Part shown: positions 1-64,000 of the stretch, one piece after another
Layout: the number at the start of each line of letters is the position of its first letter
Position numbering within the stretch: the stretch's first letter is position 1
DNA from: Desulfotomaculum sp.
GTDB taxonomy: Bacteria > Bacillota > Desulfotomaculia > Desulfotomaculales > Desulfohalotomaculaceae
Length of the DNA: 64,000 nucleotides
Assembly: GCA_017656165.1 (NCBI GenBank)
Contig: JACDOL010000001.1
Location: 1 to 64,000, forward strand
Direction of reading: 5' to 3'
Program-made: the position numbers and the translations under genes
Notes under the pieces: generated by a model
Told to the model about the DNA's origin: nothing
Database searches by the model: none
The model's input: only the letters and a program-made list of their open reading frames with translations

Positions 1-369
1 TTATTTCCGGGGATAGATCATTTCTGTGATTTGAGCATTGGTACTTGTCTTTTAGACTAATATGTTAAAATTAAACCTAGGAATAATTTGACATTGACCT
101 TTTTATGCTGTGCCGGAAGGATAATTTAAATTTATGCATAATATTATTTGTTGTCTTTCTATAATTTTACGCAACATAACCTGCAGGATAATTATTATAT
201 TACTTTATTAAATATTTGTAGGGGCAAAGAGCAGTAAAGTATTAAAATTAAAAGAAGCTGACGCTTGAATGTTTCGTGTTAAAAAATAGTTTTTTTAAAA
301 CGTATAAAGGCAAATAGTAAACGATGTGGTATAATATCGTTAAGAGGATACCAGGGGGGGTGGTAGAAA

Positions 370-1062
370 ATGAAATTCGGCATTGATATACAAGTAAATG
401 GTATAGTTGAAGCACCACCGGACTTAAGTGATATTGAAAAAATGATGATAAGGGAAGCTGGTACAACTGTTCACTATTCTAAGGGCCATAATATATTTTC
501 TGCGGGTGAGGTTTCTGACCGCGTATATTTAATAGAAAAAGGGTATGTAAAAATTTACAGACTATCCATGGATGGTAAGAGGGTTACGGTTGGAAGTATG
601 CGCAGTCCCGGGGAATTAATGGGCCTGGCGGAAACACTGCTGGGTTCTGAAAGGACCTGTTTTGCTGGGGCTATTACTAATACATCCCTGGTAGTACTGC
701 ATAAAAATAAGTTTGAAGAACTATTAGCCCAGCAGCCCATCCTGGCCATAAAGATATCCAAGCTGCTGGCAGCCAGGATGAGGGATGCTGAGAGCATGAT
801 ACACGAAATGGTGGCATGGCAAACTCCCGGCAGGCTGGCCCTTATGCTGCTGAAGATGGGGGAAAGGGCTGGAGTCCAAACAAAAACCGGTATACAGATA
901 AATCTGCCTCTAACTCATGAGGAAATAGCCAGCATGATTGGTGCCTCCAGGCAGACAGTAACCAGCCTGCTGAATACATTTAAAAAGGAAAAAAGTATTA
1001 CTTTAGAAAACAGGAACATAGTTATTACCAACCCGGATAAGCTGGCTTCGTGGTTGACTTAA
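370..1062 (+). CDS. Crp/Fnr family transcriptional regulator
   Basis: 230 aa; cNMP-binding-like N-terminus and C-terminal HTH (LTHEEIASMIGASRQTVTSLLNTFKKE) typical of Crp/Fnr. Confidence 0.93.
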   Translation: MKFGIDIQVNGIVEAPPDLSDIEKMMIREAGTTVHYSKGHNIFSAGEVSDRVYLIEKGYVKIYRLSMDGKRVTVGSMRSPGELMGLAETLLGSERTCFAGAITNTSLVVLHKNKFEELLAQQPILAIKISKLLAARMRDAESMIHEMVAWQTPGRLALMLLKMGERAGVQTKTGIQINLPLTHEEIASMIGASRQTVTSLLNTFKKEKSITLENRNIVITNPDKLASWLT

Positions 1063-1085
1063 CTGCCCGTTTATACGGGCGATCC

Positions 1086-1502
1086 TTAATCCCCGATAAT
1101 TTTTACTAGGACTCTTTTCTTTCTCATGCCGTCAAACTCGCCGTAAAATATCTGTTCCCAGGGGCCGAGGTCCAGTTTACCTTCGGTAACAGCTACAACA
1201 ACTTCCCGCCCCATAATGGTCCGCTTTAAGTGGGCATCCGCGTTATCTTCAAAAGTATTGTGGTTATACTGGGAATAAGGTTTTTCAGGGGCAAGTTTTT
1301 CCAACCAATTTTCAAAGTCTTGGTGCAGTCCCGGTTCATCATCATTAATAAACACACTGGCAGTAATGTGCATGGCATTGCACAGCAGCATCCCTTCTTT
1401 TATGCCGCTTTCCTGCAAGCACTGTTCAATTTGAGGAGTAATGTTAATTAATTTACGCCTCTGCTCTACTTCAAACCATAATTCTTTCCTGTAATGCTTC
1501 AT
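1086..1502 (-). CDS. YjbQ family (UPF0047) secondary thiamine-phosphate synthase-like protein
   Basis: [16 protein letters not shown]...[32 protein letters not shown]...; ATG at 1502 preferred over the longer ORF start at 1550. Confidence 0.85.
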
Positions 1503-1603
1503 GGTTATACCTCCAAATATTCCCTTGTTTTTTTGCAGATATATTAACATACACCATAGTACTTGGCAAGAAAACTAAACATAAACCCTTTTGCTTTTAT
1601 CTC

Positions 1604-1633
1604 TGCTGTCATTTTCTCCGGTAAATAACTTAG
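1604..1633 (-). repeat. Degenerate 5'-part copy of terminator-associated repeat family (copy I)
   Basis: Minus strand reads CTAAGTTATTTACCGGAGAAAATGACAG, matching CCAAAGTATTTACCGGAGAAAACGATAG of the full copy at 37363. Confidence 0.6.
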
Positions 1634-1676
1634 AAATTTGTTATTCAATTTAATAAGCATTTTTGAGAACAAGATA

Positions 1677-1697
1677 GGGCAGCTGTTTAGGCTGCCC
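1677..1697 (-). terminator. Probable intrinsic terminator of the PBP gene
   Basis: GGGCAGC/GCTGCCC stem just after the stop codon of the minus-strand PBP gene; weak T-tract (tatcttgtt). Confidence 0.5.
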
Positions 1698-1705
1698 TTT
1701 AAAAG

Positions 1706-4069
1706 CTAATCTTCATCTTTTTTTCTTTTATTCTTATCGGGTGTGTTACCGTTGTTACCCTTTTCTGGTTTACTGCCGGGCTCATGGATGTCTGTTTTGT
1801 CACCGGGTGGTGCCCATGGATTGCGAACATCCAATCCAGGAAGCCAGCTTTCGTGATTATCAGCAGTGTGTACATCACAGATTTCAGTTGGAGCCCGCAG
1901 TTCATAATCAGCTACTTTTTCATTAACGGTGTAGGGTAGTTTAATAAATACTTTGGCCACCCTGTCAGGACAGTACTCGGTAGGCAGCTTCCCGGTGGCA
2001 GCACAAACTTCCATTAATACATGAGTGTCATCCACCTCAGTGGGAACTGAACCCGGTATAAACCAGTCAGTAACTTTATGCTCATCGGGGGTGTGGGGAC
2101 CGGGCAGTTTGCCTGATTTGCTGTCTACCGTGGCTTTTACTAGGCCCAGCGAATACCCACTGGGGAAACTATGCTTCGGGGACTGGTTTTTATATATTTT
2201 GCTCATAATATCTTTCCAGATAAATGCTGTATAAGTGCCACCGTAAGCGCCGTATTTGCCGTGATTTAACTGCACATTTTGATTTTCACTTCCCACCCAG
2301 GTTACACAAACTAAGTCTGGTGTATAACCGGCAAACCAGATGTCGGCTGTTTTATGGTGCATGTTATCAGCAGTACCTGTTTTGCCGGCCATAGGAAGGC
2401 CGGGAATGTATGCATTTGCTCCTGTACCATACCTGACAACATCTTTCAGCATATCTGTAATTAAAAAGGCTGTAGTTGGCTGCATGGCCCGGTACTTCTC
2501 AGGAGTATTTTCAAAAAGTACTGTACCGTCAGATTTTTCTACCCGTCTAATCACAATGGGCTCAGTATATATTCCATTGTTGGCAAAAGCACCGTAAGCT
2601 GCGGCCATTTGAAGCGGAGTAACACCTTTATTAAGCCCACCTAGGGCAGCAGCCAAACCTGCCTCTTTAATTTGATCTTTTTCAAAACCAAGCTTTGATG
2701 CTAATTCTACCGCATTGTTTATACCGACTTCTTGAAGCAGTTTTACGGCCACAATATTTTGGGAGTTAATTAATGCCTTGCGTACCGTTATTAAACCAAG
2801 GTATTTGCCGCCGTAGTTGCTTGGAGTATATCCATTTCCAAAAGTAGTAGGTACGTCGTCGTACACTGAGGCTGGGCTTTTACTTAAAAATTCAATTGCA
2901 GGCCCGTAAGCAATAATTGGTTTAAATGTTGAACCAGGGCGTCTTCTTTCCTGGGTGGCCCTGTTCCAACCCCGCTTAACATAATCCCGACCGCCCACCA
3001 GTGCTTTAACATAACCAGAGTGGGGATCATATACAACTGCCGCCCCATTGGCTTTAACTATTTGATCTCCTGCTTTCATAGGCGGTGGGAAGAATTTATC
3101 ATTTGATATAGCTTGTTCAACTATCTTTTGAATATCGGGGTTGAGAGTGGTATAAACCTTTAAACCTCCCTGGTAAACTTCTTTTTCATCCAGTTTATAT
3201 TTTCCATTAGGGTCTGTTAGGATATCTATGACGTAATCTATAAAATAAGGGTAAGGATAGTTATTCGCTGAAACTTTCCCTGGGTTTAGTACTATGTCTT
3301 TATTTTTAGCTTCTTCTGCTTCGGCGGCTGTGATGTAGCCGGACTTGGCCATCTGGTCCAATACTAAATTACGGCGTTTTTTAGCTGCTTCCGGGTCTTT
3401 CATTGGATTGTAAGCACTGGGAGCCTGGGGTAGACCAGCCAGCAGTGCAGCTTCCTCCAGGGTTAATTGACTTACATCCTTGTTAAAATACGTTTGTGCA
3501 GCAGCTTGAATGCCGTAGGCGCCTTGTCCCAGATAGATACAGTTTAAATATTTTTCTAAGATTTCATCCTTAGTAAAATGACGCTCCATCTGAACAGCTA
3601 ATATTACTTCCTGGATCTTTCTTTTAAATTTTTTTTCAGTGCCAATGGGCATGGTTTGGCGAACCAGCTGCTGGGTTATAGTACTGGCCCCTTCTTTAAG
3701 GCTGCCGGATTTTATGTCCGCCCAGGCAGCGCCTAAAATACGGTAGGGATCTATTCCTTTGTGCTCGTAAAACCTATTGTCTTCTATTGCCAAAAAGGCC
3801 TGTTTTACGACTTCGGGCACGTCTCCAATGTCTACCAGTTTGCGGTTTTCCACACCTACTCTAGCCACAAAATTATCGTCTTCATCATATATGTCAGTGG
3901 AAACAGCAAAATTATCTACAACATTGGGATTAAAAGCAGGCATGTCTGCCACACTGGTGTAAACCAGCGAAGCAACAGCACCGCTTGCTGCTAATGTAAT
4001 GAGAAGTAATATAAGCAGCACTAAACGTGTTATGTTTAGCTTTCTAGCACGTTTCTTCTTTTTAGCCAA
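1706..4069 (-). CDS. Penicillin-binding protein 1A family (transglycosylase/transpeptidase)
   Basis: 787 aa; GT51 motifs (EDNRFYEHKGID, GASTITQQLVRQ) and transpeptidase SxxK (GSTFKPI), SQN, KTGTA. Confidence 0.95.
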   Translation of the reverse strand: MAKKKKRARKLNITRLVLLILLLITLAASGAVASLVYTSVADMPAFNPNVVDNFAVSTDIYDEDDNFVARVGVENRKLVDIGDVPEVVKQAFLAIEDNRFYEHKGIDPYRILGAAWADIKSGSLKEGASTITQQLVRQTMPIGTEKKFKRKIQEVILAVQMERHFTKDEILEKYLNCIYLGQGAYGIQAAAQTYFNKDVSQLTLEEAALLAGLPQAPSAYNPMKDPEAAKKRRNLVLDQMAKSGYITAAEAEEAKNKDIVLNPGKVSANNYPYPYFIDYVIDILTDPNGKYKLDEKEVYQGGLKVYTTLNPDIQKIVEQAISNDKFFPPPMKAGDQIVKANGAAVVYDPHSGYVKALVGGRDYVKRGWNRATQERRRPGSTFKPIIAYGPAIEFLSKSPASVYDDVPTTFGNGYTPSNYGGKYLGLITVRKALINSQNIVAVKLLQEVGINNAVELASKLGFEKDQIKEAGLAAALGGLNKGVTPLQMAAAYGAFANNGIYTEPIVIRRVEKSDGTVLFENTPEKYRAMQPTTAFLITDMLKDVVRYGTGANAYIPGLPMAGKTGTADNMHHKTADIWFAGYTPDLVCVTWVGSENQNVQLNHGKYGAYGGTYTAFIWKDIMSKIYKNQSPKHSFPSGYSLGLVKATVDSKSGKLPGPHTPDEHKVTDWFIPGSVPTEVDDTHVLMEVCAATGKLPTEYCPDRVAKVFIKLPYTVNEKVADYELRAPTEICDVHTADNHESWLPGLDVRNPWAPPGDKTDIHEPGSKPEKGNNGNTPDKNKRKKDED

Positions 4070-4151
4070 AGTAAGTCCTCCTTCGGCGGTTCTTTACATA
4101 AAGAATTATAACACAGGCTTAGAAATATTTTGTAGATAAATTTTACCTGCC

Positions 4152-4181
4152 TTGTCACAGCTTGTTACATTTTGGTATAAT
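4152..4181 (+). promoter_or_regulatory. Candidate sigma-A promoter of tyrS
   Basis: TTGTCA - 18 nt - TATAAT upstream of the tyrS ATG. Confidence 0.6.
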
Positions 4182-4228
4182 AGCATGTGTTGTCATGCCC
4201 AATGAGTTATTGAAAGGGGTTAGAACCA

Positions 4229-5461
4229 ATGCCTAACATAGAGAAGGATTTAGAAAAACAGCTGCGGGAAATTCGCCGCGGTGCAGTGGAAATAATACCA
4301 GAAAATGAATTGGTAGAAAAGTTAAAAAAATCTATTAAATATGATAAACCTTTGAAAATTAAACTCGGCCTGGATCCTACTGCTCCAGATATTCACCTGG
4401 GGCATACAGTTGTTCTGCAGAAACTTCGTCAGTTCCAGGATTTTGGTCACCAGGTAATTATAATACTAGGTGATTACACCGGTCGGATTGGTGATCCCAC
4501 CGGAAAATCTGAGACCAGGAAACAGCTGACAGAAGAAGAAGTGCTGGCTAATGCCCGCACTTATGAAAAGCAGATATTTAAAATACTTGACCCGGAGAAA
4601 ACAAGGGTAGAATTTAACAGTAAGTGGTTGGCCCCGCTGACCTTTGAGGATGTAATTAACCTGTCAGCCAAGTACACTGTGGCCCGTATGCTGGAAAGGG
4701 ATGATTTTCATAAGCGGTTTACAGAAAATAAACCCATCAGCATTCATGAATTTTTCTACCCCCTGATGCAGGGTTATGATTCGGTGGCATTAGAAGCAGA
4801 TGTTGAGCTGGGGGGAACAGATCAGAAGTTTAACCTGCTGATGGGGCGCCACCTGCAAAAAGAATACGGGCAGGAACCGCAAGTTGCTTTAATGATGCCT
4901 ATTTTAGAAGGCCTGGACGGGGTCAACAAAATGAGTAAGAGTTTAAATAATTATATTGGTATTGATGAACCTGCCAATGAAATGTACGGAAAAGCAATGT
5001 CTCTGCCGGATGAGCTGATAGTAAGGTATTTTGAACTGGTAACTAGAGTACCATTGGAAGAAGTACGGGTAATAGAAGCTGCCTTAAAAGAAGGAAGTGT
5101 TAATCCCAGGGATATAAAAATGCGCCTGGCCAGGGAAATTGTAAGTATCTACCACGGGGCTGATGAGGCCCAGCAGGCAGAAGAGGCTTTTAAGCGGGTG
5201 TTTCAAAAAAGAGAACTTCCCGAGGACATTCCGGAATTTAAAATTTCTGAGGAAGTAATGGAAGGGGAAGAGGTGGTACTTCCCAAACTGTTGGTTAAGG
5301 CTGGAATGGTATCCAGCAACAGTGAGGCTAGGAGAATGGTAAAACAAAATGCTGTTAAAATAAATGGTGAAACAGTAAAAGATCCTAATTTGCGCTTTGT
5401 GCCAGAACAAGATGCTATTATCAGGGTAGGGAAAAGAAGGTTTGTTAAAATTACAAAGTAA
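4229..5461 (+). CDS. tyrS: Tyrosyl-tRNA synthetase
   Basis: 410 aa; HLGHTV (HIGH-like), KMSKS motif, C-terminal S4 domain. Confidence 0.97.
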
Positions 5462-5473
5462 AATGTCTTCCAG

Positions 5474-5500
5474 GGGACTTGTCACAAGTCCCTATTTTTA
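5474..5500 (+). terminator. Intrinsic terminator of tyrS
   Basis: GGGACTTG-TCA-CAAGTCCC followed by TATTTTTATT. Confidence 0.8.
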
Positions 5501-5560
5501 TTGTTAAAAGTTATCACATGCGCCATTCCTCATACATATATATAAACTGGGGGTGAGTGC

Positions 5561-6238
5561 ATGTTTAAACGCAGGCGGCATATTTCCAGTACTGCTTTTT
5601 TTATAATACTTTTAATTATATCTGCTGCAGCAGTATATATTTATGTTGACCGAAACTTACGGCCCAGTATTATTGCTCTTGCTGAGTCCAGGGCAAATCT
5701 AATGGTTAATGATGCGGTAAGTGAAGCTGTACAAAGGAAAGTGGCAGAAGAAAACGTGAGGTATGAAGACTTAATTAATGTCCATAAAGACAGCAGCGGT
5801 AAGATTGTGATGATGCAGGCCAATACAGTAAGGATAAACCAACTGGCTACAGATATTACCCTGGAAGTAGACAGGGCACTGAGGCAGATTGAGCATGAAG
5901 ATTTATACATATCACTGGGGCAGACCGTGGGGAGCCACTTTCTAGCAGATTATGGCCCCCGGATTAATGTAAATATACTTCCGGTAGGCAGTGTAAATGT
6001 TTTGATTTCTGACAATTTTGATTCAACTGGGTTTAATCAGACTAGGCATCAAATTAAGCTGGACTTAAAGACTAAAGTGGTTGTAGCCATTCCATTCTAC
6101 AATGATGATATTAACGTCCATACAGTGGTACCTCTTACAGAAAGCATTATAGTCGGTGATGTGCCGGACACACTTGTTAGTATACCAGGCGGACTGCTGG
6201 GAGGGAGCAGTTTAAGTGAATCCTTTCTTAATAAATAA
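5561..6238 (+). CDS. yunB: Sporulation protein YunB
   Basis: 225 aa with N-terminal TM; NVLISDNFDSTGFNQTRHQIKLDLKTKV and GVGxxx-type C-terminal pattern of the YunB family. Confidence 0.85.
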   Translation: MFKRRRHISSTAFFIILLIISAAAVYIYVDRNLRPSIIALAESRANLMVNDAVSEAVQRKVAEENVRYEDLINVHKDSSGKIVMMQANTVRINQLATDITLEVDRALRQIEHEDLYISLGQTVGSHFLADYGPRINVNILPVGSVNVLISDNFDSTGFNQTRHQIKLDLKTKVVVAIPFYNDDINVHTVVPLTESIIVGDVPDTLVSIPGGLLGGSSLSESFLNK

Positions 6239-6241
6239 ACA

Positions 6242-7075
6242 TTATTTTAAATTTGCTTGAAATTCAAAAGTTAACCGGGATATTTTTCTTATGGTACGAA
6301 AAGCATCTTTTTTACTGGCAGTATTTTTACTGAATACAGCCAGGATGTATGGTTTTTTTGGATGCTGAACCAGGGCCACGTCATTGTATGTGCCTGTGGG
6401 CGGCCAATTTCCTATTTTGTTAGCCACTTTAATATTTGCAGGTATACCGGCAGGAATACGTTCTTTAAATACTGTGTTTTCTAGGTGGTGTATTAAAACC
6501 CCTCCCAAGTTAGAATTATCCTGGGCAAACTTTGCAATCTCGTTCATATACAAGGCCATATTTTTGGGGCAGGTGGTGTTGCTTTCGTTCTGAACTACCC
6601 TGCCTCCCAGCTTCCTCATGTAATTTTTTACATTTGTTCTTCCCAGGTAATCGTAGAGTATATTTATAGCCACGTTATCACTATAAATGATAGAAGCACG
6701 TGATAATTCAGCAATGGTAAAACAACTGCCTATTTTCATATTTTTTAGATAACCTGTTCCTTCTTCGTGGTGTTTAGCAAGATAAGTAAGCTTGGTGCTG
6801 GAAGAAATATGACCTCTGCTTATTTGCTTGTACAAATATAAATTTATTGGAAGCTTAATGGTGCTGGCAGCATGAAACTGCTTTGTTTCATTAATACCAG
6901 CAGTGCAACCTGTGTTGATATCAATTAAGAAAATTCCATACACACCTTTTTGATGTTCTATCTGCTGTTTCCATTTAATAATGAGAGGACGATAATTAAT
7001 TTTATTATCTGCGGCTGCAGGCTGAGGAATATTTAAAAAAGTAAGGCATATTAACAGTATCAGGAATAAACGCAT
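6242..7075 (-). CDS. Class A beta-lactamase-like serine hydrolase, secreted
   Basis: Signal-like N-terminus (MRLFLILLICLTFLN); SxxK (STIK), SDN (YSDNVAI), KIG in place of KTG; start ATG 7075 preferred over 7159. Confidence 0.75.
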   Translation of the reverse strand: MRLFLILLICLTFLNIPQPAAADNKINYRPLIIKWKQQIEHQKGVYGIFLIDINTGCTAGINETKQFHAASTIKLPINLYLYKQISRGHISSSTKLTYLAKHHEEGTGYLKNMKIGSCFTIAELSRASIIYSDNVAINILYDYLGRTNVKNYMRKLGGRVVQNESNTTCPKNMALYMNEIAKFAQDNSNLGGVLIHHLENTVFKERIPAGIPANIKVANKIGNWPPTGTYNDVALVQHPKKPYILAVFSKNTASKKDAFRTIRKISRLTFEFQANLK

Positions 7076-7164
7076 AACATCACCCCTGAAACTATAATGC
7101 CTCAAAAAACAAATAAAAACCCAGCCAGTAGAAACGGCCGGGGTTTTATATTTTTCCATCTTTT

Positions 7165-7266
7165 CTAGTTATGTCTATTCTTCATGGCTATATTAATGCA
7201 GTAAGCGGCGCCGCCCCATAACATGATTATGGCCAAAATCATCATCGCAATGGCACTACCGGTCAT
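7165..7266 (-). CDS. MetS-type small subunit of NSS transporter (33 aa)
   Basis: Not in ORF track. Minus strand: MTGSAIAMMILAIIMLWGGAAYCINIAMKNRHN*; ATG one nt after the transporter stop (TAA-C-ATG). Matches the MetS small-subunit pattern next to NSS transporters. Confidence 0.8.
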   Translation of the reverse strand: MTGSAIAMMILAIIMLWGGAAYCINIAMKNRHN

Positions 7267-7267
7267 G

Positions 7268-8767
7268 TTAATCTACCTCCTTAATTAAGGACTGCTCGTC
7301 TTTCCACTTCAGGGCGGAAATGAGGAAGCCGCCAACAATGACAATAATAATTACAAACCAGCCCAACCAGAACAGGGCATTTAGTGGGTAGCCACCGTAT
7401 GGTTCTTTGAAATCATTAATAAGATTCATAACTGCCATGTAGCCCAGTACTACAGGTGTTATAAACTTTATGCAGAAAGGCCACCAGCTGCCAACTTTAA
7501 TTTCTGAAATAGGATTGACATGATCCTGGATAGTCTTTAAGTTAAATAACCAGCCAATTAATAAAACCTCAATCAGGCCGCCAAATACAATACCAAAGTT
7601 ATTAATAAAGTGGTCAACTATGTCCAGGATGTACAGGCCAGCACCTGTGGCAAATACCAGGCTGCAGGCTGCTGCTACACCAGTATAAATAATAACAGCG
7701 GGTTTACGAGCTAAATTAAATTTATCCATGAAGGCCGAAATGGCAGCCTCATTAATTGAAATTAACGAGGACAGGCCGGCGAAGGTTAAGGATAAGAAAA
7801 ATAAAATACCAAATAACGGCGCAAGACTGCCAAGGGTGTTGATAGCAGCAGGGAATGTAATAAAGGCCATTCCAACACCACCGCTACCTGCAACTTCAGC
7901 CACCGGTTTGCCCTGGTTTAATGCCATGTGGCCTACAACACCAAATACTGCCAGACCAGCCAAAAGGCTGAAACCGCAGTTGACAAAGGCGGTTATAAAA
8001 GCGTTGTTAACAATATCAGATTTTTTAGGTAGGTAACTGGAATAAGCAATCATGATTGCAAAAGCAATACTTAAGGTAAAGAAAATTTGACCGTAAGCGG
8101 CTGTCCAAACCTTGTAATCAAAAATCCTGCTGAAATCAGGTTCAAATAAGTAATTAAGGCCTTCTGCTGCTCCCGGCAGTGTTACACCACGAACAGCCAT
8201 TATAACTGTCATTATGAAAAGTACAGGCATCAAAATTTTATTTGCCTTTTCAATACCGCCTTTAACACCGCCGTAAAGGGCTAAAAAGGTAACAGCCCAA
8301 GCAATTATAAGAGTAAATAATATGCCAGTACGCAGGCCTCCCAGGTCAAATGGACCTTCGCTAAGACCAAGATATTCACCAAAGAAGAAATCAGCTGGTG
8401 CATTTCCCCAGGCTTGGGACAATGAAAAACCTACATAAGATATAGCCCAGGCAATTACATCAACGTAATAGATAGCAATAAAGAAACATACCAGTACCTG
8501 CCACCATCCCAGCCATTCCCACTTTCGGCTGAGCTTGGCGAATGATAGTGGGGCAGAACCGCGGAACTTATGACCAATGCCGAATTCCAAGATTAAAATA
8601 GGGATACCAGCTGTTAAAAGAGCAAATAGATAAGGAATAAAGAATGCACCACCGCCGTTTTCGGCAGCCATATAAGGAAAGCGCCAGATATTACCCAAAC
8701 CAATGGCAGAACCCACAGCGGCTAAAACAAATCCGACTCGAGTACCCCATTGTTCACGTTGTCCCAA
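7268..8767 (-). CDS. Sodium-dependent neurotransmitter:sodium symporter (NSS/SNF) family transporter
   Basis: 499 aa; GTRVGFVLAAVGSAIGLGNIWRFPYMAAENGGGAFFIPYL hallmark of SNF transporters. Confidence 0.95.
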   Translation of the reverse strand: MGQREQWGTRVGFVLAAVGSAIGLGNIWRFPYMAAENGGGAFFIPYLFALLTAGIPILILEFGIGHKFRGSAPLSFAKLSRKWEWLGWWQVLVCFFIAIYYVDVIAWAISYVGFSLSQAWGNAPADFFFGEYLGLSEGPFDLGGLRTGILFTLIIAWAVTFLALYGGVKGGIEKANKILMPVLFIMTVIMAVRGVTLPGAAEGLNYLFEPDFSRIFDYKVWTAAYGQIFFTLSIAFAIMIAYSSYLPKKSDIVNNAFITAFVNCGFSLLAGLAVFGVVGHMALNQGKPVAEVAGSGGVGMAFITFPAAINTLGSLAPLFGILFFLSLTFAGLSSLISINEAAISAFMDKFNLARKPAVIIYTGVAAACSLVFATGAGLYILDIVDHFINNFGIVFGGLIEVLLIGWLFNLKTIQDHVNPISEIKVGSWWPFCIKFITPVVLGYMAVMNLINDFKEPYGGYPLNALFWLGWFVIIIVIVGGFLISALKWKDEQSLIKEVD

Positions 8768-8971
8768 TGAAAATACCTCCTCATATCATTTTTGTTTATT
8801 TTAAATAATTAAGGGATAAATATAGTTTGAACCACCTCCTTGTATTATGGACATATGTTTATCTTGAATGGATTAAATTACTGTATTCTATAGTATTTTA
8901 AAAATTCCTTTCAATAAAAATGTTCAAATAACTGACATCAATAAACATTCTTTCATAAAAATGTAAAAAAA

Positions 8972-9077
8972 TTACACTCCAAAAATACGCCGGAACATAT
9001 ACTTTAGAATGCTTAAGCTGCCGAACGCCTGCCAAACTCGTCGCTTCGCTCCTCTAACATACCCGGTGTTCTGATAT
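8972..9077 (-). repeat. Terminator-associated repeat family, copy A (internal 5' deletion)
   Basis: Minus strand: TCAGAACACCGGGTATGTTAGAGGAGCGAAGCGACGAGTTTGGCAGGCG...AAGTATATGTTCCGGCGTATTTTTGGAGTGTAA; aligns with the interior and right part of the copy at 37363. Confidence 0.7.
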
Positions 9078-9080
9078 AGT

Positions 9081-9117
9081 AAAAACAAAGCCCGCTCCAG
9101 GCGGGCTTTGTTTTTAC
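9081..9117 (-). terminator. Intrinsic terminator of the hydrogenase operon
   Basis: AAAGCCCGC-loop-GCGGGCTTT flanked by T/A tracts on both strands. Confidence 0.9.
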
Positions 9118-9126
9118 TTTAATTAA

Positions 9127-10902
9127 TTAGTGACCGCTGCCACTTTCTGGAATGTCTTCAGGCTTCCGGTACACACCCCGTGGTACGTAGTGGGTGTGTA
9201 AAAGTTTGTGTGACAGTTCTCCCAGCGGCTCCTTGAGGTATTCTTCGTACAGTTTCTTGATAGCTGGGTTTTCGTGAGATTTGCGGATAGGCAGCTGCTC
9301 GTCTGCCTTGTAAATTCCGGCGATACGGGCCAGCCTGACTTCGAGATTGGTGGGGATAGGTTGTCCGCCTCCACCAATACAACCGCCAGGACAGCACATA
9401 ACTTCTATGAAGTGGTAATCGGCCTTGCCTTCTCTAATTAAGTCAAGAAGTTTACGGGCATTACCCAATGTATGAGCAACAGCCACTTTTACATCTAGGT
9501 CTCCAACTTTAACCGTTGCTTCTTTAATTCCTTCCATACCACGTACAGCAGTGAAGTTAATGTCTTTTAACTCTTCCTTGGTTATTAATTCATAAGCTGT
9601 ACGCAGGGCAGCTTCCATAACACCGCCAGTGGCACCGAATATAACAGCTGCGCCGGTGGAGAGACCAAGCGGATCATCGTATTCTTCTTCTGGCAGTGCA
9701 TTCCAGTCTATACCTGCATTTCGGCACATGCGAGCCAGTTCACGTGTTGTGAGGACTGCATCAACATCCTGGTAACCGCTGTCATTCATTTCGTCCCGCT
9801 CAGCTTCGAATTTCTTAGCTGTACAAGGCATTATTGATACGCTGTAAATGTTTTCAGGATCTATACCTGCTTTCTTAGGATAGAAAGTCTTTATCAGTGC
9901 ACCCAGCATCTGCTGAGGTGATTTACAAGTGGAAAGATGCGGCAGCAGGTCTGGGTAATAATGCTCAATGTATTTAATCCAACCGGGACTGCATGAGGTA
10001 ATCATAGGTAGTGTTCCGCCCTGGGTGATGCGCTGTATAAGTTCAGACCCTTCTTCCATAATGGTCAGGTCAGCAGAAAAGTCGGTATCAAATACCTTAT
10101 CAAATCCAAGTCGTCTCAGTGCAGCTACCATTTTACCGGTGTTGATGGACCCGGGTTCCATGCCAAATTCTTCAGCAATAGAAACACGGGTTGCTGGTGC
10201 TGTTTGTACAACAACATGCTTGTTGGGATCTGATAATGCTGCCCATACCTTATCGGTATCATCCTTTTCAGTTATAGCACCGGTGGGGCAGACCAGTGAA
10301 CACTGGCCGCACATTGCACAGTTGACATCGGCTAGTTTTTGATCAAACGGTGGGGCTATTATAGTTTCAAAACCACGGTTGACAGGGCCAATGGCCTTGA
10401 TGCCCTGAACTTTTTCACACACTGCCACACAGCGTCGGCAGAGTACGCACTTGCGTGGGTCACGCACAATAGATGGAGCAGAGTCATCAATGTCGGCTTC
10501 GGTAGCGCTCTTAGCTGCACCACGAGTAAAGCGTACTTCTTTTAATCCAAAGGCTTCTGCCAGTGCCTGTAGTTCACAGTTGGTATTGCGCAGGCAGGTG
10601 AGACACTCCTGTGGGTGGTCAGAAAGAATAAGTTCTAAGGTAAGCTTGCGGGATTTACGAACCAGTTCAGAGTTGGTTTTAACTACCATACCCTCAGCTA
10701 CTGGAGTTACGCAGGCAGCCTGCAGGGCGCGGGCACCTTCAACTTCCACCACGCAGATGCGGCAGGCTCCGATGGCATTTATATCTTTCATATAGCAGAG
10801 GGTGGGTATCTCAATACCAATTTTTTTGGCAGCTTCCAGGATGGTGGTACCCTGTTCCACTTCCACCTTCTGGTTATCAATGGTTAACGTTACTGTTGCC
10901 AT
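9127..10902 (-). CDS. [FeFe] hydrogenase catalytic subunit (NADH-dependent/bifurcating type, HydA/HndD-like)
   Basis: 591 aa; N-terminal 2Fe-2S and 4Fe-4S motifs; H-cluster signatures TSCSPGWIKYIEHYYPDLLPHLSTCKSP, MPCTAKKFEAERDE, EVMCCPGGCIGGGGQP. Confidence 0.96.
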   Translation of the reverse strand: MATVTLTIDNQKVEVEQGTTILEAAKKIGIEIPTLCYMKDINAIGACRICVVEVEGARALQAACVTPVAEGMVVKTNSELVRKSRKLTLELILSDHPQECLTCLRNTNCELQALAEAFGLKEVRFTRGAAKSATEADIDDSAPSIVRDPRKCVLCRRCVAVCEKVQGIKAIGPVNRGFETIIAPPFDQKLADVNCAMCGQCSLVCPTGAITEKDDTDKVWAALSDPNKHVVVQTAPATRVSIAEEFGMEPGSINTGKMVAALRRLGFDKVFDTDFSADLTIMEEGSELIQRITQGGTLPMITSCSPGWIKYIEHYYPDLLPHLSTCKSPQQMLGALIKTFYPKKAGIDPENIYSVSIMPCTAKKFEAERDEMNDSGYQDVDAVLTTRELARMCRNAGIDWNALPEEEYDDPLGLSTGAAVIFGATGGVMEAALRTAYELITKEELKDINFTAVRGMEGIKEATVKVGDLDVKVAVAHTLGNARKLLDLIREGKADYHFIEVMCCPGGCIGGGGQPIPTNLEVRLARIAGIYKADEQLPIRKSHENPAIKKLYEEYLKEPLGELSHKLLHTHYVPRGVYRKPEDIPESGSGH

Positions 10903-10923
10903 GCCTAGTTTTCCCCTCCTATC

Positions 10924-12636
10924 CTACGAGGTGGCTTTTTTAGCGCCTCTAATTTTACAAACTCCGGCCGGGCAAGTTTTCTCTTTGATGTGAGCCTCAT
11001 ATTCTTCCCGGAAATACTTTAATGTACTTAGTACTGGGTTGGGAGCAGTTTGACCAAGTCCGCACAGGGCAGACTGCTTAATCATGTAAGCAAGCTCTTC
11101 CAGCAGTTCGATGTCACCTTCACGTCCCAATCCCCTGGAGATGCGGTTTAAAATTTCCAGCATCCGCTTAGTTCCGATACGGCAGGGTGTACACTTACCA
11201 CAAGACTCATCCTGGGTAAAGCCAAGATAGAACTTGGCCAGGTCTACCATACATGTATCTTCGTCAGTGATAATTAAACCACCAGAACCAACGATGGATC
11301 CCAGGGATGCCAGTGTTTCATAGTCTAACGAAGTATCAAAGTGATCAGCGGGGATGCAGCCTCCAGAAGGACCGCCGGTTTGAGCAGCCTTAAATTTCTT
11401 ACCGCTTGCAATACCGCCGCCGATCTCTTCAACAACTTCACGCAGGCTTATTCCCATGGGTACTTCTACCAGGCCGGTGTTTACTACCTTACCAGCAAGG
11501 GCAAATACCTTGGTACCCTTGGATTTACCTACACCAATGCTGGCATACCAGTCAGCGCCCTTAAGAATTATGGGGCAGATATTAGCCCAAGTTTCAACGT
11601 TATTAATATTTGATGGTTTGCCAAATAAGCCCGATTGTGCAGGGAATGGTGGGCGAGGTCTTGGTTCACCACGCTTACCCTCAGTGGATGCCATTAATGC
11701 AGTTTCTTCACCGCATACAAAGGCACCAGCGCCTTCGCGAATTTCAATGTCAAAGCTGAAATCAGTTCCCATGATATTATTGCCCAGTAAACCCTTTTCA
11801 CGACAAACTTCTAAGGCTTTTCTAAAGTTTTTAATGGCAAGTGGATATTCCAAGCGGATATATGCATATCCCTTTGTTGCACCGGTAGCATATCCGCATA
11901 TGGTCATTGCTTCAATAACAGAATACGGGTCCCCGGTTAGGACAGCGTTATCCATGAAAGCACCCGGGTCACCTTCGTCGCCGTTGCAGATGACATATTT
12001 TTGGTCCGCTTTTTGATCAGCCATGAACTGCCACTTAAGCCCGGTAGGGAATCCGGCACCGCCGCGCCCGCGTAAGCCGGACTTTTTAACTTCCTCTATA
12101 ACTTCCTGCGGGCTCATTTCTTTCAGCACTTTAGCTAAGGCCGCATACCCGTCCATACCAATATATTCTTCTAGAGAGACGGGATCTATAATTCCACAGT
12201 TGCGGAGGGCGATCTTGTGCTGTTTCTTAAAGAAATCCATTTCCTTAATGGTGGGCTGCAGTTCGCCGTCAGGAGTACGGTAACAGAGTCGTTCTACAAA
12301 TTTATCGTTCTTCAGGTGATCATTAACGATATCGGTTACATCTTCCGGTTTGACGTTACAGTAGTGATATGCACCGGGATAGACCATTACTACTGGTCCC
12401 AGCTGACAAGCACCCATACAGCCGGTTTGAATAAGTTTAACTGTATTTTTTAGTCCTGCGGCTTCGACTGCCTTTTCTAAAGCATCCGCCACATCTTGAC
12501 AGCCGGAGGAATGACAACCGGTTCCGCCGCACACTAAAACATGATATTTATACTCATCAGTTGGCTCGCCGCCTAGACGAACAGCCAGTGCTTTTTTAGC
12601 TTTACTTCTAATTTCTTCTAGTTCTTGGAAAGTCAT
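10924..12636 (-). CDS. NuoF-like NADH-binding subunit of bifurcating hydrogenase (HydB/HndC-like)
   Basis: 570 aa; thioredoxin-like 2Fe-2S N-terminus, GRGGAGFPTGLKW FMN/NADH motif, ESCGKCTPCRIGT 4Fe-4S motif. Confidence 0.94.
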   Translation of the reverse strand: MTFQELEEIRSKAKKALAVRLGGEPTDEYKYHVLVCGGTGCHSSGCQDVADALEKAVEAAGLKNTVKLIQTGCMGACQLGPVVMVYPGAYHYCNVKPEDVTDIVNDHLKNDKFVERLCYRTPDGELQPTIKEMDFFKKQHKIALRNCGIIDPVSLEEYIGMDGYAALAKVLKEMSPQEVIEEVKKSGLRGRGGAGFPTGLKWQFMADQKADQKYVICNGDEGDPGAFMDNAVLTGDPYSVIEAMTICGYATGATKGYAYIRLEYPLAIKNFRKALEVCREKGLLGNNIMGTDFSFDIEIREGAGAFVCGEETALMASTEGKRGEPRPRPPFPAQSGLFGKPSNINNVETWANICPIILKGADWYASIGVGKSKGTKVFALAGKVVNTGLVEVPMGISLREVVEEIGGGIASGKKFKAAQTGGPSGGCIPADHFDTSLDYETLASLGSIVGSGGLIITDEDTCMVDLAKFYLGFTQDESCGKCTPCRIGTKRMLEILNRISRGLGREGDIELLEELAYMIKQSALCGLGQTAPNPVLSTLKYFREEYEAHIKEKTCPAGVCKIRGAKKATS

Positions 12637-12663
12637 TTGTATATATTCACCTCCCTGGAGGGT

Positions 12664-13143
12664 CTATTCATATTTGGCTAACACTTCCGGCACCCTTTCC
12701 GGGGTCATGCGGGGATGTACTTCACCATCCACTGTCATAACCGGTGCAATACTGCATGCCCCCAGACAGCGGACAACATCAAAGGTGAAACGGCGATCTT
12801 CAGTGGTTTCACCTGCTTTTATCTTCAGTTCTTTTTCAATGGCTTCCTGAACTTCAGGAGCACCTTTAACATAACAAGCAGTACCTAAACACAAGTTAAT
12901 GCTGTGGCGTCCCCTGGGCCGAAGAGTAAATGCTGCATAAAAGGTGGCTACACCATATACATCAGTAAGAGGTACATTTAATTCTTCTGCTACTCTAATT
13001 AATAAATCTTTGGGCAGGTAACCTAATTCCTGCTGAATACCTGCCAGTACAACAATAAGGCTGTTGGGATTACCGCGGTGTTTTGCCAGCAAATCTTCAA
13101 CTTTTTTGTTGGATTCATTCTGGCAATTGCATTGAGCACCCAT
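12664..13143 (-). CDS. NuoE-like 2Fe-2S subunit of bifurcating hydrogenase (HydC/HndA-like)
   Basis: 159 aa; CLGTACYVKGAPEV...VRCLGACSIAPVMTVDGEVH. Confidence 0.94.
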   Translation of the reverse strand: MGAQCNCQNESNKKVEDLLAKHRGNPNSLIVVLAGIQQELGYLPKDLLIRVAEELNVPLTDVYGVATFYAAFTLRPRGRHSINLCLGTACYVKGAPEVQEAIEKELKIKAGETTEDRRFTFDVVRCLGACSIAPVMTVDGEVHPRMTPERVPEVLAKYE

Positions 13144-13216
13144 ACAGATAGAATCCCCCTTTCTTGCATTAATACTTTATAACCAGGTATGAGTAAAGCA
13201 ATTAAATTATTTTGTA

Positions 13217-13236
13217 TTAACTAATTATTTAGTTAA
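13217..13236. promoter_or_regulatory. Perfect inverted repeat, candidate operator upstream of the hydrogenase operon
   Basis: TTAACTAA-TTAT-TTAGTTAA, perfect 8-4-8 palindrome about 75 bp upstream of the HydC-like start codon. Confidence 0.45.
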
Positions 13237-13633
13237 AATTTTGCCTAATACATACACCACCTTTCACTTATTGTTTGAGCTGCTTGTGTTATGTTAAGGC
13301 TTGCATATTTAATTTATGTACAAGTTAAAGAGACAATCACTAAAAATAACAATATTACCAGTTAATATAGCTTGTGATCAAAATGTCAAATAGTAGACAA
13401 AATTTTATAAATTAATTTAAGTAAAAATATTCAAACATTTTAAATTTAGTAATATTGTAATGCTTGTTGTAAAATTAGGCAACCCTTTTTTGGATGTAAT
13501 TTGGTTTCATATGGAAATGTTGTTCAATTTACTGCGAATAAGTAAGTGTTACAATGTCACATACTGTTATATGTTTATTTTAATTGCACATAATGTATTC
13601 CCTGTGTTAAGATTATTTTTGTAAATTGATTTC

Positions 13634-14383
13634 ATGGTGGAGGGGTTTGTCTTGTTGATAAATGAGGTAGCGGACAAACTTACAGCTTGGTTAGAAGAAA
13701 AGCTAGAAGAAGCAGGGGCACAAAGCTTTATTGTTGGTCTGAGTGGGGGAGTGGATTCTGCTGTAGTAGCAGCGCTGTGCAAACGGGTAAGGCCTAATGA
13801 CACTTATGGCTTTATAATGCCTTGTTACAGTGATCCTGATGATGCTAAATACGGCAGAATGGTAGCTGAAGCATTTGATATACCAGTAAAAGAGGTAGTA
13901 CTGGACGAGGTATTTGACAAGCTGGTAGAAAAACTGACCGATGAACCCTATGACAGAACTAAAAGAGACCTAGCTTTTGCCAATATTAAACCAAGACTGA
14001 GAATGACAACTTTATATTTTTATGCAGCAAAGTATCAGGGCCTGGTAGTGGGTACAGGTAATAAGGCTGAAATCACCGTGGGGTTCTTTACCAAGTACGG
14101 TGACGGGGGATGTGATATTTTACCGATAGCCAATTTAGTTAAATCGCAAGTATATGAATTGGCCAAGTACCTCGGTGTACCGCAGCCTATCATTGATAAA
14201 AAACCCTCTGCCGGATTGTGGCTGGGGCATGATGATGAAGAAGAAATGGGTGTAACTTACCAGGAACTGGACCATTATATCCTCACGGGTGAAGCAGAAC
14301 CCCGTGTTAAAGAAGTAGTAGACAAGATGCATCAAAGAACAGAGCATAAAAGGCGGATGCCCCCAGTTCCCCCGGCTCTATAA
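13634..14383 (+). CDS. nadE: NAD+ synthase (ammonia-dependent)
   Basis: 249 aa; VGLSGGVDSAVVAALC PP-loop, GTGNKAEITVGFFTKYGDGGCDILPIANLVKSQVYELA. Confidence 0.95.
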   Translation: MVEGFVLLINEVADKLTAWLEEKLEEAGAQSFIVGLSGGVDSAVVAALCKRVRPNDTYGFIMPCYSDPDDAKYGRMVAEAFDIPVKEVVLDEVFDKLVEKLTDEPYDRTKRDLAFANIKPRLRMTTLYFYAAKYQGLVVGTGNKAEITVGFFTKYGDGGCDILPIANLVKSQVYELAKYLGVPQPIIDKKPSAGLWLGHDDEEEMGVTYQELDHYILTGEAEPRVKEVVDKMHQRTEHKRRMPPVPPAL

Positions 14384-14493
14384 GGCCTTAATACCTGATA
14401 AGATATATTTTTAAATTTTTAAACTATATAATTAATATGTATTATACAATGAGGAAGGAAAAATATTTCACAAGGTAGGGAGATGAGACTGTC

Positions 14494-15222
14494 ATGGCTG
14501 GCCATTCCAAATGGGCTAATATAAAACGTAAAAAAGCTAAGGTGGATGCACAACGCGGTAAAATATTTACCAGGTTAACTAAAGAAATTATTTTGGCAGC
14601 CAAGCTGGGTGGCGGTGACCCTGCCGGTAATTTGCGGCTTAAAACTGCACTGGAAAAAGCAAAAGAAGCTAACCTGCCCAAGGATAAAATAGAACGAGCC
14701 ATTATGAAGGGTACAGGGCAGCTTGCCAGTTCTAACCTGGAACAAATTGTTTATGAAGGTTACGGTCCTGGCGGTGTAGCTGTTATGTTAAATATAACAA
14801 CTGATAACCGCAACCGTACTGCTGGTGAAATACGCCATATATTCTCTAAGCATAACGGGAATTTAGGAGAAAGCGGTTGTGTTTCCTGGATGTTTGAGCG
14901 CAAGGGTCTGCTGGTTATAGATAAGGAAAAAGCAGGCGTTAATGAAGATGATTTAATGATGCTGGCCTTGGAAGCCGGTGCCGAGGATATAAAAGTTGAA
15001 GATGATGTATATGAAATTTTTACCTCACCTGATGACTTTACAGATGTATATAAAAATTTAGAAGAAAAAATCCCGGTCTCTGAAGCAGAAATTACCATGG
15101 TGCCCCAGAATACAGTAAAACTGGGACCTGAAGAAGCTGAAAAGGCCATCAAACTGCTGGAAAAGCTGGAAGAGCATGATGATGTTGATGATGTATATTC
15201 CAACTTGGAAACAGATGAGTAA
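14494..15222 (+). CDS. YebC/PmpR family protein
   Basis: MAGHSKWANIKRKKAKVDAQRGKIFTRLTKEI signature. Confidence 0.96.
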   Translation: MAGHSKWANIKRKKAKVDAQRGKIFTRLTKEIILAAKLGGGDPAGNLRLKTALEKAKEANLPKDKIERAIMKGTGQLASSNLEQIVYEGYGPGGVAVMLNITTDNRNRTAGEIRHIFSKHNGNLGESGCVSWMFERKGLLVIDKEKAGVNEDDLMMLALEAGAEDIKVEDDVYEIFTSPDDFTDVYKNLEEKIPVSEAEITMVPQNTVKLGPEEAEKAIKLLEKLEEHDDVDDVYSNLETDE

Positions 15223-15245
15223 AAGTTTACAATAAAGTTGTATAA

Positions 15246-15268
15246 GGACTCGTTTAGAGTCCTTTTTT
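15246..15268 (+). terminator. Intrinsic terminator of yebC
   Basis: GGACTC-GTTTA-GAGTCC TTTTTT. Confidence 0.85.
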
Positions 15269-15276
15269 GCGTTAAT

Positions 15277-15372
15277 CAGAAAACGCATCCAAGGTATTTA
15301 CCGGAGAAAGTTCATTCAAGTATATGTGCCGGCGTGTTTTCGGAGTGTAAATACCTTGGCGGTGATAAGACC
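15277..15372 (+). repeat. Terminator-associated repeat family, copy B (71-bp short core)
   Basis: Core 15289-15359 ccaaggtatttaccggagaaagttcattcaagtatatgtgccggcgtgttttcggagtgtaaataccttgg, then cggtgataagacc; terminal inverted repeats. Confidence 0.9.
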
Positions 15373-15613
15373 GTAGGTTTTTTAATGTACTTTCTTAAAA
15401 AACTGCTTACACTGCCAGGCTAAAACTGTTAATAAAGGAAATTTAAGTATTAATTTAAGCATATGTCTTCCACCTGTATTATTTTCTAATACTTTATTCT
15501 TAAGACTTGTCTCGTGTGAATACCGTTACAAAAGGTATTAAATACACAACAAATGGAAAATATAGTAAGGCGCTGGCATATTTAACTAAAGAAATGTTCA
15601 GGAGGTTTTTTAA

Positions 15614-16249
15614 GTGTTTTTATCCAGGCTGTTTTTATCTATAATTAGTGCCTTACTGGTTGTAGGGATGTTGTTATCTGTGTACATACTAGCCACAGGT
15701 ATGTTTGGAGAAAAAAACAGCCATAAAATCAATAAATTATGGGCGTCTGCTGAAGAAGCTTTAACGGAAGAGCAGGTTATTACAGAAAATACTAAAGTGT
15801 ACAAGCAGTATATATACCTCTGTGGTGACGTGGAAGTAAAACCTTTAGGTGAGACTGCAGCCCTGGTTGGTATGAATAAAGATGATCTACTGGAGATGTT
15901 TGCTGCAGGTGATGGATGGCAGGTGCATTTTGAATTACCGGAAAAACTGGTACTATCAAGAAGGGTTGATGCGCTTTGTTCAAAGCATGAAAACTACCGC
16001 CATTTAGGAATATACAATGGACACCTAGCTGTATTTCAAGGTCCTTTAGGGGTAAACAAATTTTTAATGGAAGTCATAGAAAATAAACAGCTTAGTAATC
16101 TTCCTGCTGTTTGGCAGGAGAAACTGAACAAGGGAATGGAATATAATTCTCAACCACTCCAGGTGAAGGCGGAGTTGGAGCAGGAACTGGAATTTGCCAC
16201 TGAAAAAGAATTATATGCAGTTTTGGAGAATATTGATGAATTAAGTTGA
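15614..16249 (+). CDS. BofC C-terminal domain-containing protein (sporulation-related)
   Basis: N-terminal TM; YRHLGIYNGHLAVFQGPLG resembles the BofC C-terminal domain; GTG start. Confidence 0.7.
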   Translation: MFLSRLFLSIISALLVVGMLLSVYILATGMFGEKNSHKINKLWASAEEALTEEQVITENTKVYKQYIYLCGDVEVKPLGETAALVGMNKDDLLEMFAAGDGWQVHFELPEKLVLSRRVDALCSKHENYRHLGIYNGHLAVFQGPLGVNKFLMEVIENKQLSNLPAVWQEKLNKGMEYNSQPLQVKAELEQELEFATEKELYAVLENIDELS

Positions 16250-16339
16250 TGTGGTTAATTTGTAGCACTTGTTAGATGTTAAGTGGTATAATGTACCTGA
16301 ACAGTTGTTCTATTTAACTGGTTAATGGAGGAGTTTTAT

Positions 16340-16831
16340 ATGCTGATTATGGGAGTTGATCCCGGTACAGCTATAACAGGTTATGGTGTTATCGAATATA
16401 CAGGCAGTGATTTCAAATTAGTAGAATGCGGTGCTGTTCGCACACGGGCAGAACTGCCCTTATACAAGCGCCTGCATACCCTTTACACCGACTTAACCGA
16501 GCTTATTTCCTATCACAAGCCTGATCAATATGCTGTAGAAGAATTGTTTTTTAATAAGAATACCCGAACAGCGCTGGCAGTTGGGCATGCCAGGGGGGTA
16601 GCCCTGCTGGCTGGTGCCAACGCCGGCCTTGATGTTTTTGAATATACTCCCCTGCAGGTAAAACAATCAGTGGTTGGTTACGGGCGGGCTGAAAAAAAAC
16701 AAGTGCAGTATATGGTAAAAACAATGCTTAACTTACTCCAGGTACCAAAGCCCGATGACGCTGCAGATGCCTTGGCAGTTGCCATATGCCACGCCCACCA
16801 TGTTCCCAATATGGGGAGAGTGTCTTTATGA
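16340..16831 (+). CDS. ruvC: Holliday junction resolvase RuvC
   Basis: [16 protein letters not shown]...; adjacent to ruvA/ruvB. Confidence 0.96.
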
Positions 16832-17433
16832 TTGCTTTTCTTCGCGGTAAGCTGGCTGCTGAATCCAGCGGCAGGGTAGTAATAGATGTTAACGGGGTTG
16901 GTTATCAACTGCAGGTTTCCGCCAATACTCTTTCGTCTATGCCAAAGCTGGGGGAAGAGGTTTTTTTATACACATATATGATTGTTCGGGAAGACAGCAT
17001 CCAGCTGTATGGTTTTAAAACCGAAAATGAGTTAAGTATATTTACTGCGATACTAAACGTATCCGGTGTTGGGCCCAAGGGAGCCCTGGCGGTGCTGTCG
17101 GTCTACAGGCCTGAGAGCATTAGTGAAATTATTAGTAATGAAGATGCAGCTGCTTTAACTAAAGTTCCGGGTATTGGCAAAAAAACTGCCCAGCGCTTAA
17201 TATTGGAGTTAAAGGATAAAATTAATATTTTCCCAGCTTCAGCTGCGGCAGTTGAAACAAGTAAAGAATACCCGGGCTCAATACAGCAGGACGCAGAATT
17301 TGCTCTAGTGGCCCTGGGATATAATCAGTCGGAATCAACAGCAGCAGTTAAAAAAGCTTTAACCAACCACAAACCACCTTCAGATGTTTCTACGTTGGTT
17401 AAGCTTTCACTTAAGTATTTAATTAAAGAATAG
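16828..17433 (+). CDS. ruvA: Holliday junction branch migration protein RuvA
   Basis: [32 protein letters not shown] overlap with ruvC stop; ORF-track start 16786 is too long. Confidence 0.96.
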
Positions 17434-17443
17434 GGGATTAGAT

Positions 17444-18481
17444 ATGATTGAAAAAGATGAAAGGCTGGTATCCGCAGCAGCAGATAAATCAGAAATAGAA
17501 AATGAAAATGGGTTAAGGCCCCGCAGGTTGGGGGAATATATAGGGCAAATAAAGGTAAAGGAAACTATAGAAATATTTATTAAAGCTGCTTTAAAAAGAG
17601 GAGAACCTTTGGATCATGTTCTGCTGTTCGGCCCGCCGGGTTTAGGGAAAACCACTCTGGCTGGTATTATTGCCAATGAAATGGGAGTAAATCTGCGTAC
17701 CACTTCTGGCCCAGCCATAGAACGTCCCGGTGACTTGGCTGCAATATTGACAAATCTCAATCCCGGAGATGTTTTGTTTATTGATGAAATACACCGTTTA
17801 AGCCGGTCGGTGGAAGAAATATTGTACCCGGCCATGGAGGATTTTTCCCTGGATATAATAATTGGTAAGGGACCCAGTGCCCGCTCAATCCGGCTCGACC
17901 TGCCTAAGTTTACGCTGGTGGGGGCAACCACCAGGGCTGGACTGCTGACATCTCCCCTGCGTGACCGTTTTGGTGTAATAAGCAGGCTGGAATTTTATCA
18001 ACCTGAAGAGCTGGCAGAAATACTGCTCCGCTCAGCAAGAATTTTAAATATCAAACTGGGAGACGGGGGTGTGGAAGAGATTGCCCGCCGTTCCAGGGGG
18101 ACTCCAAGGATAGCTAACAGGTTGTTAAAGCGTGTTCGTGATTATGCTGAAATAAAGGCAGACGGGATAATTACAGCTGAAGTTGCCGATGAAGCACTGC
18201 GTTTTTTTGAAGTAGACAGCATGGGATTAGATAAATCAGACCGCCGCTTATTAAAGACAATAATTGAAAAGTATAATGGTGGGCCGGTGGGATTGGAGAC
18301 GTTAGCTGCATCCATTAGCGAAGAACCGGGAACTGTAGAGGATGTACTGGAGCCCTACCTGATTCAGACAGGGATGCTGGCCAGAACTCCCCGGGGTAGA
18401 GTGGCTACAGCCAATGCATACCGGCAGCTGGGCATACCGTTACCGAACAAAGAAGGTAAACAAGAAAAACTATGGGAATGA
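17444..18481 (+). CDS. ruvB: Holliday junction helicase RuvB
   Basis: [22 protein letters not shown] Walker A; RuvB C-terminal domain. Confidence 0.97.
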
Positions 18482-18497
18482 AAGAAGGTGGTTTTAA

Positions 18498-19052
18498 TTG
18501 GGGAAAAAAATACTGCTGCACAGCTGCTGTGGTCCCTGCACCATTTACCCGCTTGAGTATTTGAAAAATGAAGGCCATGATGTTGTAGGGCACTTTTATA
18601 ACCCCAACATTCATCCTTTTACAGAATGGAAAAAACGGAAAGATAACTACCAGTGGTTTATGGAAAATGAAGGAATAAAAGCCATTATAGAAGATGATTA
18701 TGACTTGGAAGGATATCTGCAGAACGTAGTACACCGGGAAGCAAACCGCTGCATGTATTGTTACAGCATGAGGTTGAAACGAGCTGCTCAGATTGCCCGC
18801 CGGGGTAAATTTGACGCTTTTACCACCACCCTTTTGGTAAGCCCCTTTCAAAAGCATGAGATGTTGAAGGAAATAGGTGAAGCAGCAGGGGAGAAATATG
18901 GAGTTCCCTTTTATTATATAGATTTTAGGCCCGGTTTTAAAGAAGCCTACATGCGGGCAAAAGAAACAGGGCATTATACCCAGCAGTACTGCGGCTGCAT
19001 ATACAGTGAAAGAGACCGTTACATGCCGCGAAATAAAAAGAAGGGAGAGTGA
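18498..19052 (+). CDS. queH: Epoxyqueuosine reductase QueH (DUF208)
   Basis: LLHSCCGPCTIYPLEYL...FYNPNIHPFTEWKKR...YCGCIYSERDR cysteine motifs. Confidence 0.9.
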   Translation: MGKKILLHSCCGPCTIYPLEYLKNEGHDVVGHFYNPNIHPFTEWKKRKDNYQWFMENEGIKAIIEDDYDLEGYLQNVVHREANRCMYCYSMRLKRAAQIARRGKFDAFTTTLLVSPFQKHEMLKEIGEAAGEKYGVPFYYIDFRPGFKEAYMRAKETGHYTQQYCGCIYSERDRYMPRNKKKGE

Positions 19053-19056
19053 TAAC

Positions 19057-19281
19057 TTGGATCCCCTTCAATCAATGGGTAAAATGATATTGGTGCTGGG
19101 GTTGTTTTTAATCATAATTGGCGGCTTAATGGTGGGTGCGGGAAAATTCATGGGATTGGGCAGACTGCCTGGAGATATTTATATACAGAAAGGTAACTTT
19201 TCTTTTTACTTTCCAGCAGCGAGTATGATAATATTAAGTTTGGTTCTTACATTTTTAGCTAATATTCTTTTTAGAAAATAG
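19057..19281 (+). CDS. DUF2905 small membrane protein
   Basis: LDPLQSMGKMILVLGLFLIIIGGLMVGAGKFMGLGRLPGDIYIQKGNFSFYFP; TTG start after GGGAG. Confidence 0.85.
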   Translation: MDPLQSMGKMILVLGLFLIIIGGLMVGAGKFMGLGRLPGDIYIQKGNFSFYFPAASMIILSLVLTFLANILFRK

Positions 19282-19379
19282 GGCTCATGGCAATTGAGTC
19301 CTAAATTTTTGTTTAATAAAGGAACGCAGCTGTATATGTCGAATTTATAAATTTGTGTTAATTTCATCCTGCGGGGGTA

Positions 19380-20801
19380 TTGGGTTTGCACAAGAAATCG
19401 TTCTGGTTAATTTCTTTGCTAGTTTTAGCAGCAGTACTGCCTGTTATTCACTTGGTATATCAAGTATCAAGTGCCGAGGGAAGCGGTGTATCTGTAACTC
19501 CTAAAACTATTCGCATTGGTTTAGTTAGACAGGCACCTGAAATTGAATTTTCCATTCAGGGCAGATATATATTTTTCAAAGGTTATAACGGTGAATTTAT
19601 TGCCGAAGCCGAACCACATAAAAGATACAAGGTTGAAAGAGTTGACCAGGGTGAAGGAAAATCAATCCTTCGCCTCAGCTGCAGCGGCAGCACGGTAAGT
19701 GAATTTAGAGGACCGCTGCTAGTGCGAAAGGTAAACCAGGAAGCAAGTATCCTAAGCGGCAGCGGGGCTCTAGTAAAAAGAACTGGCGGCAGGGGGTTGG
19801 TAGCTGTAAATGCTGCCGGGGAAATAAAAGAACTGCCAGAAAATATGTCTAAGTGGACCCTGATATCTGCCAGCGGAATGGCTAATTTAAAGGTACAAGA
19901 TGAACTGCAGCTGGTAACATTATATACAGGAAACACATCAAAACGGTACCGGGGTAATTTTGACTTCCGCCTGGATGAAACGGGTATTACAGCCATAAAT
20001 GACCTGCCCCTGGAAGAATATCTTTATGGAGTAGTACCAAGCGAAATGCCTTATGATTGGCCTGAAGAAGCTTTAAAAGCCCAGGCGGTGGTGGCACGCA
20101 CGTATGCCCTTTATTCCAGAGGCCAGTACCTGGCATACGGTTTTGATGTACTGGCTACCCAGAAAAATCAAGTATATCACGGTTATGATCATGAAACTCC
20201 GGAAACAAATAAAGCAGTGGAGGAAACAAAGGGACAAGTTCTTACTTACAATGATAGATTAATCCTGGCTGTATTTCACTCCAGCAGCGGTGGGTTTACA
20301 GGTAATTGTGATGAGGTTTGGAAGGAATATATTCCATACTTGACCGCTAAAAAAGATCCTTATGATTACAACGAAAAACATTATGACTGGTCAGTTACTA
20401 TGTCTGCTGATCAGCTGGCTAAACAGCTGAAATCAAAAGGTTATTTATATAGTAAGATATTAGATATAAACGAGGTCCAGCGGGATGAAACCGGGGCCAG
20501 GGTGAAAAAAATACAAGTTAAAGGGATAGATGAAAACGGAAGGGTTAAAGAAGAGGATATTTTTAATGCTGACATGGTCCGCTATGCCCTTGGGCTGAAG
20601 AGCAGTCTTTTTACTATGAAAAAAGAGAATGATGAAGAAAATAATTTATTATCTGTAACCTTTACAGGCAGCGGCTGGGGCCACGGTCTGGGAATGAGCC
20701 AGTACGGGGCCAGGGGAATGGCTTGGGAAGGTTATAGCTACCAGGATATTTTGGAATACTACTACAATGGTGCAGAACTGGAATATAATTACGGGGAGTA
20801 A
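19380..20801 (+). CDS. SpoIID/LytB domain-containing protein
   Basis: EEYLYGVVPSEMPYDWPEEALKAQAVVARTYAL; GSGWGHGLGMSQYGARGMA. Confidence 0.93.
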   Translation: MGLHKKSFWLISLLVLAAVLPVIHLVYQVSSAEGSGVSVTPKTIRIGLVRQAPEIEFSIQGRYIFFKGYNGEFIAEAEPHKRYKVERVDQGEGKSILRLSCSGSTVSEFRGPLLVRKVNQEASILSGSGALVKRTGGRGLVAVNAAGEIKELPENMSKWTLISASGMANLKVQDELQLVTLYTGNTSKRYRGNFDFRLDETGITAINDLPLEEYLYGVVPSEMPYDWPEEALKAQAVVARTYALYSRGQYLAYGFDVLATQKNQVYHGYDHETPETNKAVEETKGQVLTYNDRLILAVFHSSSGGFTGNCDEVWKEYIPYLTAKKDPYDYNEKHYDWSVTMSADQLAKQLKSKGYLYSKILDINEVQRDETGARVKKIQVKGIDENGRVKEEDIFNADMVRYALGLKSSLFTMKKENDEENNLLSVTFTGSGWGHGLGMSQYGARGMAWEGYSYQDILEYYYNGAELEYNYGE

Positions 20802-20810
20802 GTGTAAAAC

Positions 20811-22978
<2,168 letters not shown>

Positions 22979-23072
22979 AAAAGTACTTTGTACAAGCAGG
23001 AAAAACAGAATTTAAAGCAGAATCTGGTAACAAGTAGAATAAATTTTTATATGGCTGAAAGGAGGTTGAATT

Positions 23073-23360
23073 TTGGACCCACAGGTTGTTTCTATCATTT
23101 ACATAGTTGCACTATTTGCCCTGCTTTACTTTCTTTTTATCAGACCCCAACAAAAACGTCAAAAAGAACACCAGAAAATGATAAATGAGCTTCAGGTACA
23201 TGACGAGGTTACCACAGTTGGTGGGATTTTAGGAACAGTGGTTAGAATTAAAGAAGATACGGTAGTACTCCGCCTGGCAGATAATATTAAAGTTGAATTT
23301 TTAAAAACTGCCATCGGCCAGGTTCGCAGAAAAGCAAATGGACCTAAGGATGACGATTAA
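23073..23360 (+). CDS. yajC: Preprotein translocase subunit YajC
   Basis: LFIRPQQKRQKEHQKMINELQVHDEVTTVGGILGTV. Confidence 0.94.
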   Translation: MDPQVVSIIYIVALFALLYFLFIRPQQKRQKEHQKMINELQVHDEVTTVGGILGTVVRIKEDTVVLRLADNIKVEFLKTAIGQVRRKANGPKDDD

Positions 23361-23390
23361 AAAGAGTAGACACTGTCTACTCTTTTTTAA
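23361..23390 (+). terminator. Intrinsic terminator of yajC
   Basis: AAGAGTAGACA-CTGTCTACTCTTTTTT. Confidence 0.8.
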
Positions 23391-23423
23391 AATATAAAGA
23401 CTAATTTACGAGGAGAGATCATC

Positions 23424-24083
23424 TTGGTCACTTTAGATGATATTAAAGCCAATCCGATTATTGATGCTTGTATTAGAAAAGGTAATGAGTTTCTTGGTTC
23501 CATGGGATTTACTGAGCACAGCTACCGGCATATTAACCTGGTTTCCAGTATTGCTGAAGAAATAATAAGCAAGCTTGGATACCCGAAACGGGATGCTGAG
23601 CTTGCAGCCATAGCCGGGTACCTGCACGATATTGGTAATGTAATCAGCCGGAATGATCACGGGATTTCAGGTGCCAATATTGCATTTCCTATTCTTCTGC
23701 AGATGGGTATGCCGCCGGAAGAAGTTTGTATCGTGGCATCAGCCATTGCTAATCACGAAGAACAGTACGGGTACCCGGTAAACCATATTGCTGCCGCTTT
23801 AATATTGGCTGACAAGTCAGATGTTCACCGTTCACGGGTTCGGAATACTGATTTTGCCACCTTTGACATACATGACCGGGTTAATTATGCTGCAGAACAT
23901 TCCTTTGTTTATGTGAATGAAGAAAACCGCACTATTACTATGGAACTTTCCATTGATATATCAATAACACCGGTGATGGAGTATTTTGAAATTTTCCTAG
24001 AAAGAATGATGCTGTGCCGCCGTGCTGCAAATCACCTGGGCTGCAATTTTGAGCTGGTAATTAACGGGGCCAAACTGCTGTAA
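23424..24083 (+). CDS. HD domain-containing phosphohydrolase
   Basis: AAIAGYLHDIGNV HD motif; 219 aa; TTG start. Confidence 0.85.
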   Translation: MVTLDDIKANPIIDACIRKGNEFLGSMGFTEHSYRHINLVSSIAEEIISKLGYPKRDAELAAIAGYLHDIGNVISRNDHGISGANIAFPILLQMGMPPEEVCIVASAIANHEEQYGYPVNHIAAALILADKSDVHRSRVRNTDFATFDIHDRVNYAAEHSFVYVNEENRTITMELSIDISITPVMEYFEIFLERMMLCRRAANHLGCNFELVINGAKLL

Positions 24084-24205
24084 AGTGTCATGTTAAGGTT
24101 ATTTAATTGACATATTTTGCAGTACGGGTATATAATAACCCTTGTTTAAGGTTATTTGAAGCGGTAGGCTTACTTTTTAGCCAGATTAAGGGAGGAATTT
24201 AGTTT

Positions 24206-25444
24206 ATGAAATGGGGCAGCTTTGTAAAGCTGGTGACCATGCTGGTACTGGCAGCAGCTGCTGCCGTACTGGCTGTTAAACCGGTGTTTTCAGAAGAAGA
24301 AGTACCCTGGCTGCCGCTAACCAGGAACATCGACCTGGGACTTGACCTGCAGGGCGGTGTGCATGTGGTATTAGAGGCCCAGGATACCGAAGAAGTTAAG
24401 GTGGACAAGCAGAAAATGGATCAACTGCTGGCCACCATTGAGCGGCGGGTTAACGGTTTCGGTGTATCCGAACCGGTGGTTCAGAAGGAGGGTGAGCGCC
24501 GCATTGTGGTGGAACTGGCCGGGATAGAAGATCCAGAATCGGCAGTGGATTCTATTGTCAAAACTGCATACCTGGAATTTGTTGGTCCCGATGGGGAAGT
24601 TATAGTTACCGGTGCGGATTTAAAAAATGCTGTTGAAAACATCCTGCCAAATGATGAGGCGGTTGTTAACTTAGAGTTTACACCGGAAGGGACCGAAAAG
24701 TTTGCTGAGGCCACTAAAAGATTTGTAAACCAGCAGATAGCAATATTTCTTGACGGCCAGATGCTGCAGGCACCGGTAGTTGATGAGCCTATTTATGATG
24801 GTAAAGCGATAATTAGAGGTTACAGCAGCTTTGAAGAAGCACACGAAATTGCTGTTCTTCTCCGTTCCGGGGCACTGCCGGTGAAGGTGGATGTGGTAGA
24901 AAAGCGTACTGTTGGTCCAACTTTAGGACAGGATTCGCTGGATCGTTCAATTAAAGCCGGTATAATTGGGCTGGCATTAATTGTAGCCTTTATGGTGCTG
25001 TATTATCGTGTGCCGGGTTTTATTGCCAACATAGCGCTGTTAATTTATGCCATTATTGTACTGGGGTTATTTAACGTTTTTGATGTGGTGCTGACGCTGC
25101 CTGGTATAGCCGGTTTTATACTATCGCTGGGAATTGCAGTAGATGCCAATATCATTATTTTTGAGCGTATTAAAGAAGAGCTGAAAAACGGGAAAAGCTT
25201 GCGGTCTGCCATTGATGCCGGGTTTAAGCGGGCCTTTATGGCGGTAATGGATGCTAACGTGACAACGTTAATTGCTGCTGTTGTACTATATTATCTTGGT
25301 GCCAGCATGATTAGAGGATTTGCACTTACCCTGTCCATAGGCATACTGTCCAGCATGTTTACTGCCATTACATTAACCCGCTGGATGCTGAAATTAACGG
25401 CAGACAGCAGGGTGATTAAAAATACCAGGTTCTACGGGGCTTAA
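24206..25444 (+). CDS. secD: Protein translocase subunit SecD
   Basis: GLDLQGGVHVVLEA; IAVDANIIIFERIKEE. Confidence 0.96.
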   Translation: MKWGSFVKLVTMLVLAAAAAVLAVKPVFSEEEVPWLPLTRNIDLGLDLQGGVHVVLEAQDTEEVKVDKQKMDQLLATIERRVNGFGVSEPVVQKEGERRIVVELAGIEDPESAVDSIVKTAYLEFVGPDGEVIVTGADLKNAVENILPNDEAVVNLEFTPEGTEKFAEATKRFVNQQIAIFLDGQMLQAPVVDEPIYDGKAIIRGYSSFEEAHEIAVLLRSGALPVKVDVVEKRTVGPTLGQDSLDRSIKAGIIGLALIVAFMVLYYRVPGFIANIALLIYAIIVLGLFNVFDVVLTLPGIAGFILSLGIAVDANIIIFERIKEELKNGKSLRSAIDAGFKRAFMAVMDANVTTLIAAVVLYYLGASMIRGFALTLSIGILSSMFTAITLTRWMLKLTADSRVIKNTRFYGA

Positions 25445-25456
25445 GGGGGAATAAAC

Positions 25457-26332
25457 TTGTTTCATATTATTCACAAGCGCAGACTTTGGTATATAATTTC
25501 AGCGTTGATAATCCTCCCGGGCCTTGTTTCCCTGCTTATTCAAGGTTTAAATTTGGGTATTGATTTTGTTGGCGGAAACATTGTGGAAGTTAAGTTTGAC
25601 AAAGAAACATCCACTGCCCAGGTGCGTGAGGTAATTAAGGAACAAGGTCTAAATGATAAATACATTCAGAAAAGTACCGGGGGAGTATTTATAATCCGCA
25701 CTGAAGTGCTCACAGAAGAGGAAAATGAAAAGCTTTTGAAGGCCCTGGATGAAGAACTAGGGAGTATGACTCTTTTGCGTAATGACAAGGTAGGGCCTAA
25801 AATTGGTGCAGAACTAACTCGTAAGGCACTTTTGGCCCTTGGAATTGCGTCTGTGTTAATGGTAGTATATATAACGTGGCGTTTTGAATTCAAGCAGGGG
25901 ATTGCAGCAATTGCAGCTATAATGCATGATGTGCTGGTGACGCTGGGGCTGCTCTCTATCCTGCAGATAGAAATAGATAGTGCCTTTGTTGCCGCCGTAT
26001 TAACAGTAGTTGGTTACTCCATAAACGATACCATAGTTATTTTTGACCGGATCAGGGAAAATATGGATCTTAAGAAAGGGATGAAGCTGGCTGATGTTAT
26101 TAACTTCAGTCTTTGGCAGACTATGGCCCGTTCCATCAATACAACCGGGACAGTACTGTTTGTTCTGGTGCCGCTTTATTTCTTTGGTGGGACTACCATT
26201 AAAAACTTTGTTTTGGCCCTGATTATTGGTGTTACCAGCGGTGCTTACTCGTCAATTTTTACAGCCAGCCCGCTGTGGTATGACCTTGTGGATGAAAGGC
26301 GGCGGAAAAAAGCCGTTCAGCCTGCGTCTTAA
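25457..26332 (+). CDS. secF: Protein translocase subunit SecF
   Basis: GIDFVGGNIVEV; VGYSINDTIVIFDRIREN. Confidence 0.96.
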   Translation: MFHIIHKRRLWYIISALIILPGLVSLLIQGLNLGIDFVGGNIVEVKFDKETSTAQVREVIKEQGLNDKYIQKSTGGVFIIRTEVLTEEENEKLLKALDEELGSMTLLRNDKVGPKIGAELTRKALLALGIASVLMVVYITWRFEFKQGIAAIAAIMHDVLVTLGLLSILQIEIDSAFVAAVLTVVGYSINDTIVIFDRIRENMDLKKGMKLADVINFSLWQTMARSINTTGTVLFVLVPLYFFGGTTIKNFVLALIIGVTSGAYSSIFTASPLWYDLVDERRRKKAVQPAS

Positions 26333-26348
26333 AAAGACACGCTGTTAA

Positions 26349-26373
26349 CGCGGGGCAACCCGCGTATTTTTTT
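26349..26373 (+). terminator. Intrinsic terminator of secF
   Basis: CGCGGG-GCAA-CCCGCG then ATTTTTTT. Confidence 0.85.
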
Positions 26374-26423
26374 CATTAACTAATAAAATCAGAATTAAAG
26401 GCTAACACAAAGGAGGGCTTACT

Positions 26424-26726
26424 TTGAATCACATTAGAAAAGATGATGGAGGCGGAAACCGGGTAATAATATCAGTCATTGGTAAGGACCGGGTGGGAAT
26501 CATTGCCGGGGTGTCCGGCGTTTTAAAAGAAGCAAACGTTAATATTTTAGATATCAGCCAGACCATTATGCAGGACCTGTTCACCATGATAATGGTTGGA
26601 GACATGACAGAAAGTACAGTGGAGCTGGCTGAATTAAAAAATCTTTTAAATGAAGAAGCTGAAAAGTTAGGGGTTCGTATTGATGCCCAGCATGAGGATG
26701 TTTTTCGTTATATGCACAGGATATAA
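26424..26726 (+). CDS. ACT domain-containing protein (UPF0237)
   Basis: VIISVIGKDRVGIIAGVSGVLKEANVNILDISQTIMQDLFTMIM. Confidence 0.92.
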   Translation: MNHIRKDDGGGNRVIISVIGKDRVGIIAGVSGVLKEANVNILDISQTIMQDLFTMIMVGDMTESTVELAELKNLLNEEAEKLGVRIDAQHEDVFRYMHRI

Positions 26727-26745
26727 TTGGGGGGAATAACTGGCC

Positions 26746-28104
26746 ATGCTGACAATGAATGAAATTATGGAAACAATTAGGATGGTGCAAAAGGAAAATT
26801 TAGATATTAGGACCATTACCATGGGTATCAGCCTGCGGGACTGTTCCGACCCTGATCCTAAGGCAGCCTGCAGGAAAATATATGATAAAATTACCACTAA
26901 AGCAGAACGACTGGTTTCTGTTGGAGAAGAGATTGAGCGGGAGTATGGAATTCCCATTGTAAATAAACGCATATCAGTTACCCCTATATCAATGGTGGCG
27001 GAGGCCAGTAAGACCGATAATTATGTCATGTTTGCCCAGGCTTTGGATGATGCTGCGGCAGAGGTGGGAGTTAACTTTATCGGTGGGTTTTCTGCCCTGG
27101 TTCATAAAGGAATAACTAAGGGGGATAAAATCCTCATAGATTCTATTCCCCAGGCACTGGCTGCAACCGGGCGAGTATGTTCATCGGTAAATGTGGCCAC
27201 AACCAAGGACGGAATCAATATGGATGCTGTCTACAAAATGGGTCAGGTGGTTGTGGAAACTGCAAAGTTAACGGCAGATAAAGATGGGTTAGGATGTGCC
27301 AAGCTGGTGGTGTTTGCCAATGTGCCGGAAGATAATCCTTTCATGGCCGGGGCTTTTCACGGAGTAGGAGAACCGGAATGCGTAATAAATGTCGGTGTAA
27401 GTGGACCGGGAGTAGTAAAAAATGCAGTTGAAAAAGTGAAGGATAAAGATTTTGGAACGTTAGCAGAAACAGTAAAAAATACTGCTTTTAAAATTACTCG
27501 AATGGGTGAACTTGTGGGCCGGGCGGCAGCCAAGAAATTAAATGTCCCCTTTGGCATTGTAGACCTTTCACTGGCGCCAACCCCGGCGGTGGGGGACAGT
27601 GTAGCAGAGGTACTGGAAGCTATGGGATTGGAACGCTGCGGCACCCACGGGACTACTGCGGCCCTTGCGCTGCTGAATGACGCGGTGAAAAAAGGCGGGG
27701 CGATGGCATCCAGTTATGTGGGCGGGCTGTCCGGGGCCTTTATTCCAGTAAGTGAAGATGCAGGTATGATCAGGGCAGCCCAGGAAGGAACGCTGACATT
27801 GGAAAAACTAGAAGCTATGACCTGTGTTTGTTCAGTGGGTTTGGATATGATTGCTGTACCTGGTGATACACCGCCAGAGACAATAGCAGCTATCATTGCA
27901 GATGAAGTAGCAATTGGGGTAATTAATCAAAAGACCACTGCTGTGCGGATAATTCCTGCACCGGGTAAAAAAGTTGGTGACAATGTGGAGTTTGGTGGTC
28001 TCCTGGGACATGCACCTATTATTCCAGTAAAGGAACCATCTGCAGCTCACTTCGTTAAGAGAGGCGGGCGCATACCTGCTCCTATCAACAGCTTGAAAAA
28101 TTAA
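26746..28104 (+). CDS. PFL family protein (UPF0210/DUF711)
   Basis: 452 aa; adjacent to ACT protein, the usual pairing; [11 protein letters not shown]...[27 protein letters not shown]. Confidence 0.9.
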
Positions 28105-28132
28105 TAATTGCCCTGGATGTATTATTAAAGTG

Positions 28133-28166
28133 AACCCCCTAAAGTAGACACGGACTTAGGGGGTTT
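28133..28166. terminator. Bidirectional terminator between convergent genes
   Basis: AACCCCCTAA...TTAGGGGGTT followed by TTCTTT; A-rich on the other side. Confidence 0.7.
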
Positions 28167-28911
28167 TCTTTAACATATTGAGTTCCTGCTCGGTTAATTC
28201 ACGGTACTCACCGGGTGCCAAAGTGGTGTCAAGCTGCAGTTCTCCCATGGCCAGCCTTTTTAGATAATTTACTTTTTTTTCCACTGCCCTGAACATTCTT
28301 TTAACCTGGTGGTACTTTCCCTCATAAATTGTTATCTTCACCTCAGATGTTTCACCGCTTTTTATAATTTCCAGTTCAGCAGGTAAGGTTTTGTAACCGT
28401 CATCCAGTACAACACCATTTTTAAAAGTTTCTGCGTCCTCCTTTGTTACCCTGCCTTTAATGACAGCATAATAATTTTTGGGTACCTTTTTTTTCGGGGA
28501 AAGCAGTTCATGGGCCAGCTTACCATCATTGGTCAGCAGAAGCAGGCCTTCTGTATCTTTATCAAGACGGCCGACGGGGGATACCTTAAATGCTGTGTAT
28601 TTATCTTCCAGCAGGTCTAAAACAGTATGCTGGCAGCTGTCCCGGGTTGCTGACAAGACTCCTGCGGGCTTATTCATCATAATGTACACATATTTTTTAT
28701 ATTTAACTACAGTGTCATTAACTTTTATTGTGCTGGTATAAGGATTTACATGAGCACCAGGGTTATTTACTACCCTGCCGTCTACAGTTACCAGACCTTT
28801 TTTTATCAGCTGCTTAATTTCTTTGCGTGTACCGTACCCCATGTTGGCAAGAATTTTATCTATACGCTGGTTTTCTTTTGCGCTTTTGCCCATTAATCTA
28901 ACCACCGCCAT
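28156..28911 (-). CDS. Pseudouridine synthase, RsuA family (16S-type)
   Basis: S4 domain N-terminus; VGRLDKDTEGLLLLTNDGKLAHEL. Confidence 0.92.
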   Translation of the reverse strand: MAVVRLMGKSAKENQRIDKILANMGYGTRKEIKQLIKKGLVTVDGRVVNNPGAHVNPYTSTIKVNDTVVKYKKYVYIMMNKPAGVLSATRDSCQHTVLDLLEDKYTAFKVSPVGRLDKDTEGLLLLTNDGKLAHELLSPKKKVPKNYYAVIKGRVTKEDAETFKNGVVLDDGYKTLPAELEIIKSGETSEVKITIYEGKYHQVKRMFRAVEKKVNYLKRLAMGELQLDTTLAPGEYRELTEQELNMLKKTP

Positions 28912-30266
28912 CCCTTGGGATAGTAATTTTTAAGAAGACCGGAAACCTGTTTTGCCCACCCAAGCGGGAAGCCGTCCACACAAACCAATGTCCATCCTTT
29001 TTCACCGGTTTGAAAAAGAGTTTCCCCTTTAAGATAACTCAGCACTTCCCTAGATGAAGAAGAAAAGTTAACAACCCGTTTTACATCGGCCGGCCTTAAA
29101 GCCATGGCCATGGCATGGCTGGGTTCAAACCTTTTCTTTTTTAACATGCCAAGATACCAGCCAGGCCGGACCACTTTTAATCCTTCCAGGTTTGGTAACC
29201 CTTCCGGCATAAGGTAGAGATGATTTCCATAGAGAATTAAGTTTCCCTCTATCCTGGTATTCATATTTTCATTTATAAAATGACTAAAATATTCCAGTCC
29301 TTTACTGCTGGCCGGTAATGCCTTCTGCCTAGAAGAAGCATTTACACCCTCATATCCTGAAGTCTTTTGAAGAAGGGCAATGAAGTGCCCCTCACCTTTA
29401 ACCTTATGAGGCCAGAGCCGGGCGCACTTTTTAAGTTCTTCCCGGCCATTAACCCAATCAGGTCTCCCGGGACTCAATCCATTTTTCTTTGGTATATCAA
29501 CCAATTTAAAGGAGGGATGATGCTTTAAGAACTCTTTAATTTTACCTTCGTTTTCTTCTGGAGCAAATGTACAGGTGGAGTAAATTAAGTACCCTCCCGG
29601 TTTTAGCATTTTTGCTGCATCACACAGTATATCCTTTTGTATGGAGGCACAAGTTTCAATATTATAAAAAGCCCATTTTTTAGCTGCTTCCGGGTCTTTG
29701 CGGAACATTCCCTCCCCGGAGCAGGGGGCATCTATAATTACCTTGTCAAAAAAACCTGTAAAAACTTCTGCCAACCTGGACGGCGTTTCATTAGTAATTA
29801 CAGCATTTTTAACACCAAAATTCTCAATGTTTTTTACCAGGGCTTTCACTCTGTCCTTGCTTACATCGTTAGCCACCAGGATACCGCTGCCCGCCAGATC
29901 TGCTGCTGCTTGAGTGGATTTTCCTCCGGGGGCGGCGCATAAATCCAGCACTTTTTCACCAGGTTTTGCACCTAATACTGCTCCTGGTGCCATTGCGCTG
30001 GGTTCCTGGATGTAGTAAAGCCCGGCATGGTAGTAGGGGTGTTTCGCCGGGCGCTCCCCTTCAGAAAAATAAAAACCATTTGCTGTCCAAGGAACAGGTT
30101 CCAATGCATAAGGGTACATATCTTTAAAGGTATCTGCATTAATTTTTAGTGTATTAACCCGCAGCCCATAATGCCGTGGTTCAGAAAATGAATTAATAAA
30201 TTCCTGGTATTCATTACCCAATAGTTTCTGCATTCGTTTTTTAAACTCTTCCGGTAACTTTTTCAT
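28893..30266 (-). CDS. RsmB/RsmF-family rRNA m5C methyltransferase
   Basis: VLDLCAAPGGKSTQAAADL, IDAPCSGEGMFRKDP, YSTCTFAPEENE; start ATG 30266 preferred. Confidence 0.93.
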   Translation of the reverse strand: MKKLPEEFKKRMQKLLGNEYQEFINSFSEPRHYGLRVNTLKINADTFKDMYPYALEPVPWTANGFYFSEGERPAKHPYYHAGLYYIQEPSAMAPGAVLGAKPGEKVLDLCAAPGGKSTQAAADLAGSGILVANDVSKDRVKALVKNIENFGVKNAVITNETPSRLAEVFTGFFDKVIIDAPCSGEGMFRKDPEAAKKWAFYNIETCASIQKDILCDAAKMLKPGGYLIYSTCTFAPEENEGKIKEFLKHHPSFKLVDIPKKNGLSPGRPDWVNGREELKKCARLWPHKVKGEGHFIALLQKTSGYEGVNASSRQKALPASSKGLEYFSHFINENMNTRIEGNLILYGNHLYLMPEGLPNLEGLKVVRPGWYLGMLKKKRFEPSHAMAMALRPADVKRVVNFSSSSREVLSYLKGETLFQTGEKGWTLVCVDGFPLGWAKQVSGLLKNYYPKGWRWLD

Positions 30267-30475
30267 TGTCTCTACTCCCGAAAAATTTTTGTTTAATTCC
30301 AAGTGATATTTTTTCTTGATTAATGTGCTAAATCCTTTCTGCTTTATTTTCTTAATTTTATTATTGTCAGCAGAAAGATAATAAAAACAAAACCTTAAAT
30401 CTCTGCTGCAAAAAAATAAAAAGCTTGGCGATAGGGTAAATTAAACTTGTAAATTAACTGCCAGGGGAGTCAGAA

Positions 30476-30775
30476 ATGAATAATGATATAACCAGAGAAA
30501 ATTTAAAAACCCTGGAAGAGCGCATAGACAGGCTGGCCACTAACATGGAAAAAATGAAATTGGCTGAATATGTCCGGCTTCTCGAAAGTCCATGGCGGCT
30601 TCTATATATAAATTTTATCAGTGGAGTAGCCCGGGGATTGGGAATAGGTGTGGGCTTTGCCTTTTTAGGGGCCTTTGTGGTATATATTTTAAAATCCCTG
30701 GTGACAATTCCCGTCATAGGAAATGTTATCGCTGAGATAGTAAAAATAGTCCAGATTAGGCTTGGAACATACTAA
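30476..30775 (+). CDS. DUF5665 domain-containing membrane protein
   Basis: LLYINFISGVARGLGIGVGFAFLGAFVVYILKSLVTIPVIGNVIAEIV. Confidence 0.85.
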   Translation: MNNDITRENLKTLEERIDRLATNMEKMKLAEYVRLLESPWRLLYINFISGVARGLGIGVGFAFLGAFVVYILKSLVTIPVIGNVIAEIVKIVQIRLGTY

Positions 30776-30821
30776 TACATACAGCAGTAACCTACCAGGA
30801 TACCGAATAGGAGGAGATAAT

Positions 30822-31508
30822 GTGCAGTCTAGGCAGTTAGAGTATTTAAGACAGCGAATGCTTGAAGAACGGCACCAGATGCTGGAGCGCATAAGGAGTA
30901 TAAATAAAGGCGGATTAGGAGAGTCCATGGATACTTCTTTTGGTGAACTTTCAGCCATTGACAACCATCCAGGCGATGTGGGAAGTGAAATGTTTGAACG
31001 CAGCAAGGACCTTTCTTTAAAAGAGCAGGCCCGGGTGGTAGTACAGGCAATTGATAATGCATTAGAGGCAATGAAACAGGGTATTTATGGAAAATGTGAG
31101 GTGTGTGGAAAAGAAATTCCACTAGAGAGGTTGGAAGCCGTACCTTATACAACCATATGCAGGGACTGTAAGGCAGCAGATGAAAATATACCTTTGCGCC
31201 ATCCACGCCCCATAGAAGAAGATGTGTTGATGCATCCCTTTGAACGCACCCTTAATGATAATACAGATAAAAATTTTTATGATGGGGAAGATGCGCTGCA
31301 GGAAGTGGCCAGGCACAGCTTAAGTTATGAAACTGACCCGGAATATGAAGTAGACAGTATAGATCCTGAGGGAGATCAAAGGGAGGTAAAGGGGGCCGTA
31401 GAAGAAGTTGAAAACTTACCATATGAAGTAGATAACGGGATTATATATGAAAGCTTTAAAACCACAGATGAATTTGGTCCTGTTTTAAAAGAAGAAGAGA
31501 ATGATTAG
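30822..31508 (+). CDS. TraR/DksA-type zinc finger, YteA family sporulation protein
   Basis: YGKCEVCGKEIPLERLEAVPYTTICRDCK zinc finger; GTG start after GGAGGAGAT. Confidence 0.88.
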   Translation: MQSRQLEYLRQRMLEERHQMLERIRSINKGGLGESMDTSFGELSAIDNHPGDVGSEMFERSKDLSLKEQARVVVQAIDNALEAMKQGIYGKCEVCGKEIPLERLEAVPYTTICRDCKAADENIPLRHPRPIEEDVLMHPFERTLNDNTDKNFYDGEDALQEVARHSLSYETDPEYEVDSIDPEGDQREVKGAVEEVENLPYEVDNGIIYESFKTTDEFGPVLKEEEND

Positions 31509-31515
31509 AAAAGAA

Positions 31516-31550
31516 GGGCAGTTTTTAGGAACTGCCCTGTATTATTTTTA
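31516..31550 (+). terminator. Intrinsic terminator of the yteA-like gene
   Basis: GGGCAGTTTTTAGGAACTGCCC then TGTATTATTTTTA. Confidence 0.75.
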
Positions 31551-31552
31551 TT

Positions 31553-31637
31553 GGGGAGGAAAAGCACCGGGTATGTTTGAGGAGCTATGTGCCGGCGTGT
31601 TTTTGGGAGTGTAAATACCTTGGCTGGTGATAAGACC
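31553..31637 (+). repeat. Terminator-associated repeat family, copy C (3' half)
   Basis: ggggaggaaaagcaccgggtatgtttgaggagctatgtgccggcgtgtttttgggagtgtaaataccttggctggtgataagacc. Confidence 0.85.
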
Positions 31638-31728
31638 AATGTCTTTTTCTTAAGGTAATTTGTGTTTTGCCTCTAATATGCTATATTATTATTATTTGGG
31701 AATAAATACTATCATGGGGGTTTTAACA

Positions 31729-32187
31729 ATGCCTCTTTTAACTGCAGCCCTACTTGTACTAATAATTGATTTAGCAGCAAAATACTTGGTTCAATCTACC
31801 ATGGAACTGCACCAGTCCATACCGGTAATTAAGAATATTTTTCACATTACATATATATTAAATCCCGGGGCAGCTTTTGGGATTTTGGCCTATAAAACTG
31901 CCTTTTTTATAACAGTGACAGCAGTGCTGATGCTGGGACTGGCCGTTTTTTACAAGCGTATTATGCGGGAAACTATACTAGTACAGGTGGCCCTGGGAAT
32001 GGTAGCCGGTGGAGCCGCTGGAAATTTAATTGATAGGATAAGGTATGGAAAAGTAGTAGATTTTTTAGATTTTCAAATATGGCCCGTTTTTAACTTGGCT
32101 GACACTGCCATTGTAATTGGAGTAGGGGTACTGGTGCTGGAAGTAGTCAGAAGACCAGAACGAGAAGATGTTGAGGAGGAAGGTTAG
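31729..32187 (+). CDS. lspA: Lipoprotein signal peptidase II
   Basis: LNPGAAFGIL; GGAAGNLIDRIRYGKVVDFLDF; FNLADTAIVIGVGVL; start chosen after GGGGG RBS. Confidence 0.95.
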   Translation: MPLLTAALLVLIIDLAAKYLVQSTMELHQSIPVIKNIFHITYILNPGAAFGILAYKTAFFITVTAVLMLGLAVFYKRIMRETILVQVALGMVAGGAAGNLIDRIRYGKVVDFLDFQIWPVFNLADTAIVIGVGVLVLEVVRRPEREDVEEEG

Positions 32188-32189
32188 GT

Positions 32190-33104
32190 ATGCCGGTCAC
32201 ATATATCTTTGAAATTAATGAACAGGATGCCGGAACAAGGCTGGATAAATTTCTAGCCCGGGAAATTGAGGATTTAACCCGTTCCTATATTCAAAAACTG
32301 CTTTGTGAAGGAATGGCCAAGATTAATGGTAAAGAAGTTAAGCCCAGTTACAAACTGCAGACCGGTGATAAGATAGAATTGATAGAACCTGACCCGGTAG
32401 AGCTGACCGTAGAACCTGAAAATATCCCCCTGGACATCTACTATGAAGATGAAGATGTAATTGTAGTAAACAAGCCGCAGGGCATGGTGGTGCATCCTGC
32501 AGATGGAAACTATTCAGGAACCCTGGTTAACGCCTTATTATATCACTGTCGGGACTTGTCCGGGATTAACGGGGTGTTGAGGCCGGGAATTGTGCACCGT
32601 ATAGACAAGGACACCAGTGGGCTGCTGGTGGTGGCAAAAAACGATGCCTCGCACTTGGATTTAGCAGGGCAGTTAAAAGAACATAGTGTAACCAGGCGAT
32701 ACCTGGCACTGGTGCACGGAAACCTGCAGGTGGAGTCAGGCACCATAGAGGCTCCCATAGGTAGAGATCCAAGTAATAGGCAGAAGATGGCGGTTACCGA
32801 TAAAAATTCTAAACAGGCCATAACGCATTTTAAGGTTAAAAAGAGATTTGGCCAATACACCCTGGTAGAGTGCCAATTGGAAACGGGGCGTACCCACCAG
32901 ATACGTGTTCACATGGCATATATCAAGCATCCGGTGGTAGGAGATCCCAAGTACGGTGGTAAAACAAAAAAATTTAACCTTAATGGCCAGCTGCTGCATG
33001 CAGCGGTGCTTGGATTTAAGCACCCCAGAACTGCTGAGTACTTGGAGTTCGAAGCTCCCCTGCCCAAGCACTTTCAAGCTGTGCTCAATAATCTGACTAC
33101 TTAA
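32190..33104 (+). CDS. RluA/RluD-family pseudouridine synthase
   Basis: S4 domain; GIVHRIDKDTSGLLVVAKND; adjacent to lspA. Confidence 0.95.
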   Translation: MPVTYIFEINEQDAGTRLDKFLAREIEDLTRSYIQKLLCEGMAKINGKEVKPSYKLQTGDKIELIEPDPVELTVEPENIPLDIYYEDEDVIVVNKPQGMVVHPADGNYSGTLVNALLYHCRDLSGINGVLRPGIVHRIDKDTSGLLVVAKNDASHLDLAGQLKEHSVTRRYLALVHGNLQVESGTIEAPIGRDPSNRQKMAVTDKNSKQAITHFKVKKRFGQYTLVECQLETGRTHQIRVHMAYIKHPVVGDPKYGGKTKKFNLNGQLLHAAVLGFKHPRTAEYLEFEAPLPKHFQAVLNNLTT

Positions 33105-33567
33105 AGTAGCTGAAAACTTCAAGGAATAAGGCAGCGACACCTGCTGCCATCAGGGGACCTACCGGCTGGCCGTTAAAGAATACAATGCCGATTATGCAGC
33201 CTATTACCAGTCCAAAAATAATTTCGGGGTCAATTTGCAGTAATCTTAGACCCTGCTGGTTTAAGTGAGTAGCCAGCGCACCGCCAATAATAGCCATAAT
33301 TCCGGGGATTGAAGTAAGGTTATAAATTAAATCTTTTTCAGTAACTTTTCCACTGGCCAGGGGAACAAGTATAGACAGCAGTAAAAACAGCAGTCCCAGG
33401 TCTAAACCTCTTTTTTCCAGCAGGGGAAAGATAAAATTCAAGTTGGACAGTTTTAATATTAACAGTACGCAAGCGGCAGTGGCAATGAGATTAGACCGGG
33501 AGATCAGTCCCACCAGCAGCAGTGCCACCAACATAATTTCGCCCCTCAATATTCTCGCCTCGCCCAA
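33097..33567 (-). CDS. DUF441 family membrane protein
   Basis: GRSNLI...PLLEKRGLDLGLLFLLLSILVPLASGKV...GLVIGCIIGIVFFNGQPVGPLMAAGVAAL. Confidence 0.88.
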   Translation of the reverse strand: MGEARILRGEIMLVALLLVGLISRSNLIATAACVLLILKLSNLNFIFPLLEKRGLDLGLLFLLLSILVPLASGKVTEKDLIYNLTSIPGIMAIIGGALATHLNQQGLRLLQIDPEIIFGLVIGCIIGIVFFNGQPVGPLMAAGVAALFLEVFSYFK

Positions 33568-33771
33568 GAAGGTTTGTCTAATTTATATGCAGCGAGAATG
33601 GAAGGAATAACCAAAAAGAGACAAACCGCCTGGCCAGGGCGGTCTGTCATCGGCTGCCGGCAGCCGTTTTTTTGTATTATGTTGTTGTTTATTAATATTG
33701 TCCCTATTTTGTAAGGCGCAAATTCAGTTAATTATTGCTAATGGGCATAAACGTGTTGGTTTTTTGTTTTT

Positions 33772-34575
33772 CTAATCACAAACTGATTTAAGGGTATCCG
33801 CTCTCAGACCAACACGAAGGGCTTCCAGTGCAAGCACTTCATGTGCATTTATATTACCAAGGTTGACATTAGGTCCAAAACGCAGAATTAAATCCTGCTG
33901 CTGTTCTTTCATAGGTGCTTCCCATATCAGTATTGACGGGTCCGGTACGGCTGAAACCAGTTCTTCCATTTCAGTTTTAATTATCTTTCCCTGGGAATCG
34001 TATAAACCAACTGCAACACCAGACTCCCTGCCTTCAACAATTACCTTTTGCGACCCGTATTCAAGGTCATTTATTACTTGTTTTATTAGTTCGCTTAAAG
34101 GAGTGCGGTATTTAGGATCCTTTTTTCCTACTTCAGACAGCACATTTAGACCTTTTTCCGCTGCCATACTAATGGCCCTGCATCTTGTATTACTGTCAAT
34201 AGCAACTGTACCGTCAGATATTTCTACAGCTGTAAACCCCAGTATTTTTACTGTATCAAGATATTTTTCCAGTTTGTCCTGCAGTACTGCCACTTCTAAG
34301 AAAGTTCCCCCTGGATATATTTCTATATTGTAAGAGCGGACCAGGTCAATTTTTTCCTCCAATATTTCACCGGCATAAAAAGCTGAAGTACCAAACCCCA
34401 GCTTAATGTAATCAATATACTCCCCTGCCAAGTTAAGTAAATCCCTGGTTTCGCCTAATCCCAGCCCTTTATCTATTATCATTGTTAGACCGGTGTTTCT
34501 AGGTTTAGCAGTGCGGTTGCCCAGTGGAAATTTTAAAATATTTAACCAGCTGTTGCTAGTATAACGGCTGCTCAT
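33772..34575 (-). CDS. Phosphosulfolactate synthase (ComA/YitD family)
   Basis: PRNTGLTMIIDKGLGLGETRDLLNLAGEYIDYIKLGFGTS...YPGGTFLEVAVLQ; start ATG 34575. Confidence 0.92.
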   Translation of the reverse strand: MSSRYTSNSWLNILKFPLGNRTAKPRNTGLTMIIDKGLGLGETRDLLNLAGEYIDYIKLGFGTSAFYAGEILEEKIDLVRSYNIEIYPGGTFLEVAVLQDKLEKYLDTVKILGFTAVEISDGTVAIDSNTRCRAISMAAEKGLNVLSEVGKKDPKYRTPLSELIKQVINDLEYGSQKVIVEGRESGVAVGLYDSQGKIIKTEMEELVSAVPDPSILIWEAPMKEQQQDLILRFGPNVNLGNINAHEVLALEALRVGLRADTLKSVCD

Positions 34576-34694
34576 TGTCACAGCTCCTTTCACGGGTATG
34601 ATCACCAAGAATGGTGATATCTGGCACCTCCTGTTAAGGTAATGCACCCGTGAATTCATTCTAGCTGTAGTGTATTCGCAACAACTGTTATTGG

Positions 34695-36056
34695 TTACTG
34701 GTTATTTTTTTGACCATTATTTACCTTGCCAGTTTTATTATGGTTATCAAGGGGTTTTTTTGCTGGATATGGTGCACCTGCTGTACCTACAGCAGAGCCT
34801 ACCAGGTATCCAATATATTCTTTATTTTTCGCCTGGTTGTCTTCTTTAGGGTTTTTGGAGGCTTTTTTAATAGCTTTTATTTTAATAAAGAAAAAGGCAG
34901 TTACAGCTGATATGCCGGCCAATGCTGCTGCACTCCAAAACATTGCCGGTCGGCCGAATTTCATGAGCCAGCCAAAAATGGGTGGGCCAAATGCTACCCC
35001 GAAAAATCTTACACTTCCATAAAGTGATGTTACCATACCTCTTTCTTCGGTGGAGGTAGCACTGGTAATCAACATGTTTAAACAAGGTAGAACCAGGCCG
35101 GTACCAACCCCGGCTAGAGATATGGCTGCATAAAACATATATACGTTTTTAAAAATTGGCAGTAACGCCAGGGAAACAGCTGATAAAACTAGACCGCTGA
35201 TAACCAGCAGTTTCATTGATGACACTTGTTTTTTAATAAATGTTCCGGTTATATAAGAGGTGGTACTCATAAAAAGTACTGGTACTGCCAGTGCCAATCC
35301 CTTTATTACACCATTTATTTTCAGCACTTTTTCCAAGTAATCCGATAAAAAAAATAAAACCCCAAAAAGCAAAAACAAAGCGGTTGCACCAGCTAAAAAA
35401 CATGAAAGCAGCAGCGGTGCTTTGTTTTTAAATATTTTTTTAATTGACTGCAGGTACTCCCTTAATCGCGGGGGTTCTTTTTTTTGTTTTGGTTCTTTAA
35501 CAAATACCCACATACCTAGAACAACAGGAATAACAATGGCTGGGAAAAATATAAAAGCTGCGTACCACAATATTGTGCCCAGCACAGCACCCAAAACAGG
35601 GCTGATAACTTTACCCATTCCGTTGGAGGCTTCTATTACTCCAAGGGACTTGGCACGCTCTTTGCCCTGCCATAAATCCCCGCATAAAGCCATTGCTATG
35701 GGAGCGGTACCGGCTGCGCCAATCCCTTGTATAACCCGACCGGCTAAGATGATGTTAAATGCTTTTTCCTTTAAAAAATAAGCTGCCAGGGCAGCAATTA
35801 CTCCACCCAAACCGTAAAGAATGAGCGAAGGAATAATTACCTTTTTTCTTCCAAAGCGATCAGATAAAAACCCGGCTAGAGGAATCACTATTCCTGCCGG
35901 CACAGAAAACAGCGTAATAACTAAACTGACCTGAACGTTAGAAATATTTAAGGAGTTTTGAATAGCTGGGAGAACAGGTATTAGTAGAGAATTTCCCAGA
36001 ACCATAATCAGAGGGACACCGGCAAGAGCGGGAAGAGTTAATTTTTTAACTTCCAT
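34695..36056 (-). CDS. MFS transporter
   Basis: 453 aa, about 12 TM; GFLSDRFGRKKVIIPSLILYG MFS signature. Confidence 0.93.
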   Translation of the reverse strand: MEVKKLTLPALAGVPLIMVLGNSLLIPVLPAIQNSLNISNVQVSLVITLFSVPAGIVIPLAGFLSDRFGRKKVIIPSLILYGLGGVIAALAAYFLKEKAFNIILAGRVIQGIGAAGTAPIAMALCGDLWQGKERAKSLGVIEASNGMGKVISPVLGAVLGTILWYAAFIFFPAIVIPVVLGMWVFVKEPKQKKEPPRLREYLQSIKKIFKNKAPLLLSCFLAGATALFLLFGVLFFLSDYLEKVLKINGVIKGLALAVPVLFMSTTSYITGTFIKKQVSSMKLLVISGLVLSAVSLALLPIFKNVYMFYAAISLAGVGTGLVLPCLNMLITSATSTEERGMVTSLYGSVRFFGVAFGPPIFGWLMKFGRPAMFWSAAALAGISAVTAFFFIKIKAIKKASKNPKEDNQAKNKEYIGYLVGSAVGTAGAPYPAKKPLDNHNKTGKVNNGQKNNQ

Positions 36057-36186
36057 GCCTTCACGTCCTTTCAGAGCTAGACGTGTGTATTTTTCCCTGC
36101 CTGAGTAAAGGTATTCATTAAAGAAACAAAAGCAGCATAAAAAATGGTGTAAGTAATAAAGTTTGAAAATAAAGGAGGCATTTATT

Positions 36187-36459
36187 TTGTTTCATGTTTT
36201 CGATAAAATAGTTTTTGGCATGGCAGCCATGCGTTTTTTATCTTCATTTATTGAATTTGCAGCTGCCGTTTTAATGCTGAAGTTTAACCGGGTAGAAACG
36301 GCTTTTAAAATTAATGCCCTGCTGGCATTGATAGGGCCTACTGTACTAATAATTGTTACATCTCTAGGATTGGTAGGGTTGGCGGGAAAAATACCGTTAA
36401 GTAAAATGATTTACATAATAATTGGTGTGACCTTAATCTTCATTGGAGTTAATAAATAA
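36187..36459 (+). CDS. YqhV family (DUF2619) membrane protein
   Basis: MFHVFDKIVFGMAAMRFLSSFIEFAAAVLMLKFNRVETAFKINALLALIGPTVLII; TTG start after AAAGGAGG. Confidence 0.88.
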   Translation: MFHVFDKIVFGMAAMRFLSSFIEFAAAVLMLKFNRVETAFKINALLALIGPTVLIIVTSLGLVGLAGKIPLSKMIYIIIGVTLIFIGVNK

Positions 36460-36465
36460 AATTTC

Positions 36466-36494
36466 TTGACAGTACCTGGATGGTGCTATAAAAT
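36466..36494 (+). promoter_or_regulatory. Candidate sigma-A promoter of the pyr operon
   Basis: TTGACA - 17 nt - TAAAAT. Confidence 0.7.
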
Positions 36495-36507
36495 TGACTA
36501 AGAACAA

Positions 36508-36604
36508 TACCTTTAAATCGGTCCTGTGAGGCTGGTAAGGGAACATAGTGAAATTCACATTGGGTCAAACTATGTCTATTACCAGCCGGTAATAGGCTTT
36601 TTTA
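36508..36604 (+). promoter_or_regulatory. PyrR-dependent attenuator 1 (upstream of pyrR)
   Basis: PyrR-loop-like TTTAAATCGGTCCTGTGAGGCTGGTAAGG; GGCTGGTAA (36530-36538) fully complementary to TTACCAGCC (36579-36587); terminator CTATTACC-AGCC-GGTAATAG-GCTTTTTT. Confidence 0.9.
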
Positions 36605-36610
36605 ATATTA

Positions 36611-36670
36611 TCAGAAAGCATCTGAGGTAACAACGCAGCCGGAGGAAAAGCACCGAGTATGTTTGCCGCC
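36611..36670 (+). repeat. Terminator-associated repeat family, copy D (internally deleted)
   Basis: TCAGAAAGCATCTGAGGTAACAACGCAGCCGGAGGAAAAGCACCGAGTATGTTTG; left end joined to interior at GCAGCC. Confidence 0.8.
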
Positions 36671-36697
36671 ACAGATGAAGAAGCGGAGGTGACCTAG

Positions 36698-37249
<552 letters not shown>

Positions 37250-37256
37250 AATGCAC

Positions 37257-37356
37257 TTCCTTTTAAATCGGTCCTGTGAGGCCGGCAAAGGAAGGGTTGA
37301 AAGTTGTGGCTCTTTTTTTGCTGGCCTCATCTCGGGTATCGAGATGAGGCTTTTTT
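37257..37356 (+). promoter_or_regulatory. PyrR-dependent attenuator 2 (pyrR-pyrB intergenic)
   Basis: TTTTAAATCGGTCCTGTGAGGCCGGCAAAGG; TGAGGCCGGCAAA (37277-37289) pairs with TTTGCTGGCCTCA (37317-37329) with one G-U; terminator GCCTCATCTCG-GGTAT-CGAGATGAGGC-TTTTTT. Confidence 0.93.
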
Positions 37357-37362
37357 ATACTG

Positions 37363-37577
37363 TCAGAAAGTATAAGTTTTGACGCAGCCAAAGTATTTAC
37401 CGGAGAAAACGATAGCCGGCAAATATTGGGGTTTGATTTATCAAACCCAGCAGCCGGAGGGAAAGTGCCGAGTATGCTTGAGCGACGAGCTGCACAGGCG
37501 CCCGGAGGCTTTAGCGTTTGTTCAAGTATATGTGCCGGCGTATTTTCGGAGCGTAAATACCTTGGCGGTGATAAGAC
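37363..37577 (+). repeat. Terminator-associated repeat family, copy E (most complete, about 215 bp)
   Basis: TCAGAAAG left end, CCAAAGTATTTACCGGAGAAA / TTTTCGGAGCGTAAATACCTTGG inverted repeats (37388-37565), internal hairpin GGGTTTGATTTATCAAACCC, right end GGTGATAAGAC. Confidence 0.9.
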
Positions 37578-37599
37578 AGAAGCCTTCTAATTATGAAAT

Positions 37600-38559
37600 A
37601 TGAAAGGAGTGGACATTTTGGCTGTCCTAAAGAGCAATCATATGCTGGGCCTCCAGCATGTTCCGCCTGAAGACATAATAACCATTCTTGATACTGCTTC
37701 GGCCATGAAGGACATTATATGCCGGAAAATAAAAAAAGTCCCCACATTACGAGGGCGGACAGTGGTGACATTGTTTTATGAGAACAGCACCCGCACAAAA
37801 ACATCCTTTGACCTGGCGGGAAAATACCTAAGCGCCGACACAGTTGGTTTAAGTGCTTCTACCAGCAGTGTTCAGAAGGGAGAGAGCTTAATAGACACTG
37901 CCCGGACAGTTGAGGCCATGGGAGCAGATGTAGTAGTTCTTAGGCATCCTGCTGCCGGGGCTGCTGAAATTTTAGCAAAGAATGTAAAATGTTCTGTAAT
38001 TAATGCTGGCGACGGTATTCATGAGCATCCTACCCAGGCACTGCTGGATATGTTTACTATAAAGGAATATAAAAAAAGTTTTAAAGGATTGAAGGTAACC
38101 ATTGTGGGAGACATTCTGCACAGCCGGGTGGCACGCTCTAATATTTGGGGACTTACCAAACTGGGAGCTGAAGTTTCAGTGGTGGGTCCGGCCACTCTGC
38201 TGCCGCCAGAGATAGAAAAACTGGGAGTTAAGGTTTATACCGACCTGGAGGAGGCACTGGCAGGGGCAGATGTAATAAATGTGCTGCGCATCCAGCTGGA
38301 AAGACAAAAACAGGGCCTTTTTCCCAGCCTGAGAGAATACTCCAGGCTTTACGGGATAAATAATCGGCGTCTGAAAGCTGCAAAAGAAGATGTACTGGTT
38401 ATTCATCCCGGGCCCATGAACCGGGGAGTAGAAATTGTCAGTGAAGTTGCCGACAGCAGCCGGGCAGCTATTAACGAACAGGTTACCAACGGGGTGGCCG
38501 TTCGGATGGCCCTGCTGTACCTGCTTACCGGAGGTGAAAAAGTTGAAACTGCTAATTAA
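37600..38559 (+). CDS. pyrB: Aspartate carbamoyltransferase catalytic subunit
   Basis: [36 protein letters not shown]. Confidence 0.97.
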
Positions 38560-39832
38560 AGGCGGCAGTGCAGTATTTCCAGAAGAAATGAAGGTAAAAA
38601 AGGTCGATATACTGGTTGAAAACGGGGTTATAACAGGTATAGGTCCTGGTTTAGAAGCAGCGGGAGCCAGGGTAATAGAAGCAGACGGTAAATATGTTTG
38701 TCCTGGCTTAATAGATATGCACGTTCACTTAAGAGAGCCGGGATTTGAACACAAAGAAAGCATTGCCACCGGTACCAGGGCGGCGGCCCGGGGAGGATTT
38801 ACCGCTGTAGCCTGTATGCCCAATACCAAGCCGGTTGCAGATAATGCTGCAGTGGTAAGGTTTATTTTAGAGCGGGCAGCGGCAGAAGGAGTGGTAAATG
38901 TATACCCCATTGCTGCCATTACTAAGGGATCTAAAGGTGAAGAGATAACTGAAATGGCAGATTTAAAGGAAGCTGGGGCAGTAGCTGTGAGCGATGATGG
39001 ACTGCCGGTACAAGATGCAGGGGTTATGCGCCGGGCCATGCAGTATGCAGCTATGCTGCAGCTTCCGGTAATACCCCACTGTGAAAATAAAAGTTTGGCA
39101 GCGGATGGAGTTATGCATGAAGGATTCCAGAGCACTGTATTGGGTCTGCCTGGTATTCCTGCAGCAGCAGAAGAAGTAATGGTGGCCAGGGATATAATTC
39201 TTGCTGAAAATACCGGCTGCCATGTGCACATAGCTCATATCAGCACGGCAGGCTCGGTGGAACTGGTCCGCCAGGCTAAAAAGAAAGGAGTCAAAGTAAC
39301 TTGTGAAGTGACGCCTCATCACTTTACCTTAACCCATGAAATGGTGAACGGGTATAATACCAATACTAAAGTGAACCCGCCCTTAAGGACTAGGGAGGAC
39401 GTGGAAGCAGTTAAAGAGGGACTGGCAGATGGGACTATAGATGTTATAGCTACTGACCATGCCCCGCATACGGTGGAAGAAAAAAATGTGGAATACCAGT
39501 ATGCTCCATTCGGGTTGGTAGGTTTAGAAACGGCGGTAGGACTGGTGTTTACAGAATTGGTGGAAACTGGAGTGCTTACAGTTCCCCAGGCCATAGCTAA
39601 GCTGACTATCAACCCGGCCCGGGTACTGGCGGTGCCGGGAGGAAGACTGGATGTTGGTGAAAGAGCAGATATAACGATTATTGATCCCCAGGCAGGTGAA
39701 ATAATAAATCCTGACGATTTTGCCAGCAAGGGTAGAAACACACCCTTTACCGGCAGGAGGTTAAAGGGACTTCCGGTTATGACAGTTGTAAATGGGAAAA
39801 TAGTGATGGAAGATAGACGATTAACGGTATAG
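38543..39832 (+). CDS. pyrC: Dihydroorotase
   Basis: [34 protein letters not shown] start after GGAGGTG overlaps pyrB end. Confidence 0.96.
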
Positions 39833-39881
39833 AGTGTATAATTATTTATAAAAATGAATAAATAAACGGAGGTCTCTTAAT

Positions 39882-40949
39882 ATGAATGCACTGTTAGTTT
39901 TAGAAGATGGTTCAGTTTTTAAAGGAAAAGCCTTTGGTGCCGCAGGCCAAAAATATGGAGAGGTAGTTTTTAATACCGGAATGACGGGATACCAGGAGGT
40001 ATTAACAGACCCGTCCTACTGCGGTCAGATAGTGGTTATGACTTACCCGCTGATTGGAAATTACGGGATTAATAAAGATGACTTCGAAGCTAAAAAGTCT
40101 TACGTGCGCGGTTTTGTGGTCCGGGAAAACTGCCAGCATCCCAGCAATTGGCGGGCCAGCAGTAAAATAGATGAATTTTTGGCCCGGGAAGGAGTAATCG
40201 GCATTTCAGGTGTTGATACCAGGCAGTTAACTAAAATATTAAGAAACCACGGGACAATGCGCGGCATTATCAGCACTGAGGTACAGGACCCGGAAATACT
40301 TCTGGACCAGGTGAAAGAAGTACCTCACCTGAGCGGGCAGAAGTTGGTGCCCACTGTGGCAGCACAAGAAATATATACCGTCCCCGGGGAGGGACACCGA
40401 GTGGTCCTGGTTGACTTTGGTGCCAAACAAAATATTGTACGGTGTTTAAATAACAGGGGATGTGAAGTGGTTGTGGTACCCCCGGATACTGCAGCAAAAG
40501 ACATACTGGCACTTAACCCTGCCGGATTAATGCTTTCCAACGGACCTGGAGATCCGGTGGATGTGCCTTATGCAGTGAAAACAGTGAAAGAGCTGCTTGA
40601 TAAGCTGCCTGTGTTCGGCATCTGCCTGGGGCACCAGGTACTTGGTTTAGCCCTGGGAGGGAAAACCTATAAATTAAAATTTGGACACCGCGGGGCAAAT
40701 CACCCGGTTAAAGATTTAGCTTCCGGCCGGGTATACATTACCTCACAAAACCACGGTTTTGCAGTGGACGGCAGTTCGCTTCCAGGGGATGTAGCTGTAT
40801 CCCACATCAACCTCAATGACAATACGGTGGAAGGAATGAAGCACAGGAGCCTGCCTGTATTTTCAGTACAGTACCATCCTGAGGCAGCTCCTGGTCCCGA
40901 AGATTCCGAATACCTGTTTGACACCTTTATGGAGATGATGAAACAATAA
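39882..40949 (+). CDS. carA: Carbamoyl-phosphate synthase small subunit
   Basis: [44 protein letters not shown]. Confidence 0.97.
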
Positions 40950-40972
40950 GCAAACTGAAAAGGAGGGCGCAA

Positions 40973-43900
40973 ATGCCGCGGCGCAGTGATATAAAAAAAG
41001 TAATGGTAATTGGTTCCGGGCCCATTGTTATAGGGCAGGCAGCAGAGTTCGATTATTCCGGTACCCAGGCCTGCCGGGCCTTAAAAGAAGAAGGCTTGGA
41101 AGTAATCCTTGTAAATTCAAATCCTGCAACCATTATGACCGATTATGATATGGCAGATAAGGTATACATTGAGCCAATAACTCCCGAATTTGTAACCAAG
41201 GTGATAGAAAAAGAAAAACCGGATGGACTGCTTCCTACCCTGGGGGGCCAAGTGGGTTTAAATATAGCAATGCAGTTAGCAGATAAAGGTGTACTGGAAA
41301 AAACAGGGGTTAAACTTTTAGGTACCCAAATCAGTGCTATTAAAAAAGCTGAAGACCGGGAAATGTTCCGGAACATGATGAATGAGCTTAACGAACCGGT
41401 ACCGGAAAGTACTATTGTGACGTCAGTTCAGGAGGCACTGGAGTTTGCTGGAGAAGTGGGTTACCCGCTTATAGTACGTCCTGCATACACCCTGGGGGGT
41501 ACTGGCGGTGGAATTGTAAACAACGTAGAGGAACTTAAGTCAACGGTTGCCCGGGGCTTAAAATACAGTTTGATTGGCCAGGTGCTTATTGAACGAAGTG
41601 TGGCCGGGTGGAAAGAAATTGAATACGAGGTAATTCGGGATAGTGCCGACAACTGCATTACAGTGTGCAACATGGAAAATATAGATCCCATTGGAGTCCA
41701 TACCGGCGACAGTATAGTAGTGGCACCTTCTCAAACACTAAGCGACAAGGAATATCAGATGCTCCGCTCTGCTTCTTTAAAAATAATTCGAGCCCTGGAA
41801 ATAGAAGGGGGCTGCAATATCCAGTTTGCATTGGACCCCAACAGTTTCAAGTATTATGTAATTGAGGTTAATCCCCGGGTAAGCCGTTCATCTGCCCTGG
41901 CATCTAAAGCTACCGGTTACCCCATAGCCAAAGTAGCTGCTAAAATTGCCTGTGGGTTAACGCTGGATGAAATAAGGAATGCTGTTACCGGAAAAACTTA
42001 CGCCTGTTTTGAGCCGGCATTGGACTATGTGGTGGTGAAGTTCCCGCGCTGGCCCTTTGACAAATTTGAGAAGGCAGACCGGCACCTGGGCACACAAATG
42101 AAAGCTACTGGTGAGGTTATGGCCATTGACCGTACCTTTGAGGCGGCACTGCTGAAAGCAGTTCGTTCCCTGGAGATTGGCCTGGTGGGGCTGGAACTGC
42201 CAAAATTAAAAGAATTAAGTGATAAAGAACTGGAAAATAAAATTAAAAAGCTTGATGATGAGAGGTTATTTGCAGTCGCTGAGTTTATTAGAAGGGGTAA
42301 AAGTATAGGAGAAATACACCAATTAACTAAAATAGACCCCTGGTTTTTAAATGCCATCAAAAATATTGTTGGGTTTGAAGATGAATTAAAAAATACTGTG
42401 TCTAACGGGAAGTTAGATAAGAATACAATGCGGCAGGCGAAAAAAATGGGATTGGCTGACGAGCGACTATCACAATTAACAGGTTTATCCCTGGAAGAAG
42501 TAAGAAAAATACAAAGGGAATACGGTATTAAACCAACTTATAAGATGGTGGACACCTGTGCCGCAGAGTTTGAAGCAGCTACACCTTATTATTACTCTGC
42601 TTACGAGGAAGAAGATGAAGTTGAAGTAAAAGAAGGGAAGAAAATTGTCGTTCTTGGTTCGGGACCAATAAGGATCGGACAGGGAATAGAATTTGATTAC
42701 TGTTCGGTACATTCGGTGTGGGCACTGCGGGAAGAAGGCATTCAGGCAGTGATAATTAATAACAACCCGGAGACAGTGAGTACGGATTTTGATACAGCTG
42801 ACCGCCTGTACTTTGAACCGCTGGTAGTGGGGGATGTGCTGAATATATTAGAGAAAGAAAAGCCGGACGGGGTTCTGGTGCAGTTTGGCGGACAAACCGC
42901 CATTAACCTGGCCCGCCCGCTGGCCGATGCCGGTTACAATATTGTGGGAACAAACGTGGATGATATTGATGCGGCGGAAGACCGGGAACGATTTGACCAG
43001 TTATTAACTGAGCTGGATATCCCGAAACCGCCAGGGAAAACGGCGTTTTCAGTGGAAGAAGCAGAAAAAATAGCTGAAAGAATTAGCTATCCTGTACTGG
43101 TGCGGCCATCTTATGTGCTTGGCGGCCGGGCAATGGAAATAGTATTTAACCGGGACGATTTATTAAATTACATGGAAAGTGCAGTGAAGGTAACACCAGA
43201 GCACCCGGTGCTTATTGATAAATACCTTACTGGGCAGGAATTGGAAGTGGATGCCATCAGCGATGGGGAAACAGTTTTAATACCTGGTATTATGGAGCAT
43301 GTGGAGCGGGCTGGAGTTCACTCCGGAGATAGTATAGCAGTATACCCGCCGCAGACCATTGGTTACCGTGTAAAACGGTTAATTGTAGATTATACCACCA
43401 GGCTGGCCAGGAGACTCAAGGTTAAGGGAATGATTAATATTCAGTATGTGCTGCACAATGGGGAGCTGTATGTGCTGGAAGTTAATCCCCGTTCCAGCCG
43501 AACTGTACCCTTCTTAAGTAAGATAACCGGGATACCAATGGTGAAGCTGGCCACAAAATGTGCCTTGGGACAAAAACTTGAGGAAATGGGTTACAAAGGA
43601 GGTTTAGCTCCAGAACCTCCGGTAATTGGTGTGAAGGCACCTGTGTTCTCCTTTGCTAAACTCCTGGATGTAGACGTATCCCTGGGGCCGGAGATGAAAT
43701 CTACGGGTGAAGTGATGGGAGTAGGTTATGACTATAATATGGCCCTGTACAAGGCCTTGGTAGGGGCTGGAAGCAGCTTTCCCGGGCAGGGTACTGTACT
43801 GCTGACGGTGGCCGATAAGGACAAACCCGAAGCGCTGGCGCTGGCCAGGGAGCTTATTGAACAGGGTTATAACATATACGCCACTTCCGGTACTGCTGAT

Positions 43901-44188
43901 TATTTGAACAGGCATGGTATAGAAGTTCGGAGGGTAAATAAAATTGGTACCGGGAGCCCGGATATTGCAGATTTAATAAGAGAAGGGAAAATTCACCTGG
44001 TAATTAATACGATGACCAGGGGGAAAACTCCCCGGCGGGACGGTTTTCGCATCCGCAGGGCAGCTGTTGAACACGGGATTCCCTGTTTAACATCCCTGGA
44101 TACAACCTGGGCATGTATTGAAGTGCTGCGCTTTATCAAAGAGGGCGGCGGGGTAGGTATTGTGCCGCTGCAGGAGTACAAAAAATAA
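40973..44188 (+). CDS. carB: Carbamoyl-phosphate synthase large subunit
   Basis: 1071 aa; duplicated ATP-grasp halves; [30 protein letters not shown]. Confidence 0.98.
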
Positions 44189-44208
44189 AGCAGGAGAGGT
44201 AATTATAT

Positions 44209-44988
44209 ATGCTGCTTAACGGGAAGCTTATAACACATAAAAATATTGCTGGGGATTATTATCTGATGGAATTTAAAAGCCATGAATTGGCAGAAGCGGC
44301 AGGACCGGGGCAGTTTGTGCATGTAAAGTGCGGAAGTACCAACGACCCGCTGCTGCGGCGCCCCATATCCATTCACAAGGCAGATAAAGATAAAGGCATA
44401 ATTGCCCTATTGTACCGTGTGGCCGGTAAGGGAACCAGGCTGCTGTCGCTTATGGAGCCGGGGGATTTATTAGATGTTATGGGTCCCCTAGGAAACGGTT
44501 TTCAGCTTCCTAAACCGTCCGAAAAAGTGGCAGTAGTGGCCGGGGGAATTGGAGTTGCACCTCTCTTTTTCCTTGTACAGCTGCTGGTAAACGCCGGGAA
44601 TGATGTTCAAATGTATATAGGAGCTCGCACTTCACAGGACTTACTGGCAGTAAAAGATATCAAGAAACTGGGTGTGGATGTTAAACTTGCCACTGACGAT
44701 GGGAGTGCCGGGTATCACGGCCTGGTAACTGATTTACTGCCTGAGAAATTACAAAAAGTAGACAGGATATATACCTGCGGCCCCTTTCCTATGATGAAAA
44801 GTGTTGCTTATTTGGCAAACAAATATAATGTACCTGCCCAGGTTTCCCTGGAAGAGAAAATGGGCTGCGGGGTGGGTGCCTGTCTGGCCTGCAGCTGTAA
44901 AATTAAGATTAATGGGGAGAGTGTTTACAAGAGGGTATGTACTGAAGGCCCGGTGTTTAATGCGGGGGAGGTGGACTGGGAATGTTAA
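44209..44988 (+). CDS. pyrK: Dihydroorotate dehydrogenase electron transfer subunit
   Basis: [10 protein letters not shown]...RRPISIH; C-terminal 2Fe-2[19 protein letters not shown]. Confidence 0.96.
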
Positions 44989-45902
44989 AACCCAATTTAG
45001 CGGTGGATATCGGTGGCATTGTAATGCAGAACCCAGTCACCACCGCATCAGGAACTTTTGGTTTTGGCCGTGAATACAGCGAATATGTAAGTATTAATGA
45101 GCTGGGTGCCCTAGTGGTAAAGGGAACAACGCTCTACCCTAGGCAGGGGAATGCTGTTCCAAGAATTGCAGAAACCCCGGCAGGGGTGCTTAACTCTATT
45201 GGCCTGCAGAATCCAGGAGTAGATTACCTTATAGAGCATTATGTACCGTTTTTTAAATCTCTCCAGGTACCGGTTATAGTAAACATATCCGGGGAGACGG
45301 TGGAAGAATATGCTGCGGTGGCTGAAAAACTGGATAAAGCTGGCGGAGTAGCAGGGATTGAAGTAAACATATCCTGTCCCAATGTAAAAAAAGGGGGCAT
45401 GGCGTTTGGAAGTGACCCTGCCATGGCGGCAGAAGTAACTAAAGCGGTAAAATCATCGACAACAATTCCAGTTATTATAAAATTATCTCCTAATGTTACT
45501 GACATCACCAAAGTAGCTGAAGCGGTGGCAGCGGCAGGTGCTGACGCGCTCTCTCTAATTAACACCCTGCTGGGCATGGCCATAGATATAACAACACGCC
45601 GCCCGGTTCTGGGAAATGTAATGGGAGGGCTGTCCGGCCCGGCGGTGAAACCAGTGGCGCTGCGGGCTGTTTGGCAGGTGTATAAGGCAGTAGAACTGCC
45701 TATAATTGGAATGGGAGGAATCAGTACTGCCGAGGATGCCCTGGAATTCATCCTGGCAGGTGCTGCTGCAGTGGCAGTGGGAACGGCAAATTTTGTTAAT
45801 CCCCGGGCCACTATAGAAGTAAAACAGGGGATTGAGCGGTACTTAATTGAGAACGGGATTAAGAATATTAATGATTTAATTGGAGCGGCTCATGGTAATT
45901 AA
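44982..45902 (+). CDS. pyrD: Dihydroorotate dehydrogenase (class 1B)
   Basis: [37 protein letters not shown]. Confidence 0.96.
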
Positions 45903-45927
45903 TATAAGTTTTTTAGAGGAGGAACAC

Positions 45928-46659
45928 ATGAGTAAGGAAAAATTAATTGTTGCGTTAGATGTTGATTCCCTTGATAAGGCAGTGACACTGGTGGAGCAGT
46001 TGGCTCCCCATGTGGGAGTGTTTAAAATAGGAATGGAACTTTATAATTCAGCAGGGCCGGATGCTGTCAGGCAGATAGTTAAACGTGGGAGTAAAGTATT
46101 TTTAGATTTGAAATTACACGATATTCCCACTACAGTGGCCAAAACAGTGAGAGTACTGACCAGGTTGGGAGTTTCAATTATCAATATTCATGCCGGCGGC
46201 GGGCTGGCAATGATGCAGGCTGCAGCAAGCGCGGCACAGGATGAAGCAGCAGTAAGAGGAATAAAACCGCCGAAGGTTATTGCAGTTACCGTACTGACCA
46301 GCCTGGATCAGAATGCTTTAAATACCCAGCTGAACATTCCCGGTACTGTAGAAGAGCAGGTGCTGCGGTGGGCGAAACTTGCCCAGCAGGCAGGCCTGCA
46401 CGGTGTGGTATGTTCACCCAGAGAAATAAAGGCCATAAGGGAAACCTGTGGGGAAAACTTTATCATTATTACTCCTGGTATACGGCCTGCAGGAGTAAGT
46501 AAAAATGACCAGCAGAGGGTAATGACACCGGCAGAGGCTGTCAAGCTGGGAGCATCGTACCTGGTAGTTGGCCGTCCTATTACTGGTGCAAAAGAGCCGG
46601 TTCAGGCTGCCAGGGAGATTGTGAATGAAATAAGTAAAGCAAGTGGGGGAAATGGATAA
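45928..46659 (+). CDS. pyrF: Orotidine 5'-phosphate decarboxylase
   Basis: LIVALDVDSLDKA; VFLDLKLHDIPTTV; RBS GAGGAGG. Confidence 0.97.
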   Translation: MSKEKLIVALDVDSLDKAVTLVEQLAPHVGVFKIGMELYNSAGPDAVRQIVKRGSKVFLDLKLHDIPTTVAKTVRVLTRLGVSIINIHAGGGLAMMQAAASAAQDEAAVRGIKPPKVIAVTVLTSLDQNALNTQLNIPGTVEEQVLRWAKLAQQAGLHGVVCSPREIKAIRETCGENFIIITPGIRPAGVSKNDQQRVMTPAEAVKLGASYLVVGRPITGAKEPVQAAREIVNEISKASGGNG

Positions 46660-47237
46660 TGCTGACAGAAAAACAAATACATCAAATTTTACAGGAAAGC
46701 GGTGCCATGCTTAAAGGACATTTTAAACTGACATCCGGCAAACACAGCAACCAGTACTTCCAGTGTGCACAGGTGCTGCAGTATCCTCATTACTGTGAAC
46801 AGCTGTGCCGGGAGTTGGCTCAACGGTTGAGTGCGTTTGCTGCAGAAACAGTTATCGGCCCGGCTGTGGGCGGGATTTTGGTGTCATATGAACTGGCCAG
46901 GGCTCTAGGAGTGCGCAGCTTATTTACTGAAAGAGAAAATGGAAAAATGACCCTCCGCCGGGGTTTTAGGATTAAACGTGGTGAAAAGGTGATAATTGCC
47001 GAGGATGTTATAACCACTGGAGGGTCAGTACGTGAAGTGATAGATGTTGTCAAAGAACATGGAGGAGAGGTACTGGCAGTTGGTGTGCTGGTGGACCGCA
47101 GCGGCGGTAAAGCTGACCTGGGAGTTCCGGTTGAAGCTCTCATTACCACCAGTGTAGTTACTTATGAACCCGAAGCATGCCCCCTGTGCCAGCAGGGTGT
47201 ACCATTAGTAAAACCAGGAAGCCGCAATTTGAAATAA
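46659..47237 (+). CDS. pyrE: Orotate phosphoribosyltransferase
   Basis: VIIAEDVITTGGSVREVIDVVKEHG PRPP motif; last gene of pyr operon. Confidence 0.96.
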   Translation: MLTEKQIHQILQESGAMLKGHFKLTSGKHSNQYFQCAQVLQYPHYCEQLCRELAQRLSAFAAETVIGPAVGGILVSYELARALGVRSLFTERENGKMTLRRGFRIKRGEKVIIAEDVITTGGSVREVIDVVKEHGGEVLAVGVLVDRSGGKADLGVPVEALITTSVVTYEPEACPLCQQGVPLVKPGSRNLK

Positions 47238-47262
47238 ACTTTGTTCTTTGGATAACAACTGG

Positions 47263-47333
47263 CCAAGGTATTTACCGGAGAAAGTTCGTTCAAATATATG
47301 CGCCGGAGTGTTTTCGGAGTGTAAATACCTTGG
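47263..47333 (+). repeat. Terminator-associated repeat family, copy F (71-bp short core)
   Basis: ccaaggtatttaccggagaaagttcgttcaaatatatgcgccggagtgttttcggagtgtaaataccttgg; 4 mismatches over 71 nt to copy B. Confidence 0.92.
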
Positions 47334-47345
47334 CACTTAAGTTTT

Positions 47346-49553
47346 TTATTTTTTAACTTTTAACAGATTAACCAGCGATACCGCCGCTTCTGCCTTGGTT
47401 ATTTTTTTACCAGGATAAAACTTGTTATCTATTGGAGAAAGCAGTTTTAATCCCAGGCTGAGGGACGCGTACCCTTTCATTTCCGATGGCACTGAAGCTG
47501 CGTCTTCAGTATTCAGTAAATATATTTCTTCCAGTTCAGCAGCACCGTCATAGTCCAGGGCATTAATCATGAGCTGAGCCCATTCCAGCCTGGTTAACTC
47601 TTTGTTTAAATCAACGATTTCTCTTTTTTCGAGAATTCCCAGGTGCAGGGCAGCATCAATAATTTTTTCAGCATTTTTTTCGTATGGAATATTTACCTGC
47701 CAGCCGCGGGCTCCCACCAGCCAAGCCAACACTTCTAATTTCGTAATCTTTTTGTCAGGGTAGAACTTGTCTTCACTGCTCTTAATAATGTTTAAACTGG
47801 TCAAAAGATTAATATTCTCTTCCGCTGGGTGGCCGGAAATATCACTAAATTCCCTGGTTGGTTGGGGCGGCAGGGGTTCACCGCGCCAGTCAATAAAGCT
47901 GCCTGTATGGGCGTTTAAGAGGTGTGACGGCATATCCTTACAGTGGTAGACAAGATAAGTTTTCAGTTTTTCTTCTTTTTCCTGCAGGCGCACATAGCTT
48001 AAGTCTAGTTGTCCCTGTGACAAAAATTTATTAACCGCTCTTTCTTTATTAATTACCCCGGATGCTGGTGGGAAGTCAATGTTCCACCATTCCATGCGGT
48101 AGTAGGTAATTTCACCTGTCCAGGCATTAACTGTTATTTCAAACCCATTACCTGGATATGGAATGCCGTTTACTAACCGGGTAAAAGAAAAATGATAATC
48201 CCGGGGCATCACTTTTCCTTCTTTTAGATAAATATTATTAGCCCATGCACTTTCCAGCCTTATTTTTTTGTAATGTTCCGGCTGCATTTTTTTAATGAAA
48301 TCACTGGCCGCCTTTTCAGCCTGCTCCTGGGTATACTTAACTTTTTCTCCAGTTACTACACCGTTTTTAATTTGGAATTCATGTAAGCTGTTCCATTTAT
48401 TGAAAGATACAAGTTCTCCCGTTACTGCATCAATGCTGGTGTGGCAGCCGGAGTTTTCATCTTTCCAGTAAAATTTCCACAACAGCTGCTGGGGGTAGCG
48501 GTAATTTCTAGTTAACCGGCTTTCTGCTAATTTTTGTTCTTTGGCTATATTAATTATCTTTTCAGATGACTGCACGGCTTTTTCTGCACTGATAATGTTA
48601 TTATATTTTTCAACTTCTTTTATTTCTGCCGGGGTTAATGCTCTATCTTCTTTTACATCGGCACCCATTTCCTCACCTTTTCCATCTTGAAGAATGTGAT
48701 ACCTTGGAGATTCAATAACTTCTCCTGTCAGGGCGTTGATATACAGTGAACGGCCTTTGTTAACCTGGTAGGTTAAGATTACGGGAATGTCTTTTCTGTT
48801 GTAAGTATGAGGTGAAAAGTAGACCAGTTCCACTTGGCTGCTGAATATTTTTTCTGCTTGTCCCTTGGGAATTTTATTAACCGGCGATGGAAACTGCTCT
48901 GTTTCATTCCATTTTAAATTAAAACTAATCAGTTCTCCGGTGTAGGCATTGATGCCAATATGAATACTGTTTTCCGGGTATGAAATACCGTTAACAACCC
49001 GTATAAATTTGTAATAGTACTCAGCTGGCCTGCCAGGAGTCATAGACTGGTTATATTTTACAATTTCCATTTTGGTCTGGGGGTAATACTTGGGGGATAA
49101 TTTTTGGGCCCATTTTTTAGCCAGCTCAGCGGCTTCGTGGTAAGAATACTCAGGGAGTCTCGAGTATTTTCCCCCCGGGTTATGCTGTTTCCAGCAGTGC
49201 ATACCTGTTGTTTCGCCGCTGATGGCATTAATGCGTACTGAGATGCTGTCGTGAGGTTCCTTGCTGCGGTTCCAGTGCAGGTTCCATTCTATCCTGTCCC
49301 GGTAAGAATTTAAGCTGCTTTGAAACTGGTCATAATCTCCAGGAATGTTTATAACACTTTTTGCTTTTTTTATTGCCTCACTTAAAGATACTTTTGCCAG
49401 AGGAATTTCTTCAGTTTCTTTTGAAGTCTTTGGTGCTGCCATTTTTTGTACCGGGGCTGGACTAGTAATTTCGGCAAAACCCATCACAGGGCTGAGCAGC
49501 AGGCAGGAAGTTAGGGAGCCGGCAGTAAGATATAGTACTGCTTTTTTTAACAT
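47346..49553 (-). CDS. YcdB/YcdC (PepSY-like) repeat protein with C-terminal S-layer homology domains
   Basis: Signal peptide; repeated 'DAxTGELxSFN/INAxTGE' units; C-terminal SLH-like 'FSDISGHPAEENINLLTSLNIIKSSEDKFYPDKKITKLE'. Confidence 0.82.
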   Translation of the reverse strand: MLKKAVLYLTAGSLTSCLLLSPVMGFAEITSPAPVQKMAAPKTSKETEEIPLAKVSLSEAIKKAKSVINIPGDYDQFQSSLNSYRDRIEWNLHWNRSKEPHDSISVRINAISGETTGMHCWKQHNPGGKYSRLPEYSYHEAAELAKKWAQKLSPKYYPQTKMEIVKYNQSMTPGRPAEYYYKFIRVVNGISYPENSIHIGINAYTGELISFNLKWNETEQFPSPVNKIPKGQAEKIFSSQVELVYFSPHTYNRKDIPVILTYQVNKGRSLYINALTGEVIESPRYHILQDGKGEEMGADVKEDRALTPAEIKEVEKYNNIISAEKAVQSSEKIINIAKEQKLAESRLTRNYRYPQQLLWKFYWKDENSGCHTSIDAVTGELVSFNKWNSLHEFQIKNGVVTGEKVKYTQEQAEKAASDFIKKMQPEHYKKIRLESAWANNIYLKEGKVMPRDYHFSFTRLVNGIPYPGNGFEITVNAWTGEITYYRMEWWNIDFPPASGVINKERAVNKFLSQGQLDLSYVRLQEKEEKLKTYLVYHCKDMPSHLLNAHTGSFIDWRGEPLPPQPTREFSDISGHPAEENINLLTSLNIIKSSEDKFYPDKKITKLEVLAWLVGARGWQVNIPYEKNAEKIIDAALHLGILEKREIVDLNKELTRLEWAQLMINALDYDGAAELEEIYLLNTEDAASVPSEMKGYASLSLGLKLLSPIDNKFYPGKKITKAEAAVSLVNLLKVKK

Positions 49554-49659
49554 TATCAGCACCTTCCTTATCTGGATATTTTATCCTTAAGACGCAGCTG
49601 AAGGATATAAAGTTTCAATAATCTAAAATTCTTGATTATAAAATATTATAAAATAAAGG

Positions 49660-49684
49660 AGCCGTATTATTCGTACGACTCCTG
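49660..49684 (-). terminator. Intrinsic terminator overlapping the end of rqcH
   Basis: Minus strand GGAGTCGTACGAATAATACGGCTCC then TTTATTTT. Confidence 0.65.
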
Positions 49685-51448
49685 CAGAAGCTTTCGTATT
49701 AATTTTTCATCCGGAGTTATATATATTGTCTGCTGGTTTTCGTAAATTACCATTCCGGGTTTTGCTCCTTTTGGTTTGCGAACATATTTGATATAAGTGT
49801 AATCTACCGGAACGGTGCTGGAATTCCTGGCCTTGCTGTGGTAAGCAGCCAGCACTGCTGCCTGTTCCAGAGTAGTGTCGGGTACTTTACTACCCCCGGT
49901 ACGTATCACAACATGGGAGCCAGGAATTTCTTTGGTGTGCATCCAGATGTCGTTTGGTTGGGCAATGCGTTGAGTGACATAATCATTTTGGCGGTTGTTT
50001 TTGCCAACCAGGATGGTAAAACCATCGGTTGATTTAAATTCCAGCGGTTTGGGAGTGCTGCGCTGTTTTTCTTTTTTCTTTCTGCCGTCGTCTGTTTTTC
50101 CTGGTTTTAAGTACTGCTGGGATATCAGCTCCTGCTCGGTTTCTTCCAGGTCGAACATTGTATTTGCTTGACGGATGGCGTTTTCCACTGCTTCTAAATA
50201 TTGAAGATCACTTTTTGCCTGCGATAATTGTTCTTGAACAACACTGGCTGTATTTTTAGCTTTTGTATATTTTTTGAAGTAAGATTGTACATTTTCTGAA
50301 GAGGTAAGCTGAGGGTTTAATTCTATGCTTATTTTTTTTAATTCTGGATCGTAATAATTTTCCAATTCAATTTTTTTCATTCCTTTTTTTAACTTATGCA
50401 TATTTGCAGTGAGAAGCTCACCGAAAAGACGGTAATCTTCGGCCCGTGCAGCTTCCTGCAGGCTTTTTTTATATTTGGGTATTTTTTTCTTCAGCCGGTT
50501 AATTTCGTTCTTAACAATTGTCAATAAAGATTGCTTTTTACTGTTTAATTTTTCAATATGTTCTTTTTTGGTAAAGAATTGATCCAGGATAAAATTCATA
50601 CTACCGTGTTTTATTTCACATTCTTGAAACTGGGTTAGATTAAATGCTGCAAACTCTTTTGGAGTTCCATCCCTGTCTAAAACCATTGTGGGATTAAATT
50701 TATTACTGGATAACTTATTGCACGTATCACTAAACCTCTGCCACAGCATTGATAATTCATACTGGCCGCACTCATTAAGAGTAATACTGCCAGGCAGCCC
50801 TGCGCGGTGAATAATCTCACGGCACATACAAGGTGAGAAACCATCAAATTTTTTCAACAATATGTCAGCCAGCTTAGTGTCCAGGTCAGCAGAAGTAACC
50901 AGATCTATAAAACGCTCTTCATCTAAATTCACAGGCATAATTTTTCCCTGGTCTGGTGGTGCTAAATAATCCCTTCCCGGCAGTACTTCCCTGTACCGGC
51001 TTACAGAATGAGAGTAGCGTTTAATTCCATCAATAATTTTGTTGTTTTTATCAACAAGAATAATATTGCTGTGCTTACCCATTATTTCTACAATAAGCGT
51101 TTTTACTGCCGGGCGGCCCAGTTCATCCCTGGTGTTTATTTTTATATACAGTACACGATCCAGCCCCGGCTGAAAAATTTCATGAATGTGCCCACCGTCC
51201 AGGTGTTTGCGGAGGACCATACAAAACAGCGGGGGAGTTGATGGGTTAGGTTTGTTATTTTCTGTAAGGTGAACCCTAGCATTGCTGGCATTGGCAGATA
51301 ACAACAAGCGGTATTTTTCCCGCGGTTTACTGACCAGCAGGGTTAATTCTTCTTTGAGCGGCTGGTATATTTTTTCTATCCTGGCCCCGGTAATTTTTTC
51401 TTTTAATTCTCGGCAAACGGCAACCATTACTAATCCATCAAAAGGCAT
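49667..51448 (-). CDS. rqcH: Rqc2 homolog RqcH / NFACT family (fibronectin-binding-like)
   Basis: MPFDGLVMVAVCRELKEKITGARIEKIYQP; NFACT-R domain GKNNRQNDYVTQRIAQPNDIWMHTKEIPGSHVVIR. Confidence 0.94.
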   Translation of the reverse strand: MPFDGLVMVAVCRELKEKITGARIEKIYQPLKEELTLLVSKPREKYRLLLSANASNARVHLTENNKPNPSTPPLFCMVLRKHLDGGHIHEIFQPGLDRVLYIKINTRDELGRPAVKTLIVEIMGKHSNIILVDKNNKIIDGIKRYSHSVSRYREVLPGRDYLAPPDQGKIMPVNLDEERFIDLVTSADLDTKLADILLKKFDGFSPCMCREIIHRAGLPGSITLNECGQYELSMLWQRFSDTCNKLSSNKFNPTMVLDRDGTPKEFAAFNLTQFQECEIKHGSMNFILDQFFTKKEHIEKLNSKKQSLLTIVKNEINRLKKKIPKYKKSLQEAARAEDYRLFGELLTANMHKLKKGMKKIELENYYDPELKKISIELNPQLTSSENVQSYFKKYTKAKNTASVVQEQLSQAKSDLQYLEAVENAIRQANTMFDLEETEQELISQQYLKPGKTDDGRKKKEKQRSTPKPLEFKSTDGFTILVGKNNRQNDYVTQRIAQPNDIWMHTKEIPGSHVVIRTGGSKVPDTTLEQAAVLAAYHSKARNSSTVPVDYTYIKYVRKPKGAKPGMVIYENQQTIYITPDEKLIRKLLQESYE

Positions 51449-51682
51449 ATCTATCCAGCTCCTTTTCCCGTTCCATTATATCATGCTGCTTTATCATCAC
51501 ATATATGAAAATATCATTTCTTACTAAGCAGATTACAAGATGAAAAATTTAGCTGTTGAAATTTAACAAAAATAAAAAAGTTGTCCACTGGCGGTTATAT
51601 TTGCCTGTCCAAAGAATATTTATAATCTATAGCCAGGTTAATTTTGGCAGCGGAGAAAGCGGTTTAAAAGAGGTGAAGGTGT

Positions 51683-54421
51683 ATGGGCGGACAATGGCAT
51701 GTGATGGACGACCAGGAAGTGGTGAATAAGTTAAAATCCAATGCTGACAAAGGATTAGATGAAAGGGAGGCGAAGGAGCGGCTAAGGCATCTTGGGAGTA
51801 ATCAGCTGGAAAGAACACGGAAAACGTCTCCCTGGTTATTATTCTTAAACCAGTTTCAAGATTTTATGGTGCTGGTTCTGATAGCAGCTACTATTGTAAG
51901 TGGTTTTCTTCATGAATGGGCAGATGCCATCACCATTATGATTATTGTAATAGTAAACGCCGTACTAGGTTTCGTACAGGAATACCGGGCAGAAAGATCC
52001 ATGGAAGCTTTAAAGCAGCTCACTGCTCCCGAAGCTAAAGTAGTGAGAAACGGTGTTCAGGGGAAAGTTCCTGCTGCAGAGTTAGTTCCGGGTGACATAG
52101 TGCTTATAGAAACTGGTGATAAAGTACCGGCAGATATACGTCTGTTAGAAGCTGTGAACGTTGAAGTAGAGGAATCGTCATTGACCGGGGAATCAAACCC
52201 GGTAAAAAAGAGAAACGGTACAATAAACCAGGAGAAAGTCAGCTTGGCCGATACCTGGAATATGGCTTACATGGGTACGGTAGTTACCCGGGGGCGGGCT
52301 AAAGGTGTTGTGGTAGCAACCGGCATGGCCAGTGAGATGGGGCAAATTGCAGGGATGATACAGGAAGCCTGTGAGGAACAAACCCCACTGCAGCGGCGGT
52401 TGGCCCAGCTGGGGAAAGTATTAGTAGCTTTTTGCCTTATAATATGTGCCGTGGTGGTAGTACTGGGTGTAATGAGAGGAGAACCGGCTTACCGCATGTT
52501 TTTAGCCGGGGTGAGCCTGGCTGTGGCAGCAATTCCGGAAGGTTTACCTGCCATTGTAACCATAGCCCTGGCCATTGGAGTTCAGAGAATGATTAAGCGC
52601 AATGCCATTATCAGGCGGCTGCCGGCAGTGGAAACACTGGGGTGCGCCACTGTGATTTGTTCAGATAAAACCGGCACCTTGACGCAGAATAAGATGACTG
52701 TTCGAAAGATAGTAACAGCAGATACAGAAGTTGAGGTGAGCGGTAAGGGGTATAAACCTAAAGGTGAGTTTAAGTATCTTAAGGGTGGGGAACAGAAAGA
52801 ACTAATGCTGCTTTTAAAAACAGCAGCACTATGCAATAATTCCATATTAAAGAAAGGGGAAGTCAATGTAAGCGGACTGCTCCGCAGGCTGTCAAAAGCT
52901 AAAAGGGAATATGAAATTAGTGGAGATCCCACCGAGGGTGCACTGCTGGTACTGGCAGCCAAAAAGGGGATTTGGAAGCACCAGATTGAAAAAAAAGAAA
53001 CTAGAATTGCTGAGATTCCCTTTGATTCAGAGCGAAAAAGAATGACTGTAATTTACCAGGACCAAAATAAGAACAAAACGGCATACGTTAAAGGGGCACC
53101 TGACGTAATATTGGAGCTGTGCTCACATGTGTACTGGAATGGAAAAATCCTGCCTATGAATAATGCAGTTAAACAAAGTATAGCCAGGCAGAATGCTGCT
53201 TTGGCGGAAGATGCCATGAGGGTGCTGGCACTGGCTGTACGACAGCTGCCCGACAATATGGAAAACTTCAGTGAAGATAAAGTTGAAAAAAGTCTTGTTT
53301 TTCTTGGTCTTAGTGGTATGATAGACCCGCCTCGACCTGAGGCGCTGCAGGCAGTTTTAACCTGCAAAAGAGCCGGGATAAAGACGGTAATGATTACCGG
53401 GGACCATCAGCTGACAGCCCGGGCCATAGGAGAGGAACTGGGGCTTTTAGGGCGAGGAGGGAATGTTCTTACTGGTTTAGAGCTGGACTCCATGGATGAT
53501 AGAACCCTCCAGCGAGAAGTAGAACGGGTAGCGGTTTATGCTAGAGTGTCTCCCAGGCATAAACTTCGGATTGTGCGGGCTTTAAAAAATAATGGGCATG
53601 TAGTTGCCATGACGGGGGATGGTGTAAATGATGCTCCCGCTGTGAAGGAAGCAGACATTGGTATTGCTATGGGAAAAACAGGTACTGATGTAACCAAAGA
53701 AGCATCTTCTATGGTACTGGCCGATGATAATTTTAAATCCATTGTTGATGCAGTAGAAGAGGGACGGGGGATTTACGACAATATTAGAAAATTTATCCGC
53801 TACCTGCTTTCGTGCAACGTGGGCGAAGTGCTGGTAATGTTTTTAGCGGTGATGGGAGGACTGCCGCTGCCCCTTTTACCCATCCAGATTTTATGGATGA
53901 ATCTTGTCACCGACGGTCTGCCGGCAATGGCCCTGGGAATAGACCCAGCAGACCGGGATATTATGAACCGCTTGCCCAGGGATCCCAGGGAAGGAGTTTT
54001 TTCTAATGGTTTAGCTTGGCGCATATTGGGCAGCGGAACAGTTATTGCACTGGGAACGCTGGTGGCTTTCTGCCTTGGATTGGTTTGGAGGGATGAGGCA
54101 CTGGCCCGTACCATGGCCTTTAATACACTGGTATTTTTCCAATTATTTTATGTATTTGTCTGCCGCTCCGAGCGGCACTCCATAGTTGATATCGGTTTAT
54201 TAAGCAATCCTCACCTGCTGCTGGCGGTGTTCATATCCGCTGCGCTCCAGCTGATGGTGGTATATGTACCATTCCTTCAGCCAATTTTTAAAACAGTACC
54301 ACTGCAGCCTGAGCATTGGCTGGTAGTATTGGCCATTAGTTTTATACCTACCTTTTTAAGTACAGTTACGCTGCATATGAGGAATAGAGCTAAGGAGCAC
54401 TTTTCGTACCTGAGGGTTTAA
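51683..54421 (+). CDS. Calcium-translocating P-type ATPase (SERCA/PMCA-type)
   Basis: 912 aa; ICSDKTGTLTQNKM; VAMTGDGVNDAPAVKEADIGIAMG; AIPEGLPAIVTIALAIG. Confidence 0.95.
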   Translation: MGGQWHVMDDQEVVNKLKSNADKGLDEREAKERLRHLGSNQLERTRKTSPWLLFLNQFQDFMVLVLIAATIVSGFLHEWADAITIMIIVIVNAVLGFVQEYRAERSMEALKQLTAPEAKVVRNGVQGKVPAAELVPGDIVLIETGDKVPADIRLLEAVNVEVEESSLTGESNPVKKRNGTINQEKVSLADTWNMAYMGTVVTRGRAKGVVVATGMASEMGQIAGMIQEACEEQTPLQRRLAQLGKVLVAFCLIICAVVVVLGVMRGEPAYRMFLAGVSLAVAAIPEGLPAIVTIALAIGVQRMIKRNAIIRRLPAVETLGCATVICSDKTGTLTQNKMTVRKIVTADTEVEVSGKGYKPKGEFKYLKGGEQKELMLLLKTAALCNNSILKKGEVNVSGLLRRLSKAKREYEISGDPTEGALLVLAAKKGIWKHQIEKKETRIAEIPFDSERKRMTVIYQDQNKNKTAYVKGAPDVILELCSHVYWNGKILPMNNAVKQSIARQNAALAEDAMRVLALAVRQLPDNMENFSEDKVEKSLVFLGLSGMIDPPRPEALQAVLTCKRAGIKTVMITGDHQLTARAIGEELGLLGRGGNVLTGLELDSMDDRTLQREVERVAVYARVSPRHKLRIVRALKNNGHVVAMTGDGVNDAPAVKEADIGIAMGKTGTDVTKEASSMVLADDNFKSIVDAVEEGRGIYDNIRKFIRYLLSCNVGEVLVMFLAVMGGLPLPLLPIQILWMNLVTDGLPAMALGIDPADRDIMNRLPRDPREGVFSNGLAWRILGSGTVIALGTLVAFCLGLVWRDEALARTMAFNTLVFFQLFYVFVCRSERHSIVDIGLLSNPHLLLAVFISAALQLMVVYVPFLQPIFKTVPLQPEHWLVVLAISFIPTFLSTVTLHMRNRAKEHFSYLRV

Positions 54422-54442
54422 TTTGACTTTATGCATCCCCAA

Positions 54443-54483
54443 AAGGGTAGAGTTCATTTAGATAATTGAACTCTACCCTTTTC
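54443..54483 (+). terminator. Intrinsic terminator of the Ca2+ ATPase gene
   Basis: AAGGGTAGAGTTCA...TGAACTCTACCCTT TTCTT. Confidence 0.85.
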
Positions 54484-54491
54484 TTGCTGTA

Positions 54492-54541
54492 TCAGTTTTG
54501 ATGCAGCTAAGGTATTTACCGGAGAAAACGATAGCCGGCAA
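54492..54541 (+). repeat. Terminator-associated repeat family, copy G (5' part)
   Basis: tcagttttgatgcagctaaggtatttaccggagaaaacgatagccggca; matches copy E 5' part. Confidence 0.85.
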
Positions 54542-54548
54542 GTTTAAT

Positions 54549-55772
54549 TTATTTTATTTCTCCGGCCAGTTTTAAACCTCTTTTTGCCAAAATAGGGCCT
54601 ATTAATTCATGTATTACTGTTGCTCCAATAATAATGTTTAATATAATATCAGCAATACCGCTAAAAGCAGGGTTTTGCTTAATTACCAGGGCAAGTCCAA
54701 TAACAATTCCACCTTGGGGGATAAGACCTCCCACTGTGTATTTCTTTACTTCTTCCGGGGACTTGGCAATAACTGCACCCAATCTGCTGCCCGCTAACTT
54801 TCCTAAGCCCCTAAAAACAACAAATCCCAGGATCAAGGCAAAGCTGGTTTTCAGTACTGAGAAATCTAAATTCATACTGCTTATAACAAAGAATAAAACA
54901 AAAATTAATTGTTCTATATATCGTTCTAAGATTTTAAATATTTTGTCCCTGAGTATATTGTAATTGACTACAATTATACCCATAACCATAGTAGCTAGAA
55001 GCTCATCTAAATGCAGTTTTGCTGCAGTGCCATAGCACAGTAATACCAGCCCAAGGATGATAACAATTAATACTCCTTCAGACTCTCTTTTTTCAAAAAA
55101 TGTTATAAAATTAAAAAGTACACCAAAAATCACACCAATTATTACGGCTCCTAGAATGGCAGCAATTGGTTTCATAATAAATGAAGCTGCGCTGCCTTCA
55201 GGGTGAAGCAGCATTTGTGCTGCAGCTAAAGCTATACTAAAATTTATTAGACCAAAAACATCATCAAAGGCAGCTACTCCCATAATTGTAGATGATACAT
55301 TACCCTTGGCGTGATATTCATGTCTTACAGCCAGGGTAGCCGATGGGTCCGTTGGTGAACCAAGTGAACCTATTAATATGCTGATGGGAAGGAATGTTAA
55401 TAATAAAGTGGCATTTTCCACCGGCAGAAATAAAGGTGTAATGAGTAAAAAGCCTACAAATATAAATAGAAAGGCAGAAATGGATTCAAAAAAGGCAATA
55501 CTTAAAATGCCTTTACCCAGCTTTTTTACCCTGCTGTAAAGAAGAGTGCCACCCACAGAAAAGGTTATAAAAGATAGGGATATATTAGTTACAAGAGAAG
55601 TATTATTTATAAAATTTTTAAATATAGGGTTAAAGAGATCTAAGTTTAAAAATATACCTGCCAAAATGTAACCGGTTATGCGGGGAAGTTTTATTTTTGT
55701 AGCCAGTTCCCCAAAGATATACCCGGTAAAAATTACTAAGCCTGCACTAAATATGGGTACCATATTTACCAC
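54549..55772 (-). CDS. Cation:proton antiporter (CPA family)
   Basis: 407 aa, about 12 TM; KLPRITGYILAGIFL; LGSPTDPSATLAVRHEYHAKG; FDDVFGLINFSIALA. Confidence 0.9.
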   Translation of the reverse strand: MVNMVPIFSAGLVIFTGYIFGELATKIKLPRITGYILAGIFLNLDLFNPIFKNFINNTSLVTNISLSFITFSVGGTLLYSRVKKLGKGILSIAFFESISAFLFIFVGFLLITPLFLPVENATLLLTFLPISILIGSLGSPTDPSATLAVRHEYHAKGNVSSTIMGVAAFDDVFGLINFSIALAAAQMLLHPEGSAASFIMKPIAAILGAVIIGVIFGVLFNFITFFEKRESEGVLIVIILGLVLLCYGTAAKLHLDELLATMVMGIIVVNYNILRDKIFKILERYIEQLIFVLFFVISSMNLDFSVLKTSFALILGFVVFRGLGKLAGSRLGAVIAKSPEEVKKYTVGGLIPQGGIVIGLALVIKQNPAFSGIADIILNIIIGATVIHELIGPILAKRGLKLAGEIK

Positions 55773-55916
55773 TCCATTATTATCCTCTCGTTATTTTGCC
55801 CCGGTTTTTCGACATGAATACAGTATTATTTCTATATACTGCTGTTTACAGCAGGGGTGATTAAATATAATGTTGTATATAATATTTAAACATATTAAAT
55901 TAAGGAGGACATTTCG

Positions 55917-56762
55917 TTGTATTTTACCAAGGTACACGGGTTGGGAAATGACTTTATAATTGTTAACTGCCTGAAGGGTGAAGAGATTACCAGCGACTTG
56001 AAGCAGCTGGCCATAAATGCCTGTCATCGTAAATTTGGAATTGGGGCAGATGGACTTGTTTTACTGCGGCCATCTGAAGCGGCAGACCTGCGTATGCAGA
56101 TATTAAATTCCGACGGCAGTGAAGCGGAAATGTGCGGCAATGCCATCCGTTGTGTAGCAAAATATGTTTATGATCATGGCATTGTAAATAAGGAAAAAAT
56201 AACTGTGGAAACACTGGCCGGTATAATTATACCGGAAGTTATAGTAGAAGATGGTGCTGTTTCAATGGTAAGGGTAGATATGGGGGAACCCAAACTGGAG
56301 CGCGGGGAAATACCTATGAAAGGGCCGGAAGGGAAAGTAATAAATGAACAGCTGAAAGTAAGTGGGGAACTGTATAATATTACTGCTGTTTCCATGGGCA
56401 ACCCCCACTGTATTATTTTTATTCCTAAAGTTGAAGAAATAGTTTTAGAAGATATTGGGCCTAAAATTGAGAAACATCCTGTTTTTCCCCAAAAAACAAA
56501 CGTGGAATTTGTGCAGGTATTGAACAGGCAGGAGGTACGAATGAGAGTTTGGGAGCGGGGAGCCGGCATTACCATGGCCTGTGGGACGGGTGCATGTGCA
56601 ACGGCCGTAGCAGGAGTGCTGAATGGTTATACTGATAGAAAAGTAACAGTTCACTTGGATGGTGGACCACTGATAATAGAGTGGGATAAGGATAACCGCA
56701 TTTACATGACCGGCCCGGCAGCCGAGGTATTCAGCGGAGAGTATATAGTATACAAACGTTAG
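55917..56762 (+). CDS. dapF: Diaminopimelate epimerase
   Basis: [51 protein letters not shown] start after AAGGAGG. Confidence 0.97.
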
Positions 56763-56816
56763 ACTCGTTGAAAATAAAAATATATGCTGATATACTGGGC
56801 CGCAGAAGAGACAAGG

Positions 56817-56842
56817 CCTGATATTAAGTATCAGGTTTTAAT
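56817..56842 (+). terminator. Possible intrinsic terminator after dapF
   Basis: CCTGATA-TTAAG-TATCAGG TTTTAAT. Confidence 0.55.
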
Positions 56843-56871
56843 AATTTAAGATAGTGAAGGAGGAGCATGTC

Positions 56872-58053
56872 TTGTTAAAATTTGAACAGGCTGACAGGGT
56901 TAAAAATTTACCGCCATATTTATTTGCTCGCATTGAAAAATTAATTGCAGAAAAAAGAGAACAGGGTGTTGATGTAATAAGTCTAGGGATAGGCGATCCT
57001 GATCTCCCTACTCCCGACCATATTATTGAGGAGCTTAAAAAAGAAGCGGAAAATCCGGCTAATCACCAGTACCCTTCTTCAGTAGGAATGCTGAGCTACC
57101 GTCAGGCTGTGGCGGAGTTTTATAAGAAGCGCTTTAGTGTTGATCTGGATCCAAAATCAGAGGTTGTAACCTTAATAGGTTCCAAAGAGGGTATAGCTCA
57201 CATTTCCTGGTGCTACTTAAATCCCGGAGACGTAGTGCTGGTACCCGATCCAGGATACCCGGTATATGCGGGAGGAGCAATTTTAGCCGGAGCCGAAACC
57301 TATACAATGAAGCTCAAGGAAGAAAATGGATTTAAACCTAAATATGAAGACATTCCTACTGATATAGCTAAAAAAGCTAAAATGATGTTTATTAACTATC
57401 CCAACAATCCCACCGGGGCTGTGGTGGATGTTAAGTTTTTTGAAGAAACAGTAGCCTTTGCCAAGGAGCACAATATTTTAGTCTGCCATGATAATGCTTA
57501 TTCAGAAATTGCTTTTGAAGGTTATCGCCCGCCCAGTTTCCTAGAAGCCAAGGGGGCGAAGGAAGTTGGTATAGAGTTTGGTTCGGTTTCCAAACCTTAC
57601 AACATGACGGGGTGGCGTATTGGTTGGGCAGTGGGACACCCGGAAGTAGTTGACGCCCTGGGAAGGCTGAAAAGTAATGTAGACAGCGGGCAGTTCCAGG
57701 CCATTCAATATGCAGCAATTAAAGGCTTAACAGGACCGCAGGATGCACTGCAGAATAATATTGCCATTTACGATGAACGTAGAAAGATTGTAGTGGAAGG
57801 GCTGCGGGAACTGGGCTGGAAAGTTGATCCGCCAAAAGCCACTTTTTATGTATGGGTACCGGTTCCCAAGGGTTTTACTTCAGCATCTTTTGCGGAATAT
57901 GTAATTGAAAAAACAGGCGTGGTGATTACCCCGGGCAATGGGTATGGTGAAAGTGGGGAAGGTTATTTCAGAATTTCATTAACCATTCCTACAGAACGCT
58001 TGAAAGAAGCTTTTAGGAGAATGAAGGAAAGCCTGGGCAAAGTTGAATTTTAA
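56872..58053 (+). CDS. dapL: LL-diaminopimelate aminotransferase
   Basis: [51 protein letters not shown]; class I/II PLP aminotransferase adjacent to dapF; TTG start after GAAGGAGG. Confidence 0.9.
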
Positions 58054-58128
58054 TTTGTTATCTTACCTAATTTATTATGGATGAAAGAACTATTACTATA
58101 ATTCAAGAAGGATAGGGGAGAGGTCAAA

Positions 58129-59325
58129 ATGAAACTGGCTGCAAGAGCCGCAAATATTAGTTCCAGTCCAACTTTAGCCATTGACTCCAAAGCAAAGCAG
58201 CTGAAAGCGGAAGGGGTCCGGGTTTTTAACTTTGGTGTTGGTGAGCCAGATTTTGACACACCGCAGCATATTAAAGATGCTGCCATAGAAGCCATTAATG
58301 CTGGGATGACTAAATATACCCCCGCTGCAGGAACACCGCAGTTAAAAAAGGCTATTGTGGATAAATTTAAGCGGGAAAACGGGCTTGACTACGAACCCAA
58401 CCAAATAGTAGTTTCCTCCGGTGCTAAGCATTCTCTTTACAATGCCTTTCAGGTGCTGGTAGAAGAAGGTGATGAGGTAATCATACCTGCTCCTTTCTGG
58501 GTTAGCCACCTGGAACAAATTAAAATTGCAGGCGCTGAACCGGTGATTGTTATGACCACTGAGGATAATGGCTTCAAAATAACACCACAGCAGCTGGAAG
58601 AAGCTATAACTCCCAGGACAAAAGTGGTACTGCTGAACAGTCCCAGCAATCCCACCGGGGCTGTGTATACCAGGGAGGAATTGGAAAGACTGGGTGAGGT
58701 TATTTTAAAACACGATAATATTGTTATAATATCCGATGAAATATACGAAAAATTAATATATGATGGTTTAGAACATGTCAGTATTGCATGTTTAAGTCCG
58801 GAGTTAAAAGAACGTACAATTGTTGTTAATGGTGTTTCAAAGGCGTACTCAATGACTGGCTGGCGGATAGGTTATGCTGCTGCTCCTTTAAATATTGCCA
58901 AGGCTATGGCCAACCTTCAGAGTCATGCTACCAGCAACCCAACTTCCATAGCACAGGCAGCCAGTATAGCGGCACTGAGCGGCACGCAGCAGCCGGTAGA
59001 GGATATGAAAAAGGAATTTGTTAAAAGACGAGACTATATGCTGGAAAGATTGCTCTCTATTCCAGGTATTACCTGTCCAAAACCTAATGGGGCTTTTTAC
59101 TTGTTTCCTAACGTAAGCAGTTATTTTGGTAAAGGCTATCAAGGAAAAGTTATTAATAATGCAACTGACCTTGCAGGACTGCTGCTGGACGAGGTACAAG
59201 TTGCAGTTGTTCCGGGTATTGCTTTTGGCAATGACAATTTTATTCGCTTCAGCTACGCAACCGATATGAATACAATTACTGAAGCCTTGGATCGCATAGA
59301 AAAATTATTGTCTAAGCTGGAGTAA
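58129..59325 (+). CDS. Pyridoxal phosphate-dependent aminotransferase (aspartate aminotransferase type)
   Basis: VFNFGVGEPDFDTPQHIKDAAIEAI; VNGVSKAYSMTGWRIGYAAAP. Confidence 0.93.
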   Translation: MKLAARAANISSSPTLAIDSKAKQLKAEGVRVFNFGVGEPDFDTPQHIKDAAIEAINAGMTKYTPAAGTPQLKKAIVDKFKRENGLDYEPNQIVVSSGAKHSLYNAFQVLVEEGDEVIIPAPFWVSHLEQIKIAGAEPVIVMTTEDNGFKITPQQLEEAITPRTKVVLLNSPSNPTGAVYTREELERLGEVILKHDNIVIISDEIYEKLIYDGLEHVSIACLSPELKERTIVVNGVSKAYSMTGWRIGYAAAPLNIAKAMANLQSHATSNPTSIAQAASIAALSGTQQPVEDMKKEFVKRRDYMLERLLSIPGITCPKPNGAFYLFPNVSSYFGKGYQGKVINNATDLAGLLLDEVQVAVVPGIAFGNDNFIRFSYATDMNTITEALDRIEKLLSKLE

Positions 59326-59337
59326 TATAACATTTTA

Positions 59338-59369
59338 AATACCCTTCCACTGCTGGGAAGGGTATTTTT
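59338..59369 (+). terminator. Intrinsic terminator of the aminotransferase gene
   Basis: AATACCCTTCC-loop-GGAAGGGTATTTTT. Confidence 0.85.
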
Positions 59370-59377
59370 CATAATAC

Positions 59378-59418
59378 CAGAGTATAAGTTTTAACCCATC
59401 CAAGGTATTTACCCGAAG
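59378..59418 (+). repeat. Terminator-associated repeat family, copy H (5' part, degenerate)
   Basis: cagagtataagttttaacccatccaaggtatttacccgaag; matches copy E CAGAAAGTATAAGTTTTGACGCAGCCAAAGTATTTACC. Confidence 0.8.
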
Positions 59419-59531
59419 TTTTTTAAATTTGAAATTAAGCATTTTGACATGATAATTAGAGGAATTTAAAATTTAAAGTAGAAAATCTATCTTTATGGTA
59501 AATAATCATTACAATAGTACTAATATTTTAG

Positions 59532-60422
59532 GTGGTGAAGGTATTGCTCAAAAGTATGACCGGGTACGGCCGGGGTGAAGCCAGTGCCTGTGGTCGAAAG
59601 TTTACAGTAGAGCTCAAATCTGTTAATCACCGCTTCTCCGAAGTAGTGGTTCGTTTGCCGCGGACAATGATGTCGTTAGAAGATCGTATTCGCCGTAAAA
59701 TTCAAAGAAGTGCTGCCCGGGGTAGAGTTGATGTATATATTTCAGTTGAGGAAACTGGAGAAAGATCACAGCAGGTAAAAGTTGACAAAACATTAGCATT
59801 GGCTTATCATAAGGCAATGAAAGAATTAAAGAGCATATTGCCAATTATCGGCGATATTGAACTCAGAGACCTAGTAAATATGCCAAATGTGTTTATTTTA
59901 GAAGATCCAGAAGAAGACCTGGAAGAATGGTGGCCTGCAGTTGAAGAAGCACTGGATGAAGCGTTGGAAAAATTTGTCCAAATGCGGACTGCTGAAGGTC
60001 TGCAGCTGAAAGAAGATTTAGAAAAGCGGGTAAAAAAAATAAAGCAGTACAACCAGGCAATTCGCCAGCGTGCTCCAAAGGTAGTGGAAGAATACCGGGA
60101 ACGTTTAAACCAGCGCCTGGCTGAATGGAAAGCTGATGGTATACTGGACGAAAACCGTATAGCTGGAGAAGTAGTCATTTTTGCTGAGAGATCCAACATT
60201 ACTGAAGAAACGGTGCGGTTGGATAGTCATCTTAATCAAATGGCTGAATGCCTGCAGTCTGATGAACCGGTAGGCCGGAAATTAGACTTTTTACTTCAAG
60301 AAATGAATAGGGAAATTAATACTATAGGCTCAAAAGCCAATGACCTAAAGATTTCTAATTATGTTGTAAGTGTAAAAAGTGAAATAGAAAAAATTAGGGA
60401 ACAGGTACAGAACATAGAGTAG
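59532..60422 (+). CDS. YicC family endoribonuclease-like protein
   Basis: [13 protein letters not shown]...; [23 protein letters not shown]; true start may be TTG 59544. Confidence 0.94.
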
Positions 60423-60451
60423 AGAATTATACCTGTCAAGGAGGAAATTTT

Positions 60452-60724
60452 ATGGATATTAAATTGATTAACATTGGTTTTGGTAATATTGTATCGGCAA
60501 ATCGAATTATAGCAATTGTAAGTCCGGAATCTGCTCCTATAAAGCGGATAATAACCGAGGCCCGTGATCGCGGTATGCTTATTGACGCAACTTATGGCAG
60601 ACGTACCCGTGCGGTTATAATAACTGACAGCGATCATGTAATTTTATCCGCTGTACAGCCGGAGACAGTGGCTAACCGCCTGTTAACCAAAGAAAATCAA
60701 TCACAGGAAGAGTTTGCCGAATAA
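60452..60724 (+). CDS. remA: Extracellular matrix/biofilm regulator RemA (DUF370)
   Basis: [63 protein letters not shown]. Confidence 0.94.
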
Positions 60725-60726
60725 TT

Positions 60727-61341
60727 ATGAACAAAAAAGGTATATTATTAGTGCTGTCAGGACCATCCGGAGCAGGAAAGGGTACAGTTTGCCAAGGCCT
60801 TATTAAAACCAGTAAATCCATACACCTGTCAGTATCGGTTACTACCAGGAGTCCGCGACCCGGTGAACAGCACGGTAAAAATTATTTTTTTATAAGTGAG
60901 AAAGAATTCATAGAAATGGCTGAGAAAGATCAGCTTTTAGAATGGGCTAAGGTTTATGATAATTATTATGGTACCCCGCGCCAGTGGGTTGAAGAAAAAC
61001 TGGATAAAGGTGAAGATGTTCTGTTGGAAATAGATATACAGGGAGCTTTACAGATAAAGAAAAAGTTTCCCGACAGCATTTTAGTATTTATTGTACCCCC
61101 CTCTATTAATGAGCTGCAGGCAAGGCTGATAAAACGCGGGACGGATAAAGAAGATGTGATACAAAAGCGCCTAAACTGTGTTGAGGGGGAACTGCAGGAA
61201 ATTCCAAAATATGATTACATTGTTGTTAATGATAAGCTGGAGGATGCAGTAAATGCGGTAAAGAGCATTATCACTGCTGAAAAATGCCGTCCTGAACGTT
61301 TCAATCTGCAGAAATATTTGCAAACGGGGGGCTTGTCATGA
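60727..61341 (+). CDS. gmk: Guanylate kinase
   Basis: LVLSGPSGAGKGTVCQGL; SVTTRSPRPGEQHGKNYFF. Confidence 0.97.
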   Translation: MNKKGILLVLSGPSGAGKGTVCQGLIKTSKSIHLSVSVTTRSPRPGEQHGKNYFFISEKEFIEMAEKDQLLEWAKVYDNYYGTPRQWVEEKLDKGEDVLLEIDIQGALQIKKKFPDSILVFIVPPSINELQARLIKRGTDKEDVIQKRLNCVEGELQEIPKYDYIVVNDKLEDAVNAVKSIITAEKCRPERFNLQKYLQTGGLS

Positions 61342-61526
61342 AAAACATTTCACTGGATGAGCTGTTAAAAAGAGCTGACAGCCGCTACAGCCTGGTAGTG
61401 GCAACTGCCAGAAGAGCTAGGGAAATAACAGATTTAAATTTGCTGAAAGATGAAACTGCAGGTAAAAAGGCTGTAACAAAGGCTTTAGAAGAGATAGTTT
61501 GTAACAAGATCAGAATTAAAATTTAA
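61338..61526 (+). CDS. rpoZ: DNA-directed RNA polymerase subunit omega
   Basis: RADSRYSLVVATARRAREI; between gmk and coaBC. Confidence 0.93.
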   Translation: MKNISLDELLKRADSRYSLVVATARRAREITDLNLLKDETAGKKAVTKALEEIVCNKIRIKI

Positions 61527-61561
61527 ATTAATTAATGTATTAAAATTATGGAGGTTATAAG

Positions 61562-62764
61562 GTGCTGACCGGTAAAAAAATAACCCTGGGAATTACCGGG
61601 GGGATTGCAGCTTATAAAACAGCTGAGCTGGTAAGCGGGCTTGTTAAAAATGGTGCCGATGTGCGGGTTGTGATGACTGCATCGGCACAAAAATTTATAC
61701 AGCCGCAGACTTTTTCAGCTTTAACGGGAAATGAGGTTTATACTGATATATTCCACTCATCTCACCAAAGTGGAGTATTACATATTAATTTAGCCCAGGA
61801 TGCAGATTTACTGGTGGTGGCGCCGGCCACCGCCAATATTATTGCTAAAGCTGCAAACGGTATTGCAGATGACCTCTTATCAACCATAATATTAGCGGCT
61901 AATATTCCGGTTATTATGTGCCCGGCAATGAATACTGTAATGTACAGAAAACCAGTGGTACAGATGAATATACAAAAACTCAAGGAGTATGGCACTAGTT
62001 TTGTGGGACCAAGCAGTGGAAAGCTGGCCTGTGGAGCACAAGGAACCGGGCGAATGAGTGAACCTGATGAAATCCTGGAAGCGATTAAAAATTTTTTTAA
62101 TCCTGATTTAAAGGGGCTAAACGTATTGATTTCTGCCGGCCCCACCAGGGAACCGCTGGATCCAGTACGTTATATAACTAACCGGAGTTCCGGTAAAATG
62201 GGGTATAACCTGGCCAGGGCCGCTGCTGAACGAGGAGCCAATGTAGTTTTAGTAAGTGGGCCGGTAAATCTGCTCCCGCCTGAAAGGGTTGAATTAATTA
62301 AAGTAGAAACTGCAGAGCAGATGTATAAGGTTATGAAAGAAAAATTCTTGGAAACCGATATTGTTTTAAAGGCTGCAGCGGTAGCGGATTACCGTCCCAA
62401 GATAATGGCCGGTGAAAAAATAAAAAAGGATAATGACAGCCTAACCTTGGAAATGGTAAAAAACCCTGATATACTGCTTGAACTTGGGAAAATGAAGCGG
62501 CACCAGATGTTAGTTGGCTTTGCTGCCGAGACAAATAATGTAGAAGAGTATGCCCGGAAAAAACTGGAACAGAAAAATTTAGATATGGTTGTAGCTAACA
62601 ATGTAAGTGAAACGGGAGCAGGTTTTGATGTAGATACAAATATTGTTACAATAATTTGCCGCGATGGCAGGATTAAAAAACTGCCAATAATGAGCAAATA
62701 TAATGCTGCCCACCGCATACTAGATGAAATAATTAAATACCGGGGTGAAAAAGCCGTTGAGTAA
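61562..62764 (+). CDS. coaBC: Bifunctional phosphopantothenoylcysteine decarboxylase/phosphopantothenate-cysteine ligase
   Basis: ITLGITGGIAAYKTAELV; CPAMNTVMY; ISAGPTREPLDPVRYITNRSSGKMGY; GTG start. Confidence 0.97.
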   Translation: MLTGKKITLGITGGIAAYKTAELVSGLVKNGADVRVVMTASAQKFIQPQTFSALTGNEVYTDIFHSSHQSGVLHINLAQDADLLVVAPATANIIAKAANGIADDLLSTIILAANIPVIMCPAMNTVMYRKPVVQMNIQKLKEYGTSFVGPSSGKLACGAQGTGRMSEPDEILEAIKNFFNPDLKGLNVLISAGPTREPLDPVRYITNRSSGKMGYNLARAAAERGANVVLVSGPVNLLPPERVELIKVETAEQMYKVMKEKFLETDIVLKAAAVADYRPKIMAGEKIKKDNDSLTLEMVKNPDILLELGKMKRHQMLVGFAAETNNVEEYARKKLEQKNLDMVVANNVSETGAGFDVDTNIVTIICRDGRIKKLPIMSKYNAAHRILDEIIKYRGEKAVE

Positions 62765-64000
62765 CAGGTATGCGGAAATAATTGTGGAAGTTCCCAGCCG
62801 GGAGGTGGATAGGCCTTTTCATTATTTGGTGCCTGAGCACCTTAATTTGCTGTCTTTGGGCAGCAGGGTACTGGTACCATTTGGTCGTAGGACTGTCCCC
62901 GGGTATGTTGTTGGTTTTTCTGCACCGCCTGAAGGTGTCAAAATAAAGCCGGTGCTTAAAATATTAAGTGAGGGATTGAGTCCTGAACTGCTTGAACTGG
63001 CACAGTGGTTAGCAGGCAGGTATCTTTGTACATTGGCAGAAAGTCTGCACTGCGTCATTGGGGCAGGGAGAGAGAAAAAGAGATTACCACAGCGGCTGTT
63101 TGCTGCCGTTGAGGCTGGGGAAATAAATGGGCTTAAAATTACTCCCAAGCAGCAGAAGGTCCTGGAAACAGCTGTACAGCATCCTGGATTAAATAAAACA
63201 CAGCTGGCGAGGAAGGCCGGAGTATCTCCTTCAACCGTAGACACCATTGTAAAAAAGAAGCTGCTCACATATGGCTATGGAATAAATACTCCAAGCAGCA
63301 CAACCGCTGATAATCTTCCGCAGCTAACAGCAGAACAATTAGCGGTAGTTAACAGGTTAAATAATTATATAAACCATGGGAAACATGGTGTTTTTTTACT
63401 TCACGGCGTTACTGGCAGTGGTAAAACAGAAGTATACCTTCGAGTTATTGCTGAGGTATTGAAAAAAGGCAGGCAGGCAGTTGTGCTGCTGCCTGAGATA
63501 TCTTTAACTTCCCAGATGGTGGAGGTTTTTTGCCGGAGGTTTGGCAGCAGTGTAGCTGTGCTGCACAGCAGGCTGTCGGCGGGAGAGAGATATGCTGAAC
63601 AGCAGCGGATCCAAAGAGGCGATGCCCAGGTTGTTTTAGGGGCTCGATCAGCAGTTTTTGCCCCGGTACCAAAACTGGGCATTATTATTATAGATGAAGA
63701 ACACGAACCAATGTATAAGCAGGAAGAAAATCCAAAGTATCACGCCAGGGAAGTTGCTGTTTACCGCGCAAGGGTAAACCAGGCTGTTGTATTAATGGCC
63801 AGTGCCACCCCAGCCCTGGAAAGCTACTGCCGGGCAGAACCCGGCGGACCGTATCAGCTGCTGACGATGAAAAAAAGGGTTCGCCAGCTGCCGCTGCCTA
63901 AAGTGGAAGTGGTTGACATGCGCCGGGAGATGGACGCTGGAAACACAGGCATTTTTAGCCGCCTGCTTTTGGATAAAATAACAGATAGACTTAACAAAAA
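62757..64000 (+). CDS. priA: Primosomal protein N' (replication restart helicase PriA), truncated by window end
   Basis: Not in ORF track (TTG start, open 3' end). (M)SNRYAEIIVEVPSREVDRPFHYLVPEHL...LLHGVTGSGKTEVYLRVI...IIIDEEHEPMYKQEENPKYHAREVA. Confidence 0.93.
   Translation, partial: MSNRYAEIIVEVPSREVDRPFHYLVPEHLNLLSLGSRVLVPFGRRTVPGYVVGFSAPPEGVKIKPVLKILSEGLSPELLELAQWLAGRYLCTLAESLHCVIGAGREKKRLPQRLFAAVEAGEINGLKITPKQQKVLETAVQHPGLNKTQLARKAGVSPSTVDTIVKKKLLTYGYGINTPSSTTADNLPQLTAEQLAVVNRLNNYINHGKHGVFLLHGVTGSGKTEVYLRVIAEVLKKGRQAVVLLPEISLTSQMVEVFCRRFGSSVAVLHSRLSAGERYAEQQRIQRGDAQVVLGARSAVFAPVPKLGIIIIDEEHEPMYKQEENPKYHAREVAVYRARVNQAVVLMASATPALESYCRAEPGGPYQLLTMKKRVRQLPLPKVEVVDMRREMDAGNTGIFSRLLLDKITDRLNK

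Follow-up and report, generated by a model that had tools for sequence, protein, structure and literature searches.

Copies of a small structured repeat behind intrinsic terminators in a Desulfotomaculum genome, probably left by a mobile element

The repeat copies described in this report mostly lie close behind intrinsic terminators, and on the same strand, in the genome of a Desulfotomaculum sp. (GCA_017656165.1, here G000; 2.29 Mb, 99.9% complete, 169 contigs). They were found in a stretch of 64,000 nucleotides of that genome, which we call the window, and then counted beyond it. The terminators belong to the host, the copy behind yebC has a T-run on both sides, and the wider family to which the repeat belongs shows covariation in its stems. 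The copies very probably go back to old insertions by a small, non-autonomous mobile element that encodes a structured RNA of ~200 nt and was aimed at the terminator hairpin and its T-tract.

The repeat and its copies in the window

In 575 kb of sequence fetched around the copies, 123 copies or fragments of the repeat were placed in G000. Arm patterns matched the whole genome 68 times for the left arm and 46 times for the right, and the reversed-pattern control gave 0 matches. The full form is ~220 nt long. It begins with (A/T)TCAGAAAGTATAAGTTTTGAYGCAG, has an outer stem in which CCAAGGTATTTACC pairs with GTAAATACCTTGG and a second stem of GAAAAC with GTTTTC, carries a conserved core, GCAGCCGGAGGAAAAGCGCCGAGTATGTTTGAG...CGAGTTACGCAGGCGCCCGGAGGC, and ends with CGGTGATAAGACCGAAGG followed by a T-run, as is common at the right ends of the element. 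Full copies fold as a long hairpin with the T-run after it. The majority of G000 copies are truncated or internally deleted, and many lack one entire arm. Some copies belong to a second left-end subtype, TGTTTAGGAAATTATGC...GGATAACARCTAGCC, whose end sequence is unrelated to that of the ACTATCAGAAAG subtype. Searches of phage, plasmid and viral collections gave no match to the element.

Many G000 copies have the palindrome GGGTTTGATTTATCAAACCC nested in their loop region (window positions 37425 to 37450; also L063 and L065). The same palindrome stands alone in genomes G003 and G004, and it is a separate REP-like repeat inserted into the element.

The copies in the window and the terminators near them are listed below, with the evidence for each. 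The gene names (yebC, hydrogenase, Ca2+ ATPase and aminotransferase) were assigned from sequence alone in a preliminary description of this DNA; G001 and G002 are sister species.

9081 to 9109, minus strand: terminator of the host's hydrogenase operon, stem plus T-tract, presumed target of copy A; from the sequence, and G001 and G002 have the orthologous terminator but no element there.
8972 to 9080, minus strand: copy A, with left end ACTATATCAGAA directly after the T-tract, internally deleted and truncated at its 3' side onto a T-run; from the sequence.
15244 to 15268, plus strand: host-owned yebC terminator, AAGGACTC..GAGTCCTTTTTT; the stem recurs in the sister species, where the element is missing.
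15269 to 15383, plus strand: copy B, a short subtype without the core; it has a spacer, a left end, an outer stem of CCAAGGTATTTACC/GTAAATACCTTGG, and GACCGTAGG followed by T6 as its right end; the right T-run aligns with the empty-site T-tract in G002.
31516 to 31649, plus strand: terminator (31516 to 31552) followed by the left-truncated copy C; from the sequence.
36506 to 36606, plus strand: PyrR attenuator 1, its terminator the presumed target of copy D; Rfam PyrR match.
36604 to 36670, plus strand: copy D, a fragment lying after attenuator 1 and before the next gene; element absent at the orthologous G002 site.
37255 to 37358, plus strand: PyrR attenuator 2, its terminator the presumed target of copy E; Rfam match.
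37357 to 37588, plus strand: copy E, almost of full length at ~220 nt, which contains the conserved core and the nested GGGTTTGATTTATCAAACCC palindrome; empty site in G002.
47251 to 47337, plus strand: copy F, of the second left-end type (GATAACAACTGGCC), an exception with no terminator directly upstream; from the sequence.
54445 to 54485, plus strand: terminator after the Ca2+ ATPase gene, presumed target of copy G; from the sequence.
54486 to 54547, plus strand: copy G, left part only; from the sequence.
59339 to 59369, plus strand: terminator after the aminotransferase gene, presumed target of copy H; from the sequence, with the terminator present without the element at the orthologous G002 site.
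59370 to 59424, plus strand: copy H, its left end joined to right end CCGAAGTTTTTT through an internal deletion at ACC; from the sequence.

The strings that the preliminary description gives for six copies (A, B, D, E, G and H) occur at the expected places and strands. Copy C follows a terminator, as had been stated there, and no counterpart was found for the copy I named in that description.

Placement behind terminators and the empty sites of sister species

Terminators were predicted by a scan for a hairpin plus T-tract on the same strand, with a stem of -9 kcal/mol or lower, and 40,000 random intergenic positions on random strands served as the null. A same-strand T-tract ends within 15 nt upstream of 35 of the 50 left-intact G000 copies, compared to 3.4% of the random intergenic positions (binomial p ~ 8e-40; this p-value and the one given below treat the copies as independent). 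The upstream gene is on the strand of the element in 83 of 101 cases. The preliminary description had claimed a near-constant distance behind same-strand terminators, in the orientation of the upstream gene, and had proposed testing distance and strand against intergenic positions; both claims hold across the genome. Its ruler of 7 to 10 nt from the T-tract spans a few poorly conserved bases, and the distance from stem to element is steadier. The first conserved base, where TCAGAAAG starts, follows the final G/C pair of the terminator stem at a median distance of 12 nt; in 22 of 40 copies this distance is 9 to 15 nt, compared to 2.8% of random positions. Ahead of the element, positions -13 to -7 are T-rich, positions -6 to -3 are almost free of information, and conservation sets in at about -2.

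Six left ends found later by the left-end pattern only served as a held-out set, and five of them lie directly after a terminator, as judged by eye. The two unrelated left-end subtypes, ACTATCAGAAAG and TGTTTAGGAAATTATGC, both occur close to terminator stems, the latter in several copies. A minority of copies, such as F and those at L173 and L178, have no good terminator. Predicted terminators number 1,055 in the stretches chosen around copies, and the 92 that are occupied describe those stretches rather than a genome-wide rate. The tens of well-preserved junctions are a ready data set for what is recognized.

The terminators involved are of many kinds. Two PyrR attenuator terminators, identified with Rfam, carry the element behind them, and copies are also preceded by the terminators of a T-box leader, a glycine riboswitch, 6S RNA, 5S rRNA and a SAM riboswitch. 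Since the hosts include mRNA, 5S rRNA, 6S RNA, attenuators and riboswitches, the factor that they share is the terminator, not the 3' end of a gene as such. At attenuators and riboswitches the element sits within the leader of the downstream gene. These sites bear on the idea that insertion was random and that only harmless copies behind terminators survived, which we regard as very unlikely. Insertions are tolerated behind terminators, and just 2 of the 123 copies lie inside long open reading frames, as survival would have it. Survival cannot, however, fix the strand or the stem distance of ~12 nt: among copies with any terminator within 150 nt, 35 of 41 are within 15 nt, compared to an expected 20% (p ~ 2e-19). 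Because the attenuator copies are inside 5' leaders, 3'-end “safe havens” do not explain the placement.

Stretches fetched from G001 and G002, two species of the same genus, provided orthologous sites for comparison. At all G000 sites with both flanks matched in G002 or G001, the element is absent from the sister and a terminator is present in most. The stem is identical or almost identical at yebC (GGACTC..GAGTCC), at PyrR attenuator 2, at the hydrogenase operon and at two L170 sites. Orthologous stems that stand without the element show that the terminators belong to the host, as had been proposed from the differences among the stems in the window. That the hairpin is instead a variable part of the element is barely credible: the two do co-occur in G000, but the same terminators occur without the element in the sisters, with the same stem at yebC, the L170 sites and PyrR attenuator 2.

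When the empty site at yebC, GAGTCCTTTTTTTAGTTTCTTTTG, is compared with the filled one, it lines up with the right-hand T-run and the bases that follow it (TTTTTTAATGTACTTTC). This alignment is what an insertion into the T-tract that leaves a T-run at either side should look like, although the right T-run may be the element's own part, as it is common at right ends. Intergenic divergence from the sisters is too high for a longer target-site duplication to be read, and inspection of G000 by itself showed none beyond the T-run. The mobility that we infer comes from comparing the sequences of different species rather than of strains of one species.

The sisters have a few relatives of the element. 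None of the three G002 copies is behind a terminator. In G001, a degenerate relative (L230:9662-9812, orthologous to about 24146 to 24186 of the window), whose left end TGTATCAAAAGTA resembles that of the G000 type, does not lie behind a terminator.

The wider RNA family and how the element may have moved

Core relatives occur in other genomes of the order, including Ca. Desulfopertinax, Desulfallas, BRH_c8a and Ca. Syntrophopropionicum. A covariance model built on the core matches 33 of the 113 genomes searched in the order and, across the phylum, 37 of 399 sampled ones, often with many copies each. In the 13-sequence seed, 14 of 20 pairs show double changes. In an alignment of 76 distinct sequences, which was fitted to the covariance model and so is biased towards it, 16 of 19 pairs show double changes and 87% of cells are paired, compared to 26 to 47% when the partners are slid. 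The sequence of the outer stem is rewritten between genera with its pairing retained. Multicopy bursts are lineage specific, with more than 100 copies in G000, at least 37 in G084, and ~20 in several other genomes. The Rfam 15 models, including runs at permissive thresholds on the window and on the loci with full copies, gave no match to the repeat, and a literature search of incomplete coverage found no description of the repeat family. The G000 repeat is a lineage-specific branch of this large structured-RNA family of Bacillota, which, as a conserved class of RNA repeats with often dozens of copies in a genome, is apparently undescribed so far.

The preliminary description overlooked this broad family, within which terminator targeting is special to the G000 lineage. 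By the same measure, a terminator at the corresponding distance was found for 36 of 48 G000 copies and for 8 of 85 copies in other genomes. Over a wider interval the other genomes show no enrichment, with 11 of 85 copies on the same strand compared to 14 of 85 in the opposite-strand control.

Several arrangements were seen elsewhere in the family. Tandem copies with periods of ~228 and 214 nt occur at G049:C45:16957-17737 and at L062 (G003). A subfamily in G084 (L280-L299) has ends of its own, roughly GGATAGACATCC...TTAATTTTCAGGATAG, with several copies chained end to end and some at contig ends, as expected of repeats. Copies from other genera at L072, L074 and L076 are flanked by inverted repeats of the type TAGWTTCCSCTGAAAAA...TTTTTCAGMGGAAWCTA, which are either a stem extension or transposon ends.

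Within G000, stem changes in individual copies number 56 disruptive, 25 one-sided with pairing kept, and 2 two-sided, as would be expected of neutral decay, without compensation. Covariation of the stems between lineages together with this decay within G000 fits a constraint on active master copies rather than on each insertion. The preliminary description had offered, as an option besides terminator-guided insertion, a functional role after the terminator, in which the element RNA would act where it lies as a back-up terminator, a 3'-end stabilizer or a read-through sensor. The fixed orientation, the hairpin and T-run of full copies, and the copies in attenuator leaders, which would be transcribed, are all in keeping with such a role. 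We nonetheless consider it very unlikely, given that most copies are truncated, many of them minus a whole arm, that the stem changes are mostly disruptive, that orthologous genes manage without the element at all sites compared in the sister species, and that the family is not behind terminators in other genomes. Fixed distance and strand, host-owned stems and the many kinds of terminator favor the guided-insertion option.

For insertion of a mobile element at terminators, the integration machinery of the lineage would have recognized the hairpin and/or the T-tract in DNA, or a paused single-stranded state, and joined the element into the T-tract in a single orientation. The T-run would have been duplicated on insertion, or the end of the element would have brought its own. 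The putative RNA of ~200 nt would end at ACTATCAG and GAAGG-U(n), and its structure would be kept by selection on the mobilized active masters while each insertion decays as neutral DNA. A reverse transcriptase acting on the RNA, in a SINE-like manner and much as for group IIC introns, which use this type of site, is about as likely as a DNA route with a transposase specific for hairpins or single strands.

Open reading frames around the copies of many other genomes were clustered without yielding a convincing shared protein family; the top cluster, inspected by eye as a candidate mobilizer, resembles low-complexity translation and was set aside. Reverse transcriptase matches comprise one broken group II fragment in G000, two in G001 and none in G002. 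Copy number does not track reverse transcriptase, and G002 has copies without a match. Y1 (IS200-like) transposases are present in all three genomes and therefore do not discriminate among them; the genes in G000 are L324 (G000:C49:290-649, with an in-frame stop) and L327 (C138). T-runs at truncated ends were also considered as a sign of truncated retroposition and rejected, since both ends show a T-run and T-rich microhomology explains several; deletions between T-runs could also account for such junctions by themselves.

Comparison with group IIC introns, small repeats and SINEs

The one class of element established, to our knowledge, to insert at intrinsic terminators is that of the group IIC introns. 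The G000 copies resemble them in lying behind many different terminator hairpins in one orientation. They differ from these introns in being ~220 nt long with no open reading frame, no group II domains and different ends, in an insertion point ~12 nt from the stem, inside the T-tract or behind it, and in that terminator targeting is limited to one lineage of their family.

Group IIC introns show that terminator hairpins can serve as DNA targets (PMC3898094, a review, and references there), and G000 has group II remnants of its own. One of these, L321 (G000:C12:1-151), has an internally deleted reverse transcriptase and lies directly after a long hairpin. In G001 (L320, L322), where the group II reverse transcriptase has ~449 residues, there is a very similar intron whose reverse transcriptase frame is longer. 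Derivation of the element from a group IIC intron, or from an intron-like ribozyme that reverse-splices at terminators, is nevertheless highly improbable. Group II catalytic RNA domains were not detected with Rfam models at permissive thresholds in the window or in the loci with full copies, whereas the same models find such domains in L320, L322 and L173. The copies are too short to encode a reverse transcriptase, and the single G000 match is a separate broken fragment. The ends of the element are unlike GUGCG..AY, its distance of ~12 nt from the stem contrasts with L321, which abuts its hairpin, and G002 carries copies without a reverse transcriptase match. The missing domains, reverse transcriptase and ends refute membership in the group II introns, as the preliminary description had maintained, and the element would work like group IIC targeting by analogy only. 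A second, unrelated element sharing the address of group IIC introns, at a distance from the stem that can be measured, would mean that terminator DNA, or the termination event, serves more generally as a landing site.

MITEs and the small pneumococcal repeats BOX and RUP are short, non-coding, multicopy and intergenic and are presumed to be moved in trans (PMC3049150), all of which would apply to the element as well. The G000 element differs from them in having no terminal inverted repeats, as neither of its ends, ATCAGAAAGTATAAG on the left and GATAAGACCGAAGG on the right, is an inverted copy of the other; no transposase sharing its ends was found; and what is conserved in it is a core that resembles an RNA and carries compensatory changes. 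As for a target-site duplication, there is a T-run on both sides, the right one matching the empty T-tract at yebC, and nothing further. The bcr1 repeats of the Bacillus cereus group, as described in PMC6542083, are likewise short, non-coding and interspersed, with up to ~130 copies, features of mobile elements, and a T-rich repeated motif, TTTAT, tied to mobility; their mobilizer is given there as unknown. By that description rather than by sequence, bcr1 is restricted to B. cereus, and the element is set apart from it by a family that spans many Bacillota families and is aimed at terminators in G000.

Eukaryotic SINEs offer an analogy in outline, with a structured RNA, lineage-specific bursts, a T-run at the target and decaying copies; they differ from the element, for which no RNA intermediate, reverse transcriptase or poly(A) tail has been demonstrated. 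It is possible, although we hold it doubtful, that the element is a bacterial counterpart of SINEs, an RNA of a so far unnamed Bacillota family that a reverse transcriptase retroposes in trans, with the T/A-tract of terminators as the priming site in the G000 lineage. If that reading were true, terminators would be a shared docking site for retroelements.

Follow-up and report, generated by a model that had tools for sequence, protein, structure and literature searches.

A dispersed hairpin repeat of Desulfotomaculum sp. is a probable non-autonomous mobile element that inserts at intrinsic terminators

The genome of Desulfotomaculum sp. (G000; 2.29 Mb in 169 contigs) contains a dispersed non-coding repeat, which probably represents a non-autonomous mobile element with a functional hairpin core, inserted by an enzyme acting in trans and having, in this species, the T-tract of intrinsic terminators as its target. 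The repeat was noticed in a stretch of 64,000 nucleotides, referred to here as the window, and it was originally predicted to be either a MITE-like element or a structured RNA. Non-coding mobility is well supported, by empty sites, terminator targeting, deletion derivatives and the target duplications of relatives; as to the structured RNA, a conserved fold is present and the two readings are not exclusive, but there is neither site-level repair in G000 nor a constant gene neighbour, which argues against a host regulatory RNA. The repeat family and its mobility are firmly established, as are the terminator targeting and the covarying core found across the order; the targeting and the order-wide distribution are additional to what had been observed at first. 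Searches of the literature, either for repeats in connection with terminators or for those of Desulfotomaculum, yielded no description of the element.

A search of the whole of G000 gave 55 blastn matches to window:37355-37585, with E-values down to 1.6e-117; with partial queries, the 5′ part and the 3′ part each gave at least 40 matches and the middle 31. A covariance model (R1), built from 12 copies of three genomes, gave 59 matches in G000, and the union of the blastn and R1 searches amounts to about 106 places, whose flanks were all inspected; these are short, dispersed, intergenic copies or fragments of 60-230 bp, most of them truncated. Thus the search for further copies genome-wide bears out the proposed family, and all nine segments first listed as related are among these places; two of them are family members of reduced size, that at 1604-1633 on the minus strand being a 27-nt fragment and that at 36611-36670 a short core. 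For the copy preceding pyrB, which is indeed present, the span had been given too small, the real one extending from 37357 to near 37584. Against about 106 places in G000, three copies were found in G002, two in G003 and none in G001.

Table 1. Copies of the repeat in the window and the terminators adjacent to them.
Feature	Position	Strand	Remarks
Fragment (AAGTTATTTACCGGAGAAAATGACAGC)	1604..1633	-	
Copy with 5′ end ACTATATCAG followed by the core and the 3′ half	8964..9080	-	
Terminator hit by the 8964-9080 copy	9081..9109	-	
Terminator hit by the 15271-15377 copy	15244..15268	+	
Internally deleted short copy, with end GATAAGACCGTAGG and second T-tract 15378-15383	15271..15383	+	Site empty in G001 and G002
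Deleted copy after terminator 31516-31537; 3′ end GGTGATAAGACCAATGTCTTTTT at 31626-31648	31545..31648	+	
Short degenerate copy between the terminator of the first PyrR attenuator and pyrR	36611..36683	+	Core CAGCCGGAGGAAAAGCACCGAGTATGTTTG alone clear
Second PyrR attenuator terminator, stem-loop and T6	37323..37356	+	From sequence; hairpin -21.1 kcal/mol; insertion target of the copy before pyrB
Most complete window copy, before pyrB	37357..37584	+	R1 match 37386-37565, 153 bits; site empty in G002
Short copy with second-kind 5′ arm (GGATAACAACTGGCC) and minimal hairpin	47247..47347	+	
Terminator hit by the 54486 copy	54445..54482	+	
Copy, 5′ half	54486..54547	+	
Terminator hit by the 59370 copy	59337..59369	+	
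Copy reduced by internal deletion to 5′ arm and 3′ remnant ending in a T-tract	59370..59430	+	

In the window, Rfam identifies two PyrR attenuators (RF00515, at 36506-36606 and 37255-37358), and the first base of the pyrB-side copy directly abuts the T6 of the attenuator terminator. This copy is organised into a 5′ arm (37357-37386), a long hairpin (~37387-37566) and a 3′ arm, GATAAGACAGAAGCC (37570-37584). The degenerate copy upstream of pyrR is recognised by a blastn match at C1:36633-36665 (E = 2e-9); G001 and G002 are without a copy at this position.

Insertion next to terminators is the rule in the whole genome: 39 of the 43 G000 copies with an intact 5′ end of the first type start at most 20 nt downstream of an intrinsic terminator, defined as a T-tract preceded by a hairpin of at most -8 kcal/mol, and have the same orientation. 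Among random flank positions 33 of 1015 lie near a terminator; since this control was taken from all flank DNA, intergenic or not, the enrichment that it yields is to be taken as an upper bound. An intergenic location alone, however, could not produce so exact an abutment; in nearly all copies whose start is intact, the distance from the end of the T-tract to the first base of the element is 0-5 nt. The terminator stems vary from copy to copy, and therefore they belong to the host. The 5′ arms of the second type likewise follow T-tracts in G000 and, as judged by eye, also in two other families (G057 L316 and G105 L337). A non-coding element thus uses terminators as landing sites with very high precision; such sites can be regarded as safe, because an insertion just past the stop signal harms neither neighbour, and their targeting would limit the damage to the host.

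Synteny of the window was compared with stretches of G001, G002 and G003, and these three relatives are without most of the window copies. At the sites of the copies starting at 15271, 31545, 37357, 54486 and 59370, and of the minus-strand copy at 8964, the relatives having a comparable site carry the terminator and no recognisable copy; the exception is the pyrR-pyrB site, where G001 carries an unrelated palindrome. At 15271, G002 reads GAGTCCTTTTTTTAGTTTC and G000 reads GAGTCCTTTTTTGCG, the element and GTAGGTTTTTTAATG, and the sequence past the second T-tract of G000 aligns with that past the sole T-tract of G002. Similarly, at 37357, G002 has GAGGCTTTTTTATGTAAAAAACTG where G000 has the element, and it keeps the same terminator; at both sites a single T-tract aligns with the flanks in the relatives. 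The occurrence of T-tracts on both sides of the element would be as expected from duplication of a T-tract target, but these tracts are of low complexity and are no proof of it. The pyrR-pyrB spacer of G003 (L167) contains TTTTCACTGATAAGACAGG / TTTTCACTGATAAGACAGGGGGTTT, which may represent the two joined ends of a lost, nearly fully deleted copy; if this is the case, the terminator-type ends are older than the genus.

Identical internal-deletion junctions occur in sets of 7, 6 and 5 copies whose sites are unrelated, the first set showing no microhomology, and the junction of the 15271 copy is common to copies at other sites. As the same junctions recur at unrelated sites, the deleted forms were themselves copied, and therefore movement needs the outer parts only. 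Among 728 cells of stem pairs compared within G000, 1 was compensated and 29 were broken, about one double change being expected by chance; the fold is therefore not maintained at individual sites. A composite locus was also observed on contig C146 (L294, minus strand 431-387), in which a putative group II intron 3′ end (ACGTACGGTGGTGTGAGAGGAC...) is fused to the 3′ half of the repeat, an arrangement suggestive of an intron lodged inside the repeat.

Each full copy folds as one long imperfect hairpin. The internal hairpin that had been proposed is supported by the fold of the 37357 copy, which is stronger than chance (z = -3.9; 0/200 shuffles); folding also persists under DNA parameters (z = -4.3), and copies from three genomes and two genera, folded separately, share a common shape, with z from -3.5 to -5.9. 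Proceeding inward, the outer stem, in which GCCAAGGTATTTAC pairs with GTAAATACCTTGGC, gives way to the symmetric internal loop CGGAG/CGGAG; a second stem follows, then the inner part and the apex GCGCC...GGCGC. The core is about 170 nt long, with a conserved inner part having CCGAGG-type purine loops and the apex TGTTTGAGcgaagCGAGTT; the sequence of the inner stem varies between genera. The long terminal inverted repeats of the original prediction correspond to real pairing, which is that of the outer stem (37387-37400 with ~37551-37566), and not to the outer ends of the element; indeed, in G000 the element extends past the outer stem by ~30 nt on the 5′ side and ~18 nt on the 3′ side, and no inverted repeats were seen at its outer ends. 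Two kinds of 5′ arm are found in G000, ACACTATCAGAAAGTATAAGTTTTGAYGC and TTTAGGAAATTATGCTTTTTTAGATTTGTGGATAACAAC; the 3′ arm, GGTGATAAGACCGAAGG, has a T-tract after it in 35 of the 52 intact 3′ ends, and the ends of the element read ACACTATCAG... and ...GAAGG-T6. The second-type 5′ arm (e.g. window 47247-47260, L337 and the copies of G000 contigs C40 and C48) includes a DnaA box in reverse complement, TTGTGGATAA; this arm is partly conserved in G105, which belongs to another family.

At the DNA level, a search of 61 near relatives gave matches in G000 and its genus only, plus traces in two genomes. The covariance model was run on 114 genomes of the order, 27 of which, from 15 of 55 genera, gave full-length matches at E ≤ 1e-4 (values that are rough, owing to a short calibration). 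The relatives form species-specific, dispersed multi-copy sets, often of 5-24 copies per genome, which are lower bounds, as 24 candidates at most were scored per genome; all 14 copies sampled in other genomes are intergenic. The inner sequence is conserved across genera. A covariance analysis had been suggested as a check, and paired bases do covary between lineages: in an alignment of 56 core matches, which is fitted to the structure, 49 of 55 pairs have changed on both sides, the covariation score is 0.527 versus 0.171 for shuffled alignments and below 0.08 with slid partners, and the outer helix is 97% paired, with several base-pair types at every pair. The tendency is the same when 12 copies are aligned by MAFFT with no use of the structure: both partners have changed in 11 pairs, and one shuffle among 500 reached an equally high value. 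No match was found by blastn of the G000, G064 and G011 copies against plasmids or of the G023 copies against phages, and the exact core pattern is absent from the viral contigs searched; a search of genome contigs with the core pattern returned the MES5 assembly and two single matches, these two being taken as chance. Hairpin elements also occur as tandem arrays, with a 229-bp period in L311:6420-7280 (G066 C45) and one of ~214 bp in L032:1447-1979 (G003). Distant hairpins at L162:1460-1560 (G060) and L133:1500-1680 (G006) share only the apex TGTTTGAGCGAA(A)GCGAGTT, which resembles the right-end hairpin of an IS605-type element in L036 (CCTGAGCGAAGCGAAGAGAGG).

Among the relatives, one core is associated with several kinds of element ends. 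The ends of class (i), found in G064, G066, G067, G057, G035 and G011, are 15-bp inverted repeats, GATTCCGCTGAAAAA or GTTTCCCCTGAAAAA. When duplications were scored from the anchored ends, perfect 6-bp target duplications were present in 5 of the 11 copies for which the two ends could be identified (swapped controls, 2 of 110), and 7 of the 11 match at 5 or more of 6 positions (controls, 13 of 110); the perfect duplications are TAGATA, TAATTA, TAACTA, TAATGA and TATTTA, with TANNTA as the general pattern. In G088, G030, G039 and G073 the ends consist of a small hairpin with GGATGAAAA and TTTTCAGGRTAG. The sister species G001 has a dispersed palindromic repeat of its own, in at least 30 places (L172-L201, e.g. 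L172:1501-1672), with the form CATGCCGC..GCGGCACCATCAGGGGATGAAAAGC ... TTTTTCAGGGTAG, one copy of which sits in the pyrR-pyrB spacer; it was rejected as a member of the family, being unrelated in sequence and giving no match with the covariance model. Its ends resemble those of the hairpin elements of G088 and G073.

In the mechanism that we propose, an enzyme supplied in trans would insert the hairpin element; in this species the element would enter the T-tract of intrinsic terminators in a single orientation and come to be flanked by T-tracts; a recent multiplication to about 100 copies would have been followed by decay via internal deletion and mutation. The enzyme may be a recombinase or a transposase for which the folded hairpin, be it single-stranded DNA or RNA, is the recognition signal, and the 3′-side T-tract would be the target duplication; as a counterpoint, this T-tract, present in 35 of the 52 copies with an intact 3′ end, could be the element's own. 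The apex GCGAAGC forms a very stable DNA mini-hairpin, and symmetric GGA and tandem G-A loops are very stable in single-stranded DNA; with the fold obtained under DNA parameters, these motifs are no more than suggestive. To look for an autonomous relative with shared ends had been suggested as a check: no such partner, and no transposase with matching ends, was found among the loci examined or between matching element halves in the 169-contig genome. More tentatively, the repeats might form an order-wide class of mobile elements defined by the conserved folded core and not by the ends, in which the core would be the handle for the transposition machinery and one of several kinds of ends would be aimed at terminators. 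Should a recombinase indeed use the core in this way, a transposition system with folded nucleic acid as its recognition signal would be implied.

As for the enzyme, it is unlikely that the repeat is of the REP/PATE kind, with a hairpin-recognising Y1 transposase of the IS200/IS605 or RAYT type mobilising it in single-stranded DNA form. The hairpin shape, the stable apex and the fold under DNA parameters would agree with this explanation, as would the presence of two Y1 transposase genes in G000 and the ends of the G088 and G073 relatives and of the G001 repeat family (...GGATGAAAA / TTTTCAGGGTAG), which by eye resemble IS605 ends; however, the element flanks neither Y1 gene, and the target duplications of class (i) are unexpected for Y1 transposition. 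The two genes were also considered as the parent and rejected, there being no element ends beside either of them.

A structured host RNA or cis-regulatory element acting in place, such as a riboswitch, an attenuator or an sRNA, whose 3′ end (CCTTGGCGGTGATAAGACCGAAGGTTTTTT) would be a weak terminator competing with the outer stem, appears improbable. It would account for the very strong covariation and for the inner sequence conserved across genera, and the consensus 3′ end can form a hairpin with a T-tract, of -7.0 kcal/mol in the consensus-like copy C6:51190; but the majority of copies form this hairpin only weakly (mean -4.3 kcal/mol), most G000 copies are truncated, pairs are not kept at individual G000 sites and the syntenic copies are absent from relatives. 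Eight copies, each examined in a genome of a different genus, are followed by genes that have no relation to one another (MeaB, MerR, ABC, methylase, RimM, DctM, S49 peptidase, CarA), which argues against a pathway-specific regulatory RNA. Rfam has no match to the repeat at gathering or relaxed thresholds, so that a known riboswitch or other Rfam RNA was rejected, and the first impression that this is neither a known riboswitch nor a group II intron stands. The strong covariation is most likely due to selection on the fold of a mobile element and not to a host regulatory RNA; a large covarying hairpin family with mobile members and no Rfam entry calls for caution in RNA discovery.

There is also little to recommend a retroposon comparable to a bacterial SINE, for which a reverse transcriptase, possibly the one of a terminator-homing group IIC intron, would copy a U-tract-ended RNA at the T-tracts of terminators: it would fit the T-tract at both the 3′ end of the element and the target, the homing of group IIC introns to intrinsic terminators, a reverse-transcriptase fragment at a contig end (start of G000 C12, L299:480-660) and a putative group II intron 5′ end (GTGCGCCCGGC) seen by eye directly after a terminator-like hairpin at C12, but the element ends are unlike intron ends, class (i) has inverted repeats and fixed 6-bp target duplications, as in DNA transposition, and the truncations are internal and not 5′. 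The reverse transcriptase was rejected as the parent, since it is a fragment at a contig end and has no link to the element.

The probable mobile element described here can be compared with several known systems. Prokaryotic MITEs include BOX, RUP, SPRITE, Chunjie/Nezha, CIR and Correia elements (PMC10969869). The present repeats are similarly short, non-coding, dispersed, intergenic and foldable, with truncated derivatives, and the class (i) relatives have terminal inverted repeats and target duplications; unlike ordinary MITEs, and in the reverse of their arrangement, the interior is conserved across genera while the ends vary, the outer ends in G000 are not inverted repeats, insertion occurs into terminator T-tracts and the autonomous partner was not found. 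REP/REPIN sequences, associated with RAYT, and the PATEs of IS200/IS605 are also multi-copy extragenic palindromic hairpins, and Y1 genes are present in this genome; however, REPs are short palindromes with a GTAG foot, whereas here a single hairpin of ~170 nt is found, and the palindromes flank neither Y1 gene, which differs from the flanking of the RAYT gene. Group IIC introns share the insertion directly after intrinsic terminators in a fixed orientation (here 39/43 versus 33/1015), but the element is devoid of the GUGYG 5′ end and 3′ AY, of domain V, of a reverse transcriptase and of any Rfam group II match. Finally, the palindromic elements of Rickettsia are likewise mobile palindromic repeats, of ~150 bp; these enter genes in frame, whereas the repeats of Desulfotomaculum sp. 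are strictly intergenic and aimed at terminators.
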